Shown: one piece after another, positions 1 to 64,000 of the stretch
Layout of the letters: every line of letters begins with the position of its first letter
Position numbering within the stretch: the first letter of the stretch is position 1
Source of the DNA: an uncultured Chitinophagaceae bacterium
GTDB taxonomy: Bacteria; Bacteroidota; Bacteroidia; Chitinophagales; Chitinophagaceae
Assembly (NCBI GenBank): GCA_937981995.1
Contig: CALJNC010000013.1
Location: 1 to 64,000 of the forward strand
Reading direction: 5' to 3'
Length of the DNA stretch: 64,000 nucleotides
Program-made: the position numbers and the translations under genes
Notes under the pieces: generated by a model
The model's input: the letters and a program-made list of their open reading frames with translations, nothing else
Databases searched by the model: none
Told to the model about the DNA's origin: nothing

Positions 1-2990
1 GTATAACCGTAACGGCAGGAGGAGGCACACCAACATATCAATACAGCATAGGTGGACCAAACCAAGGGAGTAATGTATTTAATAATGTAGGTAGTGGAGT
101 TTATACCGTAACGGTAACCGATGCAAATAATTGTACAGCCACCACGAGTGTAAATATTGTAACCGCTAATTCTCCCTTAGTATCAAATATTGTTACAACA
201 CCAGCATCATGTGTGCCGGGTAATGATGGTACGATTACGGTTATTGCAATAAATGGTTCAGCTCCTTATCAATATTCAAATGGAGGCCCAAATCAAGCTA
301 GTAATTTAATTAGTAATGTATCAGCCGGATCTTATACGATAACTGTAACAGATGCAAATGGATGTACAGGAACTAGTTTGACGAATGTACAAACTCAACC
401 ATCACCAAGTATCAACTCAATAAACGTTACAACGGCTAGTTGTATACCGGGTTGTGATGGTTCGGCAACTATAAATGCAACTGGTGGTACAAATCCAGTC
501 TATACATATAGTATTGGTGCAGGATTTCAGACTCCTAATTTATTTAATAATTTATGTGTAAATACTTATTTGGCAACAGTGCAAGATGGTAACGGTTGTA
601 CAGATACAATGTCATTTGTGATTAGTACAGCAAATGGACCATCTATTACATCTACGGTAGTTGATAGCGTCGATTGTTTTGGTGGTAATGATGGGAGTAT
701 TTCTGTTTCATCTACTGGTGGTACTTCACCAATAAGTTATAATTTAATGCCTGGTAATATAACAAATACTTCTGGCTTGTTCCAAAATCTAACAGCTAAC
801 AATTACTCTGTAACTGTTACTGATGCAAATGGGTGTACTGTATCTGTAGTTACAGATGTTTTTGAACCCTTACCTGTTCAGTTTGATTCAGTTTCAGGTA
901 GCAGCAGTTCGTGCAGTGGTTCTAGCAACGGAACAATATTTGTTTCGAATATAGGTGGTACTGGTTCATTTAATTATGGCATTAGCCCGAACGCTAATTT
1001 TACTCCTCCAGGAACATTTAGCGGTTTACTTGGTAATACTACTTATACTATTACCGCTACTGATGCTAATGGTTGTAGTCTAACTACCACCGTATTTATT
1101 TCTTCGCCATCTGCAATGGCCATTAGTTCTGTTACATCAACTGATGTTACTTGTAATGGACTGAATGATGGTACGGCGCAAGTTGCAGTCACAGGAGGTA
1201 CAATGCCTTATACGTTTAATTCCATGCCTAATAATGTAACAAATGCTACAGGTAACTTTACAAATCTTGGAGGGATTGCTTATGCTATAACGGTAACGGA
1301 TGCTAATAATTGTACGTTAACTACAAGCGTAACTATTAATGAACCTGCGGCTATTCAGGTGAACGGTTTAACCGTAACAGATGTTGTATGTTTTGATGAT
1401 AGTAATGGAACAATACAAATTAATGCCACGGGAGGTGTCCCTAATTTGAGTTATAATTTGATGCCAGGAAATATTACGAATGGTACAGGTTCATATTCAA
1501 ACCTTACAGGCTCTAATTATACCATCACTATAACCGATGCTAATAATTGTACATTTACAACAGTTGCCGTAGTAAATGAGCCTAATCAATTATCTATTGA
1601 TTCGCTTATTCCAATTCAAGTAAGTTGCTCAGGTGCAGATGATGGTCAGATAACTGTTTATTCAAGCGGTGGTAATGGTGGAAATAATTTCTATCTACAA
1701 CCAACTAATATTAATAATACCACCGGTGTATTTACAAATTTAGTTGCGCAGCAATACGTAGTTACTTTGATAGATACGAATAATTGTACAGCACAAGATT
1801 CTATTTTAATTGTTGAACCTAATCCGCTTACAGCATATCATATTAGCACAAATGTTAGTTGTAATGGTGGGAATAATGGCACCATTAATGTTGTGCCTAC
1901 TGGTGGAACACCCAATTTTATATTTACATTGATGCCAGGAAATATTAGCAATGTATCTGGCAATTTTACTGGACTTACTGCCGGCACGTATACTGTAACA
2001 GTTGTAGATGCGAATAATTGTTCTACTTCTATCGTTAATATGGAAATAACTCAACCACCTATAATATCAATAACCAATGTTGTGATTGAAGATGTAGTTT
2101 GCTATGGTGATCAAACCGGTAGTATAGCAGTAACTGCGAATGGTGGTTTTCCTAACTTACAATATAGTCTTTCTCCTGCGGGAGGGCCTCAAAGTAATCC
2201 AGGTGTCTTTACTAATTTATACGCAGGCATTTATACGATAATAGTAACCGATGCTAATAATTGTACAGTGACTTCTATTGCACAAATTGATCAAAATCCT
2301 GAGATTGTTTTTGATAGTATTATTATTACAAACCCTCTTTGTCACGGAGATGATAATGGTACGTTTGAAGTATCAGCAAGTGGAGGAGTTGGTCAACTGC
2401 TATACGCAGTTAATAATGGACCAGCTACTTTGAAAAATAGGTATACTAATCTTTACGCAGGGTTCTATTTAGTTTCTGTATATGACTCATTAAACTGTAG
2501 AGCTGATTCAGGAGTTGTTTTAGTACAACCTGATCCTGTTGAAATATCTGATATAGATGTTACGCATTTAACTTGTGAAGATGTAGAAGATGGAACTGCG
2601 ATTATAACATCAATTGGTGGTGTAGGTTATCATACTTATTATGTAAGACCGGGTATACAATTTAACCGCACGGGATCCTTTACCGATTTAAAAGAAGGAT
2701 TTTATACCATAACCGTTATAGATACCAATCAATGTGAAGCAGACTCTTTCTTTACGATACTTAAAAATCCGAACCCGATGTTTACAACCACCGCGAGGAA
2801 AGATTTACAATGTAAAGGTTACGGGAATGAAGGAGAGGCTGAAGTATCTGTTTTGGGTGGAATAGAACCATTAACTTATTTATGGAGCACTACGCCGCCT
2901 GAGCAAACACCAAAAATTACAAGTTTACGTTTTGGTTGGTACTACGTAGAAGTAGTAGATGCGCAGGGTTGTAAAGTGTATGATAGTGTT
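1..2990 (+). repeat. SprB-type tandem repeats (about 13 units of ~235 bp)
   Basis: Coding repeats recur about every 230-240 bp, marked at the DNA level by variants of gatgctaataattgtac near the end of each unit. The upstream and middle units are closer to each other than the last three before the C-terminal domain, whose TDANNC motif has drifted (YDSLNC, IDTNQC, VDAQGC). The array continues beyond the left edge. Confidence 0.8.
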
Positions 2991-3293
2991 TATGTAAATC
3001 CAAGCGATTGCTGTACTGAGCTATTTATGCCCAATGCATTTAGCCCGAATGGAGATGGCAACAATGATTTATTTAAAGTAGTCACGGCCGCTGGTGTAGA
3101 ATTAAAACAGTTTGAAATATTTAACCGTTGGGGACAGAAAGTTTGGGATACCTATACTTACTTCGATGGCTGGGATGGTACGCATGCTGGAGAGGAATCT
3201 GCTTCGGGTACGTATTACTATGTCTATAGATATAGATGTTTAACTGATGGTAAACTCTATATTAAAAAAGGCGATATAATTCTAGTTCGATAA
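1..3293 (+). CDS. SprB-repeat surface adhesin, 5' truncated, T9SS type B C-terminal domain
   Basis: The reading frame is open from the first bases of the window, so the N-terminus and signal peptide lie upstream; 1096 codons are visible. They hold about thirteen SprB-type repeats of 75-80 residues, each with a Cys-x-G-x-(D/N)-G start, a central GG(T/V) and a closing TDAN(N/G)C. The last 90 residues contain PNAFSPNGDGNND, NRWGQKVW and a terminal KGDIILVR, which is the gliding-motility-associated (CHU_C, TIGR04131-like) sorting domain. SprB repeats are known from the mobile gliding adhesin of Flavobacterium johnsoniae; type B cargo is exported by the type IX system and stays at the cell surface. 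Role as an adhesin is inferred. The gene converges on the glycosyltransferase with a 2-nt gap. Confidence 0.9.
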   Translation, partial: ITVTAGGGTPTYQYSIGGPNQGSNVFNNVGSGVYTVTVTDANNCTATTSVNIVTANSPLVSNIVTTPASCVPGNDGTITVIAINGSAPYQYSNGGPNQASNLISNVSAGSYTITVTDANGCTGTSLTNVQTQPSPSINSINVTTASCIPGCDGSATINATGGTNPVYTYSIGAGFQTPNLFNNLCVNTYLATVQDGNGCTDTMSFVISTANGPSITSTVVDSVDCFGGNDGSISVSSTGGTSPISYNLMPGNITNTSGLFQNLTANNYSVTVTDANGCTVSVVTDVFEPLPVQFDSVSGSSSSCSGSSNGTIFVSNIGGTGSFNYGISPNANFTPPGTFSGLLGNTTYTITATDANGCSLTTTVFISSPSAMAISSVTSTDVTCNGLNDGTAQVAVTGGTMPYTFNSMPNNVTNATGNFTNLGGIAYAITVTDANNCTLTTSVTINEPAAIQVNGLTVTDVVCFDDSNGTIQINATGGVPNLSYNLMPGNITNGTGSYSNLTGSNYTITITDANNCTFTTVAVVNEPNQLSIDSLIPIQVSCSGADDGQITVYSSGGNGGNNFYLQPTNINNTTGVFTNLVAQQYVVTLIDTNNCTAQDSILIVEPNPLTAYHISTNVSCNGGNNGTINVVPTGGTPNFIFTLMPGNISNVSGNFTGLTAGTYTVTVVDANNCSTSIVNMEITQPPIISITNVVIEDVVCYGDQTGSIAVTANGGFPNLQYSLSPAGGPQSNPGVFTNLYAGIYTIIVTDANNCTVTSIAQIDQNPEIVFDSIIITNPLCHGDDNGTFEVSASGGVGQLLYAVNNGPATLKNRYTNLYAGFYLVSVYDSLNCRADSGVVLVQPDPVEISDIDVTHLTCEDVEDGTAIITSIGGVGYHTYYVRPGIQFNRTGSFTDLKEGFYTITVIDTNQCEADSFFTILKNPNPMFTTTARKDLQCKGYGNEGEAEVSVLGGIEPLTYLWSTTPPEQTPKITSLRFGWYYVEVVDAQGCKVYDSVYVNPSDCCTELFMPNAFSPNGDGNNDLFKVVTAAGVELKQFEIFNRWGQKVWDTYTYFDGWDGTHAGEESASGTYYYVYRYRCLTDGKLYIKKGDIILVR

Positions 3294-3295
3294 GA

Positions 3296-4456
3296 TTAGG
3301 AAAGGGTATTTTCAATAAGTTGATGATACTCTTTACCTATTTGTTTATAGTTCCAAAAAGATTGATTGTCGTTTGCTATCTCTTCTTGATTATACCCCGC
3401 GTAGTTTTTAATCATGTTGATCATGGCATTTGCTAGTCCTTCTTCGTCTTTACAGTTTACTAGTAAGCTATTTGAAGTATTTAAGTGTTCTTCTATGCCT
3501 CCCGCTTTTGAGCTGATAACAGGAGTGCCTGTACAAAGTGCTTCTAAACTAATACAAGATTGACTTTCGGTATTGCTAAACATAAGTAAGGCATGACTTT
3601 CTTGAAGTACGCTTGCCACTTTATCATAGGAAACTGCATTTTTAAAAAACACGGTTTTGTTTTTTAGGTTCAATTTTTCTGCCAAAGCTTGATGGTCTTT
3701 ATTATCTCCTCCTATCAAGTTTAGTTTGAAGTCTATTTCTTTATCAGCAAGAATTTTTGCTGCATGAATCATACCAGTAATATTTTTAACCGGTATCATA
3801 TTTGATAGGTGACAAAATATAAATGGCTTGACATCAGTTTTTGTTTTATACTTAAATAAATTAGTGTCTACCACATTGGATAGTTTAGAGTACTCTTTTT
3901 TAGTAACCATTTGATTAATATCCGATGCCAACGCATGACTCACCGTAATGAGTTTTTTAGAATTTGTAATAATTCGTTTTACTATGTATTTGTAAATGCT
4001 GGAGCGTGTATTAAAGTTTGCTTCATAGCGATTGTTGTAAATGCCATAGTGCTCAGTAAGTATATAATCTATTCCATATCTTTTTTTCCAGTATAAGGCT
4101 ATAATGCCTGCGTTATAGGGTACCTGTACTAATATAGTTTTGGGTTTTCCGTAACTCTTTATATGATTTTTAAGAAACGCATTGTGTTTTTTAAAAAATG
4201 TCCAATAGTTTTTAATGCTATAAATTACTCCTGTGCCACCACTATTGGTATAATGGATATGTTCCTCTAGTGCTCCTTTGGCATTTATGGTTTCGGTATT
4301 TTTAAATTGCTCTTTAGCATGTTTTTTTACATGAAATAAATGGACCGGACGATAAATCGATAAGGCTTGTAATTTTCTTTGAATAAAATCTCCTTCAAAA
4401 TGATCTATCTCATTGGGATACCAAGATGCAAGACATATGATAGGAGTTTTTTTCAA
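3296..4456 (-). CDS. Glycosyltransferase family 4 (GT-B fold)
   Basis: A 386-residue GT-B glycosyltransferase. The C-terminal half has the retaining GT4 signature E-x7-E (ESQSCISLE) followed by GTPVISSKAGGIEEH, the part that normally binds the nucleotide-sugar donor. The N-terminus (CLASWYPN, then FEGDFIQRK) fits the acceptor domain of group 1 transferases. It probably adds a sugar to a surface glycan; donor and acceptor are unknown. The only in-frame start is TTG at 4454-4456, because an in-frame TAA lies just upstream and the next Met is far inside. It starts 5 nt after the arginase stop, so the two are likely co-transcribed. Confidence 0.85.
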   Translation of the reverse strand: MKKTPIICLASWYPNEIDHFEGDFIQRKLQALSIYRPVHLFHVKKHAKEQFKNTETINAKGALEEHIHYTNSGGTGVIYSIKNYWTFFKKHNAFLKNHIKSYGKPKTILVQVPYNAGIIALYWKKRYGIDYILTEHYGIYNNRYEANFNTRSSIYKYIVKRIITNSKKLITVSHALASDINQMVTKKEYSKLSNVVDTNLFKYKTKTDVKPFIFCHLSNMIPVKNITGMIHAAKILADKEIDFKLNLIGGDNKDHQALAEKLNLKNKTVFFKNAVSYDKVASVLQESHALLMFSNTESQSCISLEALCTGTPVISSKAGGIEEHLNTSNSLLVNCKDEEGLANAMINMIKNYAGYNQEEIANDNQSFWNYKQIGKEYHQLIENTLS

Positions 4457-4461
4457 ATTAT

Positions 4462-5409
4462 TTATTTATTCTGCAATGTAGAAAAACAGTTTTTAAGAAT
4501 TGGCAAAACGATTTCGGCCATCTTATTTTCACTATCTAAGGTTGGATTTATTTCAGTTACTTCAAAGCAGTTTATCTTTTCGCTTTTTAGCAATCCTATT
4601 AGTAGTTCGTCTAGTTCTTTATCATTTAATCCTGCAGGTACGGGTGTACCTGTGCCTTTGGATATTGAACTGTCAATACTATCTACATCATAGGATATAT
4701 AAATATGATCGCACTTGCTTAGATAATCTAGTGAATTAGCAATGGTGTTTTGTATCCCACCTTCTCTAGCTTCGTCAACAGTAATTACTTTGATATTGTT
4801 TTTATCAATAAGGTGTTTTTCAGGTGCTTCAAAATCTCGTAAGGCAATAAATACGATATCCTCTGGTAAAATTTTAGGTGCAATTCCTCCTAAGTTTTTC
4901 ATTTCGTTCCAACAGTTAATTGTCTTTTCGTTGGGCAAGTTTATTTGGCAATCTAAATTATCATCATTTAAACTACAGGCTAATGGCATACCATGTACAT
5001 TTCCTGATGGACTAGTATAAGGTGAGTGTAAATCTGCATGAGCGTCTACCCAAATGATACCTAGTTTTTTGTCAGGATGTGCCATTTTTATTCCCGCAAT
5101 AGTTGCACCAGCTGTGCTATGATCACCTGCTAAAATAAATGGGATATTACCAGCTAAAATACTTTCCTTAATTGCTTGGGCCTGATTAGCATATACCGCT
5201 GCTATTCCTTCTATACGTAATGCTTTAGGCGTATCAATTTCTTTATATAAATATTCATTATGTACTGCTACTTCTTTAGATTTTACATCCTTAAAAAAAG
5301 CCTTGTCTGTATTTTGATCGGCCACTTTTAGTGCGGCTATCCCCATACTTGCACCTCTTGTACCAGCACCTAATTCGCTTGGAATTTCTATAATCTCCAA
5401 TTTTCTCAT
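4462..5409 (-). CDS. Arginase family protein (probable arginase)
   Basis: This 315-residue ureohydrolase should convert arginine to ornithine and urea using two Mn ions. All metal ligands of the family can be seen: the His of AGDHS, the three of DAHAD, and two Asp of SYDVDSID; GTGTPVPAG follows, close to the arginase pattern. The residues after DVDSID depart from the usual DP-x3-P run. Agmatinase or formimidoylglutamase are alternatives, but the GNVHGMPLA segment fits the arginase branch best. It is the first gene of a minus-strand pair with the glycosyltransferase; no other arginine gene is nearby. Confidence 0.82.
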   Translation of the reverse strand: MRKLEIIEIPSELGAGTRGASMGIAALKVADQNTDKAFFKDVKSKEVAVHNEYLYKEIDTPKALRIEGIAAVYANQAQAIKESILAGNIPFILAGDHSTAGATIAGIKMAHPDKKLGIIWVDAHADLHSPYTSPSGNVHGMPLACSLNDDNLDCQINLPNEKTINCWNEMKNLGGIAPKILPEDIVFIALRDFEAPEKHLIDKNNIKVITVDEAREGGIQNTIANSLDYLSKCDHIYISYDVDSIDSSISKGTGTPVPAGLNDKELDELLIGLLKSEKINCFEVTEINPTLDSENKMAEIVLPILKNCFSTLQNK

Positions 5410-5488
5410 TCGCCATCAAAGGTAATAAAATCAGTCCATTAGCCGAAAAAGTCTTACATATCGTCTGCCTTTTATAAAAAGTTGTCAT

Positions 5489-5522
5489 TTTGTCTATTTC
5501 AAAGGCTTTGGCAATACTTTTG
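5489..5522 (+). promoter_or_regulatory. Bacteroidota-type promoter of grpE-dnaJ
   Basis: TTTG at 5489-5492 and TACTTTTG at 5515-5522 are 22 nt apart, matching the Bacteroidota -33 TTTG / -7 TAnnTTTG pattern. The box ends 31 nt before the grpE ATG. Seen directly; activity is inferred. Confidence 0.5.
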
Positions 5523-5553
5523 ACCTATAATTCTTATAACAAAATTGATTGAA

Positions 5554-6141
5554 ATGTCTGAAGATAAAAAGCAAGAAGTAAGCGAAGAGGAGATAAAAAC
5601 CGAAGCAACATCAGATACGCAAGAAGTTGAGGGTGGAAATGATGCGGAAGCGCAAAATCATCCAACCGAAGAAGCTTGCGCTGAAGGGCAAGCTGAGCCA
5701 AAAGCAGTAGATGAACTAGCGGTAATGACTGATAAATACATGCGCTTAAATGCTGAGTTTGATAATGTAAGAAAACGAAATGCACGCGAACGTGTTGAGC
5801 TAATTCAAACGGCTAGTAAGGAGGTTATCATGGATTTGTTAGACGTATTAGATGATTGTAATCGAACGGAGGAATTATTGCAGAATGATGATATAGAAGT
5901 AAAAGCGTTGAAAGAAGGTGTACAGCTTGTTTTTAATAAATTAAGAAAAACATTGGAGAATAAAGGACTAAGCGCGTTTGATAGTAAAGGTGAAGTTTTT
6001 GATGTAGAGTTACATGAAGCTTTAACTGAAATACCAGCACCGAAGAAAAAATTAAAAGGCAAGGTGGTTGATGAAATTCAAAAAGGGTATAACCTGAATG
6101 GAAAATTGATTAGACACGCCAAAGTAGTAGTGGGAAAATAA
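5554..6141 (+). CDS. grpE: GrpE nucleotide exchange factor
   Basis: GrpE releases ADP from DnaK in the cytosol. The 195-residue protein has an acidic low-complexity N-terminal 60 residues, a long helical segment (DKYMRLNAEFDNVRKRN, the usual GrpE coiled coil), and a C-terminal beta domain with VDEIQKGYNLNGKLIRHAKV, close to the GrpE signature. ATG at 5554 is chosen over the TTG three codons upstream. dnaJ follows after 6 nt, so this is a two-gene chaperone operon; dnaK is not in the window. Confidence 0.95.
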   Translation: MSEDKKQEVSEEEIKTEATSDTQEVEGGNDAEAQNHPTEEACAEGQAEPKAVDELAVMTDKYMRLNAEFDNVRKRNARERVELIQTASKEVIMDLLDVLDDCNRTEELLQNDDIEVKALKEGVQLVFNKLRKTLENKGLSAFDSKGEVFDVELHEALTEIPAPKKKLKGKVVDEIQKGYNLNGKLIRHAKVVVGK

Positions 6142-6147
6142 GATAGC

Positions 6148-7320
6148 ATGAGCAAAAGAGATTATTACGAGGTATTGGGTGTTTCAAAAAGTGCCTCAGC
6201 GGCTGAGATTAAAAAGGCGTACCGTAAGGTAGCTATGAAATTTCATCCGGACAGAAACCCTGATGATGCAGCTGCCGAAAAGAAATTTAAAGAAGCAGCA
6301 GAAGCTTATGACGTATTGAGTGGTGATAAAAAGGCACAATATGATCGTTATGGTCATGCGGGCATGCAAGGCGCTGCCGGTGGCGGAGGTTTTGGCGGAG
6401 GCGGTATGAATATGGATGACATATTCTCTCATTTCGGCGATATTTTTGGCAACCAAGGTGGTGGCGGAGATGGTGGTTTTGGTAGTTTCTTTGGTGGTGG
6501 CCGAGGAGGACAATCACAGGGGAGAGGTAGACGTGGGAGTAACCTTCGTGTAAAAATGAAGCTTACCTATGAGGATATTGTAAACGGTGTACATAAAACA
6601 ATTAAGGTAAAAAAATATGTAGGTTGTACTACCTGCGATGGCAATGGAGCCAAGGATAAAAAAAGTATACAAACCTGCACTACCTGCTCAGGTAGTGGTC
6701 AAGTGCGTCGAGTGAGCAATACCTTTTTGGGCCAAATGCAAACAGTAACGACCTGTCCTACTTGTAACGGAGATGGTACTAGTATCCTTAATAATTGTAC
6801 AAGTTGTAAAGGTGATGGAAGAGTATATGCCGAAGAGAAAATAGAAATTGATATACCAGCCGGTGTACAAGAGGGTATGCAACTAAACGTAAGCGGCCAA
6901 GGAAATGCTGGTGAGCGTGGTGGTCCTGCTGGAGACTTACTTGTAGTAATAGAAGAAAAAAAGCATGAGTCTTTAATAAGAGAGGGCTTAAGTGTTTTGT
7001 TTGAATTGTACATTTCTTTCCCTAATGCAGTTTTAGGTACTGAGGTTGAAGTGCCAACCATTAACGGTAAAGCAAAAATAAAAATACCAGCAGGCACGCA
7101 AGCGGGTAAAGTATTTAGATTAAAAGGAAAAGGTTTTCCATCAGTAAATTCATATGAGAAAGGTGACCAACTGATTAATGTAAATGTATGGACTCCACAA
7201 GAATTAACTTCTGAAGAAAAAAAGAGTATGGAAAAACTCAGAGATGCAGAAAACTTTAAACCGGGTAAGGTAAAAAGTAATAAAAACTTCTTTGATAAAA
7301 TGAAGGATATGTTTAGTTAA
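6148..7320 (+). CDS. dnaJ: Chaperone protein DnaJ
   Basis: Full-length type I DnaJ of 390 residues, the co-chaperone that stimulates DnaK ATPase and delivers clients. Domain order: J domain (residues 1-70, with HPDRNP), Gly/Phe-rich linker (about 75-125, rich in GGGFGGGG), four CxxCxGxG zinc repeats ([32 protein letters not shown]), and two beta-sandwich substrate-binding domains to the C-terminus. Nothing is missing. It lies 6 nt downstream of grpE. Confidence 0.97.
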
Positions 7321-7324
7321 ATAT

Positions 7325-7349
7325 AAAGGAATAGTATTCTATACCTTTT
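7325..7349. terminator. Weak hairpin between dnaJ and ppa
   Basis: AAAGGAATAG and CTATACCTTT pair around a TATT loop with one A-A mismatch, just after the dnaJ stop and followed by TTTTA. It lies between convergent genes and could serve either strand. The stem is AT-rich and short. Confidence 0.3.
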
Positions 7350-7420
7350 AGCTAGATTACAATTTTTAAGAATATTGGTTTAAAATTTTAATTCTTTAAA
7401 CAACGTTTAAATTCCGTTGT

Positions 7421-7960
7421 TTATTTAGCTCCAAATTTTTCTTGGTAATCACCTATACTCTTGGCAATAATTTTTTTAGCTACCTCATTATCCTGAAAAT
7501 CCTCAACGACAACTGATTTATTCTCTAGTTTTTTATAGTCTTCAAAAAAACTTCGTAATTCTTTTATCCAATGTACGGGTAGTTCAGAGATATCATTAAA
7601 ATGATTTACACTCATATCATTATTGGCAACAGCAATAATTTTATCATCCATTTCACCACCATCCATCATACGCATTACACCTATCACTTTTGATTCAACT
7701 AGGCACATAGGTACAATTTCTATTTGAGATAATACTAAAATATCCAATGGGTCATCGTCATCACAGTAGGTGCGCGGAATAAAACCATAATTAGCCGGGT
7801 AATTGATAGAAGAATATAAAACTCTATCTAAAATAAGCATTCCAGACTCCTTGTCAAGTTCATATTTGGCTCTACAATTTTTAGGAATTTCAATTATTCC
7901 TGTTACTTTATCAGGAGCATTATCGCCGTAGGATACATCGTGCCAAGGGTTTCCGTTCAT
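7421..7960 (-). CDS. ppa: Inorganic pyrophosphatase (family I)
   Basis: Hydrolyses pyrophosphate to phosphate in the cytosol, pulling biosynthetic reactions forward. At 179 residues it has the usual bacterial family I length. The Asp-rich signature [11 protein letters not shown] is intact, preceded by [13 protein letters not shown], with the Lys/Arg pair of the active site in [16 protein letters not shown]. It starts 24 nt after the stop of the upstream secreted protein on the same strand and may be transcribed with it. Confidence 0.95.
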
Positions 7961-7984
7961 GTATTTTTTTATTTACTTCTTCTA

Positions 7985-10228
7985 TTATTCAGGATTTTCC
8001 TCTTCCATATCAGCCATTTGAATTTTAAAGGCTTTTAGGAATAAAGCTCCCATATTCTTATGCGGAGGCACATAATCATTGTATAAATCTTTATGCTTTT
8101 TAGATTTCATAAGGCCACCTAGTTTTTTCCATATTGGAAGCCACTCAACACCATTACCTGCGCTTAATCTGTCATTAATAATTTTAATGAATGGATCATT
8201 TACATGCATTGTACCGGTTTGTTTACTTGAAATAATATGTGCATCTTCACTTTGATCAAGTATCGTAGATAGGTTATGATACCCACCACAAGAACCTAGG
8301 ATTACAATTTTATGATTGGGGCCAATATATTTTAATGTACCCGGTAAGTGATAACTATGTCCCCTGTGCACAATAATACTTGGCTTTATACCTTGCTCTA
8401 TCAAATGATTATTTAAAGCTAATTGCGCTTCTTCATCTTTTGGTTCGTCAAGTGGTTGATTGGCATATATAACAATAGGCTTACCACTCTTAGATTTTAT
8501 TTTTATCCATTGCTTACTTTTTGCAATTGACCATTTGGTGCTAGGGAAACGCGCTAAAAAGCTACGAAGACTGCTTCGCCCATCTTCATCTCCATAAAAG
8601 AAATGATGCTGGTATACCGTACCACTATCATCTACAAGTGATGTATAGGGAACCTTGGTTATAGGTGGTATTTTAAGAGCTTGCTGTAGTTTATCTGTAG
8701 TATCGTTAGGGTTTAATATCGCATTTGATATCGTGTGTAGTAAAAAGTATATTACTAATCCACGTTTGTTGTTTTCCTCATAGGTGCGCTCGTAGTCTTT
8801 CTTTAATTCGCCACGTAAAAATTTAAGTGTTTTTTCATCATTGATACTAGCTAGTGCATCTGCCACATCTACGGCATCTTCTAAATCAGTCTCAGTATTT
8901 TTATCAATATCATGTACAAAGGATGCCATGAGGTCATTCTTTTCTACTTCAGTCATGGTACGTAAAAAAGTATCTAGTACGTTATAACCGGCACTCATCC
9001 TTATAAAGGTTCTAAATTTATCTTTATTTAATGAATCCAAAAAGTCATTTCCTTTTTGAGGTTTCATACGAGTAAGCAAGCGGTCATACAATCCAGTAAA
9101 AGAACTTGTATAAATTTCATCGCTACACAATACCATTAAGTAATAAATCTCAGTGGCAGATAAGTCATCGGTTACTTTAAATCGTACTGAGTTTGGTTTG
9201 TCATGTAACTCATTTACTTGTCTTATATATGTTTTTAATGCTTCATGTTTTATCTCACGATTTAATACATGCGCACCAATTGTTGGCTTATTGATTTTAG
9301 ACTTTACAAGTAGTTTATAATAACCTTGAGAAGTAGCAATTGCTTTATTCACCTCAGCATAGGTTAATTTTTTTTCATAAATATCATTTATAAATGGTAA
9401 CGCTTTTAAGGAGTTAGATGTATTGGTAGCCAAGCCAGTAATAGCTTGTACTAGTGGGTCCTTGCTGCGCATAACAATATCGCGCTCCACCGAAGTACTC
9501 TTGGCATAAGACAATATTACATTAGGTTTTTTTGCTGCCGTTTTGGTAATTAAATTATCAGCTGCTTCCGTATTGGCAAATTCACGCAGCTTATAAAGCA
9601 TTTTGCCAGGATAGCGATCCACCATTTTTTTATATAAAAGATTAACTGCTTCCTGATTGTCTTTAAACATATGAAGATTGCTATACACGCCCAGGTTAAA
9701 GTTTTTATTTACATAAGCTGTCATAGCCTTAGGATCTTTTTTCTGTATTTCAATGCGCATGATGTCCTTAAAAGAAGTCATCATGTTTTTGTATTTATCT
9801 ACATCGATATTTGCACCAAGCATTTTAAATTCAGTATTGAAAGCTTTAAGGTTCGTATTTAGCTCACGCAGATAAAGCAGTTTGTTTCTGTTATCCAGCG
9901 GTAAATTTTCAATAATGATTTGTAGCTCATTAGGCATTTCTATAATTGCCTTTGAAAGCTTTTTAGTTTTAGTAGCTGAGTTATTTATTAAAACAGATTC
10001 ATCTCTAAAGCCATCTTTTTCATCTGCTTCTACCTGAGATTTATCTACATAAGAATGAAAACCTTGGCGTGTAATAGGAATGGCTTCCCACACTTTTTTT
10101 GATTTAAAAGGGTCTTTTTTTACTATTTTCTTTTTCTTCTTATCCTTGTCTTTCCCTTTTTGGGCATAAGCCATTTGACTTGGGATAATACATAGGAACA
10201 ACAATACAATTAAAAGCAATTTCTGCAT
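7985..10228 (-). CDS. Secreted protein of unknown function with possible clan-CD-like peptidase C-terminal domain
   Basis: A 747-residue protein with a signal peptide (MQKLLLIVLLFLCIIPSQMAYAQ) and a Lys-rich stretch after it. ATG at 10228 is chosen because it begins the signal peptide and a TACTTTTG box ends 4 nt upstream. Residues 30-560 are mostly helical-looking and match nothing I recognise. The last 200 residues alternate predicted strands and helices: PIVIYANQ, then SIIVHRGHSYH (His 621 and 624), then KIVILGSCGGYHN (Cys 647). A hydrophobic strand ending in GH, followed by one ending in Cys-Gly-Gly, is the layout of clan CD cysteine peptidases and CHAT domains. That is inference from pattern only. 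Confidence 0.7.
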   Translation of the reverse strand: MQKLLLIVLLFLCIIPSQMAYAQKGKDKDKKKKKIVKKDPFKSKKVWEAIPITRQGFHSYVDKSQVEADEKDGFRDESVLINNSATKTKKLSKAIIEMPNELQIIIENLPLDNRNKLLYLRELNTNLKAFNTEFKMLGANIDVDKYKNMMTSFKDIMRIEIQKKDPKAMTAYVNKNFNLGVYSNLHMFKDNQEAVNLLYKKMVDRYPGKMLYKLREFANTEAADNLITKTAAKKPNVILSYAKSTSVERDIVMRSKDPLVQAITGLATNTSNSLKALPFINDIYEKKLTYAEVNKAIATSQGYYKLLVKSKINKPTIGAHVLNREIKHEALKTYIRQVNELHDKPNSVRFKVTDDLSATEIYYLMVLCSDEIYTSSFTGLYDRLLTRMKPQKGNDFLDSLNKDKFRTFIRMSAGYNVLDTFLRTMTEVEKNDLMASFVHDIDKNTETDLEDAVDVADALASINDEKTLKFLRGELKKDYERTYEENNKRGLVIYFLLHTISNAILNPNDTTDKLQQALKIPPITKVPYTSLVDDSGTVYQHHFFYGDEDGRSSLRSFLARFPSTKWSIAKSKQWIKIKSKSGKPIVIYANQPLDEPKDEEAQLALNNHLIEQGIKPSIIVHRGHSYHLPGTLKYIGPNHKIVILGSCGGYHNLSTILDQSEDAHIISSKQTGTMHVNDPFIKIINDRLSAGNGVEWLPIWKKLGGLMKSKKHKDLYNDYVPPHKNMGALFLKAFKIQMADMEEENPE

Positions 10229-10232
10229 GCAA

Positions 10233-10240
10233 CAAAAGTA
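10233..10240 (-). promoter_or_regulatory. -7-like box TACTTTTG upstream of the secreted unknown
   Basis: Matches TAnnTTTG on the minus strand and ends 4 nt before the chosen ATG at 10228. No clear -33 TTG at the usual spacing. Confidence 0.35.
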
Positions 10241-10283
10241 CAAAAAAGGTCGGTCGAATGGACTTAAATAAGTGTTAGTAGAT

Positions 10284-11354
10284 TTAGGCAGTTCCTAATC
10301 TTTTCAGAAAACGAATGTGGCTCACAAATGCTTGCCAAAAGGTAGGGAAGGCATGATATTTAATTTCAAGCTCCTCACAAGTTTCCTGTACAATTTTACT
10401 AATATTAGGGTAGTGAATGTGAGATATTCTTGGATATAAATGGTGCTCTATTTGATAGTTTAAACCACCTACAAACCAAGAGATTGCTTTGTTTTTCATT
10501 GCAAAATTAGCTGTTGTAGCCACTTGATGCGCAGCCCACTCATTTTCTATTCTATTGGTACTTTCATCTGGCACAGGAAAATCAGTATGCTCCACGATGT
10601 GCGCCATTTGAAACACAACAGCTAAGGTTACTCCTAAAGTAGCATGCATTACTAAATAACCTACCAATGCAATTTGCCAAGGTAAAAAAATGAATGGTAC
10701 AACAATAAATACGCTAATATTTAAAAGTTTACCAAATACAAACCAAAAGCGATCCTTAGCCTTGATAGTGGTAATAGGCGTTGTATTAATTTTTTTTCTT
10801 AAAAGTTTAAACCAATCATCGGCTACGATCCAATTTAACGATAGTAAGCTGTATAAAGGCACACCGTACAACCATTGATATTTATGAAACCATTTTGGCT
10901 CTTGCTCAGGGCTTAACCTAAAGGTTGGGTATTTTGCAATATCATCATCAATTCCATCAATATTAGTAAATGTATGATGGAGAATGTTGTGTTTTATTTT
11001 CCAAAAGAAGGTACTACCACCTATAAAATCTCCGCCCATAAAAGCAATAAAATTATTAAGCTTAAGATTGCGGCTATAGCTACCATGGGCCGCATCGTGC
11101 ATTACATTAAAACCTATAGATGCTTTTACAAATCCTATAAAAGCAAAAGGAACTAATAACCACCAAGTTTGCGGTAGAAAAAATACGGTAGAAAAATATG
11201 TTGCCAGTAGAAGCGTAAAAAGTATAATCGTTTTGGAATAAAGTGTCCAATTTCCCTTTTCAGGAATTTGAGCTGTTTTAAAATACTCCTTAATACGCTC
11301 GTCTAATAAATCACGTAACGGCTTAACCTTATTATTAAATTTTACTTTATGCAT
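10284..11354 (-). CDS. Membrane fatty acid desaturase (acyl-lipid / linoleoyl-CoA type)
   Basis: A 356-residue di-iron desaturase that would insert a double bond into a fatty acyl chain at the inner membrane. The three His boxes are present: HDAAH, HNILHH and, near the C-terminus, QIEHH. Gln in place of the first His of box three is known from front-end (delta-5/6-like) desaturases, but there is no fused cytochrome b5 domain. Hydrophobic pairs lie at about residues 45-85 and 200-250. ATG at 11354 is preferred over a TTG four codons upstream, which falls inside a TATCTTTG box. Regiospecificity cannot be read from sequence. Confidence 0.88.
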   Translation of the reverse strand: MHKVKFNNKVKPLRDLLDERIKEYFKTAQIPEKGNWTLYSKTIILFTLLLATYFSTVFFLPQTWWLLVPFAFIGFVKASIGFNVMHDAAHGSYSRNLKLNNFIAFMGGDFIGGSTFFWKIKHNILHHTFTNIDGIDDDIAKYPTFRLSPEQEPKWFHKYQWLYGVPLYSLLSLNWIVADDWFKLLRKKINTTPITTIKAKDRFWFVFGKLLNISVFIVVPFIFLPWQIALVGYLVMHATLGVTLAVVFQMAHIVEHTDFPVPDESTNRIENEWAAHQVATTANFAMKNKAISWFVGGLNYQIEHHLYPRISHIHYPNISKIVQETCEELEIKYHAFPTFWQAFVSHIRFLKRLGTA

Positions 11355-11363
11355 AGGAAACCG

Positions 11364-11371
11364 CAAAGATA
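11364..11371 (-). promoter_or_regulatory. -7-like box TATCTTTG upstream of desaturase
   Basis: TAnnTTTG match on the minus strand, 9 nt before the ATG at 11354. A TTG lies 14 nt further upstream, shorter than the usual spacing. Confidence 0.35.
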
Positions 11372-11409
11372 ACCACAGATAATGACAAGTGGTAGCCTAA
11401 GTCATTGGA

Positions 11410-12336
11410 TTAGTTGATTAAGGCTGCTGCACCTAGTATGGCCGCGGTATTATTGGGTAATTTAGACTGCTCTATACTTACTTTGTTTTGATAAATTTTG
11501 AGTAAATTCTCTTCAAAATACTTGCGGGTAGGTGTAAGGATATAATTACCGGATAGGGCCAAGCCTCCAAAAAGTATAATCATTTTAGGAGATGTAATAG
11601 CCACAGCATCAGCTAAGGCTTGTCCTAAAATTTTACCTGTAAAATCAAATATTTCCAAAGCTGTTTTGTCTCCTTCCTTAGCCGCCAAAAATATTTTATG
11701 ACTATTAAGGTTTACTTCATTTGCCAGGGGAGAATCTGTTTTGTTTTTAGAAAGGAACTCCTCAGCTGTGCGTACGATCCCCGTTGCAGAAGTATAGGTT
11801 TCGAGACAGCCTTTTCTACCACAGCCGCAGGGTCTTCCATCTCGTACTGCAATTACATGACCTAGTTCGCCTGCCAAGCCATCGTGCCCGTAAATTAATT
11901 GCCCATTGCTTACAAAACCACTTCCTACTCCTGTTCCAAGGGTTACCATTATAAAATTATCGATTCCTTGAGCTGCACCAAATTCTTTTTCACCCATAGC
12001 CGCTGCATTGGCATCGTTAGTTACCAGAACGTTGGTGTCAAACTGTTGCGCCATTTTAGTTGCTAAGGGTAAAACACCTTTCCATGGTAAATTGGGCGCA
12101 AATTCAATTTGACCCGTATGTACATTACCATTAGGGGCACCTATTCCTATGCCTTTTAGCGCAGTTAATTGTTCTTTACTTACTTTTTTCTTTATGCTAT
12201 TAGCTAATGAAAGGATGTAGTCCTCAAAGTGTTGTTCACCTTTGGTAAGTACTTTGCCCTGCGCAATAATTTCTGCTTTATCATTAATAAGGCCCCAGCT
12301 ACTATTTGTGCCTCCTATATCAATTCCTATCTTCAT
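11410..12336 (-). CDS. ROK family sugar kinase (probable glucokinase)
   Basis: A 308-residue ROK kinase that phosphorylates a hexose, most likely glucose, with ATP. The N-terminal phosphate loop reads DIGGTNSSWGL. The ROK zinc site is complete: GELGHVIAV supplies the His, then CGCGRKGCLE supplies the Cys residues. It follows the MFS sugar permease on the same strand after 5 nt, so uptake and phosphorylation of the same sugar is the natural reading. No helix-turn-helix is present, so it is an enzyme, not a ROK repressor. Confidence 0.88.
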   Translation of the reverse strand: MKIGIDIGGTNSSWGLINDKAEIIAQGKVLTKGEQHFEDYILSLANSIKKKVSKEQLTALKGIGIGAPNGNVHTGQIEFAPNLPWKGVLPLATKMAQQFDTNVLVTNDANAAAMGEKEFGAAQGIDNFIMVTLGTGVGSGFVSNGQLIYGHDGLAGELGHVIAVRDGRPCGCGRKGCLETYTSATGIVRTAEEFLSKNKTDSPLANEVNLNSHKIFLAAKEGDKTALEIFDFTGKILGQALADAVAITSPKMIILFGGLALSGNYILTPTRKYFEENLLKIYQNKVSIEQSKLPNNTAAILGAAALIN

Positions 12337-12341
12337 TAATC

Positions 12342-14018
12342 CTAGCTTACTTTATTATCGTAATCAATCCCTTGTTTTTGTAATAGTCCTTTTACTAAGA
12401 ATGCAAATAAAGCTAAATAAGCAAAGCAAATAACGGGTATCCAGTAAGATTGGTGAATTCCAATAATATCTGATAGTTTACCCTGTATAGGTGGGATAAT
12501 GGCCCCTCCTAATATCATCATTACTAAAAAAGCCGAACCTTGTGTTGTAAATTTCCCCAGACCAGCTAAGGAAAGAGTAAAAATACAAGGCCACATAATT
12601 GAGCAGAATAAACCACCACTTAAAAAAGCATATGTTGCTACAGTGCCTGTAGTAAATAATCCCACAAGCATGGCAGCAATTCCACAAATACTAAACACCA
12701 ATAAAGTTTTGGCTGGTTTGTCTTGTGTTAGATAAAATGCTCCTACTAATACTAGCACACATAGTACATACCAGTACAAAGGTTTCATATCATTCATTGC
12801 AATCGTATTAATAAGTATCAATACGCCAAATGCAGCCAAAGGCACAATAAGTAGAAGCAGATTTTTAAGGTTTTTATTAGGTTTAAATACATTAATTGCA
12901 CCTGCCCAACGGCCTATCATTAAGCTACCCCAATACATTGAAATATAAGCTGCTGCTTTAGAAGTAGGGATTTCTCCAAAAGCTTTTTGACCAAGCAAAT
13001 CACCTAAATTACTACCAATGGCAACTTCTACACCTACATATATAAATATGGCAAGCATACCTAAAATGAGCTGTGGGTATTTCATAGCGCCCCAACCGTC
13101 TTGATTTTTATTTGCTGATTTATAAGAGAAAACTAAGGTGCCAATGATAGAGAGTAGCGCAACTAAAAGCCAAATAAAACGTTTATTTTCAATTGCAGCT
13201 TTTACGGCTTCATTACCTTCATCTAAAGTGTAAGTATAAAAAACTATGGAAAAGGCAATAGCCAATAATCCAGTCATTACTAGTAAAGCCGTTTGAGCTT
13301 TACCCGCTTTTTCAACTGTTGCTTCTTCTATACCGCTAGGTACTTTCTTAGAAAAATAAAATAAGGCGGCTGCAGCAACGAATAAACCACAAACTAAACC
13401 ATATAGTATACTTACTTTATCTAAACTTAAACCCGCAATTTGATCGTCGCTTGCTTTGGTTACACCAAAAAGTGCTAATGCAACTATAATAGGTCCTGCA
13501 AAGGTTCCAAATGAATTTACACTACCTCCAAGGTTAATTCTATTGGCTCCTGTAGCAGGATCTCCAAGTGTCATTGCAAAAGGATTGGCAGCGGTTTGTT
13601 GTAATGAAAACCCAAAAGCTACCATGAAAAAACCAACTAACATTCCAGCATAGGTATTAGCCAATACAGCAATAATCATTATAACCGCACCTAAAGCCGA
13701 GAGTAAAAGCCCATAGACTATACTTCGTTTATATCCCCAAAAAGCAACAAGATCTTTGCGTTTAACATTGGCGTATATAAATAGAAGTAATGCGCCGACA
13801 AAGTAAGCAAAGTAAAAAGCAAAGTCAATTAGCTGCGATTGAAATTGGTCTAAGCCAAAGTAGTTTTTACAAAATGGGATAAAGACTGAATTACCTGCCG
13901 CAATAAACCCCCAGAAAAAGAATACGACAACAAGAGTTGCTAGTGCCGGATAATTTGTAGGTATAATAGAGCCATTTTGGTTTTCTGTATTCTTAGAAAT
14001 TGGAGCTGATGTTGCCAT
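12342..14018 (-). CDS. MFS sugar permease, FucP / glucose-galactose type
   Basis: A 558-residue inner-membrane proton symporter of the FucP-like family: an early [17 protein letters not shown] helix and, in the N-half, [18 protein letters not shown]. The start at 14018 is chosen because the first helix begins about 25 residues later; the frame extends upstream but without membrane features. The protein is about 120 residues longer than FucP of E. coli, largely because the linker between the two halves carries two or three extra hydrophobic segments (about residues 240-340) separated by a charged [17 protein letters not shown] loop. It is followed by ROK kinase, supporting glucose or a similar hexose as substrate. 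Confidence 0.87.
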
Positions 14019-14141
14019 AGATTCAAAATAAAAATTTAAAGTACGTAATTTTAGCCGTTTTGCCATAATATGTTTTTCACCCTTTGTCACTAGTTTTCTT
14101 CCGTTCGTAATTCATGACTTATTACAATAAAAATTGCCGAG

Positions 14142-14149
14142 TATATTTG
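14142..14149 (+). promoter_or_regulatory. -7-like box TATATTTG upstream of natA-like gene
   Basis: TAnnTTTG match 20 nt before the ATG at 14170, in the 151-bp divergent gap between the MFS permease and the ABC operon. No TTG at the expected -33 spacing. Confidence 0.35.
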
Positions 14150-14169
14150 AACTTACAAATTCTTCAATT

Positions 14170-15078
14170 ATGCTTAAAATCAATCAACTTGTAAAAAGAT
14201 ACCACCAGCAGTTAGCTGTGGATCATGTAAGCTTTCAGGTAAAACCCGGTAGAATATTTGGTTTGCTGGGTCCTAATGGTGCAGGTAAATCAAGTTTACT
14301 ACGTATGATTACCGGGATTACCTTACCTGATGAGGGCGAAGTTTTTATAGGTGAGGAATCATTTAATTCTAAAGTCCATTTGGGTCAGATTGGTTATATG
14401 CCGGAAGAACGTGGACTTTATAAAAAAATGAAAGTTCGTGAGCACTTGGTTTATCTAGCGCAGCTAAAAGGATTAAACATGAACGATGTAAATCAACGCA
14501 TTGCATATTGGTTTGATCGTTTAGGAATGGAGTCTTGGACAAATAAAAAGGTTGAGGATTTGAGTAAAGGAATGTCGCAAAAGTTACAATTTGTTGCAAC
14601 TGTATTACATCAGCCCAAATTATTGATATTAGATGAACCCTTTAGTGGGTTAGATCCGGTAAATACTAAGATAATAAAAGACGAAATATTTGAGCTGGCT
14701 CAACAAGGAGTGACCATAATTTTTTCTACTCATAGAATGGAACAGGTAGAGGAAGTATGTGAGGATATTGTACTGATGCATGATGGTAGAATCATTATGG
14801 AAGGTGAAGTAGAGGCTATTAAACAAGAGCAGAAGAAAAACCATTATTTGGTAAGGACCAAAAATGAATTAACTGGAATCAACCAGCAAATAATAAAGCA
14901 AGAAGGTAATGAGGCAATAATTAGTTTAGATAAGGAGGAAGAAAGCCAACAGCTACTTAATGATATTATTCTAACAGGTAACCCCGTATTACATTTTGAA
15001 GAAATACTTCCGAGTCTAAATGAAATATTTATATCCTTAGTAGAAAATACAGCCGTAAGAAAATTTCAAACTGCCTAG
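14170..15078 (+). CDS. ABC transporter ATP-binding protein (NatA-like)
   Basis: A 302-residue ABC ATPase. Walker A is GPNGAGKSS, the signature is LSKGMSQK, Walker B is LLILDEPFSGLDP, and the switch His is in STHRME, so it is catalytically complete. The C-terminal 90 residues (after HDGRIIMEGE) form the extra domain common in NatA/DrrA-type exporters. ATG at 14170 starts the conserved fold (MLKINQLVKRY). The permease follows after 3 nt. Substrate is unknown; sodium (NatAB) and drugs are the characterised precedents. Confidence 0.92.
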   Translation: MLKINQLVKRYHQQLAVDHVSFQVKPGRIFGLLGPNGAGKSSLLRMITGITLPDEGEVFIGEESFNSKVHLGQIGYMPEERGLYKKMKVREHLVYLAQLKGLNMNDVNQRIAYWFDRLGMESWTNKKVEDLSKGMSQKLQFVATVLHQPKLLILDEPFSGLDPVNTKIIKDEIFELAQQGVTIIFSTHRMEQVEEVCEDIVLMHDGRIIMEGEVEAIKQEQKKNHYLVRTKNELTGINQQIIKQEGNEAIISLDKEEESQQLLNDIILTGNPVLHFEEILPSLNEIFISLVENTAVRKFQTA

Positions 15079-15081
15079 ATT

Positions 15082-16377
15082 ATGAAAAAGATTAGAATAA
15101 TTATAAAAAGAGAATATTTAAGTAGAGTTAAAAAGAAAAGCTTTTTAGTTACTACAATTTTACTGCCGCTAGGACTTTTTGGTTTAATGGGCTTAATAGC
15201 TTTTTTTACGGTTCAAAGTAAGAGCGATACTAAAATTGGGGTAATTGATGAAACGCAAGTTTATTTCCAAGAAATGAAAAAGGATAAAGCCTCTTTTACT
15301 TTAACGGAGGTTAGCTTGAAAGAAGACGAGGACGCAGCAGAATTAGCTGAGCGCACGGATAATGATATTATTTTACGTATTTACTCAAGTCAAGCACCTC
15401 AAATTGATAGTGTAAAGGCTTTAAGCGAAAGCTCCATAAGTCTGCGTGCAAGTGAGTTTATGGATAATGAAATTCAAGGAGTGTATCGTAAAAAAATATT
15501 GTCAGATGCAGGTATTAATGAAGTTCATTTGGATAGTTTGACAAGTAGTAAAGTGAAATTTATAAGTACATCGTTTGAGGATAAAATCACAAGTACAGGA
15601 ACATCGGTTGCCTTGGGTTATGGGATGGGCTTTTTGATGTATATGCTCATATTTATATACGGTGTAGGCGTAATGCGCGGTGTAATGGAAGAGAAAACGA
15701 ATCGGATTGCCGAGGTTATCATTAGTTCAGTAAATCCGTTTGAATTAATGATGGGTAAAATTATTGGGATAGGCTTGGTAGGATTAACGCAGTTTGCAAT
15801 TTGGATTGGCTTAATGTCTACTATGTCTTTAGTTTTGGGTGCTGCCTTTATGCCTTCTGCAGAAATTGCAGGTTCAATGGCGGACCCAGAAATGATGAAA
15901 GCGATGTCAGATTCGCCTGATATGGCCATGATTATGACTAAAATATCAGAGATTAATTGGGGCTTAATTCTTGTTTCCTTTATTCTTTATTTTATTGGGG
16001 GATATTTTTTATATGCTGCTTTATTTGCGGCAGTTGGGAGTTTGGTAAATGAAGATCCACAAGATGCACAACAGCTTACTTTGCCTGTAACGCTACCCAT
16101 CGTGTTTGCTTTGGTTATTATGGCTACCTCTTTGGATGACCCTAATAGTGGGTTAGCAGTATTTGGAAGTATATTTCCATTGACTTCACCAATCGTAATG
16201 TTAGGTAGGATTCCTTATAATCCACCCCTTTGGCAAGTAGCTCTATCTATAGTTTTACTTTTCGGAACCTTTGTATTGGTTACCTGGGTAAGTGCTAAAA
16301 TATATAGAACCGGAATTTTACTTTATGGTAAAAAAGTAGGTTGGAAGGAAGTAATAAAATGGTTGAGAAAAGCCTAA
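15082..16377 (+). CDS. ABC-2 type permease (NatB-like)
   Basis: Membrane partner of the preceding ATPase, 431 residues. One helix near the N-terminus (about residues 20-45), a roughly 140-residue extracytoplasmic region, then at least five helices from about residue 175 (GYGMGFLMYMLIFIYGVGVM onward). The conserved cytoplasmic ABC-2 stretch EEKTNRIAEVIISSVNPFELMM is clear. The layout is that of ABC-2 family NatB/YhaP exporters. The last 4 bp overlap the end of the convergent Wzz-like gene. Confidence 0.9.
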   Translation: MKKIRIIIKREYLSRVKKKSFLVTTILLPLGLFGLMGLIAFFTVQSKSDTKIGVIDETQVYFQEMKKDKASFTLTEVSLKEDEDAAELAERTDNDIILRIYSSQAPQIDSVKALSESSISLRASEFMDNEIQGVYRKKILSDAGINEVHLDSLTSSKVKFISTSFEDKITSTGTSVALGYGMGFLMYMLIFIYGVGVMRGVMEEKTNRIAEVIISSVNPFELMMGKIIGIGLVGLTQFAIWIGLMSTMSLVLGAAFMPSAEIAGSMADPEMMKAMSDSPDMAMIMTKISEINWGLILVSFILYFIGGYFLYAALFAAVGSLVNEDPQDAQQLTLPVTLPIVFALVIMATSLDDPNSGLAVFGSIFPLTSPIVMLGRIPYNPPLWQVALSIVLLFGTFVLVTWVSAKIYRTGILLYGKKVGWKEVIKWLRKA

Positions 16378-17363
16378 GCTTTTCTAAGCTCTTCAATAAT
16401 AATTTCTTTAAATATTTTACGGCAAAACCATAAAGAAAGCAAGATGATAGTCAAAATGAATGCGCCAAAAGCGGGCATTTTCCACTCGGGCTTATAGGAT
16501 GAGTAAGGTTCGCCAGGATAATCTAAAACTTGGAAGATTGGACTTTCGGATAGTAGCTTAAACCGTGCATTTTGAAGAGCGTTTACAGTAGTGCTATAAA
16601 CAGCTTGAATTTCTGCTTGCTTACGTTTGAGTTTGATTTGAGGTAAGCCAACATATGCTTTAACAGCGTAAGCACTTTTATCTTGCGTACCGGCAATTAA
16701 TCTTGTAACAGTACTAAGTTCAATTGACAAGGAATCTCTCATTGCTTGAATTGCACTTAGGTCTTTTTTAGGTTTTTTTGTAACAAATTCAATATAAAAC
16801 TCTGAAAGTGCAAGCAAAATATTTTCATTAATTTCCTTTGCTAATTCTTTTTCGTATGCAGTTACCTTAACGGCTGTATATCCATTATCACCTTTTTCAA
16901 CAGTAACACGTTGCAACAGAACACTTCGTCCTTTAATAATATTTATTAAAGAATCTTCTTTGGTATTCCCTAGTTTTATAGGTTTTTGTCTCCATCCTAA
17001 TTCGCTGTTGTGATCTTCTACTAACCACTCATAGAATTTCTTGTATTTTTTATTTAATGGTTTATTAGAAGCTATTTTAAAAGAAAGGCGTTTACTCTTA
17101 ATAAGTTCATTAATATCATAAACTTCACCGCCACTTTCAGCTTTAATTCCAAATTGGCTTTGCAGTTGACTCATGGGGCTTGATGAACTCATAGCAGAGT
17201 TAGCTGATAAGGGGAAAATTTTAGCTGTAGCAGTATATTCAAGTGGTTGTTGTTTTAAATAAAAGGCTACGCCAATTGCAACTAACACTCCTATTGTAAT
17301 TGATATAGGAAGTCTTCTTTTTATTTTGTTTTTTAGAGAAGAAAGAATTTGAAGTATAGTCAC
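16374..17363 (-). CDS. Wzz-like polysaccharide chain-length determinant protein
   Basis: A 329-residue inner-membrane co-polymerase. TM1 is at about residues 18-37, a large periplasmic region rich in helices lies in the middle, and a Pro-containing segment before TM2 (PEWKMPAFGAFILTIILLS, about 295-315) is typical of Wzz/PCP proteins. There is no cytoplasmic tyrosine-kinase domain and no C-terminal Tyr cluster. It probably sets the length of a surface polysaccharide or links to the outer-membrane exporter encoded just upstream (5-nt gap). The start codon is GTG at 17361-17363. It is last in the minus-strand polysaccharide operon. Confidence 0.85.
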   Translation of the reverse strand: MTILQILSSLKNKIKRRLPISITIGVLVAIGVAFYLKQQPLEYTATAKIFPLSANSAMSSSSPMSQLQSQFGIKAESGGEVYDINELIKSKRLSFKIASNKPLNKKYKKFYEWLVEDHNSELGWRQKPIKLGNTKEDSLINIIKGRSVLLQRVTVEKGDNGYTAVKVTAYEKELAKEINENILLALSEFYIEFVTKKPKKDLSAIQAMRDSLSIELSTVTRLIAGTQDKSAYAVKAYVGLPQIKLKRKQAEIQAVYSTTVNALQNARFKLLSESPIFQVLDYPGEPYSSYKPEWKMPAFGAFILTIILLSLWFCRKIFKEIIIEELRKA

Positions 17364-17368
17364 AGTAA

Positions 17369-19789
17369 TTATTTTACATTGTTAATTAAAAGAACAACTG
17401 TCAAGATTGAAGTGGCGGTTGTCAAACCATATTGTATAACCTGCGCAAGGTCAAAGTTAATTTTAGTTGGAGGCGGTTTAGTTGGAACCTGAACTACACT
17501 ACCCGGTTTCACCTTTGGATAGAATTTAAAGAAAAGAAAATTCTTCGTTCTTTTTAATTTTCCATTTTGATACATTACCGAAATTCGTCTCTTCCAAGGG
17601 CGTGTCCCGAACCCTCCAGCAGCATCAACATAGTCCATAACATCACGTTTAGCTCTGTCATATTTAATATTAATCGGATACTGTACATTACCCTGTACAA
17701 TTACAATTTCGTTTTGTTTTGGGATAATTATTTTATCACCTTCTTCTAATATAATATCATCCTTTCCACCGGCATTCATCATGGCATCCTTAAAATCAAT
17801 CACTACGGGACCATAATTTTTACGATATAATTTTGCACCTTGCGGAAATGCATCTTTAGTCATACCACCAGTACGAATTAATAAGGAAGTCAGTCGTTCT
17901 TTTTCTCCAAGCAAAGTATAATCACCAGGATAATCTACTTCACCAACAATGGATACCATTTTATGTGCAACAATATCTTTTTTCTTTCTTACAAAAATGA
18001 TATCATACGGTTTGATTATAATATTTTCTGAAACTTCGTCTATACTTAAATCTGGGTTAATAGAAACTACTCGAACGTTTACATTATTACCGCTTATAGA
18101 ATAACGATTTACAGAATCTGTGATATTGGAGATTTCAATTCTACCACTCTCAGCAGATAAATCTAACCCACCGGCGTTTAATAATACGTCTTTAAGCTTT
18201 AAGTTAGGTTTATAACGCATATCACCTTTAAATTGAACCAAGCCTAAAACTTTTACATAAAAATTATTGTCAAATCTAGCTTCAGATAAAATTTTAATTT
18301 CATCACCATTTTGTAAAAGAATATTTTCGATTGAATTATCGTTACCATATTCGCTTATATCTATTTTAAGCGCTTGTGATTCGTCTGAGGTATTACCATT
18401 CCTATAAACGTAGGCGCGTGATTTATATGAGTTTCCGTTTAAGCCACCTGCTTTTTTTATTACATCAAAAACTCGGTCACCCTCATTCAATTGGTATTGA
18501 TCTGGGTAAGGTACAGGGCCTGCAATTGTTACTACATTTGAAATACCTTCATTTATTTGGTTGATTGTAACTACATCACCGTCTTTTAAAACATAGTCAA
18601 TTGTAAATAAATCTTTTCCGTTAAAATCCTGATATTTCTCTTGTTCATTTACGACCGTTTTTACTCTAATTAGAGATTCTCGTGCATCGTACTTTGCGCC
18701 ACCAGCAAGATCAATTAAATCTGTTAAGGTACCATACTTTGTGAGTTGATAACGCATGGGTCTCTTAAAAGCACCTTTTGCTTGCACTACTTTTTCATAA
18801 AGACTTACTGTAATTACATCATTGTCCTCCATGTAAAACTCTCTTCCGTTACTACCGTTTTTAAGATATTGGTAGAGGTCAATTCTTTCTATAACGATGC
18901 CATTTCTTTTTATTTTAATGTCACGCATATTTCCAAATTGGTTTAAACCACCAGCAATTTGCAAAGCATTTAATGGGGTGTTTAAGGCAGACATGGTAAT
19001 CATTCCAGGCTTATTTACCTCGCCGTAAAGGTAAACTCGTATGGATCTTACCTTACCTAAAACAATATCAACATTAGATCCAGAAGGAAGCACCTTTTTA
19101 AATTTAGAGCGAATAATACTGCGTGCAGCTTGAAAACTTAAACCTTGAAGAAATATTTTACCTACTCTGTTTGGAAAAATTGAACCATCTCCTGAAATTG
19201 TAAAAGGACTTTGGAATTCTGCTGATCCCCATACCGAAACAACAACCTCATCGCCTACACCTAATCGGTAATCATCTGGTACCGTAGTTAAATTATTACT
19301 TCCTGAGCCGCCTCCACTTGATAGGAAGTTTGCTCCATACATTCCTCCAGTTGAATCTATCTCAAAATTTGTAAGGTTATTTTCCTCTACTAGTTTTTCA
19401 TTCTCGGTATCTAAGCCAATATATTTTAGATAATCAGGATCATTTTTATAAATTTCTCGTAGTTCAGCATCGGTTTTCCCTTTGTCGGTCTCGTTTCTAT
19501 CAGTAAAATCTAAGGTTTTCTCACTAGTAGTCTTTTTATCCTCTGTTCCGTTACTATTATCGCTCCTTGTATTCTTTTTGTCATCGTTTTGTGTATTCGA
19601 GTTTTTCTTGTCATCCGATCCATTATCAAAAATATTCTTATTCCCGTTTGGGTTGTTACCATATGGGTTGTTACCATATGGGTTTGTACCATAAGGATTA
19701 GTATACGTAGGAGGGGTTTGACCAGTACCCTGAGCAAACAATAAGTTTACACAAAGGGTCAATATTGAAAATAGAATAACCTTTTTCAT
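17369..19789 (-). CDS. Polysaccharide export protein with repeated SLBB domains (Wza-like)
   Basis: An 806-residue outer-membrane polysaccharide exporter. Signal peptide MKKVILFSILTLCVNLLFAQ; a low-complexity linker (residues 25-90: NPYG repeats, then Asn/Asp/Lys-rich); a poly-export domain (about 165-250, beginning DDYRLGVGDEVVVSVWGS); then a chain of SLBB domains to about residue 750, recognisable by repeated (V/L)xGxVxxPG(x)Y-like turns such as GEVNKPGM and GEVDYPGDY; and a final hydrophobic helix near the C-terminus. It is about twice the length of E. coli Wza, as is common in Bacteroidota. It has no lipobox Cys. It sits between a flavoenzyme (21 nt) and the Wzz-like gene (5 nt). Confidence 0.9.
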   Translation of the reverse strand: MKKVILFSILTLCVNLLFAQGTGQTPPTYTNPYGTNPYGNNPYGNNPNGNKNIFDNGSDDKKNSNTQNDDKKNTRSDNSNGTEDKKTTSEKTLDFTDRNETDKGKTDAELREIYKNDPDYLKYIGLDTENEKLVEENNLTNFEIDSTGGMYGANFLSSGGGSGSNNLTTVPDDYRLGVGDEVVVSVWGSAEFQSPFTISGDGSIFPNRVGKIFLQGLSFQAARSIIRSKFKKVLPSGSNVDIVLGKVRSIRVYLYGEVNKPGMITMSALNTPLNALQIAGGLNQFGNMRDIKIKRNGIVIERIDLYQYLKNGSNGREFYMEDNDVITVSLYEKVVQAKGAFKRPMRYQLTKYGTLTDLIDLAGGAKYDARESLIRVKTVVNEQEKYQDFNGKDLFTIDYVLKDGDVVTINQINEGISNVVTIAGPVPYPDQYQLNEGDRVFDVIKKAGGLNGNSYKSRAYVYRNGNTSDESQALKIDISEYGNDNSIENILLQNGDEIKILSEARFDNNFYVKVLGLVQFKGDMRYKPNLKLKDVLLNAGGLDLSAESGRIEISNITDSVNRYSISGNNVNVRVVSINPDLSIDEVSENIIIKPYDIIFVRKKKDIVAHKMVSIVGEVDYPGDYTLLGEKERLTSLLIRTGGMTKDAFPQGAKLYRKNYGPVVIDFKDAMMNAGGKDDIILEEGDKIIIPKQNEIVIVQGNVQYPINIKYDRAKRDVMDYVDAAGGFGTRPWKRRISVMYQNGKLKRTKNFLFFKFYPKVKPGSVVQVPTKPPPTKINFDLAQVIQYGLTTATSILTVVLLINNVK
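19645..19704 (-). repeat. 15-bp tandem repeat encoding NPYGN/T units
   Basis: Consecutive copies of a 15-bp unit around gggttgttaccatat encode NPYGT-NPYGN-NPYGN-NPNGN near the N-terminus of the SLBB exporter. In-frame copy-number change would only lengthen the linker. Confidence 0.7.
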
Positions 19790-19810
19790 AAAAACGATTA
19801 ACTCCCAAAA

Positions 19811-20803
19811 TTAGGGTTTTATTGCACTTAATTCAAATAAACTTCTTAATGACTGCTTAAATTCTAAAATAATTTGAGATACTATATCTCCTGCATTTTC
19901 AATGGAGTTCAATCTATTTGCAATTTGTCCAATTTCTAGTTCTCCTTCGCTTAAATTACCTTCAAACATGCCTAGTTTAGCGCGTCCACGGCCCAATAAA
20001 ATATTCAGTTCTTCAGGAGTTGCGCAATTTTGTTCTGCAGTTTTTACTGCCTGATAAAATTCATTTTTTAATAATCGTACGGGAGTAAGCTCTTTTAACA
20101 CTAGTTCTGTTTCTCCTTCTGTGCTTTCTACCACTTTATTTTTGAAATTTAGGTGTGAGGATGCTTCATGACTAGCTACAAACTTTGAACCAATTTGCAC
20201 GCCTTCTGCGCCTAAAATCATGGCGGCAAGCATGGATTTGCCATCGCCTATGCCTCCTGCGGCTATAATTGGGATATCTAATTTTTCTTTTACCGAAGGT
20301 ATTAAACACAAAGTAGTTGTTTCGTCTCTTCCATTATGGCCTCCAGCCTCAAAGCCTTCTGCCACCACGGCATCTACTCCGGCATCCTGACTTTTAAGAG
20401 CAAATTTTGTACTAGATACTACATGTACCACTTTAATATTATTCTCTTGAAGCTTTTTAGTCCAAGTTTTTGGATTACCGGCAGAGGTAAAAACGATTGG
20501 TACCTCATGTTTTAGTATCGTATTTATATGTTTATCAATATCAGGGTATAATAGGGGCAGGTTTACACCAAAAGGTTTTGTAGTTGCTTTTTTACATTTT
20601 AGTATATGTTCATCCAGCACTTCGGGGTACATGCTGCCGGCTCCAATTAAACCAAGTCCTCCGGCATTTGAAACGGCACTCGCCAATTTCCAACCCGACG
20701 CCCAAATCATACCTGCCTGAATTAAAGGGTATTGTATTCCAAATAGCTTCGTAATTCTATTCTCTATATCTCCTTGCGCATTTACACTTCCAAACTGTTC
20801 CAT
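19811..20803 (-). CDS. Nitronate monooxygenase-like FMN enzyme
   Basis: A 330-residue TIM-barrel flavoprotein of the 2-nitropropane dioxygenase / FabK superfamily. Visible signatures: QAGMIW near the N-terminus, SNAGGLGLIGAGS, EGFEAGGHNG (with the catalytic-type His), and the FMN phosphate site AAGGIGDGKSMLAAMILGA. It could oxidise a nitronate or act as an enoyl reductase; the sequence does not decide. It starts 1 nt after the sugar nucleotidyltransferase stop and ends 21 nt before the Wza-like gene, so it is embedded in a polysaccharide operon, an odd place for a nitronate detoxifying enzyme. Confidence 0.85.
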   Translation of the reverse strand: MEQFGSVNAQGDIENRITKLFGIQYPLIQAGMIWASGWKLASAVSNAGGLGLIGAGSMYPEVLDEHILKCKKATTKPFGVNLPLLYPDIDKHINTILKHEVPIVFTSAGNPKTWTKKLQENNIKVVHVVSSTKFALKSQDAGVDAVVAEGFEAGGHNGRDETTTLCLIPSVKEKLDIPIIAAGGIGDGKSMLAAMILGAEGVQIGSKFVASHEASSHLNFKNKVVESTEGETELVLKELTPVRLLKNEFYQAVKTAEQNCATPEELNILLGRGRAKLGMFEGNLSEGELEIGQIANRLNSIENAGDIVSQIILEFKQSLRSLFELSAIKP

Positions 20804-20804
20804 A

Positions 20805-21797
20805 CTACGATAAATCTAATTCTGTATTATCTCCAATATTTAGGCTTTGGTTTTTTCCTCTAATTATAGCGTCGCTACCAATTATTGATTTGTGTAAAAG
20901 CACATTATGAATTTCTGAGTAACTACCTATGATTGAGTCACTAACCACCGAACCATTGATTTGCGTATTATCCGCTATTGTTACGTTTGGGCCTACTATT
21001 GAATTACTTATATCACAATTTCTACCTATACTTATTGGGTGAATTACAATGCTATTTTCAAAAAATGGAACGCTTTCTGAAGGGTACTCCATTTTTTCAA
21101 GAAGGATTGCATTCGTCTCTAATAAAATCTCTTTTTTACCACAATCATACCAATTCTTAACTGAGTGTGCTTTGATTTTAGTTCCGCTTTCAATAAGTGA
21201 TTGTATTGCACTCGTCAGGGAGTATTCAGCAGTTAACTCAAGCTTGTCAATGTCAGCTCGCATTAATTCAAATAATTTTTTACTCTCATTGATTTTATAA
21301 ATTCCAACCATGGCCATATTAGACTTTGGAATTTTAGGTTTTTCAACTACATTTTTTATATAACCATCATCTTTTAATTCAGCTACGCCAAACTCTCTTG
21401 GGTCATCAACTTTTTTTACGGCAATAACAGATTCTGCTGAATCAATAAAATCAACTATCGGATAATCGCAAATAGTATCTCCATAAATAATAAATAGTTC
21501 TTCATCTTGATGCACAAGTTCTTGCGCAAGAAAAACAGCATGCCCTGTTCCTCCTCTCTCTTCTTGTGTAATAAAATCTGCGTTTATCTCAGGGTATTCT
21601 TTCGTGATAAAGTTTTTAATTTTTTCGCCCAGGTAACCTATTATAAAAATGAAATCTTCATGGCCTTTCTCGATGAAGGAATCTATGATAAAACTAATGA
21701 TGGTTTTACCCGCCAAAGGAATCAAAGGTTTCGGTTGAGTATAAGTATGTGGTCGAAGTCGTGTACCCGCACCGGCTACTGGAATAATAATTTTCAT
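20805..21797 (-). CDS. Sugar-1-phosphate nucleotidyltransferase
   Basis: A 330-residue NTP-transferase that activates a sugar phosphate to an NDP-sugar. The nucleotide-binding signature is PVAGAGTRLRPHTYTQPKP at the N-terminus; GGTGHAVFLAQ and VEKPKIP follow. The C-terminal 90 residues are hexapeptide-like (ISIGRNCDISNSIVG, then NTQINGSVV), a left-handed beta-helix as in GlmU or archaeal-type Glc-1-P thymidylyltransferases. Base and sugar specificity cannot be assigned. It is the first gene of the minus-strand polysaccharide operon. Confidence 0.88.
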   Translation of the reverse strand: MKIIIPVAGAGTRLRPHTYTQPKPLIPLAGKTIISFIIDSFIEKGHEDFIFIIGYLGEKIKNFITKEYPEINADFITQEERGGTGHAVFLAQELVHQDEELFIIYGDTICDYPIVDFIDSAESVIAVKKVDDPREFGVAELKDDGYIKNVVEKPKIPKSNMAMVGIYKINESKKLFELMRADIDKLELTAEYSLTSAIQSLIESGTKIKAHSVKNWYDCGKKEILLETNAILLEKMEYPSESVPFFENSIVIHPISIGRNCDISNSIVGPNVTIADNTQINGSVVSDSIIGSYSEIHNVLLHKSIIGSDAIIRGKNQSLNIGDNTELDLS

Positions 21798-21888
21798 CGT
21801 TGCTGTAAAGTTCCTTTATAAGATTAAGAATTAAAAATTAATCAATAAGAATTAAACATAAACAATTCACGATTATATTTACCCCACT

Positions 21889-23172
21889 ATGAAAAGAGAT
21901 GACGCAATTTTTGATTTGATTCAAAAGGAGTACGAACGCCAGCGCGACGGGTTAGAATTAATAGCTTCTGAAAATTTTGTTAGTGAACAAATTATGCAAG
22001 CTATGGGTAATGTGATGACGAATAAATATGCAGAGGGTTATCCAGGAAGGCGTTATTATGGTGGTTGCGAAGTGGTTGATCAAAGTGAGCAGTTAGCAAT
22101 AGACAGAGCAAAAGAAATTTTTGGTGTTGCTTATGCAAATGTGCAACCACACTCCGGTGCGCAGGCAAATGCCGCGGTTATGTTAGCCATTTTAAAAGCA
22201 GGAGATACTATACTTGGATTAGATTTAAGTATGGGAGGTCATCTTACGCATGGTTCTCCGGTAAACTTTTCGGGCCAGTTGTACAATGCGGTACACTATG
22301 GAGTGCGAGAAGATAATCACTTAATAGATTATGATGATTTAGAAAAAAAAGCTAGAGAGCATAAACCAAAATTAATTGTTTGCGGTGCCAGTGCTTACAG
22401 CAGAGATTGGGATTACGCTCGTATAAGAAAAGTAGCAGATGAGGTTGGTGCTTTTGTGCTATGTGACATGTCACACCCTGCGGGTTTAATTGCTGCAGGT
22501 TTGTTAGATTCTCCTTTTGAGCATTGTCATTTTGTAACAAGTACTACGCATAAAACTTTACGAGGTCCGCGTGGAGGAATTATTTTAATGAAAGAGGATG
22601 GACCAAATACATTAGGTCAAAAAGATAAAAAAGGAAACCTTAAACCTTGGAGTAACATAGTTAATATGGCTGTTTTTCCTGGGATACAGGGTGGCCCATT
22701 GCAGCATATAATAGCAGCTAAAGCTATTGCTTTTGGAGAAATTTTAGATCCTTCTTTCAAAGATTACGCACAACAAGTAGTGAAAAATGCGAAGGCAATG
22801 GCAGATGCATTTCGAGCGAAAGATTATGATATTATAAGCGATGGATCAGATAATCATTTATTACTAATTGACTTGCGCAATAAGAATGTAAGCGGTAAAA
22901 AGGCAGAAAATACACTTGTAAGAGCTGATATAACAATAAATAAAAACATGGTGCCTTTTGATGATAAATCACCTTTTATAACTTCAGGTATTAGGGTAGG
23001 TACTGCAGCTTTAACTACCCGAGGGCTAAAAGAAAACGATATGAAAAAAGTAGTAGATTGGATGGACGGAATAATTAGTGATATTGATAATGAAGCATTG
23101 CTCACAAAAACAAAATCAGAAATAAATGAGTTTATGAATGGTTTTGAGTTTTATAAAAATTGGAATATCTAA
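21889..23172 (+). CDS. glyA: Serine hydroxymethyltransferase
   Basis: PLP enzyme converting serine plus tetrahydrofolate to glycine plus 5,10-methylene-THF, the main one-carbon source. 427 residues, full length. The PLP lysine lies in [14 protein letters not shown]; upstream [18 protein letters not shown] and HSGAQAN are all canonical. A TATATTTA sequence 17 nt before the ATG resembles a -7 box with one mismatch. The TPR gene starts 4 nt downstream. Confidence 0.97.
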
Positions 23173-23176
23173 ACCT

Positions 23177-24130
23177 ATGAAATTTCTATTTTCTTTTCTC
23201 GTATTATTTATTTCATTAAATGCAACAGCGCAATCAAATTGGGATGATGCTATTAAGCAAATTCAAAAAAAAGTGAGAGCTCAAAAGTATAATGATGCTC
23301 TTGTAATACTTGAGCGGATCGACCAATCAGCCATGCCAGATAGTATTAAGAAAAAAATTTTTTATACAAAGTCTGTTTTGCATGAGTTGAATAAAAACCG
23401 AATGGGATCCATTGAGAAACTAGAAGAAGCAGCAGCAGAATTTCCTAATGACTATTTTATTTTTCATAGTCTAGCTGTTTTGTGCTGCAATACGGGTCTT
23501 AATCAAAAGGCACGAGAGTATGTAAAATTGTCCTTTGTAAAATCACAAGATTGGAATGATACAGCCAACACCTTTTTGACATTAAGTGGAGTATATATGA
23601 ATGAGGGGAAATGGGATTCAATGATTGCTATAAATCGTTCAATAGTAGAAAAAGATTCTAACTGGATGATGGAGTGTTATAATAACATATCTGTAGCCTA
23701 TATCATGACCAAGCAACCGCAAAAAGGAATACCACTTCTAGAAAAAGTGTTAGCTTCAAATAGCATGCCTGATTATACAACTAATAATAATTTGGGTATG
23801 ATGTATACCGATGTAGGCGCCTACAAAAAGGCAATCAAAGCATTTGAAACAGCAATTGAAATTGAGCCTTCTTTTGCGTACCCCTATAGCAATTTAGGCT
23901 TTGCGTATCATAAATTAAAACAATATGATAAGGCAATTGAACTATATAATAAATCTATTAAACTAGGGCCAACCAACTCATGGGTGTATAAAAATAAAGC
24001 GCTTACTTATTTAGCATTAAACATGAATAAAGAAGCATGCGAATATCTTGATGAAAGTAAACGCAAAGGCTACGAAGCTTTTTATGGCCAAGAGGTAAAT
24101 GAGTTAATTGAAAAACACTGCAAAGATTAG
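23177..24130 (+). CDS. Secreted TPR-repeat protein
   Basis: A 317-residue exported protein: signal peptide MKFLFSFLVLFISLNATAQ, then TPR helices throughout. The clearest are two consecutive repeats with NNNLGMMYTDVGAYKKAIKA and YSNLGFAYHKLKQYDKAIEL, followed by a capping pair. ATG at 23177 starts the signal peptide and leaves a 4-nt gap after glyA. TPRs mediate protein contacts; the partner is unknown. The link to glyA is probably transcriptional only. Confidence 0.8.
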   Translation: MKFLFSFLVLFISLNATAQSNWDDAIKQIQKKVRAQKYNDALVILERIDQSAMPDSIKKKIFYTKSVLHELNKNRMGSIEKLEEAAAEFPNDYFIFHSLAVLCCNTGLNQKAREYVKLSFVKSQDWNDTANTFLTLSGVYMNEGKWDSMIAINRSIVEKDSNWMMECYNNISVAYIMTKQPQKGIPLLEKVLASNSMPDYTTNNNLGMMYTDVGAYKKAIKAFETAIEIEPSFAYPYSNLGFAYHKLKQYDKAIELYNKSIKLGPTNSWVYKNKALTYLALNMNKEACEYLDESKRKGYEAFYGQEVNELIEKHCKD

Positions 24131-24153
24131 TTTAGCCAAACCGAATCAATATT

Positions 24154-24570
24154 TTAAATAGTTGCAATACACTTTAACTCAATAGCAATTGGTGTAGGCA
24201 ACGAGTTAATTTCTAAGGTTGTACGGCAAGGATTTGCATCAGCAAAATACTCCTTATATACTCTGTTGTATGTATGAAAATCTCTTTTCATGTTTACAAG
24301 AAAAACAGTAACATCAACTAAGTTATCCCAAGAGCTTCCGCTTTCTTCTAATATTATTTTGATATTATCAAAAACTGAACGACACTGCGCCTCAAAATCA
24401 AATTGTTTAAAATTTCCGTTTTTATCTAATTCCAATCCTGGAATTTCATCGGTACCTGCTTTACGTGGTCCAACGCCCGATAGGAATAAGAGGTTGCCAA
24501 CTTTACGGCTATGAGGATACGCACCTACTGGATCCGGTGCTTTCTTGGTTGACGTTATTTGATCTGACAT
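24154..24570 (-). CDS. RidA/YjgF family deaminase (possibly 2-aminomuconate deaminase-like)
   Basis: A 138-residue RidA-fold protein. The family's carboxylate-binding Arg is in NPCRTTLEI and the end reads LPTPIAIELKCIA, as in imine/enamine deaminases. The N-terminal YPHSRKVGNLLFLSGVGPR resembles, from memory, 2-aminomuconate deaminases of the kynurenine route more than housekeeping RidA; no kynurenine gene is in the window to support that. ATG at 24570 is chosen over a TTG three codons upstream. Confidence 0.83.
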   Translation of the reverse strand: MSDQITSTKKAPDPVGAYPHSRKVGNLLFLSGVGPRKAGTDEIPGLELDKNGNFKQFDFEAQCRSVFDNIKIILEESGSSWDNLVDVTVFLVNMKRDFHTYNRVYKEYFADANPCRTTLEINSLPTPIAIELKCIATI

Positions 24571-24581
24571 ATAGGACAAAG

Positions 24582-24613
24582 CTAAAAAAAAAGTCTCGCA
24601 ATCTGCGAGACTT
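24582..24613 (-). terminator. Rho-independent terminator of the T9SS type A gene
   Basis: A perfect 10-bp stem AAGTCTCGCA / TGCGAGACTT with a 3-nt loop. On the minus strand it is followed by a run of nine T. It lies 22 nt after the stop of the upstream minus-strand gene and just before ridA. Confidence 0.85.
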
Positions 24614-24634
24614 CTTATTCTTTATAAATATAGC

Positions 24635-25477
24635 TTAGTGTTGTACTATAATTTTTTTGCTTAAGCTTGATGTGGATGAGCTAAGCTTTAAAAAATAAAT
24701 ACCATTGGGTAAATGTCCCATTGAAATTGGTAATGAATTATGTCCAGCTTCTAATTTCTCTTGTCGGCTAATAATTGCACGACCTATTAGGTCTACAATT
24801 GATAAATTATAATTTGCAGTATGGTTAATATCCATTTGTACCTGCAATATATCTTGTACAGGATTAGGAGATAAGCTTAGTTGAGAGACATTATTTTTTG
24901 CTACATCTTTCGTACTAAATGGAATACAAGTTCCTGTGCCCGGTGCATCAATAGTTATTTTATAATAGTCAATAACGGCCGGAGTGTCTACCATAGGTCC
25001 TAGCGGGAAAGGAACTCCAGATAAATAAGCCCTAATATTTATAGTAAGATTGATGTCTCCAGGTGCTAAAGTTGCCGGCAGTAAGCCGCTTAATTTTACG
25101 CAGGCAATTGAATCACCTGGTATAACTAATCGCGCAAAGTTTGTTTTTGAGCTACTTGCATTTGGTGGCAATAAAGCTGGGTTAGTAGAAACTGTGATTC
25201 CTGCAGGTAAGCCTACCACATTAGCGTCTACCACAAATGAATCAACGGTAGCATTTATAGGTATAGAAGCTACCGTAAACGTTGTGTCTTTTGGAGCTTT
25301 TAAATAAATAAATTCTTCATAGTTCATACCCGCACAACCATGTACTAAGTTAGTTGCACTATCAGGTAAAATATAACTGCCACCTGTAGTGGATAAGGTT
25401 CCTGGGATACAAGGTGCTTGCGCCATAGCCCAATTGCTAGCGCATATTATTGTTAAAAGGAGTAGTAATTTTTTCAT
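24635..25477 (-). CDS. Secreted protein with T9SS type A sorting tail
   Basis: A 280-residue protein with signal peptide (MKKLLLLLTIICASNWAMAQ), a mid-region of beta character without a recognisable domain, and a C-terminal Por-secretion (TIGR04183-like) tail: LSLSPNPVQDILQVQM, LSIVDLIGRAI, LPNGIYFLKL and KKIIVQH. The tail directs export through type IX secretion and is usually removed. The middle includes VVGLPAGITVSTNP, an Ig-like pattern. A strong terminator follows the gene. Function of the mature part is unknown. Confidence 0.85.
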   Translation of the reverse strand: MKKLLLLLTIICASNWAMAQAPCIPGTLSTTGGSYILPDSATNLVHGCAGMNYEEFIYLKAPKDTTFTVASIPINATVDSFVVDANVVGLPAGITVSTNPALLPPNASSSKTNFARLVIPGDSIACVKLSGLLPATLAPGDINLTINIRAYLSGVPFPLGPMVDTPAVIDYYKITIDAPGTGTCIPFSTKDVAKNNVSQLSLSPNPVQDILQVQMDINHTANYNLSIVDLIGRAIISRQEKLEAGHNSLPISMGHLPNGIYFLKLSSSTSSLSKKIIVQH

Positions 25478-25589
25478 TCTTTTGTTTTTAAAGTCTAGCT
25501 AAGATAAACAATTTGGCCAATTTTATTCCTAACAAGTTCCAAACCAAAAATTTTTCTTGAATAATGATTATACTATATTCACGATTGAA

Positions 25590-27935
25590 ATGAAAACACA
25601 ACTACTAATTTTCTTTTTGATACTGAGTACTTTTTTTGCAAATGCTCAAGTAAAAATAAGCGGTACAGTTTTTAATAAGAGTACCAATGAAACAGTTATT
25701 GGAGCTTCTGTGCAGCTATCGAATAAAAACGGCGCACGTACCAATACCATGGGTACGTATGAAATGAATGTTCCCAAAGGCGATTATACTATTAGTGTAT
25801 CCATGATTGGTTTTGAAAAAAAACAACAAGAAATAAAACTTGTAAAAAATACGAAACTTGATTTCTATTTGGATTTGAAGCAAAGCAAATTACAAATTGT
25901 AACCATTAGTGGTAGCCGTTTTGAAAAGAAGATAGAAGAGGAAATTGTATCCATAGAAGTAATGAAACCAAATCGTATTTTAAGTACCGGGATGAACTCA
26001 ATGGATGATGCGTTGAATAGAGTGCCTGGTGTAAATGTGGTTGAAAATCAAATTAATATTCGTGGAGGAGCAGGTTGGAGTTATGGAGCAGGAAGTAGGG
26101 TGCAGGTGCTTGTGGATGATATGCCTATGCTTACAGCAGATGCCTCAGATGCCAAGTGGACTTTTTTACCACTTGAAAATTGCTCCCAAGTTGAGGTTGT
26201 AAAAGGAGCTTCATCATGCTTATATGGTTCATCGGCATTAAATGGAGCCGTTAATTTTAGAACAGCTTATGCTAAAAGTAAACCCAAAACGAAGGTGATG
26301 CTTTACAATGGGATGTATGGCAATCCTAAAGAAAAATCTTGGAAGTGGTGGGACAAAAAGCAACCAGGTTTTCAAGGTGGCTATTTGTCGCATGCGCAAA
26401 AGTTTGGGCAATTGGATGCTGTATTTGGAGGAGCTTGGTATAGCGAGGATTCTTACCTTGAAGGTGATTTGGACAGGAGATTCAGGGCAAATGCTAATTT
26501 GCGTTATCGCTCAAAAAAAGTTGAAGGCTTAACCTATGGTGTAAATACTAATGCTCAATTTAATAAGAGTCAAACGTTTTTCTTTTGGGATGTAGATACT
26601 GTAAATAAAGATCGTTATTACAGACCGTATGGAGGATTGGCTGATTCCACTACTACTATAAATAAAAACCAAGGACAGCGAATAAATATAGATCCATATA
26701 TTAGTTACTTAAAAAAGGATGGGACCAAGCATATTTTTCGTACTCGTTGGTTTCGATCAATAAATGATATCCCAGAAAAAAATCAATCTTCCACTGCTGA
26801 TTTATTATACGGCGAGTATCAGTTTCAAAAACCATTTAAGCACAAAGGGATTTTAGAAAACGCTACTTTAACGGCAGGGCTCACTGCAAATTATCAAAAC
26901 GTAATAGGAGAATTATACGGCAGACATTTTGGTAATAATTATGCCGCTTACGCTCAAATTGAGAAAAAAATTAATAAACTATGGCTAAGTTTAGGTGCAA
27001 GATATGAGGCAAATCGGGTTGATGATTTTGGCTTAGAAGCTCGTCCTGTTTTTCGTATTGGTGGCAATTATGAATTGGCAAAAGGTACTTTTTTACGGAG
27101 CTCATTTGGACAAGGATATCGCTATCCTTCAATAGCTGAGCGTTTTATTCAAACATCATTTGGCCCATCGAGTGTATTCCCTAATCCTGGTTTGCAATCC
27201 GAAACAGGTTGGAGCGCTGAGCTTGCCGCAAAGCAACTTTGGAAAAAAGGTAGTTGGTATGGCTATTTTGATATTGCTGGTTTTTGGATGGAGTATAGGG
27301 ATATGATGGAGTTTAATTTTGGATTGTATTTGCCCCAAGATTCTACCATTAATCAAGTAGGAAATGCATTTGATTATATTGGTTTTAGATCTAACAATGT
27401 AGGCAGAAGTAGAATTAATGGAATTGATTTTTCTACCTATGGTGCGGGTAAAATTTCTAATGTGAGTTTAAACTATTTATTTTCCTACACCTACATAAAC
27501 CCTAAGCAAATTAATCCTGACTCAGTAGTAATAGCTAATTTAAGCGGTGATACTTATGACTTAAAGTATAGATCAAATCACTCAGTAAAATTAGATGTGG
27601 AAGCTTCTTATAATAAATGGACATTTGGTGTAGTAGGTATTTATAATTCGTTTATGAAAAACATAGATGAAGTATTTGAAAACAATAGCGACACTAAGAA
27701 TAATTTTGGCACATTATTTCAATTAGGAACTGGTTTGCCTCATACCATACGTGATTTTAGGCAACAGTATAATACGGGATATGCTGTTGTAGATGTAAGG
27801 GGAAGCTTTCAGTTGTCTAAGTCAATTGCCATTGCATTAATAATTCAAAATATTACTAATACGATTTATGCTCAGCGTCCGGCCTTGATTTCAGCGCCAA
27901 CAAATTATACGCTGCAACTAAAAGCGGAACTTTAA
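25590..27935 (+). CDS. TonB-dependent outer-membrane receptor
   Basis: A 781-residue TonB-dependent transporter. Order: signal peptide (MKTQLLIFFLILSTFFANAQ), carboxypeptidase-D-regulatory-like domain (residues 22-110, ISGTVFNKSTNETVIGASV), plug (about 125-235, with VPGVNVVENQINIRGG, VLVDDMP and VEVVKGASSCLYGSSALNGAV), then a 22-strand-type barrel ending in YTLQLKAEL with the terminal strand intact. Ligand is unknown; no SusD partner, siderophore or cobalamin gene adjoins. ATG at 25590 starts the signal peptide. It overlaps the convergent methyltransferase by 4 bp. Confidence 0.93.
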   Translation: MKTQLLIFFLILSTFFANAQVKISGTVFNKSTNETVIGASVQLSNKNGARTNTMGTYEMNVPKGDYTISVSMIGFEKKQQEIKLVKNTKLDFYLDLKQSKLQIVTISGSRFEKKIEEEIVSIEVMKPNRILSTGMNSMDDALNRVPGVNVVENQINIRGGAGWSYGAGSRVQVLVDDMPMLTADASDAKWTFLPLENCSQVEVVKGASSCLYGSSALNGAVNFRTAYAKSKPKTKVMLYNGMYGNPKEKSWKWWDKKQPGFQGGYLSHAQKFGQLDAVFGGAWYSEDSYLEGDLDRRFRANANLRYRSKKVEGLTYGVNTNAQFNKSQTFFFWDVDTVNKDRYYRPYGGLADSTTTINKNQGQRINIDPYISYLKKDGTKHIFRTRWFRSINDIPEKNQSSTADLLYGEYQFQKPFKHKGILENATLTAGLTANYQNVIGELYGRHFGNNYAAYAQIEKKINKLWLSLGARYEANRVDDFGLEARPVFRIGGNYELAKGTFLRSSFGQGYRYPSIAERFIQTSFGPSSVFPNPGLQSETGWSAELAAKQLWKKGSWYGYFDIAGFWMEYRDMMEFNFGLYLPQDSTINQVGNAFDYIGFRSNNVGRSRINGIDFSTYGAGKISNVSLNYLFSYTYINPKQINPDSVVIANLSGDTYDLKYRSNHSVKLDVEASYNKWTFGVVGIYNSFMKNIDEVFENNSDTKNNFGTLFQLGTGLPHTIRDFRQQYNTGYAVVDVRGSFQLSKSIAIALIIQNITNTIYAQRPALISAPTNYTLQLKAEL

Positions 27936-28573
27936 ATTTTATTAGCTACTAATACGTAGTAGTTAAAAATAAATGCACGATCCATTTCTACGGTTTGAGT
28001 TATTTCCCAACCAGCGGCTTCAATTTTATCTTTATACTCCTGTAGCTTATACTGGTGCGGGTGCAGAATGTCCCCAGGTAAAAGCTGAAATATTTTTTTA
28101 AGAAAATTATGATTATGAGCGTCAATTGAAATTATGAGTTGCGCTGAATCGCTAGCACATTCAATCAGCTTAGCAATTCCTTTTTGCATATCAGAAACAT
28201 GATTAATTGCATTGATGCAAAAAAGAGTTTCAAACTTCTCTTGTGGTTGGTAGTCCTCAATGCTTGATGTTGTAAAAGTATTTGTGCTGTAATTTTCTTT
28301 TGAGAAATGCGCTAAATCTTTATCGTATTTATCGAGTAAAGGATCTACTGCTGTTGCATTTTTAAATAGCATGAAAATTCCTGCGGGTCCGCAACCTAGG
28401 TCAATGATATTGTTGTTTTCAATTTGTTTTTTATCAATACCAATTTTGTCAAGAAAGCCATTCCAGTAATTTTCTTTCCAGTGCAGATATTCTTCTACAG
28501 ATTTATTTTTGAGATATCGTTTCCACCAAATACGTTCGGCCCACTGCGCTATTTTCCACCTGATGTTACTCAC
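27932..28573 (-). CDS. Class I SAM-dependent methyltransferase
   Basis: A 213-residue methyltransferase. Motif I is NIIDLGCGPAGIFML; an acidic loop (TAVDPLLDKYD) follows as the ribose-binding strand, then TLFCINAINHVSD as motif post-II. The N-terminal 50 residues are Trp-rich (WAERIWWKRY, HWKENYWNGF). Substrate is unknown. The start is GTG at 28571-28573; no upstream ATG is in frame and the next Met is beyond motif I. It is divergent from the DUF2027 gene, sharing a 32-bp gap. Confidence 0.82.
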   Translation of the reverse strand: MSNIRWKIAQWAERIWWKRYLKNKSVEEYLHWKENYWNGFLDKIGIDKKQIENNNIIDLGCGPAGIFMLFKNATAVDPLLDKYDKDLAHFSKENYSTNTFTTSSIEDYQPQEKFETLFCINAINHVSDMQKGIAKLIECASDSAQLIISIDAHNHNFLKKIFQLLPGDILHPHQYKLQEYKDKIEAAGWEITQTVEMDRAFIFNYYVLVANKI

Positions 28574-28582
28574 TTTAAGTTG

Positions 28583-28590
28583 TAATTTTG
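28583..28590 (+). promoter_or_regulatory. -7-like box TAATTTTG upstream of DUF2027-Smr gene
   Basis: TAnnTTTG match 15 nt before the ATG at 28606, within the divergent gap. No TTG at -33 spacing. Confidence 0.35.
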
Positions 28591-28605
28591 CACGAAGATA
28601 GTATA

Positions 28606-29622
28606 ATGAAGTTTTCTATAGGAGATAAGATTAAATTGCGTAAAACGGGCGACGAGGGTGTGGTGGTAGATATTGTACAAAACCAATATTTGCGCGTACG
28701 CATCAATGGTTTAGTGATACCTGCCGAGGAAGCTGATTTAGATTTTCCTTATTTGGATTGGTTTATAAAAGACCGTGAAAAAGCAAAAGAGCAAGAGAAA
28801 AAAAGACTTAAGGGGAAAACAGTATTTATTGATAATATAAAAAAAGATAGAAGCGAATACTCTACGGAAAGCTTGTTTCCTGAGGGGGTTTATTTATTAT
28901 TTCAACCTGTATATAGGGAGCAAGAGGATGAAGATATTATACACCGTTTTGTAGTAAATATTTATAGCGAGTGGCCTATCACAATAGATTATATCATGGA
29001 TATTTCTATTAAAGGCAAGAGTCTTTTTTCATTTGAGGGAACCGTAGATTTTCAAAAAAAACAATTGCTTTATTCTTTTTCTTTTGAGGATGCAAGTGAT
29101 AATCCTAGTTTTGATTTTGAGATAAAACAACGCGGACAGAAAATTGACCCAACCCATTTTTTTAATTTTAAGCTTAGTAGAAAAAGATTAATTGATAATG
29201 TAAGAAGATTAGAAAAAGAAAATTTGCCCTTATTTGAAATCCCAATTTTTACCGAATTGAATGCCAAGGAACGGTTGGCAGTGCCTGAAATGGGACGGAT
29301 TATAAGTGATGTAAATGCAGTAGGAGGTCCTATTGTAAACAGAAAAGCAAAGCAAGAAATTGACTTGCATATTGAAAAAATTATTAAAAATCACAACCAA
29401 CTTTCTAATACCGAAAAGCTACAAATACAACTAAGTTATTTTCAAACATACCTTGATTTAGCTTTAGCTGATGAGCGTGTAAATCCTTTAAGAGTGATAC
29501 ATGGAATAGGCGAGGGCGTGTTAAAAAAAGAAGTTTTTTCAATCATCAACCAAACCATTCAGGTTCAAGACTACGTCTATGATAAAGTAAATCCAGGTGT
29601 AACCCTGGTTTATTTTAAATAG
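28606..29622 (+). CDS. DUF2027 domain protein with C-terminal Smr domain
   Basis: A 338-residue protein of a Bacteroidota-specific architecture. The N-terminus (KFSIGDKIKLRKTGDEGVVV) is a small SH3-like barrel, the middle is beta-rich DUF2027, and the C-terminal 90 residues are a Smr domain: EIDLHIEKI, then VIHGIGEGVLKKEV. Smr domains of MutS2 and SmrB cleave nucleic acid, including mRNA on collided ribosomes, so a nucleic-acid role is possible. ATG at 28606 is 15 nt after a TAATTTTG box. The next gene starts after 7 nt. Confidence 0.85.
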   Translation: MKFSIGDKIKLRKTGDEGVVVDIVQNQYLRVRINGLVIPAEEADLDFPYLDWFIKDREKAKEQEKKRLKGKTVFIDNIKKDRSEYSTESLFPEGVYLLFQPVYREQEDEDIIHRFVVNIYSEWPITIDYIMDISIKGKSLFSFEGTVDFQKKQLLYSFSFEDASDNPSFDFEIKQRGQKIDPTHFFNFKLSRKRLIDNVRRLEKENLPLFEIPIFTELNAKERLAVPEMGRIISDVNAVGGPIVNRKAKQEIDLHIEKIIKNHNQLSNTEKLQIQLSYFQTYLDLALADERVNPLRVIHGIGEGVLKKEVFSIINQTIQVQDYVYDKVNPGVTLVYFK

Positions 29623-29629
29623 TAGACTT

Positions 29630-32600
29630 ATGAAAAACCCTCATTTATTAGCCGGAATAAAAAAAAGTATAACAGTAGCATTTGTTTTTTTGCTTACTGC
29701 AATTAGTATTAATGTTTCTGCTTCGCATGTCGCGGGTGGTGAAATTTATTATGACTTAGTACCTAATACAACCAATCAATATGTAATTACATTTAAGTTA
29801 TTTAGAGATTGCGGTCCAGGTTCAGCGGCAGCACCTGCTAGTTCTGTGACCATGTGTTATTGGAATGATTGTACATTTCCTAAAACGAGTTTAGTGCTTC
29901 CTAAGCTACCATTTTTTGATCCGCCTAATACAGGTTGTCCTAATATAGGTACCAATTGTAGTAACCTTACTAGTACGATTCCTGGAGTAGAAGTTCATTA
30001 TTATCAAACTACAGTTACCTTACCTCAGGCTTGTAACTCATGGCACTTTTCTTATGGTTTGAGCGCAAGAAATGCACAAACTTGGTTAAATGCAACTAAT
30101 GGTTTTAATTACTATACTGAAGTTGCATTTAATAATACAAGTGCAAATTTGGATAGTTCACCCCGTTTTCTTTCAGCGCCTACACCTTACTGCTGTGTCA
30201 ATCAACAATTCAATAGTACGCTCACACCCTTTGACCCCGATGGTGATTCCATATTTATAGAAGCTGTACGTCCATTAACTGGTCCTACTGGTTGCGCAAG
30301 CGGAGCAATAAATGCAGTGGCCTACAATCATCCTGTTGCTTCCAATCCGTTATTAAATCCTGTAACCAATCCTATCCCTACCAATCTTTCATTTGCATTA
30401 AATAGCGGGACGGGTGCATTTAGTTTTACTCCAAATCTTGTAGGAGAAGGTACAATGGCTTTTAAATGTTACTCTTACAGAAATGGCCAACTTATTGGCT
30501 ATGTAATTAGAGATATGCAGATTGCGGTATTACAAATTTGTCCTATAATTCCAAGTCCTGGTGCCATAGATAGTAATTCGCTTTTGGGTGGTAATTACGT
30601 GGGAGCTACTAGGATTGATGCTTGTCTTGGGGATAGTTTGTCATTTTGTGCTTGGATAACATCGGCAGACACTTTTGCTCTTATAAAAGCAAGTGATAAT
30701 GGAAGTACTTCAATTCCCGGAGCTACAACTAGTTATTCCGGTGTAGGTACAGATTCTGTTCAAATGTGCTTCAATTGGCAAACGACAAATTTAGATACAG
30801 GATTACACGTTATAACGTTAAACTATGTTGATACTAATTGTTTACCACCTGGCATTCTTTTACCACAGTTCTCAAACATTGAAATATTTATTAATTATGC
30901 TACACAAGGTCATGGAGATAGCACAATTTGTGCAGGTGATAGTACGCAATTATTCGCAACTGGCGGGGGGGCTTTTACTTGGACCGTTTTGCCAGGCGGT
31001 TCTCCAATAACTTCTTTGTCTTGTACTAATTGTGATAATCCTTGGGCTAAGCCTACTTTACCTACCTACTACGTTGTAGAAGGTTGCACAAGGGATACTG
31101 TTTTTGTAGAAGCATTGGTACCACCTAACTTAAATATTACTCCGCGTACAACTACATGTATCAATGCAGATTTGCCTTTGAATGTAGCAGGGAGTCCAGG
31201 AACTCAGAATTATAGCTACACGTGGATGCCCACTGATTTTTTAAGTAATCCTAGTATCCTTAATCCCATTTGTCAAAATCCAGATCCTACAGGGGCAAGC
31301 AGTATAACCTATTCTGTTTTGGTTTCACCAATTGGTTCTGATAGTAATTCTTATACAGTTTGTGGAACGTCTGCCTCTGTTATTGTAGATGTATTAAAAG
31401 GTTTTACAATTGACCCTTATGATACAATACTTTGTGATGGTGATAATACAACCATAACAGGCTTAGGAACTACGGCAGGTTTAACGCCTGATGCTTATAG
31501 TTTTAATTGGACTCCATTGGGCGATGTCGCACCCAGTAATACTTTAAATACTACAATTACACCAGCAGTTCCTGGAGGGCTTTACACTATTACAGCAAGT
31601 TTCTCTGGTTGTCCTGATAGCTCAGTTTCAATTCCTGTTGTTGTAGATGCTTTGCCAATTGTAAATGCTGGCTTGGATAGAGAAATGTGTTTGAATGATA
31701 CGATTCATTTAAATTCTTCAGTAATTCCAGATGCTCAAAATTATTATACCATTACTTGGGCTCCAGGTGCTGATATGAATAATAGTACAATAGCAGACCC
31801 TGTATACAGTGGTAAGATAACTCAAAACTTAAATGTATTGTATACCACACCTAATGGTTGCACTGATGATGATAATGTATTAATCACCGTGAATAATGTT
31901 GACTTTCTGCAGCTAGATGAAGACCATGCTATTTGCCCTGGAGATACAACTAGCTTAAGTGTAATTGGAGGTATAAATTATTCTTGGTTACCTAATTATT
32001 TTATAAGTAATACGGGTAATGTTTCATCGGTGCAAGTTTACCCTGAGGCTACGCAAGAGTATACTGTTATAGGCCGAGATATTAAAGGATGCTACGATAC
32101 GGCTTATGCCAATGTAGTTGTTTATCCTAATTCTTTATTAGATGCTGGTGATGATGTAATAATTTATCCTGGTGAAAGCACTATCTTATATGCTAATGGA
32201 AATGTAAGTTTATATAATTGGTTCCCGCCAAGTGGTTTAAGCGGAACAAGCATTAAAAATCCAACTGCTCAACCTACTGCCACGACAAGATATTATGTAA
32301 CTGCACAAACAGAAAATGGTTGTCCTGCTTATGATAGTGTTACTGTAATTGTGAGTAATGAGAGTTTGATAGACCTTCCCAATGCGTTTAGCCCAGGTAG
32401 CGGATCAAGCATAAATGATAAATTATTTATTAAGCGCAGAGGAATTGTGGAGCTCAGAAAATGGGATATTTACAACCGTTGGGGCGAAAAAGTATTTACC
32501 ACTCGTGATATTAACGAAGGTTGGGATGGACGATTTAATAATACGCCACAACCTTTAGGTACCTATGTGTACGTTATAAATGCCGTAACTAGCACGGGTA

Positions 32601-32641
32601 GGGTGTTTTATAAGCAAGGGAATGTGACGCTCATTAGGTAA
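29630..32641 (+). CDS. Large secreted surface protein, T9SS type B domain (tandem paralog 1)
   Basis: 1003 residues: a signal peptide ending SINVSA, then the Bacteroidota motif SHVAGGEIYYD that opens many such proteins, a beta-rich Cys-containing region (with a PYCCV sequence near residue 188), several Ig/PKD-like modules (for example CAGDSTQLFATGGG), and a C-terminal gliding-motility-associated domain: LPNAFSPGSG, NRWGEKVF, EGWDGRFNN, ending GNVTLIR. It is probably exported by type IX secretion and anchored at the surface. The last 417 codons align without gaps with the next gene. Confidence 0.88.
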   Translation: MKNPHLLAGIKKSITVAFVFLLTAISINVSASHVAGGEIYYDLVPNTTNQYVITFKLFRDCGPGSAAAPASSVTMCYWNDCTFPKTSLVLPKLPFFDPPNTGCPNIGTNCSNLTSTIPGVEVHYYQTTVTLPQACNSWHFSYGLSARNAQTWLNATNGFNYYTEVAFNNTSANLDSSPRFLSAPTPYCCVNQQFNSTLTPFDPDGDSIFIEAVRPLTGPTGCASGAINAVAYNHPVASNPLLNPVTNPIPTNLSFALNSGTGAFSFTPNLVGEGTMAFKCYSYRNGQLIGYVIRDMQIAVLQICPIIPSPGAIDSNSLLGGNYVGATRIDACLGDSLSFCAWITSADTFALIKASDNGSTSIPGATTSYSGVGTDSVQMCFNWQTTNLDTGLHVITLNYVDTNCLPPGILLPQFSNIEIFINYATQGHGDSTICAGDSTQLFATGGGAFTWTVLPGGSPITSLSCTNCDNPWAKPTLPTYYVVEGCTRDTVFVEALVPPNLNITPRTTTCINADLPLNVAGSPGTQNYSYTWMPTDFLSNPSILNPICQNPDPTGASSITYSVLVSPIGSDSNSYTVCGTSASVIVDVLKGFTIDPYDTILCDGDNTTITGLGTTAGLTPDAYSFNWTPLGDVAPSNTLNTTITPAVPGGLYTITASFSGCPDSSVSIPVVVDALPIVNAGLDREMCLNDTIHLNSSVIPDAQNYYTITWAPGADMNNSTIADPVYSGKITQNLNVLYTTPNGCTDDDNVLITVNNVDFLQLDEDHAICPGDTTSLSVIGGINYSWLPNYFISNTGNVSSVQVYPEATQEYTVIGRDIKGCYDTAYANVVVYPNSLLDAGDDVIIYPGESTILYANGNVSLYNWFPPSGLSGTSIKNPTAQPTATTRYYVTAQTENGCPAYDSVTVIVSNESLIDLPNAFSPGSGSSINDKLFIKRRGIVELRKWDIYNRWGEKVFTTRDINEGWDGRFNNTPQPLGTYVYVINAVTSTGRVFYKQGNVTLIR

Positions 32642-32808
32642 ATCGCCTCTTTTATGTAGTTTTTTCCTTTTTTTTTCGGTTTTTACAAACCATTTTGTTC
32701 TTTCCGAACGTCTATGGAATACTAGGGTCTAATAATGCCCTAATTTATTCGATTTAAGTCAAACACATTATGGAAAAAGGATGTACTTTTAAGCTACAAA
32801 TAACTAAA

Positions 32809-35793
32809 ATGAAGAAATTATTTCTACTATTGTTAGTATCAATAGGAGTATTTGCATTTAGCAACACAGCAAAAGCGTCCCATGCTGCGGGTGGTGAGGT
32901 GCTTTATGAGCATGTTACCGGTAATACATACAAAATTATATTTAAATTCTATAGAGATTGTAGTGGTATTAATGCTCCAAATACTGTGAGTTTATGTTAC
33001 GAAAGTCAAGGTTGTAATATTGCACCAAGTACAGTAACTATGCCTAAAATATCGGGACCTACCGTTGTAAGTAATGGTTGTCCTGCTTTTTCTAATACTT
33101 GTATAACACCTAATAGTACAGTTCCTGGTTATGAGGAGCATGTATATGAGGTGCAGCTTATTTTACAGCCCTGTAATTTTTGGCGATTTTGGGTAACTAT
33201 TGGAGCTAGGAATCAAATGGACTTTCTTTCAGGAGGAAGCTTAGTAATTGATGCTACTTTGAATAATAGTTCCATTGCTACCAGCCCTGATAATTCACCA
33301 TACTTCTCGGTTAAACCTGTACCATATTGTTGTGTAGGTGTGCCGTTTAACTTTAATAATGGTGCGGTTGATATAAATGGTGATTCTTTGTTCTTCGAAT
33401 CAGTAGTTCCGTTAAATGGACCTGGTTGTTCTGTATGGACTCCTTCGTTTTGTACATATCCTGGACCACCAAATGGTTTCCCACTTGGACAAACAGGTAA
33501 CGCCTTAAATAATCCTATTCCAACCGGAAATACCTTTGTTTTAAATTCTCAAACCGGAGCGATAAGTTTTACCCCTACCACTCAAGGTACAGGTGTAATA
33601 ACCATTAAGTGCTCATCCTTTAGGAATGGTCAATTAATTGGTCATGTAAAACGGGATATCCAGGTTGTGGTAGTAGCCAACTGTAACCCAGGTTTAGTAC
33701 CTAATCCTCCTGTAGATACACTTACATTGGTAGGTGCAGGTTTAGATTCTTTGGGTCAGGTTGCTGCTTGTTCAGGCGATAGTTTAGCTTTCTGTTTTAA
33801 TATTGGGTCAAGTGATACAGGTGCCGTTTTAGTGCCTTATTCTAACATTGCAGTATCCTTACCGGGTGCTACAATTTCTTATACAGGAACACTTACTGAT
33901 TCTATTACCGCTTGTGTAAATTGGCAGACTTCTCCTGTTGATACTGGTTTAAAAGTATTGGTACTTACGATGATTGATTCTAGTTGTCAACCGCCAGGTA
34001 TCTTGCATACTTATACATTTACAATACCCGTCTTTATCGATTATGGTATTGAAGCATCTGGTGATACTATAATTTGTGCTGGAGATAGTGCGCCTTTATT
34101 TGTATCCGGTGGTGGAGATAAAAATTGGACCGTCTTACCAGGTGGCTCACCCATAACATCTTTATCCTGTACCAATTGTGATAATCCAATAGCATCGCCC
34201 ACGGTACCCACATATTACGTCGCCGAAGGCTGCGATTTAGATACCGTCTTTGTAGATGTCGTCCAGGTCCCCATATTAACCGCCACACCGCGGAGTACAA
34301 CATGTATAAATTCTAGTTTACAGTTAGATGTAAATGCCACACCGGCGCCTCCAACACAACAATATAATTATGGCTGGGCACCTGCTACTTTCTTATCCAA
34401 TGCGGGTATAAAAAATCCAGTAGTTCAAAATCCAGATCCGGCAGGAGCTAACTCCATTATGTACACCGTAACTGTAACTCCACTTAACTCGGCTAATGCA
34501 CCAATGGCTGCATGTGCTAGTCAAAGTACCGTAACAGTAGATGTACTGAAAGGCTTTACAATTGATCCGTATGATACTATATTATGCGATGGTCAAAGTA
34601 CAACTATTACTGGTTTAGGAACTACGGCAGGCTTAACACCTGATGCTTATAACTTTAATTGGACACCGCTTGGAGATATGACACCAAGTAATACCTTAAA
34701 TACTGTAATTACACCTGCCGTTCCTGGTGGATTATATACAATTACCGCAAGTTTCCCAGGTTGTCCTGATAGTTCGGTAACAATACCCGTTGTGGTAGAT
34801 GCATTACCTGTAGTAGATGCAGGTATTGATAGAGAAATGTGTTTGAATGATACGATTCATTTAAACTCCTCTGTAATACCAGACTCTCAAAATTATTATA
34901 CAATTACCTGGACTCCAGGTGCTGATATGAATAATAGTACAATAGCTGATCCAGTTTACAGTGGTAAGGTTACTCAAAATTTAAATGTATTATATACAAC
35001 ACCTAATGGTTGTACTGACGATGATAATGTATTAATTACGGTTAATAATGTAAACTTTTTACAACTAGATGGCGACAGAGCAATTTGCCCAGGTGATACA
35101 ACTTCTTTAAGTGTATTTGGTGGGTTAAGTTATAGCTGGTCTCCTAATTACTTTATAAGTGACGTGGGTAATGTAACAGGGGTTCAAGTTTACCCAGAAG
35201 CTACACAAGAGTATACCGTTATTGGTAGAGATCTTAATGGTTGTTATGATACTGCTTACGCTAATGTAGTTGTTTATCCTAACTCGGTATTAGATGCAGG
35301 GGATGATGTAACAATTTATCCTGGCGAAAGCACCATATTATATGCTGATGGTAATGTGAGCTTATTTAATTGGTTCCCACCTAGTGGATTAAGCGGCACA
35401 ACGCTTAAAAACCCAACTGCACAACCAACGGCTACTACAAGATATTATGTAAACGCACAAACCGAAAATGGTTGTCCGGCCTTTGATAGTGTGACTGTAA
35501 TTGTAAGTAATGAAAGCTTGGTAGATTTACCTAATGCCTTTAGTCCTGGTAGCGGAACAAGTATTAATGATAAATTAATGATTACCAAGCGTGGATTAGT
35601 TGAGCTTAAGAGCTGGCAGATTTTTAATCGTTGGGGTGAAAGAGTATTTACAACACAAGATATCAACGAAGGTTGGGATGGACGATTTAATAATGAGCCA
35701 CAGCCTTTAGGTACTTATGTTTATGTAATTGAAGCGTTCACAAGTACAGGTAAACGTTTCTACAAGCAAGGAAATGTAACCTTGGTTAGATAA
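32809..35793 (+). CDS. Large secreted surface protein, T9SS type B domain (tandem paralog 2)
   Basis: A 994-residue paralog of the preceding gene with the same layout: signal peptide MKKLFLLLLVSIGVFAFSNTAKA, SHAAGGEVLYE, a PYCCV sequence, Ig/PKD-like modules and a C-terminal type B sorting domain ending GNVTLVR. ATG at 32809 begins the signal peptide; an upstream in-frame ATG at 32770 adds a hydrophilic 13 residues. By hand count the last 417 residues differ from the neighbour at about 53 positions (about 87% identity); the N-terminal halves differ far more. A strong terminator follows. Confidence 0.88.
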   Translation: MKKLFLLLLVSIGVFAFSNTAKASHAAGGEVLYEHVTGNTYKIIFKFYRDCSGINAPNTVSLCYESQGCNIAPSTVTMPKISGPTVVSNGCPAFSNTCITPNSTVPGYEEHVYEVQLILQPCNFWRFWVTIGARNQMDFLSGGSLVIDATLNNSSIATSPDNSPYFSVKPVPYCCVGVPFNFNNGAVDINGDSLFFESVVPLNGPGCSVWTPSFCTYPGPPNGFPLGQTGNALNNPIPTGNTFVLNSQTGAISFTPTTQGTGVITIKCSSFRNGQLIGHVKRDIQVVVVANCNPGLVPNPPVDTLTLVGAGLDSLGQVAACSGDSLAFCFNIGSSDTGAVLVPYSNIAVSLPGATISYTGTLTDSITACVNWQTSPVDTGLKVLVLTMIDSSCQPPGILHTYTFTIPVFIDYGIEASGDTIICAGDSAPLFVSGGGDKNWTVLPGGSPITSLSCTNCDNPIASPTVPTYYVAEGCDLDTVFVDVVQVPILTATPRSTTCINSSLQLDVNATPAPPTQQYNYGWAPATFLSNAGIKNPVVQNPDPAGANSIMYTVTVTPLNSANAPMAACASQSTVTVDVLKGFTIDPYDTILCDGQSTTITGLGTTAGLTPDAYNFNWTPLGDMTPSNTLNTVITPAVPGGLYTITASFPGCPDSSVTIPVVVDALPVVDAGIDREMCLNDTIHLNSSVIPDSQNYYTITWTPGADMNNSTIADPVYSGKVTQNLNVLYTTPNGCTDDDNVLITVNNVNFLQLDGDRAICPGDTTSLSVFGGLSYSWSPNYFISDVGNVTGVQVYPEATQEYTVIGRDLNGCYDTAYANVVVYPNSVLDAGDDVTIYPGESTILYADGNVSLFNWFPPSGLSGTTLKNPTAQPTATTRYYVNAQTENGCPAFDSVTVIVSNESLVDLPNAFSPGSGTSINDKLMITKRGLVELKSWQIFNRWGERVFTTQDINEGWDGRFNNEPQPLGTYVYVIEAFTSTGKRFYKQGNVTLVR

Positions 35794-35813
35794 AAAGAAT
35801 AATAAAATTACTT

Positions 35814-35843
35814 AGGCCGATTGTGAAAACAGTCGGCCTTTTT
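35814..35843 (+). terminator. Rho-independent terminator after the tandem surface-protein genes
   Basis: An 11-bp stem AGGCCGATTGT / ACAGTCGGCCT with one G-T pair, GAAA loop, then five T, 20 nt after the stop codon. It closes the 28.6-35.8 kb plus-strand group. Confidence 0.88.
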
Positions 35844-35844
35844 G

Positions 35845-35875
35845 TTTGTTGCTAGTTTCCTCTATTTTAAATTTG
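35845..35875 (+). promoter_or_regulatory. Bacteroidota-type promoter of the 2TM protein gene
   Basis: TTTG at 35845-35848, 19-nt spacer, TAAATTTG at 35868-35875: a complete match to the -33/-7 consensus of this phylum. It ends 19 nt before the ATG and begins right after the preceding terminator. Confidence 0.6.
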
Positions 35876-35894
35876 TATCAAATAGTTTATCCCA

Positions 35895-36158
35895 ATGGCA
35901 AAGAAAATAACACCTACAGCAAAACAAAGAAGCAAATTGATTATTCATGCAGTAATATTTCTTGTAGTGAATGTTCTTCTTTGGATGTTTTATGACAAAG
36001 GAGCTCTATTAATTGAATCTGCTAAAGGAATTGCATATCCTTGGCCAGCATGGATTACTGCCGCATGGGCACTAGCATTAATTGGACACTGGGCTGCATT
36101 GTTTACTAATTATGAAGATCCAGGAAACCAAGAATATTTGCGCCAAGCAAAAGGGTAA
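35895..36158 (+). CDS. Small membrane protein with 2TM domain
   Basis: 87 residues with two hydrophobic helices (about 17-36 and 52-70) separated by a short loop, and a conserved-looking NYEDPGNQEYLRQAK tail, matching the 2TM domain family that is common in Bacteroidota. Function of the family is unknown; in other proteins the domain precedes a LytTR regulator or histidine kinase, but here it stands alone. It has a well-formed promoter of its own, directly after a terminator. Confidence 0.75.
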   Translation: MAKKITPTAKQRSKLIIHAVIFLVVNVLLWMFYDKGALLIESAKGIAYPWPAWITAAWALALIGHWAALFTNYEDPGNQEYLRQAKG

Positions 36159-36185
36159 ATCCTTTTTTTAATTTATCTTTAGGTA

Positions 36186-36734
36186 ATGAAGAACCAATTC
36201 AAACTGGTAGCTGTAGCTACTTTTATATTCGTCTCAATGATTGCAGTTGTTTTTTCTTCCTGCGAAAAACAAGACGTGAATTATGGTCCTACAACTTTTT
36301 ATAAACCATGCGAAGATGTATTTTGTTTAAATGGTGGTATCTGTCATGATGGTAACTGTGATTGCCCTGTAGGTTTTGAAGGTACAAAATGTGAAATACG
36401 CTCAGTAGATAAATTTATTGGTACCTATGAGTCATTTGACGCCTGTTATATGAATGCACAGCAATCATATACTGCAACTGTTCAATCTGATTTTACGCCA
36501 ATTACTGAGCTTACATTAAAAGGTTTAGCTCCTACATTTTGTTCAAATGATATTACTGCGCAAATCGTATTGCATAAAACAAATTTTAATATTCCTTTTC
36601 AAAAAACATGTGGTAACTATTATGTTTCAGGTGAAGGAAATATTAATGGTGATTTATTAAATGTAAATCTATCTTTTAGAGATAGTTTGAATCATACATC
36701 AAGTAATTGTAATATTACTATGAACCGGCAGTAA
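36186..36734 (+). CDS. Lipoprotein with an EGF-like domain
   Basis: A 182-residue lipoprotein. Lipobox VFSSC puts the lipidated Cys near residue 25. A single EGF-like module follows (about residues 41-70): CEDVFCLNGGICHDGNC then CPVGFEGTKCE, with all six Cys in EGF spacing. The remaining 110 residues are beta-type with further Cys and no named domain. EGF modules are rare in bacteria but recur in Bacteroidota lipoproteins, usually next to a hypothetical beta-domain such as this. It starts 27 nt after the 2TM gene; the methyltransferase follows after 2 nt. Confidence 0.8.
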   Translation: MKNQFKLVAVATFIFVSMIAVVFSSCEKQDVNYGPTTFYKPCEDVFCLNGGICHDGNCDCPVGFEGTKCEIRSVDKFIGTYESFDACYMNAQQSYTATVQSDFTPITELTLKGLAPTFCSNDITAQIVLHKTNFNIPFQKTCGNYYVSGEGNINGDLLNVNLSFRDSLNHTSSNCNITMNRQ

Positions 36735-36736
36735 GT

Positions 36737-37348
36737 ATGCAAGCCGAGTTTTGGGATGAACGCTACGAGGATGCAAATTACGCGTATGGCATACAGCCTA
36801 ATGTTTTTTTAAAAGAACAATTACCTAATCTTAAAAGAGGTTCTATTTTATTTCCCTGCGAAGGCGAAGGTAGAAATGCAGTATATGCCACTGAACAAGC
36901 CTGGGATGTAACAGCTTTTGATCTAAGCGAGCAAGGTCGTAACAAAGCGCTGCTTTTAGCTCAAAAGCGATTTGTAAATTTTCAATATGATATAAAGAAT
37001 GCTTTAGATTATTCCTACGACAAATTGTTCGATGCTGTAGGGATTTTCTTTTCCCACTTTCCGGAAGAAGACCAAGCAGTTTGTTACAAACGTTTTAGTG
37101 CAAGTATTAAAAAAGGGGGCTATATCCTAGGGGAGCTTTTTGCCGAAAATCAATTAGCCTATCAAGCAAAATATGATTCTGGTGGTCCAAAGAATGAAAA
37201 GATTTTACTGTCAATAGATAAAATGAAAATCCTTTTTCCAGAAATAAAATTTGATATTTTAAGTGAGCAAGAAGTGGAACTAGACGAAGGGCCATACCAT
37301 CAAGGTAAAGCACGTACTATAAGATTCCTTGGTCGTAAAACTAAATAA
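36737..37348 (+). CDS. SAM-dependent methyltransferase (TehB/thiopurine-like)
   Basis: A 203-residue methyltransferase. Residues 1-25 (FWDERY-x4-YAYGIQPN) are the typical start of this group, and motif I is ILFPCEGEGRNAVYAT, the variant in which GCG becomes CEGEG. The acidic strand is TAFDLS and motif post-II is FDAVGIFFSHF. Related proteins are annotated as tellurite-resistance or thiopurine methyltransferases; true substrate unknown. Starts 2 nt after the EGF lipoprotein and converges on the next gene with a 1-nt gap. Confidence 0.83.
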   Translation: MQAEFWDERYEDANYAYGIQPNVFLKEQLPNLKRGSILFPCEGEGRNAVYATEQAWDVTAFDLSEQGRNKALLLAQKRFVNFQYDIKNALDYSYDKLFDAVGIFFSHFPEEDQAVCYKRFSASIKKGGYILGELFAENQLAYQAKYDSGGPKNEKILLSIDKMKILFPEIKFDILSEQEVELDEGPYHQGKARTIRFLGRKTK

Positions 37349-37349
37349 G

Positions 37350-38072
37350 TTAGTCTTTCTTCCTCTTTTTTCTATTATACATTCTATAACCCACAGATAC
37401 TGAGTGCTGGAAATTTATATTGAATTCACTCATCCCTTCAAGTCCATCTTTTGCCATATTAAACTGAAACGGAAGGGTAGCGGTATACCCAATAGCAAAT
37501 CGTCCCCATCCTACACGTAAGCCAGTGAAAGGCGTTAAACTTGCATGCATGCCAAACCCTGTATTAGATCTTATAGTTCCGTATCCTAAACTCCTAAAAC
37601 CATTTGAGTCTTGATAGGTTTTAAACTCAGAATACTCTCGTTGTAATCTTGAAAAACCTAACGCAACATCGCCTCCACCTATAAGCATTACGTCTTTGTG
37701 TAGCATTTTGCGCCATTCCATTCCAATTCCTACTTTGGGTAATTGGGTTGAATATCCATTATAGGTTTGGAACGTAGTATCGCTTATGTTTTGATAGGTT
37801 GACTGGCCATAAAAATAATGTTCCTTATAACCAAGTGAAAATCGCAAGGCTTTACGTTTACTCATACTTCTTACATATTGTAATGAGAATTGATGATCTT
37901 GAATATTTCTGGGTAATCCTTTGTAGGCACCGTAGGGTCCATAATTATAATAATTCCGCCCCATGTTCCAGTTATTATTTAAAAGGATAAAGTCATCGCC
38001 TTTTTTAGATTGTGCATTAGTGCTAAATCCAGATATGGTTAGAATAGCAACGAGAATAAGTATGTTTTTCAT
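37350..38072 (-). CDS. Probable outer-membrane beta-barrel protein
   Basis: A 240-residue exported protein: signal peptide MKNILILVAILTISGFSTNAQ, then alternating strands with aromatic ends (HQFSLQYV, LRFSLGYKEHYFYG, VGIGMEWRKM, FAIGYTATLPFQFNM) and a final VSVGYRMYNRKK, the pattern of a small barrel. No family recognised. The start at 38072 is chosen because the frame upstream lacks a signal sequence. The 245-bp gap up to urocanase contains no other reading frame or RNA that I can see. Confidence 0.65.
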   Translation of the reverse strand: MKNILILVAILTISGFSTNAQSKKGDDFILLNNNWNMGRNYYNYGPYGAYKGLPRNIQDHQFSLQYVRSMSKRKALRFSLGYKEHYFYGQSTYQNISDTTFQTYNGYSTQLPKVGIGMEWRKMLHKDVMLIGGGDVALGFSRLQREYSEFKTYQDSNGFRSLGYGTIRSNTGFGMHASLTPFTGLRVGWGRFAIGYTATLPFQFNMAKDGLEGMSEFNINFQHSVSVGYRMYNRKKRKKD

Positions 38073-38305
38073 ATTTAGGGTTTTATTTAATGTAAATAAC
38101 GCACTATGCTTTCCGTTTAGGATTTCAATTAACTTAATAGAATTAAAAAGCTTAGTTAATAAAAATATAAAAGGACTAAAACTCAATGGTGATATGAAAA
38201 AAAATAATTCTGCACTAGGGCTAGATTAATTAAATTGCTTTGTTATCCTATTAAAAATTTCTTGTATTTATTCAACTTTCTAATGCCTCTTAAAAAGCGA
38301 TTGTT

Positions 38306-38313
38306 TATTTTTG
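38306..38313 (+). promoter_or_regulatory. -7-like box TATTTTTG immediately before hutU
   Basis: TAnnTTTG match 4 nt before the hutU ATG, so transcription would begin at or next to the start codon. No -33 TTG at the usual distance. Confidence 0.4.
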
Positions 38314-38317
38314 CACC

Positions 38318-39967
38318 ATGGTAGAAGCAAGAGAAGTACGTGCACCTCATGGTACAAAACTGAATTGTAAAAATTGGATTACAGAAGCGGTGTATCGTAT
38401 GATACAAAATAATTTGGATCCTGATGTAGCGGAGCGCCCGGATGAATTAATCGTTTATGGTGGCTTAGGTAAAGCAGCACGTAATTGGCCTTCTTTTGAA
38501 AAAATATTAGAGATACTTAAAGAGATTGAAGAGGATCAAACACTTTTAGTACAAAGCGGTAAACCTGTAGGGATTTTGCGCAGCCATAAAGATGCACCTA
38601 AAGTTCTTATAGCAAATTCTAACCTAGTAGGTAATTGGGCTAATTGGGAGCACTTTAGAGAACTAGATGCCAAAGGCTTAATGATGTATGGTCAAATGAC
38701 TGCTGGCTCTTGGATTTATATTGGCTCGCAAGGTATTGTACAAGGTACCTATGAAACCTATATGGCACTAGCCGATAAACATTATGGAGGTAGTTTAAAA
38801 GGAACCTTGAATGTAACAGCTGGCCTAGGTGGAATGGGTGGAGCGCAACCATTAGCTATTACCATGAATGAGGGAGTTTGCCTAGCGGCAGAAGTAGAAG
38901 AGTGGCGTATTGAAAAAAGAGTAGATACTCGTTATGTAGATGAAATGTTTCATGATATTGATGAGGCAATTGATGCCGCATTGAAGTATAAAGAAGAGAA
39001 AAAAGCAATTTCAATAGGTGTGGTTTGTAATGCCGTAGATTTATTAGGAAGATTAATAGAGCGTGATATTACACCAGATACTTTAACCGATCAAACCTCT
39101 GCACATGATGAGTTGATTGGATATTATCCTGAAGATATGAGCGTGGAAGAAGCAAATACCTTAAGGGAAACAAATCCTGAGGAGTATGAAAAACTATCAT
39201 TGGATACCATGGCGCATCATGTTACCCTAATGTTGGAATTGCAAAAACGTGGAGCAGTAACTTTTGACTATGGAAATAATTTAAGAGGACAAGCAAAGGA
39301 TAAACGAGGAGTGGAAAATGCATTCGCTTTTCCTGGATTTGTACCGGCTTACATTCGTCCACTTTTTTGTGAAGGAAAAGGTCCATTCCGTTGGGTAGCT
39401 TTAAGCGGTGACCCTGAGGATATTTATAAAACAGATGAAGCCCTTAAAGAATTATTCCCTGAGAATAAAGGCTTGATTCGATGGTTAGAAATGGCCAAAG
39501 AAAAAATTGCATTCCAAGGTTTACCAAGTCGTATCTGTTGGTTAGGAATGGGCGAGCGCGAAATTGCAGGACTGAAGTTTAATGAAATGGTACGTAATGG
39601 TGAGTTAAAAGCACCCATTGTAATTGGTCGTGATCATTTAGATTGTGGTTCCGTAGCATCTCCTAATAGAGAAACTGAAGCAATGAAAGATGGCAGTGAT
39701 GCTGTAGCCGATTGGCCAATATTAAACGCACTGATTGCAACGGCTGGGGGAGCAAGTTGGGTAAGCTACCACCATGGTGGTGGTGTAGGAATGGGTTATA
39801 GCTTGCACGCAGGTATGGTAATAGTTGCAGATGGAACTACCGATGCTGATACTCGTTTAAAACGTGTGTTGCATAATGATCCCGCAATGGGTGTATTGCG
39901 TCATACGGATGCGGGTTATGATAAGGCTACGGAATGGGCCGAGAAGTTTGGTTTGAAAATTTGGTAA
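38318..39967 (+). CDS. hutU: Urocanate hydratase
   Basis: Second enzyme of histidine breakdown: hydrates urocanate to imidazolone-propionate using tightly bound NAD+ as an electrophile. 549 residues, full length. The diagnostic [12 protein letters not shown] nucleotide loop is intact, as are [15 protein letters not shown] and, near the C-terminus, the Gly-rich [11 protein letters not shown]. None of hutH, hutI or hutG is adjacent, so the pathway must be scattered if complete. The following gene starts on the next base after the stop. Confidence 0.96.
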
Positions 39968-40690
39968 ATGCGTTATTTTCTTTGTTTATTGATGATTGTA
40001 CTTTCTACTGTGTTGCATGCGCAAAAAAAGGACTCGATTCAAAACAAAGAACAACGAAATATTTTGAAGTTAAACTTGCCAGCATTGGCATTTTCAGCAA
40101 TTAATATTCAATACGAACGACAAGTAGGAGATAAAACTAGTTTAGCCCTTGGCTTCGTTAAACGCTTTAATCGACCAGTTTTTAATTACATAGATAGAGA
40201 TCAAAGTACGTTAATAGAAGATGTTTATCTATCTACCACAGCGCTCACCCCAGAGGTGAAGTGCTATTTTAATAAACTATTTAATGGGCCATATGTAGGT
40301 GCTTATGGCCGTTGGCGTAGAAATTTTGTAGGCTATAATTATAGACATATTGATGTATTAGGACTCGCCAATGTAGATATGAAGTATCAAGAAAATATAC
40401 TGCATATAGGCGCATTACTTGGTTATCAGTTCAATTTATCAAATGATATTTATGTAGATTTTTGGATGATGGGTATAGGTATGAGCCGCAGTGAAATAAA
40501 AGGAGAGGCTAGCACTAATTTTGATGTAGACTATCGTAATTATCGAATAGATAGAATATTTGATAACCTAAATGGCGTGTATCATAGAACATTTAGTTTC
40601 ACAAATGACGATCAGGATTTTTCGTTTTATGGTGAAGCCTATCGTGCAGCATTTAGAGGGGTAGGTGTTTGCCTTGGTATACGGTTTTAG
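39968..40690 (+). CDS. Outer-membrane beta-barrel protein, DUF3575-like
   Basis: 240 residues with signal peptide MRYFLCLLMIVLSTVLHAQ. The start NILKLNLPALAFSAINIQYERQV and the strand pattern GAYGRWRRNFVGYNY resemble DUF3575-type barrels of Bacteroidota. Function unknown. Its ATG directly abuts the urocanase stop, so it must be co-transcribed with hutU, though no functional tie is evident. Confidence 0.68.
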   Translation: MRYFLCLLMIVLSTVLHAQKKDSIQNKEQRNILKLNLPALAFSAINIQYERQVGDKTSLALGFVKRFNRPVFNYIDRDQSTLIEDVYLSTTALTPEVKCYFNKLFNGPYVGAYGRWRRNFVGYNYRHIDVLGLANVDMKYQENILHIGALLGYQFNLSNDIYVDFWMMGIGMSRSEIKGEASTNFDVDYRNYRIDRIFDNLNGVYHRTFSFTNDDQDFSFYGEAYRAAFRGVGVCLGIRF

Positions 40691-40693
40691 AGT

Positions 40694-41245
40694 TTATTTC
40701 TTGAACCAATCGTCCTGACTGAAAGTTACTGCGGGCTTACTATTATTGGGGAATGTTTTTGTTGCCCACTCATCACAAGTGCCATTGCCAAAATCAATAG
40801 TTGCTAGTAAATTATTATTGTCATCATAGTATTCAATTATGCCTTGTACTATCCATTGACAACCTGTAACTTTTACAATAGGAGATAAAATAACCTTAGT
40901 GAATTTCTTGTTTTTCTTTGACTTACCTTTTAGGCTTTTGCTAAACGATGATCCATTTTTATTTAGGTTGCAATTGCCGCCTTCTTTAAATTCAATTATA
41001 GCTTCAGTTGTTCCTTCAACTATGTATTCCATTGAACCTGCTTCATAATAATTTCCTCCAGTAGCTTTTACTAATCCATTTTCTTTGGTAGTAAAATTTG
41101 CTTTTGATAATTCAACTGTAGCTTCTTCATTGACAATGACTGTCATTAAGTCGTCTGATGTTAGATTGTCTTTTTTACATGCAGTAAAAAGTAAAGTAAA
41201 TAGTAGAAGTAAGATGCCAGATAATCTTATAGTTGTAGTTTTCAT
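40694..41245 (-). CDS. Hypothetical lipoprotein
   Basis: 183 residues. Signal peptide ends in a lipobox (LLFTAC) followed by KKDN. The rest is Gly/Asn/Lys-rich, beta-type, with a very basic patch in the middle (SKSLKGKSKKNKKFTK) and two Cys towards the end. No domain recognised. It converges on the DUF3575-like gene with a 3-nt gap. Confidence 0.6.
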   Translation of the reverse strand: MKTTTIRLSGILLLLFTLLFTACKKDNLTSDDLMTVIVNEEATVELSKANFTTKENGLVKATGGNYYEAGSMEYIVEGTTEAIIEFKEGGNCNLNKNGSSFSKSLKGKSKKNKKFTKVILSPIVKVTGCQWIVQGIIEYYDDNNNLLATIDFGNGTCDEWATKTFPNNSKPAVTFSQDDWFKK

Positions 41246-41331
41246 AACTATGTTTTTTACTAATTTAAAGAATTTTGTTTAAACGGCAAAATGATCTTTG
41301 CATTGCTAACAATATTATACACTTGTCAAGC

Positions 41332-42237
41332 TTAATTAATTTTCTTTATCCATTCATAAAGGTTAAAGTCTGTCTTGCTTAATTCGCTCATTAGTTTATC
41401 TCTCAACTTGTTTTTATCAATGTCCTTCATGCGTCTTTGTTGAATTAATTGATAAGCTTTCTCAGTAAGTAAAGCTATTTTTTTATCGGGCGAATTTTCA
41501 ATGTGCAAATTGTGCTCAGTAATTTTTTCTCCTAGCTTATCAATTCCTTCACTAGTAGTAGCAATAGATTTTACAACGGGAGTTTCCCATTCAGTTGCTT
41601 TGGAGTGCGCTAAGATTCTGAGATTTTTCACAAACTCATCTGCATTAGGCCGATCGCTTTTATTTACTACAAAAATATCAGCTATTTCCATAACGCCTGA
41701 TTTCATGGTTTGCACCTCATCGCCCGCTTCAGGCACTACGGTTACAATAGTAGTATCAGCAATGCCGGCTACTTCTACTTCGCTTTGGCCTACACCTACG
41801 GTTTCAATAAGTATGTAATCAAAATTCGCCGAGCGAACGACATCGGTAATTTCAATTATTTTGGCATTTAGGCCACCTAAGGAACCACGGCTAGCCAAAG
41901 AGCGAATAAATACATTTTCATTTAAATAAAAATCACTCATGCGAATTCGATCTCCCAAGAGCGCACCATAATTAAAAGGCGATGAAGGATCCACAGAAAG
42001 CACGGCTACCTTCTTATTTTGATCGGTCCAATATTTTAAAAGCGCATTTGCCAATGTGCTTTTGCCGGCTCCAGGAGGCCCGGTAAGTCCTATTATTTGG
42101 GCGCTATTTTTCGGTTTTAGTTGGCTTAATAATTCATAGCTTCCATCTAGTTCGTTTTCAACTATAGTTATAGCCTTGGCTAGTTCTTTTGTTTTGCCTT
42201 GAGCTAGTGCTGTAATTAAATTTTTATGTTGTGCCAC
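41332..42237 (-). CDS. meaB: Methylmalonyl-CoA mutase-associated GTPase MeaB
   Basis: A 301-residue G3E GTPase that loads and protects adenosylcobalamin in methylmalonyl-CoA mutase. P-loop GLTGPPGAGKST; VDPSSPF and DRIRM follow as in MeaB/ArgK; VNKSD gives guanine specificity; ETVGVGQSE is the switch segment. The mutase is not in the window. The start is GTG at 42235-42237, since no in-frame ATG precedes the P-loop. Older annotations call this family ArgK. Confidence 0.92.
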   Translation of the reverse strand: MAQHKNLITALAQGKTKELAKAITIVENELDGSYELLSQLKPKNSAQIIGLTGPPGAGKSTLANALLKYWTDQNKKVAVLSVDPSSPFNYGALLGDRIRMSDFYLNENVFIRSLASRGSLGGLNAKIIEITDVVRSANFDYILIETVGVGQSEVEVAGIADTTIVTVVPEAGDEVQTMKSGVMEIADIFVVNKSDRPNADEFVKNLRILAHSKATEWETPVVKSIATTSEGIDKLGEKITEHNLHIENSPDKKIALLTEKAYQLIQQRRMKDIDKNKLRDKLMSELSKTDFNLYEWIKKIN

Positions 42238-42285
42238 AATAATTAACGAATTTAAGAGTTAATATTAAGGATAGAAACTATTTTT

Positions 42286-43521
42286 TTGAAACTTCCAAAA
42301 CCTATTTCTCGATTTCTCACTTGGTTTCCGCATCAAGGCTTTGCATTTGTTGCATGTATGGTTTTTATAATAGGTTTATTAGCGGGTAGAGCGGTTATGA
42401 GCATTGGTATGATGTTGCTCATAGGTAATGCACTTATCAATTTAAATATAAAAGAAACCTTTCGTAGTTTTTATAAAGACCGTAGCTCCGTGTTACTTGT
42501 AGGAATCTTTATGTTGTATGCTATTACCTACTTCTGGAGTGCTAATACTAGTTATTATTCTAGTCGTTTACAATTGATGTTGCCATTTTTGGCTTTGCCT
42601 ATCGTAATGCATTCTATCCGATGGGAGCGGAAGTGGTTTGATTATTTAGCCATGCTTTTTATTGGAGTTTGCGTTCTAGGAGTTTCTTGGAGTATATATC
42701 AGTATGCCATAGATCGCGATGCTATTAATGCGGCTTATGGTGTTTCAAAAAGTATACCTACCCCATTTATGAATGATCACATTCGGTTTGGTGTAGCAGT
42801 AGTTGTTGGAGTAAGTTTTTGTTTTCAATTTTTAAAAGAAAAGATGTTTCAGTGGCTATTTGGATTTTTAGCTTTTGCGTTGATTGCTTACCTGCACATT
42901 TTAGCTAGTAAAACAGCCTTGCTCGCACTTTACCTAATTATATTTTATGAGGTAGTTGTACTAATTCTTAAAAAGAAAAAAGTTATTTGGGGCTTAGGCG
43001 CTCTAGCTATTTTGGTTTTATTACCCGTATTGTTTTTTTATACAAGTGAGACCTTTAGAAATAAAATGTATTACACCCAATACGCTTTTTATGAAATGTT
43101 TAATGATAATACACAAGCCAATGTAAGTGATGAGGGTAGGGTCGTATCCTATAAAACTGCCTTGGGTATTGTAAAAAACAATCTGTTGTTGGGGGTAGGC
43201 ATAGGCGATGGATTGGATGAAATGAACAAATCTTATGCGCAGCAAGATATTGATGTGAATGGTAAAACCTTGTTCCCACATAATCAGTTCCTTTATGTGG
43301 CGTTGATATCGGGCTTGCTGGGTTTACTCATATTCTTATTTGCTTGTACCGGTATTGTTTTACAAAACTTTCAACAATCTTCGTGGCTTGCTTCTTTCTT
43401 ACTCATATTTCTAGTGCCGTTTATGGTAGAAGCGTTTTTTAATACGCAATACGGCGTGGCTATTTTTATCTTTTTCTTTTTATTATTAAGGAGGAAAGAA
43501 ATTTGCAATCCAATATTTTAA
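42286..43521 (+). CDS. O-antigen ligase / Wzy-like membrane protein
   Basis: A 411-residue polytopic protein with about ten hydrophobic helices and one larger periplasmic loop (about residues 265-330) holding RVVSYKTALGIVKNNLLLGVGIGDG and FPHNQFLYVALISG, the region conserved in the Wzy_C / WaaL ligase family. It probably joins or polymerises a surface glycan at the periplasmic face. The start is TTG at 42286; the first in-frame ATG would cut into helix 1. It stands 42 nt before the Lon-N-domain gene in a five-gene plus-strand run. Confidence 0.82.
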   Translation: MKLPKPISRFLTWFPHQGFAFVACMVFIIGLLAGRAVMSIGMMLLIGNALINLNIKETFRSFYKDRSSVLLVGIFMLYAITYFWSANTSYYSSRLQLMLPFLALPIVMHSIRWERKWFDYLAMLFIGVCVLGVSWSIYQYAIDRDAINAAYGVSKSIPTPFMNDHIRFGVAVVVGVSFCFQFLKEKMFQWLFGFLAFALIAYLHILASKTALLALYLIIFYEVVVLILKKKKVIWGLGALAILVLLPVLFFYTSETFRNKMYYTQYAFYEMFNDNTQANVSDEGRVVSYKTALGIVKNNLLLGVGIGDGLDEMNKSYAQQDIDVNGKTLFPHNQFLYVALISGLLGLLIFLFACTGIVLQNFQQSSWLASFLLIFLVPFMVEAFFNTQYGVAIFIFFFLLLRRKEICNPIF

Positions 43522-43545
43522 CCTTTCTATAAACATCCTTCAAGC

Positions 43546-43553
43546 TATTTTTG
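43546..43553 (+). promoter_or_regulatory. -7-like box TATTTTTG before the Lon-N-domain gene
   Basis: TAnnTTTG match 10 nt before the ATG at 43564, in the 42-bp gap after the ligase-like gene. May give the downstream genes their own start. Confidence 0.35.
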
Positions 43554-43563
43554 AAACTTACTT

Positions 43564-44199
43564 ATGACTGGTTTTCTACCCATTTTCCCTTTGAATATTG
43601 TTGTATACCCTGGCGAGGCTTTAAATCTTCATATTTTTGAGGAGCGTTATAAGGCACTGGTTAAGGAGTGCTTTGCGGAGAAAAAAGAGTTTGGGATACC
43701 CGTAGTAATAAACAATAAAATACAGGAGCTTGGTACCAAAGTAAAAATACTAAGTATTGATAAAGAGTATGAAGATGGTAAGATGGATATCAAAACCCAA
43801 GGAATATCAACTTTTAGAGTGCTAGAAGTAATTGAGGATGTGCCGGATAAGCTTTATAAAGGAGCAATTGTAAGTAATATAGAAACAGCATATTATGATG
43901 GTTATCAATCCAAGATGAATGTCATTATGAAGGAAATTGAAATGTTTCATGCCTTACTTAAAATCAAAAAAGATTATGATATACCCTTTGAAGAATTAAC
44001 CTCCTATCACATTGCGCATCATATTGGATTAAATATTGAAGAAGAATATGACGTATTGCGTATGCCAAAAGAAAGTCAACGACAGGAATATATTCTACGT
44101 CATTTGCGAGATGTGTTGCCTACCGTGCAAGAGTTAAATAATTTGCAGAAACGAATTCAATTAAATGGTCATTATAAACACCTATCTTTAGACGATTAA
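43564..44199 (+). CDS. Stand-alone Lon N-terminal (LON substrate-binding) domain protein
   Basis: A 211-residue protein covering only the substrate-recognition part of Lon: LPIFPLNIVVYPGEALNLHIFEERY is the classic start, and a helical bundle fills the C-terminal 80 residues. There is no ATPase or protease domain, and no room for one before coaX (12 nt downstream). It could be an adaptor or a protein-binding factor; function is not established. Confidence 0.87.
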   Translation: MTGFLPIFPLNIVVYPGEALNLHIFEERYKALVKECFAEKKEFGIPVVINNKIQELGTKVKILSIDKEYEDGKMDIKTQGISTFRVLEVIEDVPDKLYKGAIVSNIETAYYDGYQSKMNVIMKEIEMFHALLKIKKDYDIPFEELTSYHIAHHIGLNIEEEYDVLRMPKESQRQEYILRHLRDVLPTVQELNNLQKRIQLNGHYKHLSLDD

Positions 44200-44211
44200 A
44201 GTTAATAGCAA

Positions 44212-44940
44212 ATGGCAGCAATACATTTTTGTTTAGATTTTGGCAATACGCGCAAAAAACTTGGTTACTTCCAAGGTGACAAGCTAATTAATGAAATTGT
44301 ATTAAAGGATAATTATCAAGAGCATCTGGTAGACTTATTGGAGTATTATAAACCAGAGTCATGCATACTATCTAGTGTGGTAAACCATGATGAGGGAATC
44401 CATAAATTGCTTTCGGCAAATGCCAAATTTATTTTATTAGATCATACCACACCATTGCCTTTTTTAAATGCTTATGGTACGCCTAAAACGTTGGGCAATG
44501 ATCGCTTGGCTTTAGTAGCTGGGTTGAAACAATTTTATCCTGATAAGAACAGCATAGCCATAAGCATAGGTACTTGTATTACTTACAATTTTTTAGCCGC
44601 AAATCATGCTTTTAGAGGCGGTGCAATATCACCTGGAGTAAATATGAGATTGAAAAGTATGAATGATTATACGGATCAGCTTCCCTTGGTAAGTGACCGG
44701 GGTTACGACTCCATATTGGGCTTTGATACTGAAACTTCCATCAGAAGTGGTGCAATAAATGGCATTTCAGCTGAGATTGATGGCATGATTGACCGCTATC
44801 GTGATGAGTATGGCGAAATTAACGCAGTTTTAACTGGAGGCGATACCCGCTACTTTGCTCGTAGATTAAAAAACGAGATATTTGCTGACCAATATTTTAC
44901 ACTAAAAGGGCTTTACGCCATTCTAATACACAATGTATAA
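44212..44940 (+). CDS. coaX: Type III pantothenate kinase
   Basis: First step of coenzyme A synthesis: phosphorylates pantothenate. 242 residues. DFGNT near the N-terminus is the phosphate loop, LSSVVN and LGNDRLAL (Asp 97, the general-base position of the GxDR motif) are clear, and GGAISPGVNMRLKSM is typical. The usual DxGTAxTxD motif reads SIGTCITYN (residues 118-126): both acidic positions are replaced. Starts 12 nt after the Lon-N gene; the next gene overlaps it by 8 bp. Confidence 0.9.
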   Translation: MAAIHFCLDFGNTRKKLGYFQGDKLINEIVLKDNYQEHLVDLLEYYKPESCILSSVVNHDEGIHKLLSANAKFILLDHTTPLPFLNAYGTPKTLGNDRLALVAGLKQFYPDKNSIAISIGTCITYNFLAANHAFRGGAISPGVNMRLKSMNDYTDQLPLVSDRGYDSILGFDTETSIRSGAINGISAEIDGMIDRYRDEYGEINAVLTGGDTRYFARRLKNEIFADQYFTLKGLYAILIHNV

Positions 44941-46195
44941 ATTCAACTTATTGTCCGCGGTCCTTTTTTTATTGAGTACACAATTGTTTGCTCAAGAAAA
45001 TTCTCCTTATTCTAGATACGGTATTGGCTTGTTACAGTCAAGCGAAAATATATCGAATAGAGGTATGGGCGGCACCTCAATTGCCGATAGAAGTAACGTA
45101 CTTATTAATCCATCCAATCCTGCATCTTATTCAGCATTAAAACTTACCTCTTATCAACTTGGGCTAACGGGTTCTTCATTTAATATTCGTAGTACAACCT
45201 CTTCTAATCGCACCGGTGGTTTTGGATTGTCTTATGTAAATTTAGCTTTTCCTATTGCCAAAAGAACAGCAGTAAGTTTTGGTCTATTGCCATACTCAAG
45301 AGTAAAATATAATTTGCGTCAAGAAACAAACTTGCCCGGAATATCTGATGTAGTGTACGACTATTTTGGTGGCGGAAGTATACAGCGTGTTTATGTTGGA
45401 GCTGCGCATGAGTATAAAGGATTATCAATAGGGTTTAATGCAGGATATATTTTTGGAAATTATCAAAATAATGTTTCTGAAGCCTTTACAGATTCTTTAA
45501 ATATTTTAAATTCTGATATTCTCCGTCGTACGATAGTTGGAGGATTAAATTTTGATTTTGGAGCATCTTATCATCTTAAGTTAAAAAAGGAACGATACTT
45601 AAATCTAGCAGCCACCTTGACCAATCAATCTAACTTAAATGCAACATCTGATAGATACTGGTATAGCGCCATAGGAGATATTAACTCAGGTCTTTATTCA
45701 TACAAAGTGGATAGCTTGGTAGATCAAAAAGGAACAATAGTTTTGCCTTCTAAAGTAGGCTTTGGCTTACAGTATGGTAATGGAGACTTTTGGAAAGTGG
45801 GTATTGACTATCGCTCGTCTGATTGGTCTAAGTATTCTTCATTCAACCAGGCAGATTCTTTTGCCAGTGCTTCTTCAATAAGAGTAGGTGGAGAGTTTAC
45901 CCCTGATGTAAATGCAAAGTTTAATGTATGGAAAACTGTAGCATACAGAATAGGTGGTTACTATACTACGGAGCCATTAATGCTAAATGGCACCCAATTA
46001 AATACTACAGGAGTAACCGTAGGATTAGGTTATCCAATTAGAAGAACCTTATTAAGTATTGGTCAGGTAAATGCTTCTTTTGAAGTAGGTAAGCGCGGTA
46101 CATTAGATGCTGGCTTGGTGCAAGAAAACTATTCTCGTTTTTCAATTGGGGTAACCTTAAATGACCGTTGGTTCTTGAAGCGTAGATATGACTAA
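44933..46195 (+). CDS. Outer-membrane protein, FadL/OmpP1-like
   Basis: 420 residues with signal peptide MYKFNLLSAVLFLLSTQLFAQ. The mature start NSPYSRYGIGLLQSSENISNRGMGG and the IADRSNVLINPSNPAS stretch resemble FadL/OmpP1-like barrels of Bacteroidota (NPA-type N-terminus, many amphipathic strands with aromatic ends). Substrate unknown. It overlaps coaX by 8 bp and lptC by 8 bp, so the three are translationally linked; this order seems familiar from other Bacteroidota. Confidence 0.8.
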   Translation: MYKFNLLSAVLFLLSTQLFAQENSPYSRYGIGLLQSSENISNRGMGGTSIADRSNVLINPSNPASYSALKLTSYQLGLTGSSFNIRSTTSSNRTGGFGLSYVNLAFPIAKRTAVSFGLLPYSRVKYNLRQETNLPGISDVVYDYFGGGSIQRVYVGAAHEYKGLSIGFNAGYIFGNYQNNVSEAFTDSLNILNSDILRRTIVGGLNFDFGASYHLKLKKERYLNLAATLTNQSNLNATSDRYWYSAIGDINSGLYSYKVDSLVDQKGTIVLPSKVGFGLQYGNGDFWKVGIDYRSSDWSKYSSFNQADSFASASSIRVGGEFTPDVNAKFNVWKTVAYRIGGYYTTEPLMLNGTQLNTTGVTVGLGYPIRRTLLSIGQVNASFEVGKRGTLDAGLVQENYSRFSIGVTLNDRWFLKRRYD

Positions 46196-46745
46196 ATACT
46201 TTTGCTTCTTGTGCATTCTTATTTCTTTTATAGCTTGTAAGGAAGATGAGTTAGGCATAGAAGAGATTAAAGAGATTTATGAAACCAAGCGGGAGCGTGG
46301 CGAAGACGTAACCATTTTGTACAGTGAAAATGGTTACACAAAAGCAAAATTATTTGCGCATAGTTTTTTTCAGAAAAAAGATATTACACCTCCTTTTGTA
46401 GAAATGAAAGATGGTTTGCGCGTTGACTTTTTTAATGAAGCAGCCGTTATGCAAAATACGCTTACGGCAAAGTATGGTCGTTATTATGAATCCAAGGGCA
46501 ATGTACTAGTAAAAGATAGCGTAGTTGTAAAAAATGTAAAAGGTGAAACCCTAGAAACCGAGGAGTTAATCTGGAATGAAAAACTAGGTAAATTCTATTC
46601 TGATAAGCAGGTGAAAGTTACCACCCCCACCCAAATTATATATGGCGATGGGTTGGAGGCCAATCAAGATTTTTCGCAGTATCAAATTAAAAATGTCAAA
46701 GGCGTAATATCTGTAGATAAAAATCGGGTACCGGCTATGGATTGA
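46188..46745 (+). CDS. lptC: LPS export ABC transporter periplasmic protein LptC
   Basis: LptC bridges the inner-membrane LptBFG complex to LptA. 185 residues; a signal region ending in a lipobox-like FIAC, unlike the transmembrane anchor of E. coli LptC, then the OstA/LptC beta-jellyroll: MKDGLRVDFFNEAAVMQNTL, KYGRYYESKGNVLVKDSVVV, ETEELIWNEKLGKFYSDKQV and IYGDGLEANQDF, the usual signatures. Overlaps the preceding gene by 8 bp and ends a five-gene run. Confidence 0.9.
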   Translation: MTKYFCFLCILISFIACKEDELGIEEIKEIYETKRERGEDVTILYSENGYTKAKLFAHSFFQKKDITPPFVEMKDGLRVDFFNEAAVMQNTLTAKYGRYYESKGNVLVKDSVVVKNVKGETLETEELIWNEKLGKFYSDKQVKVTTPTQIIYGDGLEANQDFSQYQIKNVKGVISVDKNRVPAMD

Positions 46746-46821
46746 TCACTTATTTTGTAAAGAATTACATTCTAATAATAAAATAGGGAGTCTAAAAATG
46801 CATTTGCCGTGCTGTGTGTAA

Positions 46822-46829
46822 TAAATTTG
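46822..46829 (+). promoter_or_regulatory. -7-like box TAAATTTG upstream of mdh
   Basis: TAnnTTTG match 22 nt before the mdh ATG. A TTTG at 46803-46806 lies 15 nt upstream of the box, a little closer than usual. Confidence 0.4.
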
Positions 46830-46851
46830 CGGGCAAACACAATTTATAAAA

Positions 46852-47790
46852 ATGAAAGTAACAGTAGTAGGAGCAGGCGCCGTGGGCACAACATGCGCTG
46901 ATAATATAGCTCGTAAACAAATTTGTGACGAATTAGTACTAGTAGATATCAAAGAAGGATATGCTGAAGGTAAAGCAATGGACTTAAACCAAACGGCGCA
47001 AATCGAAGGATTTGATACTACAATTGTTGGTACAACAGGTGACTATACCAAAACTGCCGGAAGTACAGTTGCGGTAGTAACTTCTGGTATTCCTCGTAAG
47101 CCAGGTATGACTCGTGCTGAGTTGATTGGGATTAATGCAGGAATTGTAAAAGATGTTACTAGCAATATATTAAAGCATTCGCCTGATTGTATTTTTATTA
47201 TTATTTCTAATCCAATGGATACTATGACGTATCTAACCTTGAAGTCAACAGGTTTACCTAAAAATCGTGTAATTGGAATGGGTGGTATATTAGATAGTGC
47301 ACGTTTCCGTTACAGAATTAGTGAGGCAATGAACTGCTCACCTAATGATTTACAAGCAACGGTTATTGGTGGTCATGGTGATAAAACAATGATTCCTTTA
47401 ACTCGTCTTTCTACTTATGGAGGTTTACCTATTGGTAATTTTTTAAGTGAAGAAGAAATGAAAGAAGTAGCTGGTAAAACAATGGTTGGTGGAGCAACCC
47501 TTACTGGTTTATTAGGTACAAGTGCTTGGTATGCTCCTGGGGCAGCTGGCGCAATGCTTACTGAGGCAATTGTACGTGATGAGAAAAAAATCATGCCCTG
47601 TTGTGTAGCACTGGATGGAGAATATGGCGAAAGCGATATTTGTATTGGTGTACCGGTAGTAATTGGTAAAAACGGTTGGGAAAAAATCGTTGATTACAAA
47701 TTAAATGACGAAGAAAAAGGATTGTTTAAAGCGTCTGCAGAAGCGGTACGTACTATGAATGAATCTTTGAAAGAATTAGACGTTCTTTAA
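46852..47790 (+). CDS. mdh: Malate dehydrogenase
   Basis: NAD-dependent oxidation of malate to oxaloacetate in the TCA cycle. 312 residues of the lactate-dehydrogenase-like MDH group: GAGAVGTTCADNIA is the NAD loop, VLVDIKEG the adenosine-binding Asp, GIPRKPGMTR the substrate-binding mobile loop with Arg, SNPMDTMTYL and VIGGHGDKTMIP the catalytic His region. Arg in the RKPGMTR loop argues for malate, not lactate. It has its own -7-like box and a terminator. Confidence 0.96.
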   Translation: MKVTVVGAGAVGTTCADNIARKQICDELVLVDIKEGYAEGKAMDLNQTAQIEGFDTTIVGTTGDYTKTAGSTVAVVTSGIPRKPGMTRAELIGINAGIVKDVTSNILKHSPDCIFIIISNPMDTMTYLTLKSTGLPKNRVIGMGGILDSARFRYRISEAMNCSPNDLQATVIGGHGDKTMIPLTRLSTYGGLPIGNFLSEEEMKEVAGKTMVGGATLTGLLGTSAWYAPGAAGAMLTEAIVRDEKKIMPCCVALDGEYGESDICIGVPVVIGKNGWEKIVDYKLNDEEKGLFKASAEAVRTMNESLKELDVL

Positions 47791-47817
47791 AATACTAAAA
47801 GCTAAGCTTTAAATTAG

Positions 47818-47850
47818 GCGTTACTCTTTATTGAGTAGCGCTTTTTTTTT
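47818..47850 (+). terminator. Rho-independent terminator after mdh
   Basis: Stem GCGTTACTC / GAGTAGCGC (one G-T pair), loop TTTATT, then nine T, 27 nt after the mdh stop. The T-run touches the stop codon of the convergent TolC gene. Confidence 0.88.
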
Positions 47851-49258
47851 ATAACTCTTGCATACGAGCTACTTCCTTATATAATTTGAGAATGGATATT
47901 TGATATTTAATTAAATTTTCTAATCTATTTAATCTTATATCCAGTAGTTTGTTTTCTCGGCTATTAATAAGAAATATGGTGCTACTGCCTAATGTATATT
48001 TAGTATTTTCAGCACGGTATAATCTGTCAATACTATTAAGGTATTGCTCATAAAGTTCTATCTGAGATTTTGCTATATTAATTTCATTGAGTTGATATAG
48101 CACTTGATTCTGAATTCTACGTTGCGTATAATCTCGTTTTAGTTGAGTTTGTAAAAGGTCATTTTTTGCCAAGTTTACTTGCGCTCGTCCTTCGGATAAT
48201 CTTAGAGGTACTTCCATACCTACATTGAATTGATAATTATTATTTCCTGAGCCACTTACAATTGAATTTAAACCACGTTCAATACGATAGCCACCAAGAG
48301 TTACATTAGGTAGTAATTGTTGAAAAGCAAGTTTTTGTTTAATTTGAATTTGCTCTTGTTTTAAATCATTGATAGAAAGTATGGGGTGCTCATTAGAAAG
48401 CTCAGTCCAATAGGAATTTAAGCTGTCCTTACTAGCAAATTGGCCAATGCTTAAAGAGTCAGGAATCATAGCGCCTTGCGCTAGTTGCACATAAGTTGTA
48501 CTATCCCATACATGCTGTGAAAGTTCAATCCCGGTTTCAATCCATTTGATATAGCTTTGATTACTATATAGTTTGAATTGTTGAAGCTGCGATAAAGCCT
48601 CGGTCGTATCAATAGCCGGAGCGTTTCCTAAGCGCCAAGTGTTTTTTACTAATTCGTATCTGCTTAAGTTTAAGTTATAAATATCCTTAAAGGTTTGATA
48701 CTTTAAATATTCATTTAGCCAATCAAAATAGGTGGCATATGCTTCAAAATAAATTTGATTAATAATTAAGTTTCGTTCATGATCGGCTGCTGTTCTTAGT
48801 AGTTTTGATTGCTCCAATACAGCTCTTCTTTTATTCATATAAAGCCCTTGCGTAAGAGAAAATGACCCACCTAAAAAATAGGCGTTTCCTAGGGTTACCT
48901 CATCATTTGTAAACAAGCCATTGTTATTATTATAACCAGCAACCACATCCACACCTAACCAAGTAGGGATATCAATTTTTATATTTCTGTAATCAAAGTA
49001 TTCTTTTCCTTCGAATTGTTTGTTGGTTTTGCCCAATGATAATTTAGGGTCAAATCCACCTCGTGCATTTCTGATTGCCTGTTGTGCATTGTTTACCGAT
49101 ATTTCGGCCTGGCGCAAAACAGGATGGCCTTCTTTTAAAATATTTTTAAACTCATTAAAACTTAAAATACTTTGACCTGCTTTAGCTTGAGCATAGCTTA
49201 AGGTCGAACACAATACTAGCACACATATGATTACAATCCGCTTCGAATTATTTTTCAT
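47849..49258 (-). CDS. TolC-family outer-membrane efflux protein
   Basis: A 469-residue outer-membrane channel: signal peptide ending SYAQA, then two TolC half-repeats with long helices (about 35-230 and 270-465). The second half carries NVTLGGYRIERG and MEVPLRLSEGRAQVNLAKND, the usual strand then helix of the family. It forms the exit duct for the HlyD/ABC pair encoded upstream; it overlaps the HlyD gene by 11 bp and is last in the operon. Confidence 0.88.
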   Translation of the reverse strand: MKNNSKRIVIICVLVLCSTLSYAQAKAGQSILSFNEFKNILKEGHPVLRQAEISVNNAQQAIRNARGGFDPKLSLGKTNKQFEGKEYFDYRNIKIDIPTWLGVDVVAGYNNNNGLFTNDEVTLGNAYFLGGSFSLTQGLYMNKRRAVLEQSKLLRTAADHERNLIINQIYFEAYATYFDWLNEYLKYQTFKDIYNLNLSRYELVKNTWRLGNAPAIDTTEALSQLQQFKLYSNQSYIKWIETGIELSQHVWDSTTYVQLAQGAMIPDSLSIGQFASKDSLNSYWTELSNEHPILSINDLKQEQIQIKQKLAFQQLLPNVTLGGYRIERGLNSIVSGSGNNNYQFNVGMEVPLRLSEGRAQVNLAKNDLLQTQLKRDYTQRRIQNQVLYQLNEINIAKSQIELYEQYLNSIDRLYRAENTKYTLGSSTIFLINSRENKLLDIRLNRLENLIKYQISILKLYKEVARMQEL

Positions 49259-50600
49259 TACTTTTTATTTTTTTTTTGTTGTAATAATTAGGTGGGAATC
49301 CATTTATGTTTCTCCAAAGTTCATACCATATAGTTACGTCATTCAATAGTGCTATTCCTTGAGCGCCGGCTCCTATTCGTAATTGTTTGGGCCACGGTTT
49401 GTGATCGTTCTCATCTTCTACAACTAATACTCTGTAATAGCCATCGCTATTTAGGTTGTTTTCTATAGTCAATACGCGGCCTCTAAAGGTGCCGAATGAA
49501 GCATTGGGCCATCCGCTAAACACAATAGCAGGAAATCCGTCGAATAGAAAAGCCATTTGTTGTCCTTCCTGTATAAGGGGTACATCCATTGGTTTTACAA
49601 AAACTTCTACTGTATACTTAATTTCTTCAGGTACTATGGTTACCAAGTGTTCGCCTTGTTTAATTACCTCTCCTATACCTGATACCCTTGCATCTGTAAT
49701 TTGTCCATTTTGCGGGGCGCGCACAATGTATAATTTACGGCGAGCATCGTAGGTGCCATATAAGTTTTTAAGCTTTGCTATTTCGCTTTCTGTATTTGAT
49801 ATAGAAGAGAGTGATTCAAAACGATCGCTTTGCGTTTTGGCAATTTTCTCGTTATACTCCTGTTGCACTCGTTGCAATTCAATGCGCATTCTGTTCAAGT
49901 CTTGCATGGCGGTCAAGTATTTATTGTTTACCGCTGTTTGCTTGGCTAATGTTTCTTGTAATTTATTTTGTCTTGACTCTAAATCGGTAAGACTTATAAG
50001 CCCTTGCTTATATAATTCTTGGTTTCTGTTATATTGTGTACTTGCTATTTTTGCTTCTGTTTTCGCTGCAGTTAGGTTTGCTTTTTCTGTTTGTACACTT
50101 AATTCTTTCTGTCTTATTTTATTCTTTATTTCTTTTCTCTTTAAAGCAATGGTTCTTTCCAATGCACTTCCTTGATCAATAGATGCCTGTGCTTTGTTTT
50201 TATAATTACTTGCTTTTTGTCTTTTAGCACTTATTTGTTCTGAAGTACGTTGTAGTAAGTTAGGATCTAAATATTCTTCTTTTACCTCTGACAATTCAAG
50301 AATGGTGTCTCCTTTCTTTACAAAATCACCTTCTTTTACATACCAGTTAGATATTCTTCCGGGTAATACACTATTTAGCTCTTGAGGCCTTTGATCTTGG
50401 TATAAGGTTGTAACTTTTCCTTTGCCTCGTATGTTTTGAGTCCATGGTAGAAATAAAAGGATACCTATTAAAATAGCTAAGCCAACAAACCAATACTTAA
50501 CTTTTGTTTTTTTATGTATTAAATAAATTGACTTTAAAACCATGTAATCACTAGGTTTATTTGTCATTATATTCTCTAATTCCTCGTTTAAATATTTCAT
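49248..50600 (-). CDS. HlyD-family membrane fusion protein
   Basis: A 450-residue adaptor linking the ABC protein to TolC. Short cytoplasmic N-terminus, one TM helix (about 38-55), a split lipoyl domain (VLPGRISNWYVKEGDFVKKGD at the front and RAPQNGQITDARVSGIGEVI at the back) around a long coiled coil (about 110-290, Gln/Lys-rich), then beta-barrel segments. This is the type I secretion adaptor layout. It starts 9 nt after the ABC gene stop. Confidence 0.9.
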   Translation of the reverse strand: MKYLNEELENIMTNKPSDYMVLKSIYLIHKKTKVKYWFVGLAILIGILLFLPWTQNIRGKGKVTTLYQDQRPQELNSVLPGRISNWYVKEGDFVKKGDTILELSEVKEEYLDPNLLQRTSEQISAKRQKASNYKNKAQASIDQGSALERTIALKRKEIKNKIRQKELSVQTEKANLTAAKTEAKIASTQYNRNQELYKQGLISLTDLESRQNKLQETLAKQTAVNNKYLTAMQDLNRMRIELQRVQQEYNEKIAKTQSDRFESLSSISNTESEIAKLKNLYGTYDARRKLYIVRAPQNGQITDARVSGIGEVIKQGEHLVTIVPEEIKYTVEVFVKPMDVPLIQEGQQMAFLFDGFPAIVFSGWPNASFGTFRGRVLTIENNLNSDGYYRVLVVEDENDHKPWPKQLRIGAGAQGIALLNDVTIWYELWRNINGFPPNYYNKKKIKSNEK

Positions 50601-50609
50601 ACTATTTAT

Positions 50610-52271
50610 TTAATCTAGGTTTATGTTATGATGGTTTTCTAATAAAAGGATTTTATTAGCTGCACCTAAATTTTCTTTAATCAAGGTTGAAAATATTAGA
50701 ATGCGATTATCTAATTGTGTCTCGAAATAGTTCTTGAGAGAAAGCATATATTTCTCTTGTAATTCATTAAATGGTTCTTCCATTACATAAATTGTTTTAT
50801 CTAAGCAAAGTGTGCGCAATACGAGTACCATCTTTCTTATTTGTGATGGTACATTATACTCAGAAGGTATAATTAGTGTATTGTATCCATCGGTTAATAA
50901 CATAATTTCAGAATGAAAGCCTAATGCCTTTGAGGTTTTAATTACATGTTTTAGGCTTATTTCATCTCGGTTTAATATGATGTTGTGCATGAGCGTTCCT
51001 GGTATTAAGCCACTTTCTTTATATAGCCCAGAGGTGTTTTCTTGTAATAAATTATGCGCAATATTTGGCACAACTAGTTCATCTACAACTAACCTGCCCT
51101 CATAGTTTAAGTAAATGCCTGATAGGATGTTAAGTAATGTTGATTTCCCTGATCCCGAATCTCCATGAATACCCATACGGTCTCCTTTATTTAATGTTAG
51201 ATTAATTTCATTTAAGATGTTTGTTTTTTTATTATTTGTAATTCTAATATTTTCAACTGTGATAGAATTTACTTCTTCGGTAGTAAAGCTGTGATTTAAT
51301 GACTCTTCAACTTCTGGCATTTCCGTAACGTTTAATATCTTTTTAGTTGATGTAAGAAGATCATACACATTATCCAGTCCAAAAATCATTTTTTCAATGG
51401 CAGATAATAAAAGAATGATTACAATTTCAGCCGCAACAAATTGTCCTATATTAATAAGTTGCTCAATTAAAAGATAAGTTCCAACGGATAGCATGGCCGC
51501 CGTAAGAATAACTTTGAAAAGTAAAAGAGCCCAGTATTGAGTTTTTAAAACTCTGAAATGTTCATTTCTTGCTTGTAAATATTTACTCAAAATAAAATGA
51601 CTTTCTTTACTTGCTACATGATTCAGGGTGCCTAGCCTTACATCTTTTACATAGGCGGCTTGTGTTTCAAGCCAATCGGCTAGTTCATATTTATGATCAC
51701 TTTCTTCATAACTACTTTTAAGACCTTTTATGCCCGTAAGCCGTATGAGCAAATACAAGGTTGCTAATAAAAACAAACCAAATATTATAAACAACGGATG
51801 ATAGAACGCGAGTAATAATAAACCTAGCAAAATTTGCATTGTGGAAGAGGGGATATCTATCAATAATTTGGATAAGCTTTTTTGAAAACTTATAATGTCA
51901 AAATATCGATTCATATGCTCCATTAATTTATTGTCTTTGGTTTGTTGCAAATCTAATAGCGACATTTTTTTATTAAAAGAAAGAGAGAAGCGAGCAAATA
52001 TTTTTTGTTTTACCTTCTCGGTTATCTTTAATTGATTTATTTGAAATACACCGTAGAGTAGGGTTGCTAATACTACAACACTGATAAGTAAAATCAATGA
52101 GGTAGATACTTGCGCAGCCATTACAAAGCCTATGATAGCCTGAATACCTAGCGGTAAACCCAATGATATTAGTCCGGCGGCTATTGCATAAAAATAGATG
52201 TTGACAATATCTCTTTTGTCAAGACGCAGCAATTTTAATGTGCTAGTTATGGCACTATACTTTTTTTTCAT
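50610..52271 (-). CDS. ABC exporter with degenerate nucleotide-binding domain
   Basis: A 553-residue fused permease-ATPase. N-terminal about 310 residues hold the type I exporter membrane domain (several helices, starting IYFYAIAAGLISLGLPLGI); there is no peptidase C39 domain. In the ATPase, Walker A is intact (GDSGSGKST, 370-378), but LSGGQ is replaced by VPSQI (474-478), the Walker B Asp is Glu 498 (VMEEP, with Glu 499 kept) and the switch His position is Leu 530. Alignment across signature to Walker B is ungapped, so this is divergence, not frameshift. It heads the operon with HlyD and TolC genes. Substrate unknown. Confidence 0.88.
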   Translation of the reverse strand: MKKKYSAITSTLKLLRLDKRDIVNIYFYAIAAGLISLGLPLGIQAIIGFVMAAQVSTSLILLISVVVLATLLYGVFQINQLKITEKVKQKIFARFSLSFNKKMSLLDLQQTKDNKLMEHMNRYFDIISFQKSLSKLLIDIPSSTMQILLGLLLLAFYHPLFIIFGLFLLATLYLLIRLTGIKGLKSSYEESDHKYELADWLETQAAYVKDVRLGTLNHVASKESHFILSKYLQARNEHFRVLKTQYWALLLFKVILTAAMLSVGTYLLIEQLINIGQFVAAEIVIILLLSAIEKMIFGLDNVYDLLTSTKKILNVTEMPEVEESLNHSFTTEEVNSITVENIRITNNKKTNILNEINLTLNKGDRMGIHGDSGSGKSTLLNILSGIYLNYEGRLVVDELVVPNIAHNLLQENTSGLYKESGLIPGTLMHNIILNRDEISLKHVIKTSKALGFHSEIMLLTDGYNTLIIPSEYNVPSQIRKMVLVLRTLCLDKTIYVMEEPFNELQEKYMLSLKNYFETQLDNRILIFSTLIKENLGAANKILLLENHHNINLD

Positions 52272-52350
52272 TTTAGGTTTTTTCTATTTAGCTTATTAAT
52301 ATGAAATTAGGATTGCACTAATCGCTTTTATGAAATATAAATTTTGAACG

Positions 52351-52358
52351 CAAATGTA
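52351..52358 (-). promoter_or_regulatory. -7-like box TACATTTG upstream of the exporter operon
   Basis: TAnnTTTG match on the minus strand, 79 nt before the ABC gene ATG. Its -33 region would fall inside the neighbouring palindrome at 52361-52403. Confidence 0.4.
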
Positions 52359-52360
52359 GT

Positions 52361-52403
52361 AAATATTTATTAAATAGTAGTAATACTATCATAATAAATA
52401 TTT
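52361..52403. promoter_or_regulatory. 43-bp nested palindrome, putative TetR operator
   Basis: Outer arms AAATATTTATTA (52361-52372) and TAATAAATATTT (52392-52403) are perfect inverted repeats of 12 bp. Inside them ATAGTA (52374-52379) and TACTAT (52384-52389) form a second inverted repeat around GTAA. The site lies in the 193-bp gap between the divergent exporter operon and the tetR-type gene and covers the expected -33 region of the exporter promoter. Binding by the adjacent regulator is inferred. Confidence 0.6.
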
Positions 52404-52450
52404 AAACTTCTTTTTGAAATAATATTGCTTTTTTATTTGAACTATTTACT

Positions 52451-52458
52451 TATATTTG
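52451..52458 (+). promoter_or_regulatory. -7-like box TATATTTG just before the tetR-type gene
   Basis: TAnnTTTG match 6 nt before the ATG at 52465; the transcript would be leaderless or nearly so. A TTTG at 52436-52439 is only 11 nt upstream, too close for a standard -33. Confidence 0.4.
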
Positions 52459-52464
52459 CTACCT

Positions 52465-53151
52465 ATGGGTGTTGACGTTCAATTGGGCCTTAATAAAGGT
52501 TTATTTCACAGGGATCCTCAGGAAACTACGCTAGGGAAAAAAATCATAGAGAGTAGTATTATTCTTATTGAAGATCTTGGTTTTGAAGATTTTACATTTC
52601 GTAAATTGGCAAAAGAAATAGGGAGCACGGAGGCTTCTATTTACAGATATTTTGAAAACAAGCATTTATTACTTGTCTTTCTTATATCATGGTACAATGA
52701 GTGGGTTAATTATTTATTAGAAATAAATAGTAGGAATATTTTTGATTCTATCTCTAAGTTAGAAACTGCAATTGATTCAATAGCTGATGCTTCTTTAGAT
52801 TTATATACGCCATCATACATAAATATGCAGTTATTACATCATATTGTAATTACTGAGAGTACCAAGGCATATCATACCAAAAGAGTGGACAAGGAAAATC
52901 AGGAAGGTTTATTTTTACCTGTTAAAATTTTAGCTGAGAAGTTAGTTGCTCTTTTTGAAGAAATTAATCCTGACTATCCTTACCCAAGATTGTTAGCTAG
53001 CACATTACTTGAGATGGCCAATTCACAGGTGTTTTATGCGCAACATTTAAAAAGATTGACGGATATAGAAGTTGAGAAGGAAGACTACAGTCAATTAAAA
53101 AGGGCTATGAAGCATACTGCTTTTAAATTGTTAGGCATTGAAGAAATGTAA
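52465..53151 (+). CDS. TetR/AcrR-family transcriptional regulator
   Basis: A 228-residue regulator. The N-terminal helix-turn-helix reads ETTLGKKIIESSIILIEDLG, FTFRKLAKEIGSTEASIYRY, with F-x-NK-x-LL following, the standard TetR DNA-binding domain (about residues 15-70). The rest is helical ligand-binding domain. It is divergent from the exporter operon, with a 43-bp palindrome between, so it most likely represses that operon and perhaps itself. Start at 52465 is set by the ATG. Confidence 0.88.
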   Translation: MGVDVQLGLNKGLFHRDPQETTLGKKIIESSIILIEDLGFEDFTFRKLAKEIGSTEASIYRYFENKHLLLVFLISWYNEWVNYLLEINSRNIFDSISKLETAIDSIADASLDLYTPSYINMQLLHHIVITESTKAYHTKRVDKENQEGLFLPVKILAEKLVALFEEINPDYPYPRLLASTLLEMANSQVFYAQHLKRLTDIEVEKEDYSQLKRAMKHTAFKLLGIEEM

Positions 53152-53186
53152 ACAATAGATATAAAAAGTATTATTTTAGCTTCATA

Positions 53187-54218
53187 ATGCGCAAAGTACT
53201 TTTTACTCTTTTAATAATTATTACAACCTTTAATTTACAAGCTCAAGTGGGCGTCAAAAATATGAATCGTATGAATGTTCTTCTGCGCATTCATGGAGGA
53301 GCAAATGCTTCGGCTATATCGTATCAATCTAGTTCAGGGTTTATACAGCAAAAACTTGCTGGCTATACTGATCATTTTAAACTTCAGGAAATTAAAAGGA
53401 TTATTGTGCGACCGGTTGAAGACGGAAGTACAGTGGAGTTAGGTTGCGATTCAACTGATCCATGTATTAATCATATCGACCCTAGTCATAAGGGTACCTA
53501 CTTATCAGGTGTAAGCTACTTTTTTGATTCTAAAAATGCAGCTAATGAGTTTGCAAAACTTGCTGATGAGATTATCAGAAAAGATTTTAAAAAGAAACCT
53601 TATTTGGTATTAACGGTTGATCACTCTGCAACACCGTCACCACCAGTAATGGAGCGACAGGAAGAAGTTGAAGAACGTATTGCCGAAACTACCAAGAAAG
53701 TGAATCAGACTGTAAAGCCAAAGAAGGAAGTGAATCACTTAAGTATGGATGCTTATAATCTTGATGAAAACAGTGCTGAATATGAGGCGACCCTCTCTAA
53801 ATTTGGGAAGCAGTTAATTCAAATACTGCGACTAGCAAAAAGCAAGCAGTTGGGCAAGTTGAAGGATGGTAAAGAAGATGGTGTTTACAACTCACGTATA
53901 AAGTTGTATCAAGCAAAGAGAAACTATCTTAATACCTATAAAGGAGAGGATTGCTTTATTGCAGAGTACGGTACAAAGAAAAATTATGAAGATTTGCAGG
54001 ATACTTATTTAGTATTACGAGATGAGATTGAAGAAGCGTTACCCTTGGATTATGAGCCGGTGGATATGGCCTATGAAGAATTATATGAAGATAGTAAGGA
54101 CGAGGTTTTTCATACTGAGTTTTATAACAAAGAAAAACCAGGAGCGCCATCAATAGTTATTCGAATTGCACCCGATGGTAAAAAGAATACACTATATTTA
54201 CGTATAGGTAAAAAATAG
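53187..54218 (+). CDS. Secreted protein of unknown function
   Basis: 343 residues with signal peptide MRKVLFTLLIIITTFNLQAQ. No domain recognised. Residues 150-180 are Pro/Glu/Lys-rich (ERQEEVEERIAETTKKVNQ) and look like a charged linker; the C-terminal third has aromatic and acidic strands ending LYLRIGKK. It follows the tetR-type gene on the same strand after 35 nt; any link is unclear. Confidence 0.6.
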   Translation: MRKVLFTLLIIITTFNLQAQVGVKNMNRMNVLLRIHGGANASAISYQSSSGFIQQKLAGYTDHFKLQEIKRIIVRPVEDGSTVELGCDSTDPCINHIDPSHKGTYLSGVSYFFDSKNAANEFAKLADEIIRKDFKKKPYLVLTVDHSATPSPPVMERQEEVEERIAETTKKVNQTVKPKKEVNHLSMDAYNLDENSAEYEATLSKFGKQLIQILRLAKSKQLGKLKDGKEDGVYNSRIKLYQAKRNYLNTYKGEDCFIAEYGTKKNYEDLQDTYLVLRDEIEEALPLDYEPVDMAYEELYEDSKDEVFHTEFYNKEKPGAPSIVIRIAPDGKKNTLYLRIGKK

Positions 54219-54245
54219 GTTTTACATAATTTTCTTAACCTCCCA

Positions 54246-54599
54246 ATGCGACTCAATATTATAGATAACTTTATTACATTATGGAATAAAAAGGATATTC
54301 AAGCCCTTGGGCCTTATATGACTGATCATGTTGAACTTCGGTCCACAAATGTATTACGAATATTCCCTGACTCCAATGGTGTAATTAAAGGAAGGCAAAG
54401 TGTACTTGAATATTTCGAAGTTGTCTTAAAAAAAGTTCCAAATTTTGTGGTTGACTTTCAACCCAATAAGGAAACGAGCGATTCTATAATAGTAAACTCA
54501 AAAACAATTGATGGTTTATTTGACTTTCATGTTCAATATCATTTTGACCATCAAGATAAAATATACCTTATCAAATCTGACTTGTCTGAGAAGTTTTAA
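54246..54599 (+). CDS. NTF2-like / SnoaL-like domain protein
   Basis: A 117-residue single-domain protein: an opening helix (IIDNFITLWNKKDIQALGPYM), then TDHVELRS, an IKGRQSVLEYFE helix and a curved sheet, which is the cone-shaped NTF2 fold. Members bind or isomerise small molecules; the ligand is unknown. Its stop is 1 nt from the end of the convergent alpha-2-macroglobulin gene. Confidence 0.7.
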   Translation: MRLNIIDNFITLWNKKDIQALGPYMTDHVELRSTNVLRIFPDSNGVIKGRQSVLEYFEVVLKKVPNFVVDFQPNKETSDSIIVNSKTIDGLFDFHVQYHFDHQDKIYLIKSDLSEKF

Positions 54600-54600
54600 A

Positions 54601-57600
54601 CTACTTCACTTTTATTCTTATCCCCTCGCTATGGCTGCTAAACTCAGGAGCATACATACATTGTATGCTTGTAATGCCGTTACTATAATCACCGCGCATA
54701 GTAGTAAACATAGGGTATTCAAAAATATAAGTTCCTGGTCTTAAGTTATCAAAAAAGAATTGAGTCGAAGCATCTTTTGTGCTTTCGTAATAGCCAAGCC
54801 CATTTTGATATTTGTAGTTACTTAAAACATTTGTAGGCTCAAAACAAGCGCCGCGCATGTCTTTCATATGTATAAATTCCATTCGGCGATCAACTCGTAA
54901 TTCTATTCTTACTTTGACCTTATCGCCTACTTTAAGTTGTTCATTATCTTTTACAAGTATCAGTTTTTCGCCGCGGTCACCTTGTACCACTTTATATACT
55001 TGTTTCTTTAAGCTAAGTGGCGTTTCTGATTCTGTAATTTTATCCAATTGCTCAAAATATTGCCAATAAACAGCACCCCAAGTTGTACCTACTTTTTTAT
55101 CGGCTTTTACACTTACTTGTATGTTACCCATTTCCGGTTGTACTTCATCTTTCTTAAAAGAAAACTTAGTGTAACCCGTGCCGGCTTCTTGTTTATAATC
55201 TGACAAATCAATTTTTTTAGAACCTAACTTCATGCTCACTTTGGGCTCTGCACCTAGCCAGTCGGCTCCTCCCAATAGTAAGGCATAGCAGGCATCTGCC
55301 GTGGCTTTGGTTGTTTTCCATTGGGTGGTTTGTTTTTGTTTTAATAACCAAATGCGCAGCTCATCAACTTCAGTTAACTCATTCCCACTATCAGGTGTTG
55401 GCATTTCTCTAAAGGCTTCTATCAACAAACTATGAGCTTCTATCGGAGCAGAGTGCCACCAATAAGAACCTTGGTTAAACTCTTTCCAGTACATGCCCAT
55501 TTCTTCTTTATGAATGGCATTTTGGCGTAACGCTTCCATTATATCATTGGCGGTAGCTTGCTCGTTGTATCTATTCATTGCTATTGCAAGCATTCCTTGC
55601 ATATATTTATTCTGTTTATTCCAGTATTTTTTACCTTGATTTTTGTAATAGTTAAATGCTATTTTATTTGCCAGGCTCACTTTTTTATCCTGATAAAATG
55701 AGCGCATGTATAAATATTGAATGTGGTGGTAATTAATATTTTGATTTTTCAATAAACCTCTTTTTACTAAAAAGGCGTAATCTTCACGTATGCGTGCATC
55801 TAAATAGGGTATCGCTCTATTAAGGATGTTTTGAATTTTACTATTATTTTTTGCGTCTGCGACGCCTAATTTTTGCAAACGAGCAATGCCGGTTACAATG
55901 TATTGCGTAATAAACCGATTATCGCGCATGCCTTTAAACCATGCAAATCCACCATTGGAAGTTTGAAGTTTTTCAAGCTTTTTTAAAGTAGATGCAAGCT
56001 CTTTATTCATACGGTTTATGTTGAAAAGATTTGCAATCAATTTTTTCTGAGCCGTTTCGTTTTCTGCTTCAAAAACCCAAGGTGTTTCTTGTAATAAGGC
56101 GCTTTTTAATTCTTGATTTTTTTCAAGATTAGAAAGTAATGCTGCAGTATCTTTTTCTTTCCACTCACTAAATATTTTATTGATGCGCGGCGAGCTATTC
56201 GCAATATGTGAAGCCAAGGCATTGGCATAATAGCGATTAAACGTTTGTTCGCTGCATTCATAAGGATAATCAGTTAAGTAGGGCAAAGCCTGTACTGCAT
56301 ACCATGCAGGATTAGCAGTATACTCAACTGTTAGTTTATGATGCTTTAATGTACTTGACTGATTACTATTGATTAGTTTATCTAGTTTAAAATTTCTAGT
56401 TGTGTTAGCTCTTACGGGTAGGGGTATAGTTTCAGTAACCAGCATTGAGTTTAATAAAAGCGGGACACTCTTTTGCTCACCATCGCTATAACGATCTGCT
56501 TTTGCGACTATGCGCACAATAACAGGATCAGTATACGCTTCAGGTACTTGAATATTCCAAACAATCTCTTTACTCTTACCAGCCGCTATATCAAATCCTA
56601 AATCATTATATTCATTGCTAAATAGTCCATCAATATTTTCATTCGTTTTGGCATTGATAATTTGTAAACGAGCTGTTCCTTTTAAATTTTTATCTGATAA
56701 GTTTGAAAGTTTGCTGCTATAAATCATTTTATCACTCTCGCGCATAAAGCGCGGATGGTTTGGAGTGAGCATTAATTGTTTTTGAGTAACAAGTGTTTTT
56801 TCGAGGTAGCCAGTTTTTAAATCTGGAGTATGCGCTAAGGCTTTTACATTCCAACGGGTTAAAGCTTCGGGAGCAGTAAAGGATAAAATAGTGCTTCCAT
56901 TTTTATCTGTTTTTACATCTGGTATAAAAAAGGCAGTTTCGCTCATATTCGTACGCACTTTTACATCGTCCATTGAATTTGATTGGTCGCTATCATCAAC
57001 TGCATCTGCTGCGGTTTCTGTTTCATTTTTATCAACTCCTGTTATTGTTTCAAGAGCTGGCATAGCATTGCCTGAGGGCATTGATTTCATTTTTCGAGAG
57101 GATTTTTTGAGCATTCTGGGTGGAGCTGCTGAAGTATTTTGCACTTGCATTCCATCAACCATATACAGTGTTTCTTCGGCACGCCCACCGGCAATTGACA
57201 CAGGGTAGCCTCTTTGGCCATAACTTAATCCATACAAATTTAATTGAGGGTATTGTCTGTATTCATTGCTCCTAATGTAATTAGGTGCCTTATAAAAGGA
57301 TCTAGTAAGGCCCATGCCAAATGCTCTTGTGTTCCAATTTACATTTGCATAGTTGCTTCCAAATAGTTTTAGAGTGCTCCAATTATTTTTAGCAAATGCA
57401 TCTAAAGACGCATCATACATAGTAGCCAAAAGTTCAGCGCTTACTTTTTCTTTTTTGTCCCCTGTAATTTTTATTTTCCATTCTTGCTTGCTTGCCGGTA
57501 ATATTTTATTTCTAAATGTTTCGTAGGTTACATCTAGGTCTTTGTTCTTCCAAGGTACGTTTACAAGCACTCGTTCGTTATACAATCTATTGTTACGTAC

Positions 57601-60600
57601 CGTAAAATAATTAAGTAAAAATCCGCCTCTGTCTTTTTCGGTAATGCTAAAGTTTTCTGTTTTTTGATCCCAGGCATGTGATATTTTACCTCCCCTTGAT
57701 ATACTTTTGTTGATGTATGTATTACGAAACGATGAGGCGATACGCACGTTTGTTTTGTTGCCCGGTTCCGTATTTTCATTTGATATGTATGCAAAAAGTG
57801 CTTCGTTTATTTCAGCCTTTGATCTACTGTTATTAACCATTCGCACTACTTTCTTTTCCTCAATAAGTTTGTTGTTCTTATCGCGCGTACTTGCTTTAAG
57901 TAAGTAATATCCTTCGTTTGGAGCTATTTTTTGGAGGAATGTTTTTTTACCTTCTTCAGTTCTCAAGTTTTTACTCCATACTGTTTTTCCTTCTTTCCAG
58001 TACAGTGGATTGCTTTCATTTTTATATTCATAATCTGGGAAGTATGTAGCAAAATCTTTCTGTGTGAGTAGGTTTTCTTTAGGAGCTTGCCACATTCTTT
58101 TTTTAAGAAAACGTTTGGGAGCTTCTAATTTTATAAACTCAATTTTTACATCGGCAGGTGTAAATTTGCCTTGAATATTGGTTGTATTTACTCCTATACT
58201 ATTAAACTTATTAAAGTCTGATTGCTTTGGTGCATTTATGCTAAGCATTAGCGACTCGCTTGATATAGCATAGCTTTTATCTCCACTGCGCACTTCGCCA
58301 TTTATATCAGTTACATCAGCATGTACTGCAAAATCATAAAATGGTTTGGTGCTTGGATTGATGTTTTCATCGCCTTCTGCTATAAAGGTGATATTAAATT
58401 TGCCATCGGCATCAGTTACAGCTTCGCCTTGAGTAAGTACAATTTCGTTATTGCCGCTTGGTGCTCCCCAATAGTAATAGCACCAATAGTAAGGCCAGCG
58501 CACCTTACGACGTACAATGTATTTGACCTTGGCTCCTTCGATACTATTGCCGGCATAGGCTTTCGCTTTGCCGCTTACCGTTACTTGATTATTTAATTTT
58601 ACATTTTTTTCGAGTTGATCCATGACCACCTCAAATTTTGGTCTCTTGTATTCTTCTACTCTTATTTGCTTACTGCCTTTGCGGCTGTAAAGGGTAAAAC
58701 GACCATTGAGCAGTCCCTCTGGTGCCGTAAATGTTCCATGAAAAGATCCAAATTCATTTGTTGTAAAGTTTAATTTTTTTACTTCTTTATAGTTTGCATC
58801 TTTTAAAGTGATTTCTACTTTTTCATTTGATAATACATTGTGCTTTTGATTGCCTCCTTTCGAGTTTATATAAATTCCTTTAAAATAGATCGTTTGTCCT
58901 GGTCTGTAAATAGCACGATCGGTAAACAGATGCAATCGACTTCTGTCACGGGGTGCAGATCTGCGTCCTGTACTTAAAGCACTTTGGATATAAAGGTTTT
59001 GATTATTATGCTCTATTTCAATATCATAGGTCGAATAAGATTTTAGTGGAGTGTAATCAATCCTTCCTTCGCTGTCAGTTAGTTTACTATCTACCTTGAT
59101 GGTTATGTTTCTTCTTTTGTTATAATCATATTTTTTTGAGTACCTAGTTACTCTTGCTCCTTCAATTGGTTTTCCAGTTTCTCTATGCAATACATATAAA
59201 GTATTCCCTTTATTTGTTCTGCTATTTACGTAGCTCAACGCATTGGTTTGAAAAAGGCTATAACTTACAGGTGATTTTGTTTTATTGAAAGAAGGGTCAG
59301 CGGATGCTACAATAGCATAATGGCCTTCGCTTAATTGGTCAATTTTTACTTCGGTTGTATGCGGCTTGTATTTATTCTTTCCCTTCCATTCATCTCTTGA
59401 CAAGTCTAAATTCCATTCTTTTATTGCTTTTCCTTTAGGTATAGATTTATTTGATCTGTTATCTATTTCTCTTTTTTTGAATTGAACATAGGTCAATGGA
59501 ATCACTTTAAAATACACCTTATCAATATTGGTGAAGCTTAATTTGCCTAAGATGTTTTTATTGGCAACATCGGCTTTTTCGGTGCTCAATCCAATAGATT
59601 TTTTTTCAATACGTTGTACTAAGCGCTTAGCCTCCGGTGCTTCAATACTATTAGGAAATTTTTCAATTAAACGCATTGCCCATTGCCGTCCCTCAACTTT
59701 ATCTTTGTTCTGAATACTATTAGCTAACAACATCATGGGTTTGGCAATAGTTTCATTGTTTGGGTATTTAGCAATCAATGTTTTCAAGGCGGATTGGTAT
59801 TTTTCGTTTCCTTTTGTGCCGTCAAAATGATTTACTACAAATTGAAGCCTTTTAGCTTCTAGGTCAATCAAGGCATCGGGTTTTTTATCATTTAAATGAT
59901 AGCGCGTAGCTAATTGGAAATATTGCAATGCAACATACTTTGTTGAGTAATCATCTTTTGTTTTGAACGCATGTTGTGAAAACTCTTTAGCAGATGCAAA
60001 AGCTTTAGGCGATTTTAATTTAAAATAATAAGCCGCTTTGGTTATGTCAATTTCATTATTCTTGTAATAATCAATGGCCTTATGCACTAGTACATCAAAA
60101 AGTGTTGGGTGTAATGTTTCTGTATTTTTTCCTTTTACTATTAATTCTTTAAAGTTTGTAGTAGGATACTTTTTTAGGTTGTTTGAATTTTCTAAAGAAG
60201 CATCATATTGTTCTTGTATTTTATTAAAAAACAATTGCGGTGTCCAGGTTTCAATATCAGCAGGATATTTTAAGTCACTTGGGTTCGCAATTTCGGTACG
60301 CTTATAAATTTTGTATCGGTTTTGTTGATAATAGGAATGATACAAAGACGCAATCATGCTGTGCATGATATTTTTTTCAGGTGATTTAAGTCCTTCTATC
60401 TCTTTTTCAAAATCTTGAATTGTATTTACTTTATCCTTTTCATCGCGCTGGCTCACAGAATTCCGTAACATAATTAGCGACTTAATCGTTTGCTCCGTAT
60501 TGCCTTCTTTTTTAGCTGCAGCCATGATTTTTCGTATTAGTTTCTCAGCGTCTTTTGACTTTTGATTCGTCATAAGCGTTTCTACTAGTTTCCATTGGGT

Positions 60601-60675
60601 TTCGTAATAGGCTGTTTGTGCCATAGTACTATAGGATAATAATATTGCTAAAAGAATGGTGATATACTTCTTCAT
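54601..60675 (-). CDS. Alpha-2-macroglobulin family protein with thioester motif
   Basis: 2024 residues, the largest gene here. Signal peptide MKKYITILLAILLSYSTMAQ with no lipobox Cys, so soluble periplasmic or secreted, unlike the E. coli lipoprotein. MG2-type domain near residues 580-600 (TDRAIYRPGQTIYFKG), the A2M domain from about 1246 (PEALTRWNVKALA), and the thioester CSEQ at 1474-1477, followed by the helical thioester domain. Members trap proteases by cleavage of a bait region. Between MG domains and A2M, about residues 1150-1180, lies a TonB-plug-like segment (GGRAEETLYMVDGMQV). murB is divergent; no PBP1C partner is present. Confidence 0.92.
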   Translation of the reverse strand: MKKYITILLAILLSYSTMAQTAYYETQWKLVETLMTNQKSKDAEKLIRKIMAAAKKEGNTEQTIKSLIMLRNSVSQRDEKDKVNTIQDFEKEIEGLKSPEKNIMHSMIASLYHSYYQQNRYKIYKRTEIANPSDLKYPADIETWTPQLFFNKIQEQYDASLENSNNLKKYPTTNFKELIVKGKNTETLHPTLFDVLVHKAIDYYKNNEIDITKAAYYFKLKSPKAFASAKEFSQHAFKTKDDYSTKYVALQYFQLATRYHLNDKKPDALIDLEAKRLQFVVNHFDGTKGNEKYQSALKTLIAKYPNNETIAKPMMLLANSIQNKDKVEGRQWAMRLIEKFPNSIEAPEAKRLVQRIEKKSIGLSTEKADVANKNILGKLSFTNIDKVYFKVIPLTYVQFKKREIDNRSNKSIPKGKAIKEWNLDLSRDEWKGKNKYKPHTTEVKIDQLSEGHYAIVASADPSFNKTKSPVSYSLFQTNALSYVNSRTNKGNTLYVLHRETGKPIEGARVTRYSKKYDYNKRRNITIKVDSKLTDSEGRIDYTPLKSYSTYDIEIEHNNQNLYIQSALSTGRRSAPRDRSRLHLFTDRAIYRPGQTIYFKGIYINSKGGNQKHNVLSNEKVEITLKDANYKEVKKLNFTTNEFGSFHGTFTAPEGLLNGRFTLYSRKGSKQIRVEEYKRPKFEVVMDQLEKNVKLNNQVTVSGKAKAYAGNSIEGAKVKYIVRRKVRWPYYWCYYYWGAPSGNNEIVLTQGEAVTDADGKFNITFIAEGDENINPSTKPFYDFAVHADVTDINGEVRSGDKSYAISSESLMLSINAPKQSDFNKFNSIGVNTTNIQGKFTPADVKIEFIKLEAPKRFLKKRMWQAPKENLLTQKDFATYFPDYEYKNESNPLYWKEGKTVWSKNLRTEEGKKTFLQKIAPNEGYYLLKASTRDKNNKLIEEKKVVRMVNNSRSKAEINEALFAYISNENTEPGNKTNVRIASSFRNTYINKSISRGGKISHAWDQKTENFSITEKDRGGFLLNYFTVRNNRLYNERVLVNVPWKNKDLDVTYETFRNKILPASKQEWKIKITGDKKEKVSAELLATMYDASLDAFAKNNWSTLKLFGSNYANVNWNTRAFGMGLTRSFYKAPNYIRSNEYRQYPQLNLYGLSYGQRGYPVSIAGGRAEETLYMVDGMQVQNTSAAPPRMLKKSSRKMKSMPSGNAMPALETITGVDKNETETAADAVDDSDQSNSMDDVKVRTNMSETAFFIPDVKTDKNGSTILSFTAPEALTRWNVKALAHTPDLKTGYLEKTLVTQKQLMLTPNHPRFMRESDKMIYSSKLSNLSDKNLKGTARLQIINAKTNENIDGLFSNEYNDLGFDIAAGKSKEIVWNIQVPEAYTDPVIVRIVAKADRYSDGEQKSVPLLLNSMLVTETIPLPVRANTTRNFKLDKLINSNQSSTLKHHKLTVEYTANPAWYAVQALPYLTDYPYECSEQTFNRYYANALASHIANSSPRINKIFSEWKEKDTAALLSNLEKNQELKSALLQETPWVFEAENETAQKKLIANLFNINRMNKELASTLKKLEKLQTSNGGFAWFKGMRDNRFITQYIVTGIARLQKLGVADAKNNSKIQNILNRAIPYLDARIREDYAFLVKRGLLKNQNINYHHIQYLYMRSFYQDKKVSLANKIAFNYYKNQGKKYWNKQNKYMQGMLAIAMNRYNEQATANDIMEALRQNAIHKEEMGMYWKEFNQGSYWWHSAPIEAHSLLIEAFREMPTPDSGNELTEVDELRIWLLKQKQTTQWKTTKATADACYALLLGGADWLGAEPKVSMKLGSKKIDLSDYKQEAGTGYTKFSFKKDEVQPEMGNIQVSVKADKKVGTTWGAVYWQYFEQLDKITESETPLSLKKQVYKVVQGDRGEKLILVKDNEQLKVGDKVKVRIELRVDRRMEFIHMKDMRGACFEPTNVLSNYKYQNGLGYYESTKDASTQFFFDNLRPGTYIFEYPMFTTMRGDYSNGITSIQCMYAPEFSSHSEGIRIKVK

Positions 60676-60723
60676 ACTCTAAGGATGTTTTTTTGAGTGA
60701 ATTTCCATAAAAATACATTCAAT

Positions 60724-61779
60724 ATGAATAGCAATGACAAATGGATTAAATTTGCCCAAGATTTGCAATTATTAAAAGAAAATATCTCACTAAAAGCCTT
60801 GAATACCTTTGGTATTGAAGCGAAAGCAAAATTTCTGTTACCATTTGCTTCGGTTATAGAATTGCAGGAAATTTTGGCAAGCGATTTATTTAAAAACAAT
60901 GAGCATTTTATTTTAGGAGGAGGCAGTAATATATTGTTTACCAAGGATGTGGATGCTTTGGTGCTTAAGAATGAAGTAAAAGGGATTGAGATTTTAAATG
61001 AAGATGAAAATTTTGCTGTAGTAAAATTTGGAGCTGGCGAGCTATGGCATGACTGTGTATTATGGGCAATAGAAAATAAATTAGGAGGTATAGAAAATAT
61101 GTCTTTGATACCAGGAACTATGGGTGCAGCGCCTATGCAAAATATTGGAGCCTATGGTGTAGAAATTAAATCAGTTATAGAAAGTGTTGAAGCAGTTGAA
61201 AAATCAACAGCTTCATTAAGGGAGTTTTCTAATTTAGATTGTGATTTTGGTTATAGAGAGAGTGTTTTTAAACATTCGCTTAAAGGAAAGTTTGTGATTA
61301 CTCATGTAATACTAAAACTGACAAAAAAACATGACTTAAAATTAGCTTATGGCGCCATCAAAAATGAATTGGATGCGAAAGGGATTACTGAACCTGAAAT
61401 TCGTGATGTATCAAATGCAGTAATAGCTATACGCGAAAGCAAATTGCCCAACCCAAAAGAAATTGGAAATGCAGGAAGTTTTTTTAAAAATCCTGTGGTG
61501 GATAATGATTTATTTAAAACGATACAAGCTAATAACAAAGACATGCCATTTTATGAACAAGCTAATGGGATTAAAATACCGGCGGGCTGGTTAATAGAGC
61601 AAGCAGGTTGGAAAGGTTATCTTAATGGAAACATTGGCGTACATAAAAAACAAGCTCTTGTTTTAGTTAATTATGGTAATGGAAAAGGGGAAAATATCTA
61701 TAACTTAAGCCAGCAAATTATACAAGATGTAGAGGCTAAATACGGGATTTTGCTGCATCGTGAAGTAAATATCCTTTAA
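60724..61779 (+). CDS. murB: UDP-N-acetylenolpyruvoylglucosamine reductase
   Basis: FAD/NADPH enzyme completing UDP-MurNAc synthesis for peptidoglycan. 351 residues. NISLKALNTFGIEAKA opens the FAD domain; LGGGSN is the FAD loop; SLIPGTMGAAPMQNIGAYGVE is the family signature; YRESVFK and GNAGSFFKNP carry catalytic residues. The length with an extended C-terminal part is that of type I MurB. ATG at 60724 is used; GTG nine codons upstream is the alternative. Confidence 0.95.
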   Translation: MNSNDKWIKFAQDLQLLKENISLKALNTFGIEAKAKFLLPFASVIELQEILASDLFKNNEHFILGGGSNILFTKDVDALVLKNEVKGIEILNEDENFAVVKFGAGELWHDCVLWAIENKLGGIENMSLIPGTMGAAPMQNIGAYGVEIKSVIESVEAVEKSTASLREFSNLDCDFGYRESVFKHSLKGKFVITHVILKLTKKHDLKLAYGAIKNELDAKGITEPEIRDVSNAVIAIRESKLPNPKEIGNAGSFFKNPVVDNDLFKTIQANNKDMPFYEQANGIKIPAGWLIEQAGWKGYLNGNIGVHKKQALVLVNYGNGKGENIYNLSQQIIQDVEAKYGILLHREVNIL

Positions 61780-61820
61780 GACTGTTAGTAATTATATTAT
61801 TAGACGTGCAATCGCATGAG

Positions 61821-61828
61821 TATTTTTG
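61821..61828 (+). promoter_or_regulatory. -7-like box TATTTTTG immediately before the RlpA-like gene
   Basis: TAnnTTTG match ending 4 nt before the ATG at 61833. It supports that start and suggests a leaderless mRNA. Confidence 0.4.
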
Positions 61829-61832
61829 TGTT

Positions 61833-63113
61833 ATGTCGAGTAAGTTTTATTTGCTGTTATTGTTTTTACTGTTGCCTTTTTTTTGTGGAGCTCAATACAC
61901 CAAAATAAAAAATGGTGTTTGGAAAGGAACGGCTAGTTATTATCATAACATGTTTGAAGGGCGCAAAACAGCCAATGGTGATATTTTTCGTCAGAAAAAA
62001 TTAACAGGGGCAAATAATTTTTTAAAATTAGGAACCTACGTTCGAGTTACGAATATAAAAAATGGCAGATCTATTGTAGTAAAAGTAAACGATCGTATGA
62101 ATAAGCGTATGAAGCGATTAATTGACTTGTCTAGGGAAAGTGCTCGACAATTAGGTTTTATTAATGCAGGCTTAGCTCAAGTGCGTATGGAAGTAATTGG
62201 CAATCCAAACAAAAAGGTAATTGCCAAAAAGAAAAAGGTGCCTAGTGCAAAAAAAATTGCATATCAAAAGCCAAAAGCAGCTACCGTAAAAAAGATTCCT
62301 TACGTTAGTAAAAAGAAAGTGGCTTACCAAGCTCCAAAGGCTAAGAAAACAAAAGTTGGAATAAAAGAAATACCGTATGTAACAAAGAACAAAGTAGCTT
62401 ATCAAAAACCAAAACCTAAAATGAGTAAGGTCGGAATACAGCCTATACCTTATGTAATAAAGAAAAAGGTAGCCTATCAAAAGCCCAAGCCGAAAAAAAA
62501 GGTAGTAAAGAAGAAGGTTATAGCATATCAAAAGCCAAAACCTAAAAAGGCAACCAAAGCAGTAGCCATTGCAGTACCTAAGAAAACACAAAAAGATTTA
62601 CTTGCCCAAAATGCATCTGTTCGTAAAGTATCAAGATATTCTAATAGCAAAAAACAAACCCATTCCAAACAGAAAAAGCAAGCGATACTTTCTTGGGCGT
62701 CACCGTCTGATAGGAATTGGAATAATACGGTTTCGTATTACAAAGAGTCTTATGCTAAAGAAAGCGCTTTTATTGAAGGAGGCGCCTTGTCATTTTTAGA
62801 TAGTGGACAAATACTAAAAAGTTTTTTAAGGCCTAGTTCAAGTACTGAGTATGCTTTTGTTTTACTTTCCAAAAAACTACAAAGCCCTAAAGATTTTATG
62901 ATTGAGGCGATAGACTCAGTTACCCTTGAATCTAATAAAGACGAAATACTTTTTGAGCAAACGCCAAAGTTTTCTGAAAAGGGGAATCATTACATTTATT
63001 ACTTTACCTATACTATTCCTGAAGGCACAGAGTTTTTAAGATTTACACTAAATGGTGTAGACTATGAAAATGCTAAGAGTGAAGACTTTGCACTCTTTAT
63101 ATTTGATGAATAG
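61833..63113 (+). CDS. RlpA-like double-psi beta-barrel protein with Lys-rich repeats
   Basis: 426 residues: signal peptide ending FFCGAQ, RlpA domain at about 25-125 (GTASYYHNMFEGRKTANGD, then VKVNDRM and RLIDLSRESARQLG, keeping both Asp of the active pocket), then a basic region (about 130-250) of repeated (I/V)AYQKPKPKK and IPYVxKKKVAYQ units, and a C-terminal beta-type domain of about 150 residues of unknown family. RlpA cleaves or binds naked glycan strands in peptidoglycan. There is no SPOR domain; the Lys-rich repeats may serve as wall anchor. Follows murB by 53 nt. Confidence 0.82.
   Translation: MSSKFYLLLLFLLLPFFCGAQYTKIKNGVWKGTASYYHNMFEGRKTANGDIFRQKKLTGANNFLKLGTYVRVTNIKNGRSIVVKVNDRMNKRMKRLIDLSRESARQLGFINAGLAQVRMEVIGNPNKKVIAKKKKVPSAKKIAYQKPKAATVKKIPYVSKKKVAYQAPKAKKTKVGIKEIPYVTKNKVAYQKPKPKMSKVGIQPIPYVIKKKVAYQKPKPKKKVVKKKVIAYQKPKPKKATKAVAIAVPKKTQKDLLAQNASVRKVSRYSNSKKQTHSKQKKQAILSWASPSDRNWNNTVSYYKESYAKESAFIEGGALSFLDSGQILKSFLRPSSSTEYAFVLLSKKLQSPKDFMIEAIDSVTLESNKDEILFEQTPKFSEKGNHYIYYFTYTIPEGTEFLRFTLNGVDYENAKSEDFALFIFDE
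62255..62570 (+). repeat. Lys/Pro-rich coding repeats in the RlpA-like gene
   Basis: Three long units of about 87 bp (IPYVxKKKVAYQxPKxKK) flanked by shorter AYQKPK copies. DNA motif gcatatcaaaagccaaaa recurs with small changes. Confidence 0.75.
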
Positions 63114-63117
63114 TTAT

Positions 63118-63801
63118 TTACTTTATTTTTTCTCCGTTTAAATCGGTAGTTAGGTAGTCGGTCATTACGTTAAAAAATGGCAACATGTTTTTAAAACCTT
63201 TTGCAACTTTTTTATGAAAGTCTTTTTCAATCACTTCCTTATCTGAAAATTTATGCCAAACTATAAATTGCTTGTGATTTAGTAAATCAATATTCTCATT
63301 TTCTTTATCAAATCCTTTGGGTGCTGTTTTTAATTTGTCACCCTCTAGTGAGCCAAAGTAATCCTTAAATGCTTTTGAATTAATTACCTTTTTAAGTGGT
63401 TTTGCGTAAACGTCAATTTGTTTTCTAATATGCAACAAATCTTTAGAGTCAGGTGCCCAGAAACCACCACCTACAAAAGAGTTACCCTTTTCTATGTGAT
63501 AATAAAAACCGCCACGCCGGTCAGAGCCAGCGCGTCTTAGCCCGCCACCCCAATGGGTTTTATAAGGAGTTTTATCTTTAGAAAAACGTACGTCTCTGTA
63601 AATGCGATTCAATGATTTTTTTCCTGTAGGTGTATCTATTTCGTCAAATTTTTTCACCTCTACTAATAAAGCATCCGCAAAGGCAATCATTTCTTCATGC
63701 AGCGCAATATAGGTAGCCTTATTTTTTTCAAAATATGGTTTGGTATTATTCTTTCTAAGGTCTTCAAGAAATTTGAAGTTGTTTTTAGTTATTTGAGACA
63801 T
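63118..63801 (-). CDS. DUF2461 family protein
   Basis: A 227-residue member of the DUF2461/TIGR02453 family: FLEDLRKNNTKPYFEKNK near the start, then NRIYRDVRFSKDKTPYKTH and GGFYYHIEKGNSFVGGGFW, the two best-conserved blocks. Function is not known in any organism to my knowledge. It converges on the RlpA-like gene with a 4-nt gap. A TATATTTG box on the minus strand lies 7 nt upstream of the ATG. Confidence 0.85.
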   Translation of the reverse strand: MSQITKNNFKFLEDLRKNNTKPYFEKNKATYIALHEEMIAFADALLVEVKKFDEIDTPTGKKSLNRIYRDVRFSKDKTPYKTHWGGGLRRAGSDRRGGFYYHIEKGNSFVGGGFWAPDSKDLLHIRKQIDVYAKPLKKVINSKAFKDYFGSLEGDKLKTAPKGFDKENENIDLLNHKQFIVWHKFSDKEVIEKDFHKKVAKGFKNMLPFFNVMTDYLTTDLNGEKIK

Positions 63802-63808
63802 GCGGCTA

Positions 63809-63816
63809 CAAATATA
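63809..63816 (-). promoter_or_regulatory. -7-like box TATATTTG before the DUF2461 gene
   Basis: TAnnTTTG match on the minus strand, 7 nt from the ATG at 63801 and just after the stop of the upstream transporter gene. Confidence 0.35.
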
Positions 63817-63818
63817 CT

Positions 63819-64000
63819 TTAATCAATATTTCCTTTTTCTGAAAGTAGGATAGCAATTTTTCTTGTTGATTCAAACTCAGAAAAAAGGATAAGCATAATA
63901 ACCGTAATTGGTACACTAAGTACCATGCCTACAATGCCCCATAAGGCGCCCCAAAGTGATAAGGCTAATATAACTACTAAGGAACTTAGGTTAAGAGAAT
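63819..64000 (-). CDS. AI-2E family transporter, C-terminal fragment (runs off window)
   Basis: Translating the minus strand from the right edge gives 59 in-frame residues to a TAA at 63819-63821: LVVILALSLWGALWGIVGMV, then LSVPITVIMLILFSEFESTR and a short tail. The WG-x2-WG-x2-GM(V/L)LxVP pattern is the last transmembrane part of PerM/YdgG (AI-2E exporter) family proteins. The N-terminal portion lies beyond the window. Substrate is unknown; autoinducer-2 export is claimed for only some members. Confidence 0.78.
   Translation of the reverse strand, partial: SLNLSSLVVILALSLWGALWGIVGMVLSVPITVIMLILFSEFESTRKIAILLSEKGNID

Follow-up and report, generated by a model that had tools for sequence, protein, structure and literature searches.

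Erosion and loss of the ATPase domain in a family of ABC-derived tripartite exporters

Tripartite pumps driven by RND or MFS proteins are energized by ion gradients and work together with an adaptor and TolC. In type I secretion, ABC proteins such as PrtD (TIGR01842), LssB and HlyB combine a membrane domain with an ATPase domain and are encoded in operons with HlyD and TolC. Ion coupling has also been claimed for MsbA-MD and LmrA-MD, laboratory truncations that consist of an ABC membrane domain without ATPase, and this claim is debated. Ethidium transport by MsbA-MD under a pH gradient has been reported (PMC4979069, in the part of its text available), and the available text of PMC6155054 reports that LmrA-MD conducts ions, that it shows no ATP-induced current and that a glutamate in TM6 of LmrA (Glu314) is required for proton-coupled transport. 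The heterodimeric exporters TmrAB, TM287/288 and BmrCD carry one degenerate nucleotide site (PMC8277102, available text).

The exporter protein described here has the domain layout of PrtD, LssB and HlyB and is encoded in an operon of the same type. However, it scores far under the curated cut-offs for such proteins (best match TIGR01842, 126.7 bits against 510.15; TIGR03375, 113.4 against 693.1; TIGR01846, 99.6 against 725.55), it lacks LSGGQ, the Walker B Asp, the switch His and the Q-loop Gln, neither a C39 match in the proteins scanned nor a recurrent cargo gene in the loci compared was found, and some of its relatives have no ATPase domain. In contrast to TmrAB, TM287/288 and BmrCD, the degenerate protein is alone in its operon, with no recurrent canonical partner gene. 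The domain that was removed from LmrA and MsbA in the laboratory is naturally absent from some of the relatives here, and unlike that of RND- or MFS-driven pumps, the inner-membrane part is ABC-derived by sequence. Among the open-access papers listed by the literature searches, none describes the family, judged by titles and abstract openings (most subscription papers and all bioRxiv preprints lie outside this set). An earlier, sequence-only reading of this DNA had suggested an undescribed exporter class; this may be so, as the loss of ATPase motifs is common to relatives across taxonomic families.

The operon and its degenerate ATPase domain

The window, a stretch of 64,000 nucleotides from an uncultured Chitinophagaceae bacterium (contig CALJNC010000013.1), contains on its reverse strand a gene for an ABC-exporter-like inner-membrane protein of 553 amino acids with a membrane domain and a degenerate ATPase domain (50610–52271; open reading frame, Pfam and alignment). 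It is followed on the same strand by genes for an HlyD-type periplasmic adaptor of 450 amino acids (49248–50600; Pfam HlyD_3, 52.7 bits) and a TolC-type outer-membrane channel of 469 amino acids (47849–49258; Pfam OEP, 115.6 bits). The gap between the exporter and HlyD genes is 9 bases, and the HlyD and TolC genes overlap by 11. The layout of a type I secretion operon is therefore present in the window, and the protein heads a tripartite exporter operon as the sequence-only reading had it. A gene for a TetR-family regulator, recognized by domain match and cluster comparison, is divergent from the exporter gene (52456–53151, forward strand). Pfam detected ABC_tran (PF00005) in the exporter protein at 49 bits, above the cut-off of 25, and the score for ABC_membrane (PF00664), 17.9 bits, fell short of the cut-off of 28, which was reached by six of seven relatives scanned with Pfam (the protein of L075 was below). 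The best match among solved structures was 5l22, titled as an ABC transporter of the HlyB subfamily. An AlphaFold2 model built from four sequences was poor (mean pLDDT 44.5), so the fold of the exporter is taken from sequence.

The degenerate nucleotide-binding domain, delimited by Pfam and alignment, spans residues 336–539 (50655–51266, reverse strand, as are all motifs below). Alignment with relatives and 35 canonical exporters confirmed both what the sequence-only reading had seen as retained and what it had seen as replaced. Walker A is intact (GDSGSGKST, residues 370–378, 51138–51164), and Walker B ends in Glu498, where canonical exporters have Asp, followed by Glu499 at the catalytic position (50775–50780). 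The signature position reads VPSQI instead of LSGGQ (residues 474–478, 50838–50852), and Leu530 replaces the switch His (50682–50684). The alignment added Lys418 in place of the Q-loop Gln (51018–51020), a D-loop reading NELQ, and Asn346 at the aromatic position of the A-loop, which is Tyr in 34/35 canonical controls. It runs unbroken through the ATPase domain, which rules out a frameshift, as had been argued before.

These substitutions are not confined to one copy. The 98 members of the family set were the best matches per search together with chosen ones and do not represent a random sample. L003, which is a further copy of the window gene, was removed before counting. Leaving out nine members (five membrane-domain-only proteins, three cut by contig ends in L067, L074 and L079, and one split in L076) gave 89 full-length relatives. 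These were compared with 35 controls, ABC proteins of at least 440 amino acids from the retrieved loci that scored 120–200 bits to the family profile (duplicates removed; some from L037). The exact LSGGQ was found in none of the full-length relatives and in 15/35 controls. The second signature Gly was retained in 3/89, the Q-loop Gln in 5/89 and the switch His in a single relative, compared with 35/35, 35/35 and 32/35 controls, respectively. The first Walker B position, Asp in all controls, was Glu in 67 relatives, Asp in 16 and another residue in 6, so that 83/89 have an acid there. At the catalytic position, Glu in 32/35 controls, we found Glu in 30, Asp in 43, Asn in 9 and other residues in 7 of the relatives. 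The Walker A Lys was kept in 82/89, compared with 35/35 controls. Erosion of the ATPase motifs is thus common to the family and extends over several taxonomic families.

Close homologues with normal motifs had been named in the sequence-only reading as the mark of a merely decaying copy. LSGGQ is absent from all 89 relatives, and the nearest orthologue (L039, genome G299; same genus, 53% identity) has VPAQV at the signature and Glu-Asn at the end of Walker B, yet it is the one relative with His at the switch position. This His may be either a remnant or a reversion by chance; the other member of the genus has Asn there. The family pattern is also seen in Riemerella anatipestifer (WP_004920602.1), where the gene adjoins HlyD and TolC genes and the protein is annotated as “ABC transporter ATP-binding protein.”

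The window protein matched 3/3 genomes of its genus (E ≤ 1e-20), 158/298 of its order (E ≤ 1e-30), 170/345 of its class (E ≤ 1e-45) and 76/296 of its phylum (E ≤ 1e-40), with its own genome included in each count and the motif pattern checked in only part of the matches. Many genomes had no match, and the exporter system is therefore probably dispensable for its hosts. Scores against the family profile set the family well apart from canonical exporters: members reached 355–848 bits, whereas no canonical exporter exceeded 196. Many members (about 720–770 amino acids; e.g., those of L053, L052, L062 and L117) carry an N-terminal extension of about 150–170 amino acids. This extension may be a diverged C39-like domain, although it had no Pfam match in the proteins of L053 and L117 or in the 676-amino-acid protein of L124.

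Constraint on the membrane domain and its TM6 acid

The gradient of conservation along the protein is inverted relative to canonical exporters. Mean pairwise identity within the family was 49.2% in the membrane domain (residues 9–322, 51306–52247, reverse strand; defined by identity comparison and consensus) and 32.3% in the ATPase domain, whereas canonical exporters showed 26.3% and 46.4% (32 controls longer than 550 amino acids). Of 3916 family pairs, 99% had the higher identity in the membrane domain, compared with 0% of 496 canonical pairs; although pairs of this kind are not independent of one another, the difference is plain. Between the window protein and its nearest orthologue, identity is 67% for the membrane domain and only 36% for the ATPase domain. 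Across the whole module, mean identity was 49% for the membrane domain, 44.5% for HlyD and 31.7% for TolC, in sequence sets that differ. The membrane domain is thus under stronger constraint than the ATPase domain. Purifying selection still acts on the ATPase domain where it is retained: of 20 close full-length pairs, 13 yielded a ratio, with dN/dS of 0.019–0.284 (rough values, as dS exceeded 1 in several; the other seven pairs were saturated). For the membrane-domain-only proteins described below, 11 of 14 close pairs gave 0.044–0.274, and three were saturated.

Within the membrane domain, Glu282 (51426–51428, reverse strand; alignment and consensus) lies in a hydrophobic segment, residues 275–294, taken as TM6. 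The position is acidic in 98/98 family members and in 0/35 canonical exporters. Glu85, Asn121, Lys131, Lys194, Arg235, Gly276, Glu282 and Lys311 are invariant or nearly so across 137 sequences. The TM6 glutamate of LmrA (Glu314; PMC6155054, available text) is a candidate counterpart of Glu282.

Relatives without the ATPase domain and intermediate forms

A version of the protein that consists of the membrane domain only is encoded by 67 of the 223 genomes with matches in three taxonomic families. The first family contributes 15 of 46 matching genomes (121 searched), the second 27 of 76 with 28 copies (81 searched), and the third 25 of 101 (120 searched). Such proteins were called by the length of their open frames, which stop just short of the ATPase domain; short, cut or broken frames in G672, G816, G822 and G827 were not counted. 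Twenty-seven of the 68 copies were retrieved, and in every case the next genes are an HlyD and a TolC gene recognized by the profiles built for this operon. The spacing to the HlyD gene ranges from a slight overlap to a gap of about 120 bases, which is too little space for an ATPase domain. Two of the proteins were scanned with Pfam; both passed the ABC_membrane cut-off and had no ABC_tran match.

In the tree, the 27 copies group together as a single clade (SH-aLRT 100) that arises from within the full-length proteins of the second family, and eight of them that were included in a more careful tree received support of 100/100 (bootstrap not settled). One lineage across three taxonomic families has therefore lost the ATPase domain and otherwise kept the operon. 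Several independent losses of the whole domain had been expected; the tree gives a single origin. Four copies of the second family (L168, L169, L170 and L193) branch among those of the first, and two genomes (G776 and G808) carry both the full-length and the membrane-domain-only form, which suggests horizontal transfer. No membrane-domain-only example was found in plasmid records, where seven matching records cover 87–93% of the full-length window protein.

We also searched 16 membrane-domain-only genomes for a displaced ATPase domain, using that of a full-length close relative as the query. Among the best matches listed, none exceeded 32% identity or 102 bits, and nearly all lay in open frames of at least 576 amino acids; the same query reached 211–549 bits in three control genomes that encode the full-length form, including the genome from which it was taken. 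A strongly diverged domain could escape this query.

In the membrane-domain-only proteins, relaxation is strongest at the second coupling region and immediately past it (windows with start positions 208–214) and around residues 166–171. For the second coupling region as predefined, 8% of windows of the same length were equally relaxed, and the relaxation is suggestive only. No such relaxation is seen in the first cytoplasmic loop, and a partner in the cytoplasm may thus still dock.

For the INTERMEDIATE stages, 20 of 27 relatives matched outside the class were retrieved; HlyD was nearby in 19 and TolC in 18. Four of them (L211–L214) belong to the main type; the remaining 16 group apart from it in a clade of their own (100/100). 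The P-loop is present in all of these 16, Asp-Glu at the end of Walker B in 15, and the switch His and the second signature Gly in 13 each, while none has the Q-loop Gln and only three have the signature Gln (LSTGQ). Enough motifs are retained that these proteins may be active ATPases. Glu282 is present in 15 of the 16 and is therefore older than the full loss of ATPase residues. At the other end of the series, the six full-length closest kin of the domain-less clade have a Walker A reading GKHT, GKNT or GKET. Loss of the P-loop accounts for seven changes on the tree as drawn, with domain loss counted and with many deep forks weakly supported. From this distribution of motifs we infer an order in which the Q-loop and part of the signature would have been lost first, followed by the rest of the signature, the Walker B Asp and the switch His, then the P-loop and last the whole ATPase domain, with HlyD, TolC and the TM6 acid retained throughout.

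Energy source, substrate and alternative readings

On balance, the comparisons lean toward an ABC-derived tripartite exporter that would no longer depend on ATP hydrolysis by its own ATPase domain. The working unit, whether for transport or for gating, would be the membrane domain with HlyD and TolC. In copies that still have Walker A, such as that of the window, the ATPase domain would be at most a nucleotide-binding regulator or a structural part. The sequence-only reading had offered ATP binding without hydrolysis as one option. This may hold for the window copy but does not extend to the family at large, in which some members lack the P-loop or the entire domain. As a tentative extension, somewhat short of probable, an ion gradient could power transport by way of the invariant acid in TM6. 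Slightly more tentative still is the full scenario, in which a primary ABC exporter lineage would have turned stepwise into a secondary, ion-driven exporter while keeping HlyD, TolC and the TM6 acid; if true, this would be an ABC exporter that occurs in nature without an ATPase and a novel mode of energizing tripartite export.

Several observations weigh against hydrolysis-independent export. Whole-domain loss arose only once, the switch His is found in the nearest orthologue, the relatives of other classes may be active ATPases, and the conserved first cytoplasmic loop may still receive a partner. Glu282 is present in nearly all of the other-class relatives and thus did not arise with the loss of the ATPase. 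MsbA-MD and LmrA-MD, the closest precedents that work without an ATPase domain, are engineered truncations with a debated ion coupling, and LmrA-MD showed no ATP-induced current in one report (PMC6155054, available text). ABC transporters are defined by ATP hydrolysis, and this family has given up most of the residues for it and in part the whole domain, with the intermediates alive. The debated transport on ion gradients by an ABC membrane domain thereby becomes testable in natural proteins rather than truncations, and members annotated as ATP-binding proteins of ABC transporters, as in Riemerella, may not be ATP-driven pumps.

A membrane domain that does not pump at all would require no energy source. 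It could anchor or open the HlyD-TolC conduit as a scaffold or passive gate, with the substrate flowing down its own gradient or entering from the periplasm. We regard this as unlikely. In its favour, HlyD is also well conserved and the invariant charges Lys194 and Arg235 lie outside hydrophobic segments. However, the membrane domain has the highest mean identity in the module, in sets that differ, and an invariant acid within a hydrophobic segment would exceed the needs of an anchor.

It is distinctly unlikely that the domain is an unusual yet active ATPase, hydrolysing ATP without LSGGQ. The Walker A Lys and the acid at the first Walker B position are kept in most full-length relatives, the domain is under purifying selection, the relatives of other classes mostly have Asp-Glu, the switch His and the second signature Gly, and the nearest orthologue has the switch His. 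Yet the same orthologue has Asn at the catalytic position, where only about a third of the full-length relatives have Glu; the switch His and the Q-loop Gln are nearly absent from the family, and in some lineages the P-loop or the whole domain is gone.

The sequence-only reading had also considered pairing with an unlinked canonical subunit, for which we find little support. As a pseudo-subunit, the protein would pair with a canonical ABC half-transporter encoded elsewhere or receive an ATPase in trans. Degenerate sites are known in heterodimeric exporters (PMC8277102, available text), the first cytoplasmic loop is conserved in the membrane-domain-only proteins, and the source genome (82 contigs, 2.7 Mb) has two ABC_membrane exporters besides the window gene. 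No canonical partner subunit is encoded beside the window gene, and an exporter-size canonical gene was found in only three of the neighbourhoods examined. In L074 and L117, of one taxonomic family, a canonical exporter with intact LSGGQ lies directly upstream of the degenerate gene, and in L095 a partial one lies about 5 kb away. The L074 and L117 neighbours are generic, being 45–52% identical to exporters of other lineages. In addition, no displaced ATPase domain was seen among the matches listed for the 16 membrane-domain-only genomes, and a half without ATPase would leave the domain of its partner unpaired, which makes this reading quite improbable. Decay can be dismissed: a few relatives are broken (an in-frame stop in G355, split copies in G250 and G827), but nearly all listed matches have unbroken frames, and the motif loss common to relatives, the conserved pattern and dN/dS well below 1 rule out a pseudogene as well as decay of a single copy.

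Gene neighbourhoods bear on the substrate. HlyD and TolC clusters were each present in 57 of 60 loci, the window included, and absent from the same three, two of which end at contig ends (L067 and L074) and one of which (L107) is not explained. TetR genes occurred in 25/60 loci, 21 of them on the strand of the exporter gene, and apart from HlyD, TolC and TetR nothing recurred in more than six of the 60. No C39 domain was matched by Pfam in the window protein or in three long relatives scanned. Within these proteins and loci, the earlier observation that a peptidase domain and a nearby substrate gene are missing holds, although a substrate encoded elsewhere would escape such a comparison. The type I-like secretion suggested there is unsupported as far as export of a protein is concerned, with TetR the only other recurrent gene. 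Given the TetR partner, by analogy with TetR-controlled efflux pumps, and the lack of a recurrent cargo gene, a small molecule or lipid would be a likelier substrate than a protein.

Two further genes lie beyond the operon. Past its TetR side lies a gene for a 2024-amino-acid alpha-2-macroglobulin-type protein (MG2, A2M and bMG10 domains; 54601–60675, reverse strand), and nothing in the window ties it to the exporter. Past the TolC side, a gene on the forward strand (46188–46745) encodes an LptC-related protein, which scored 40.1 bits against a cut-off of 21.
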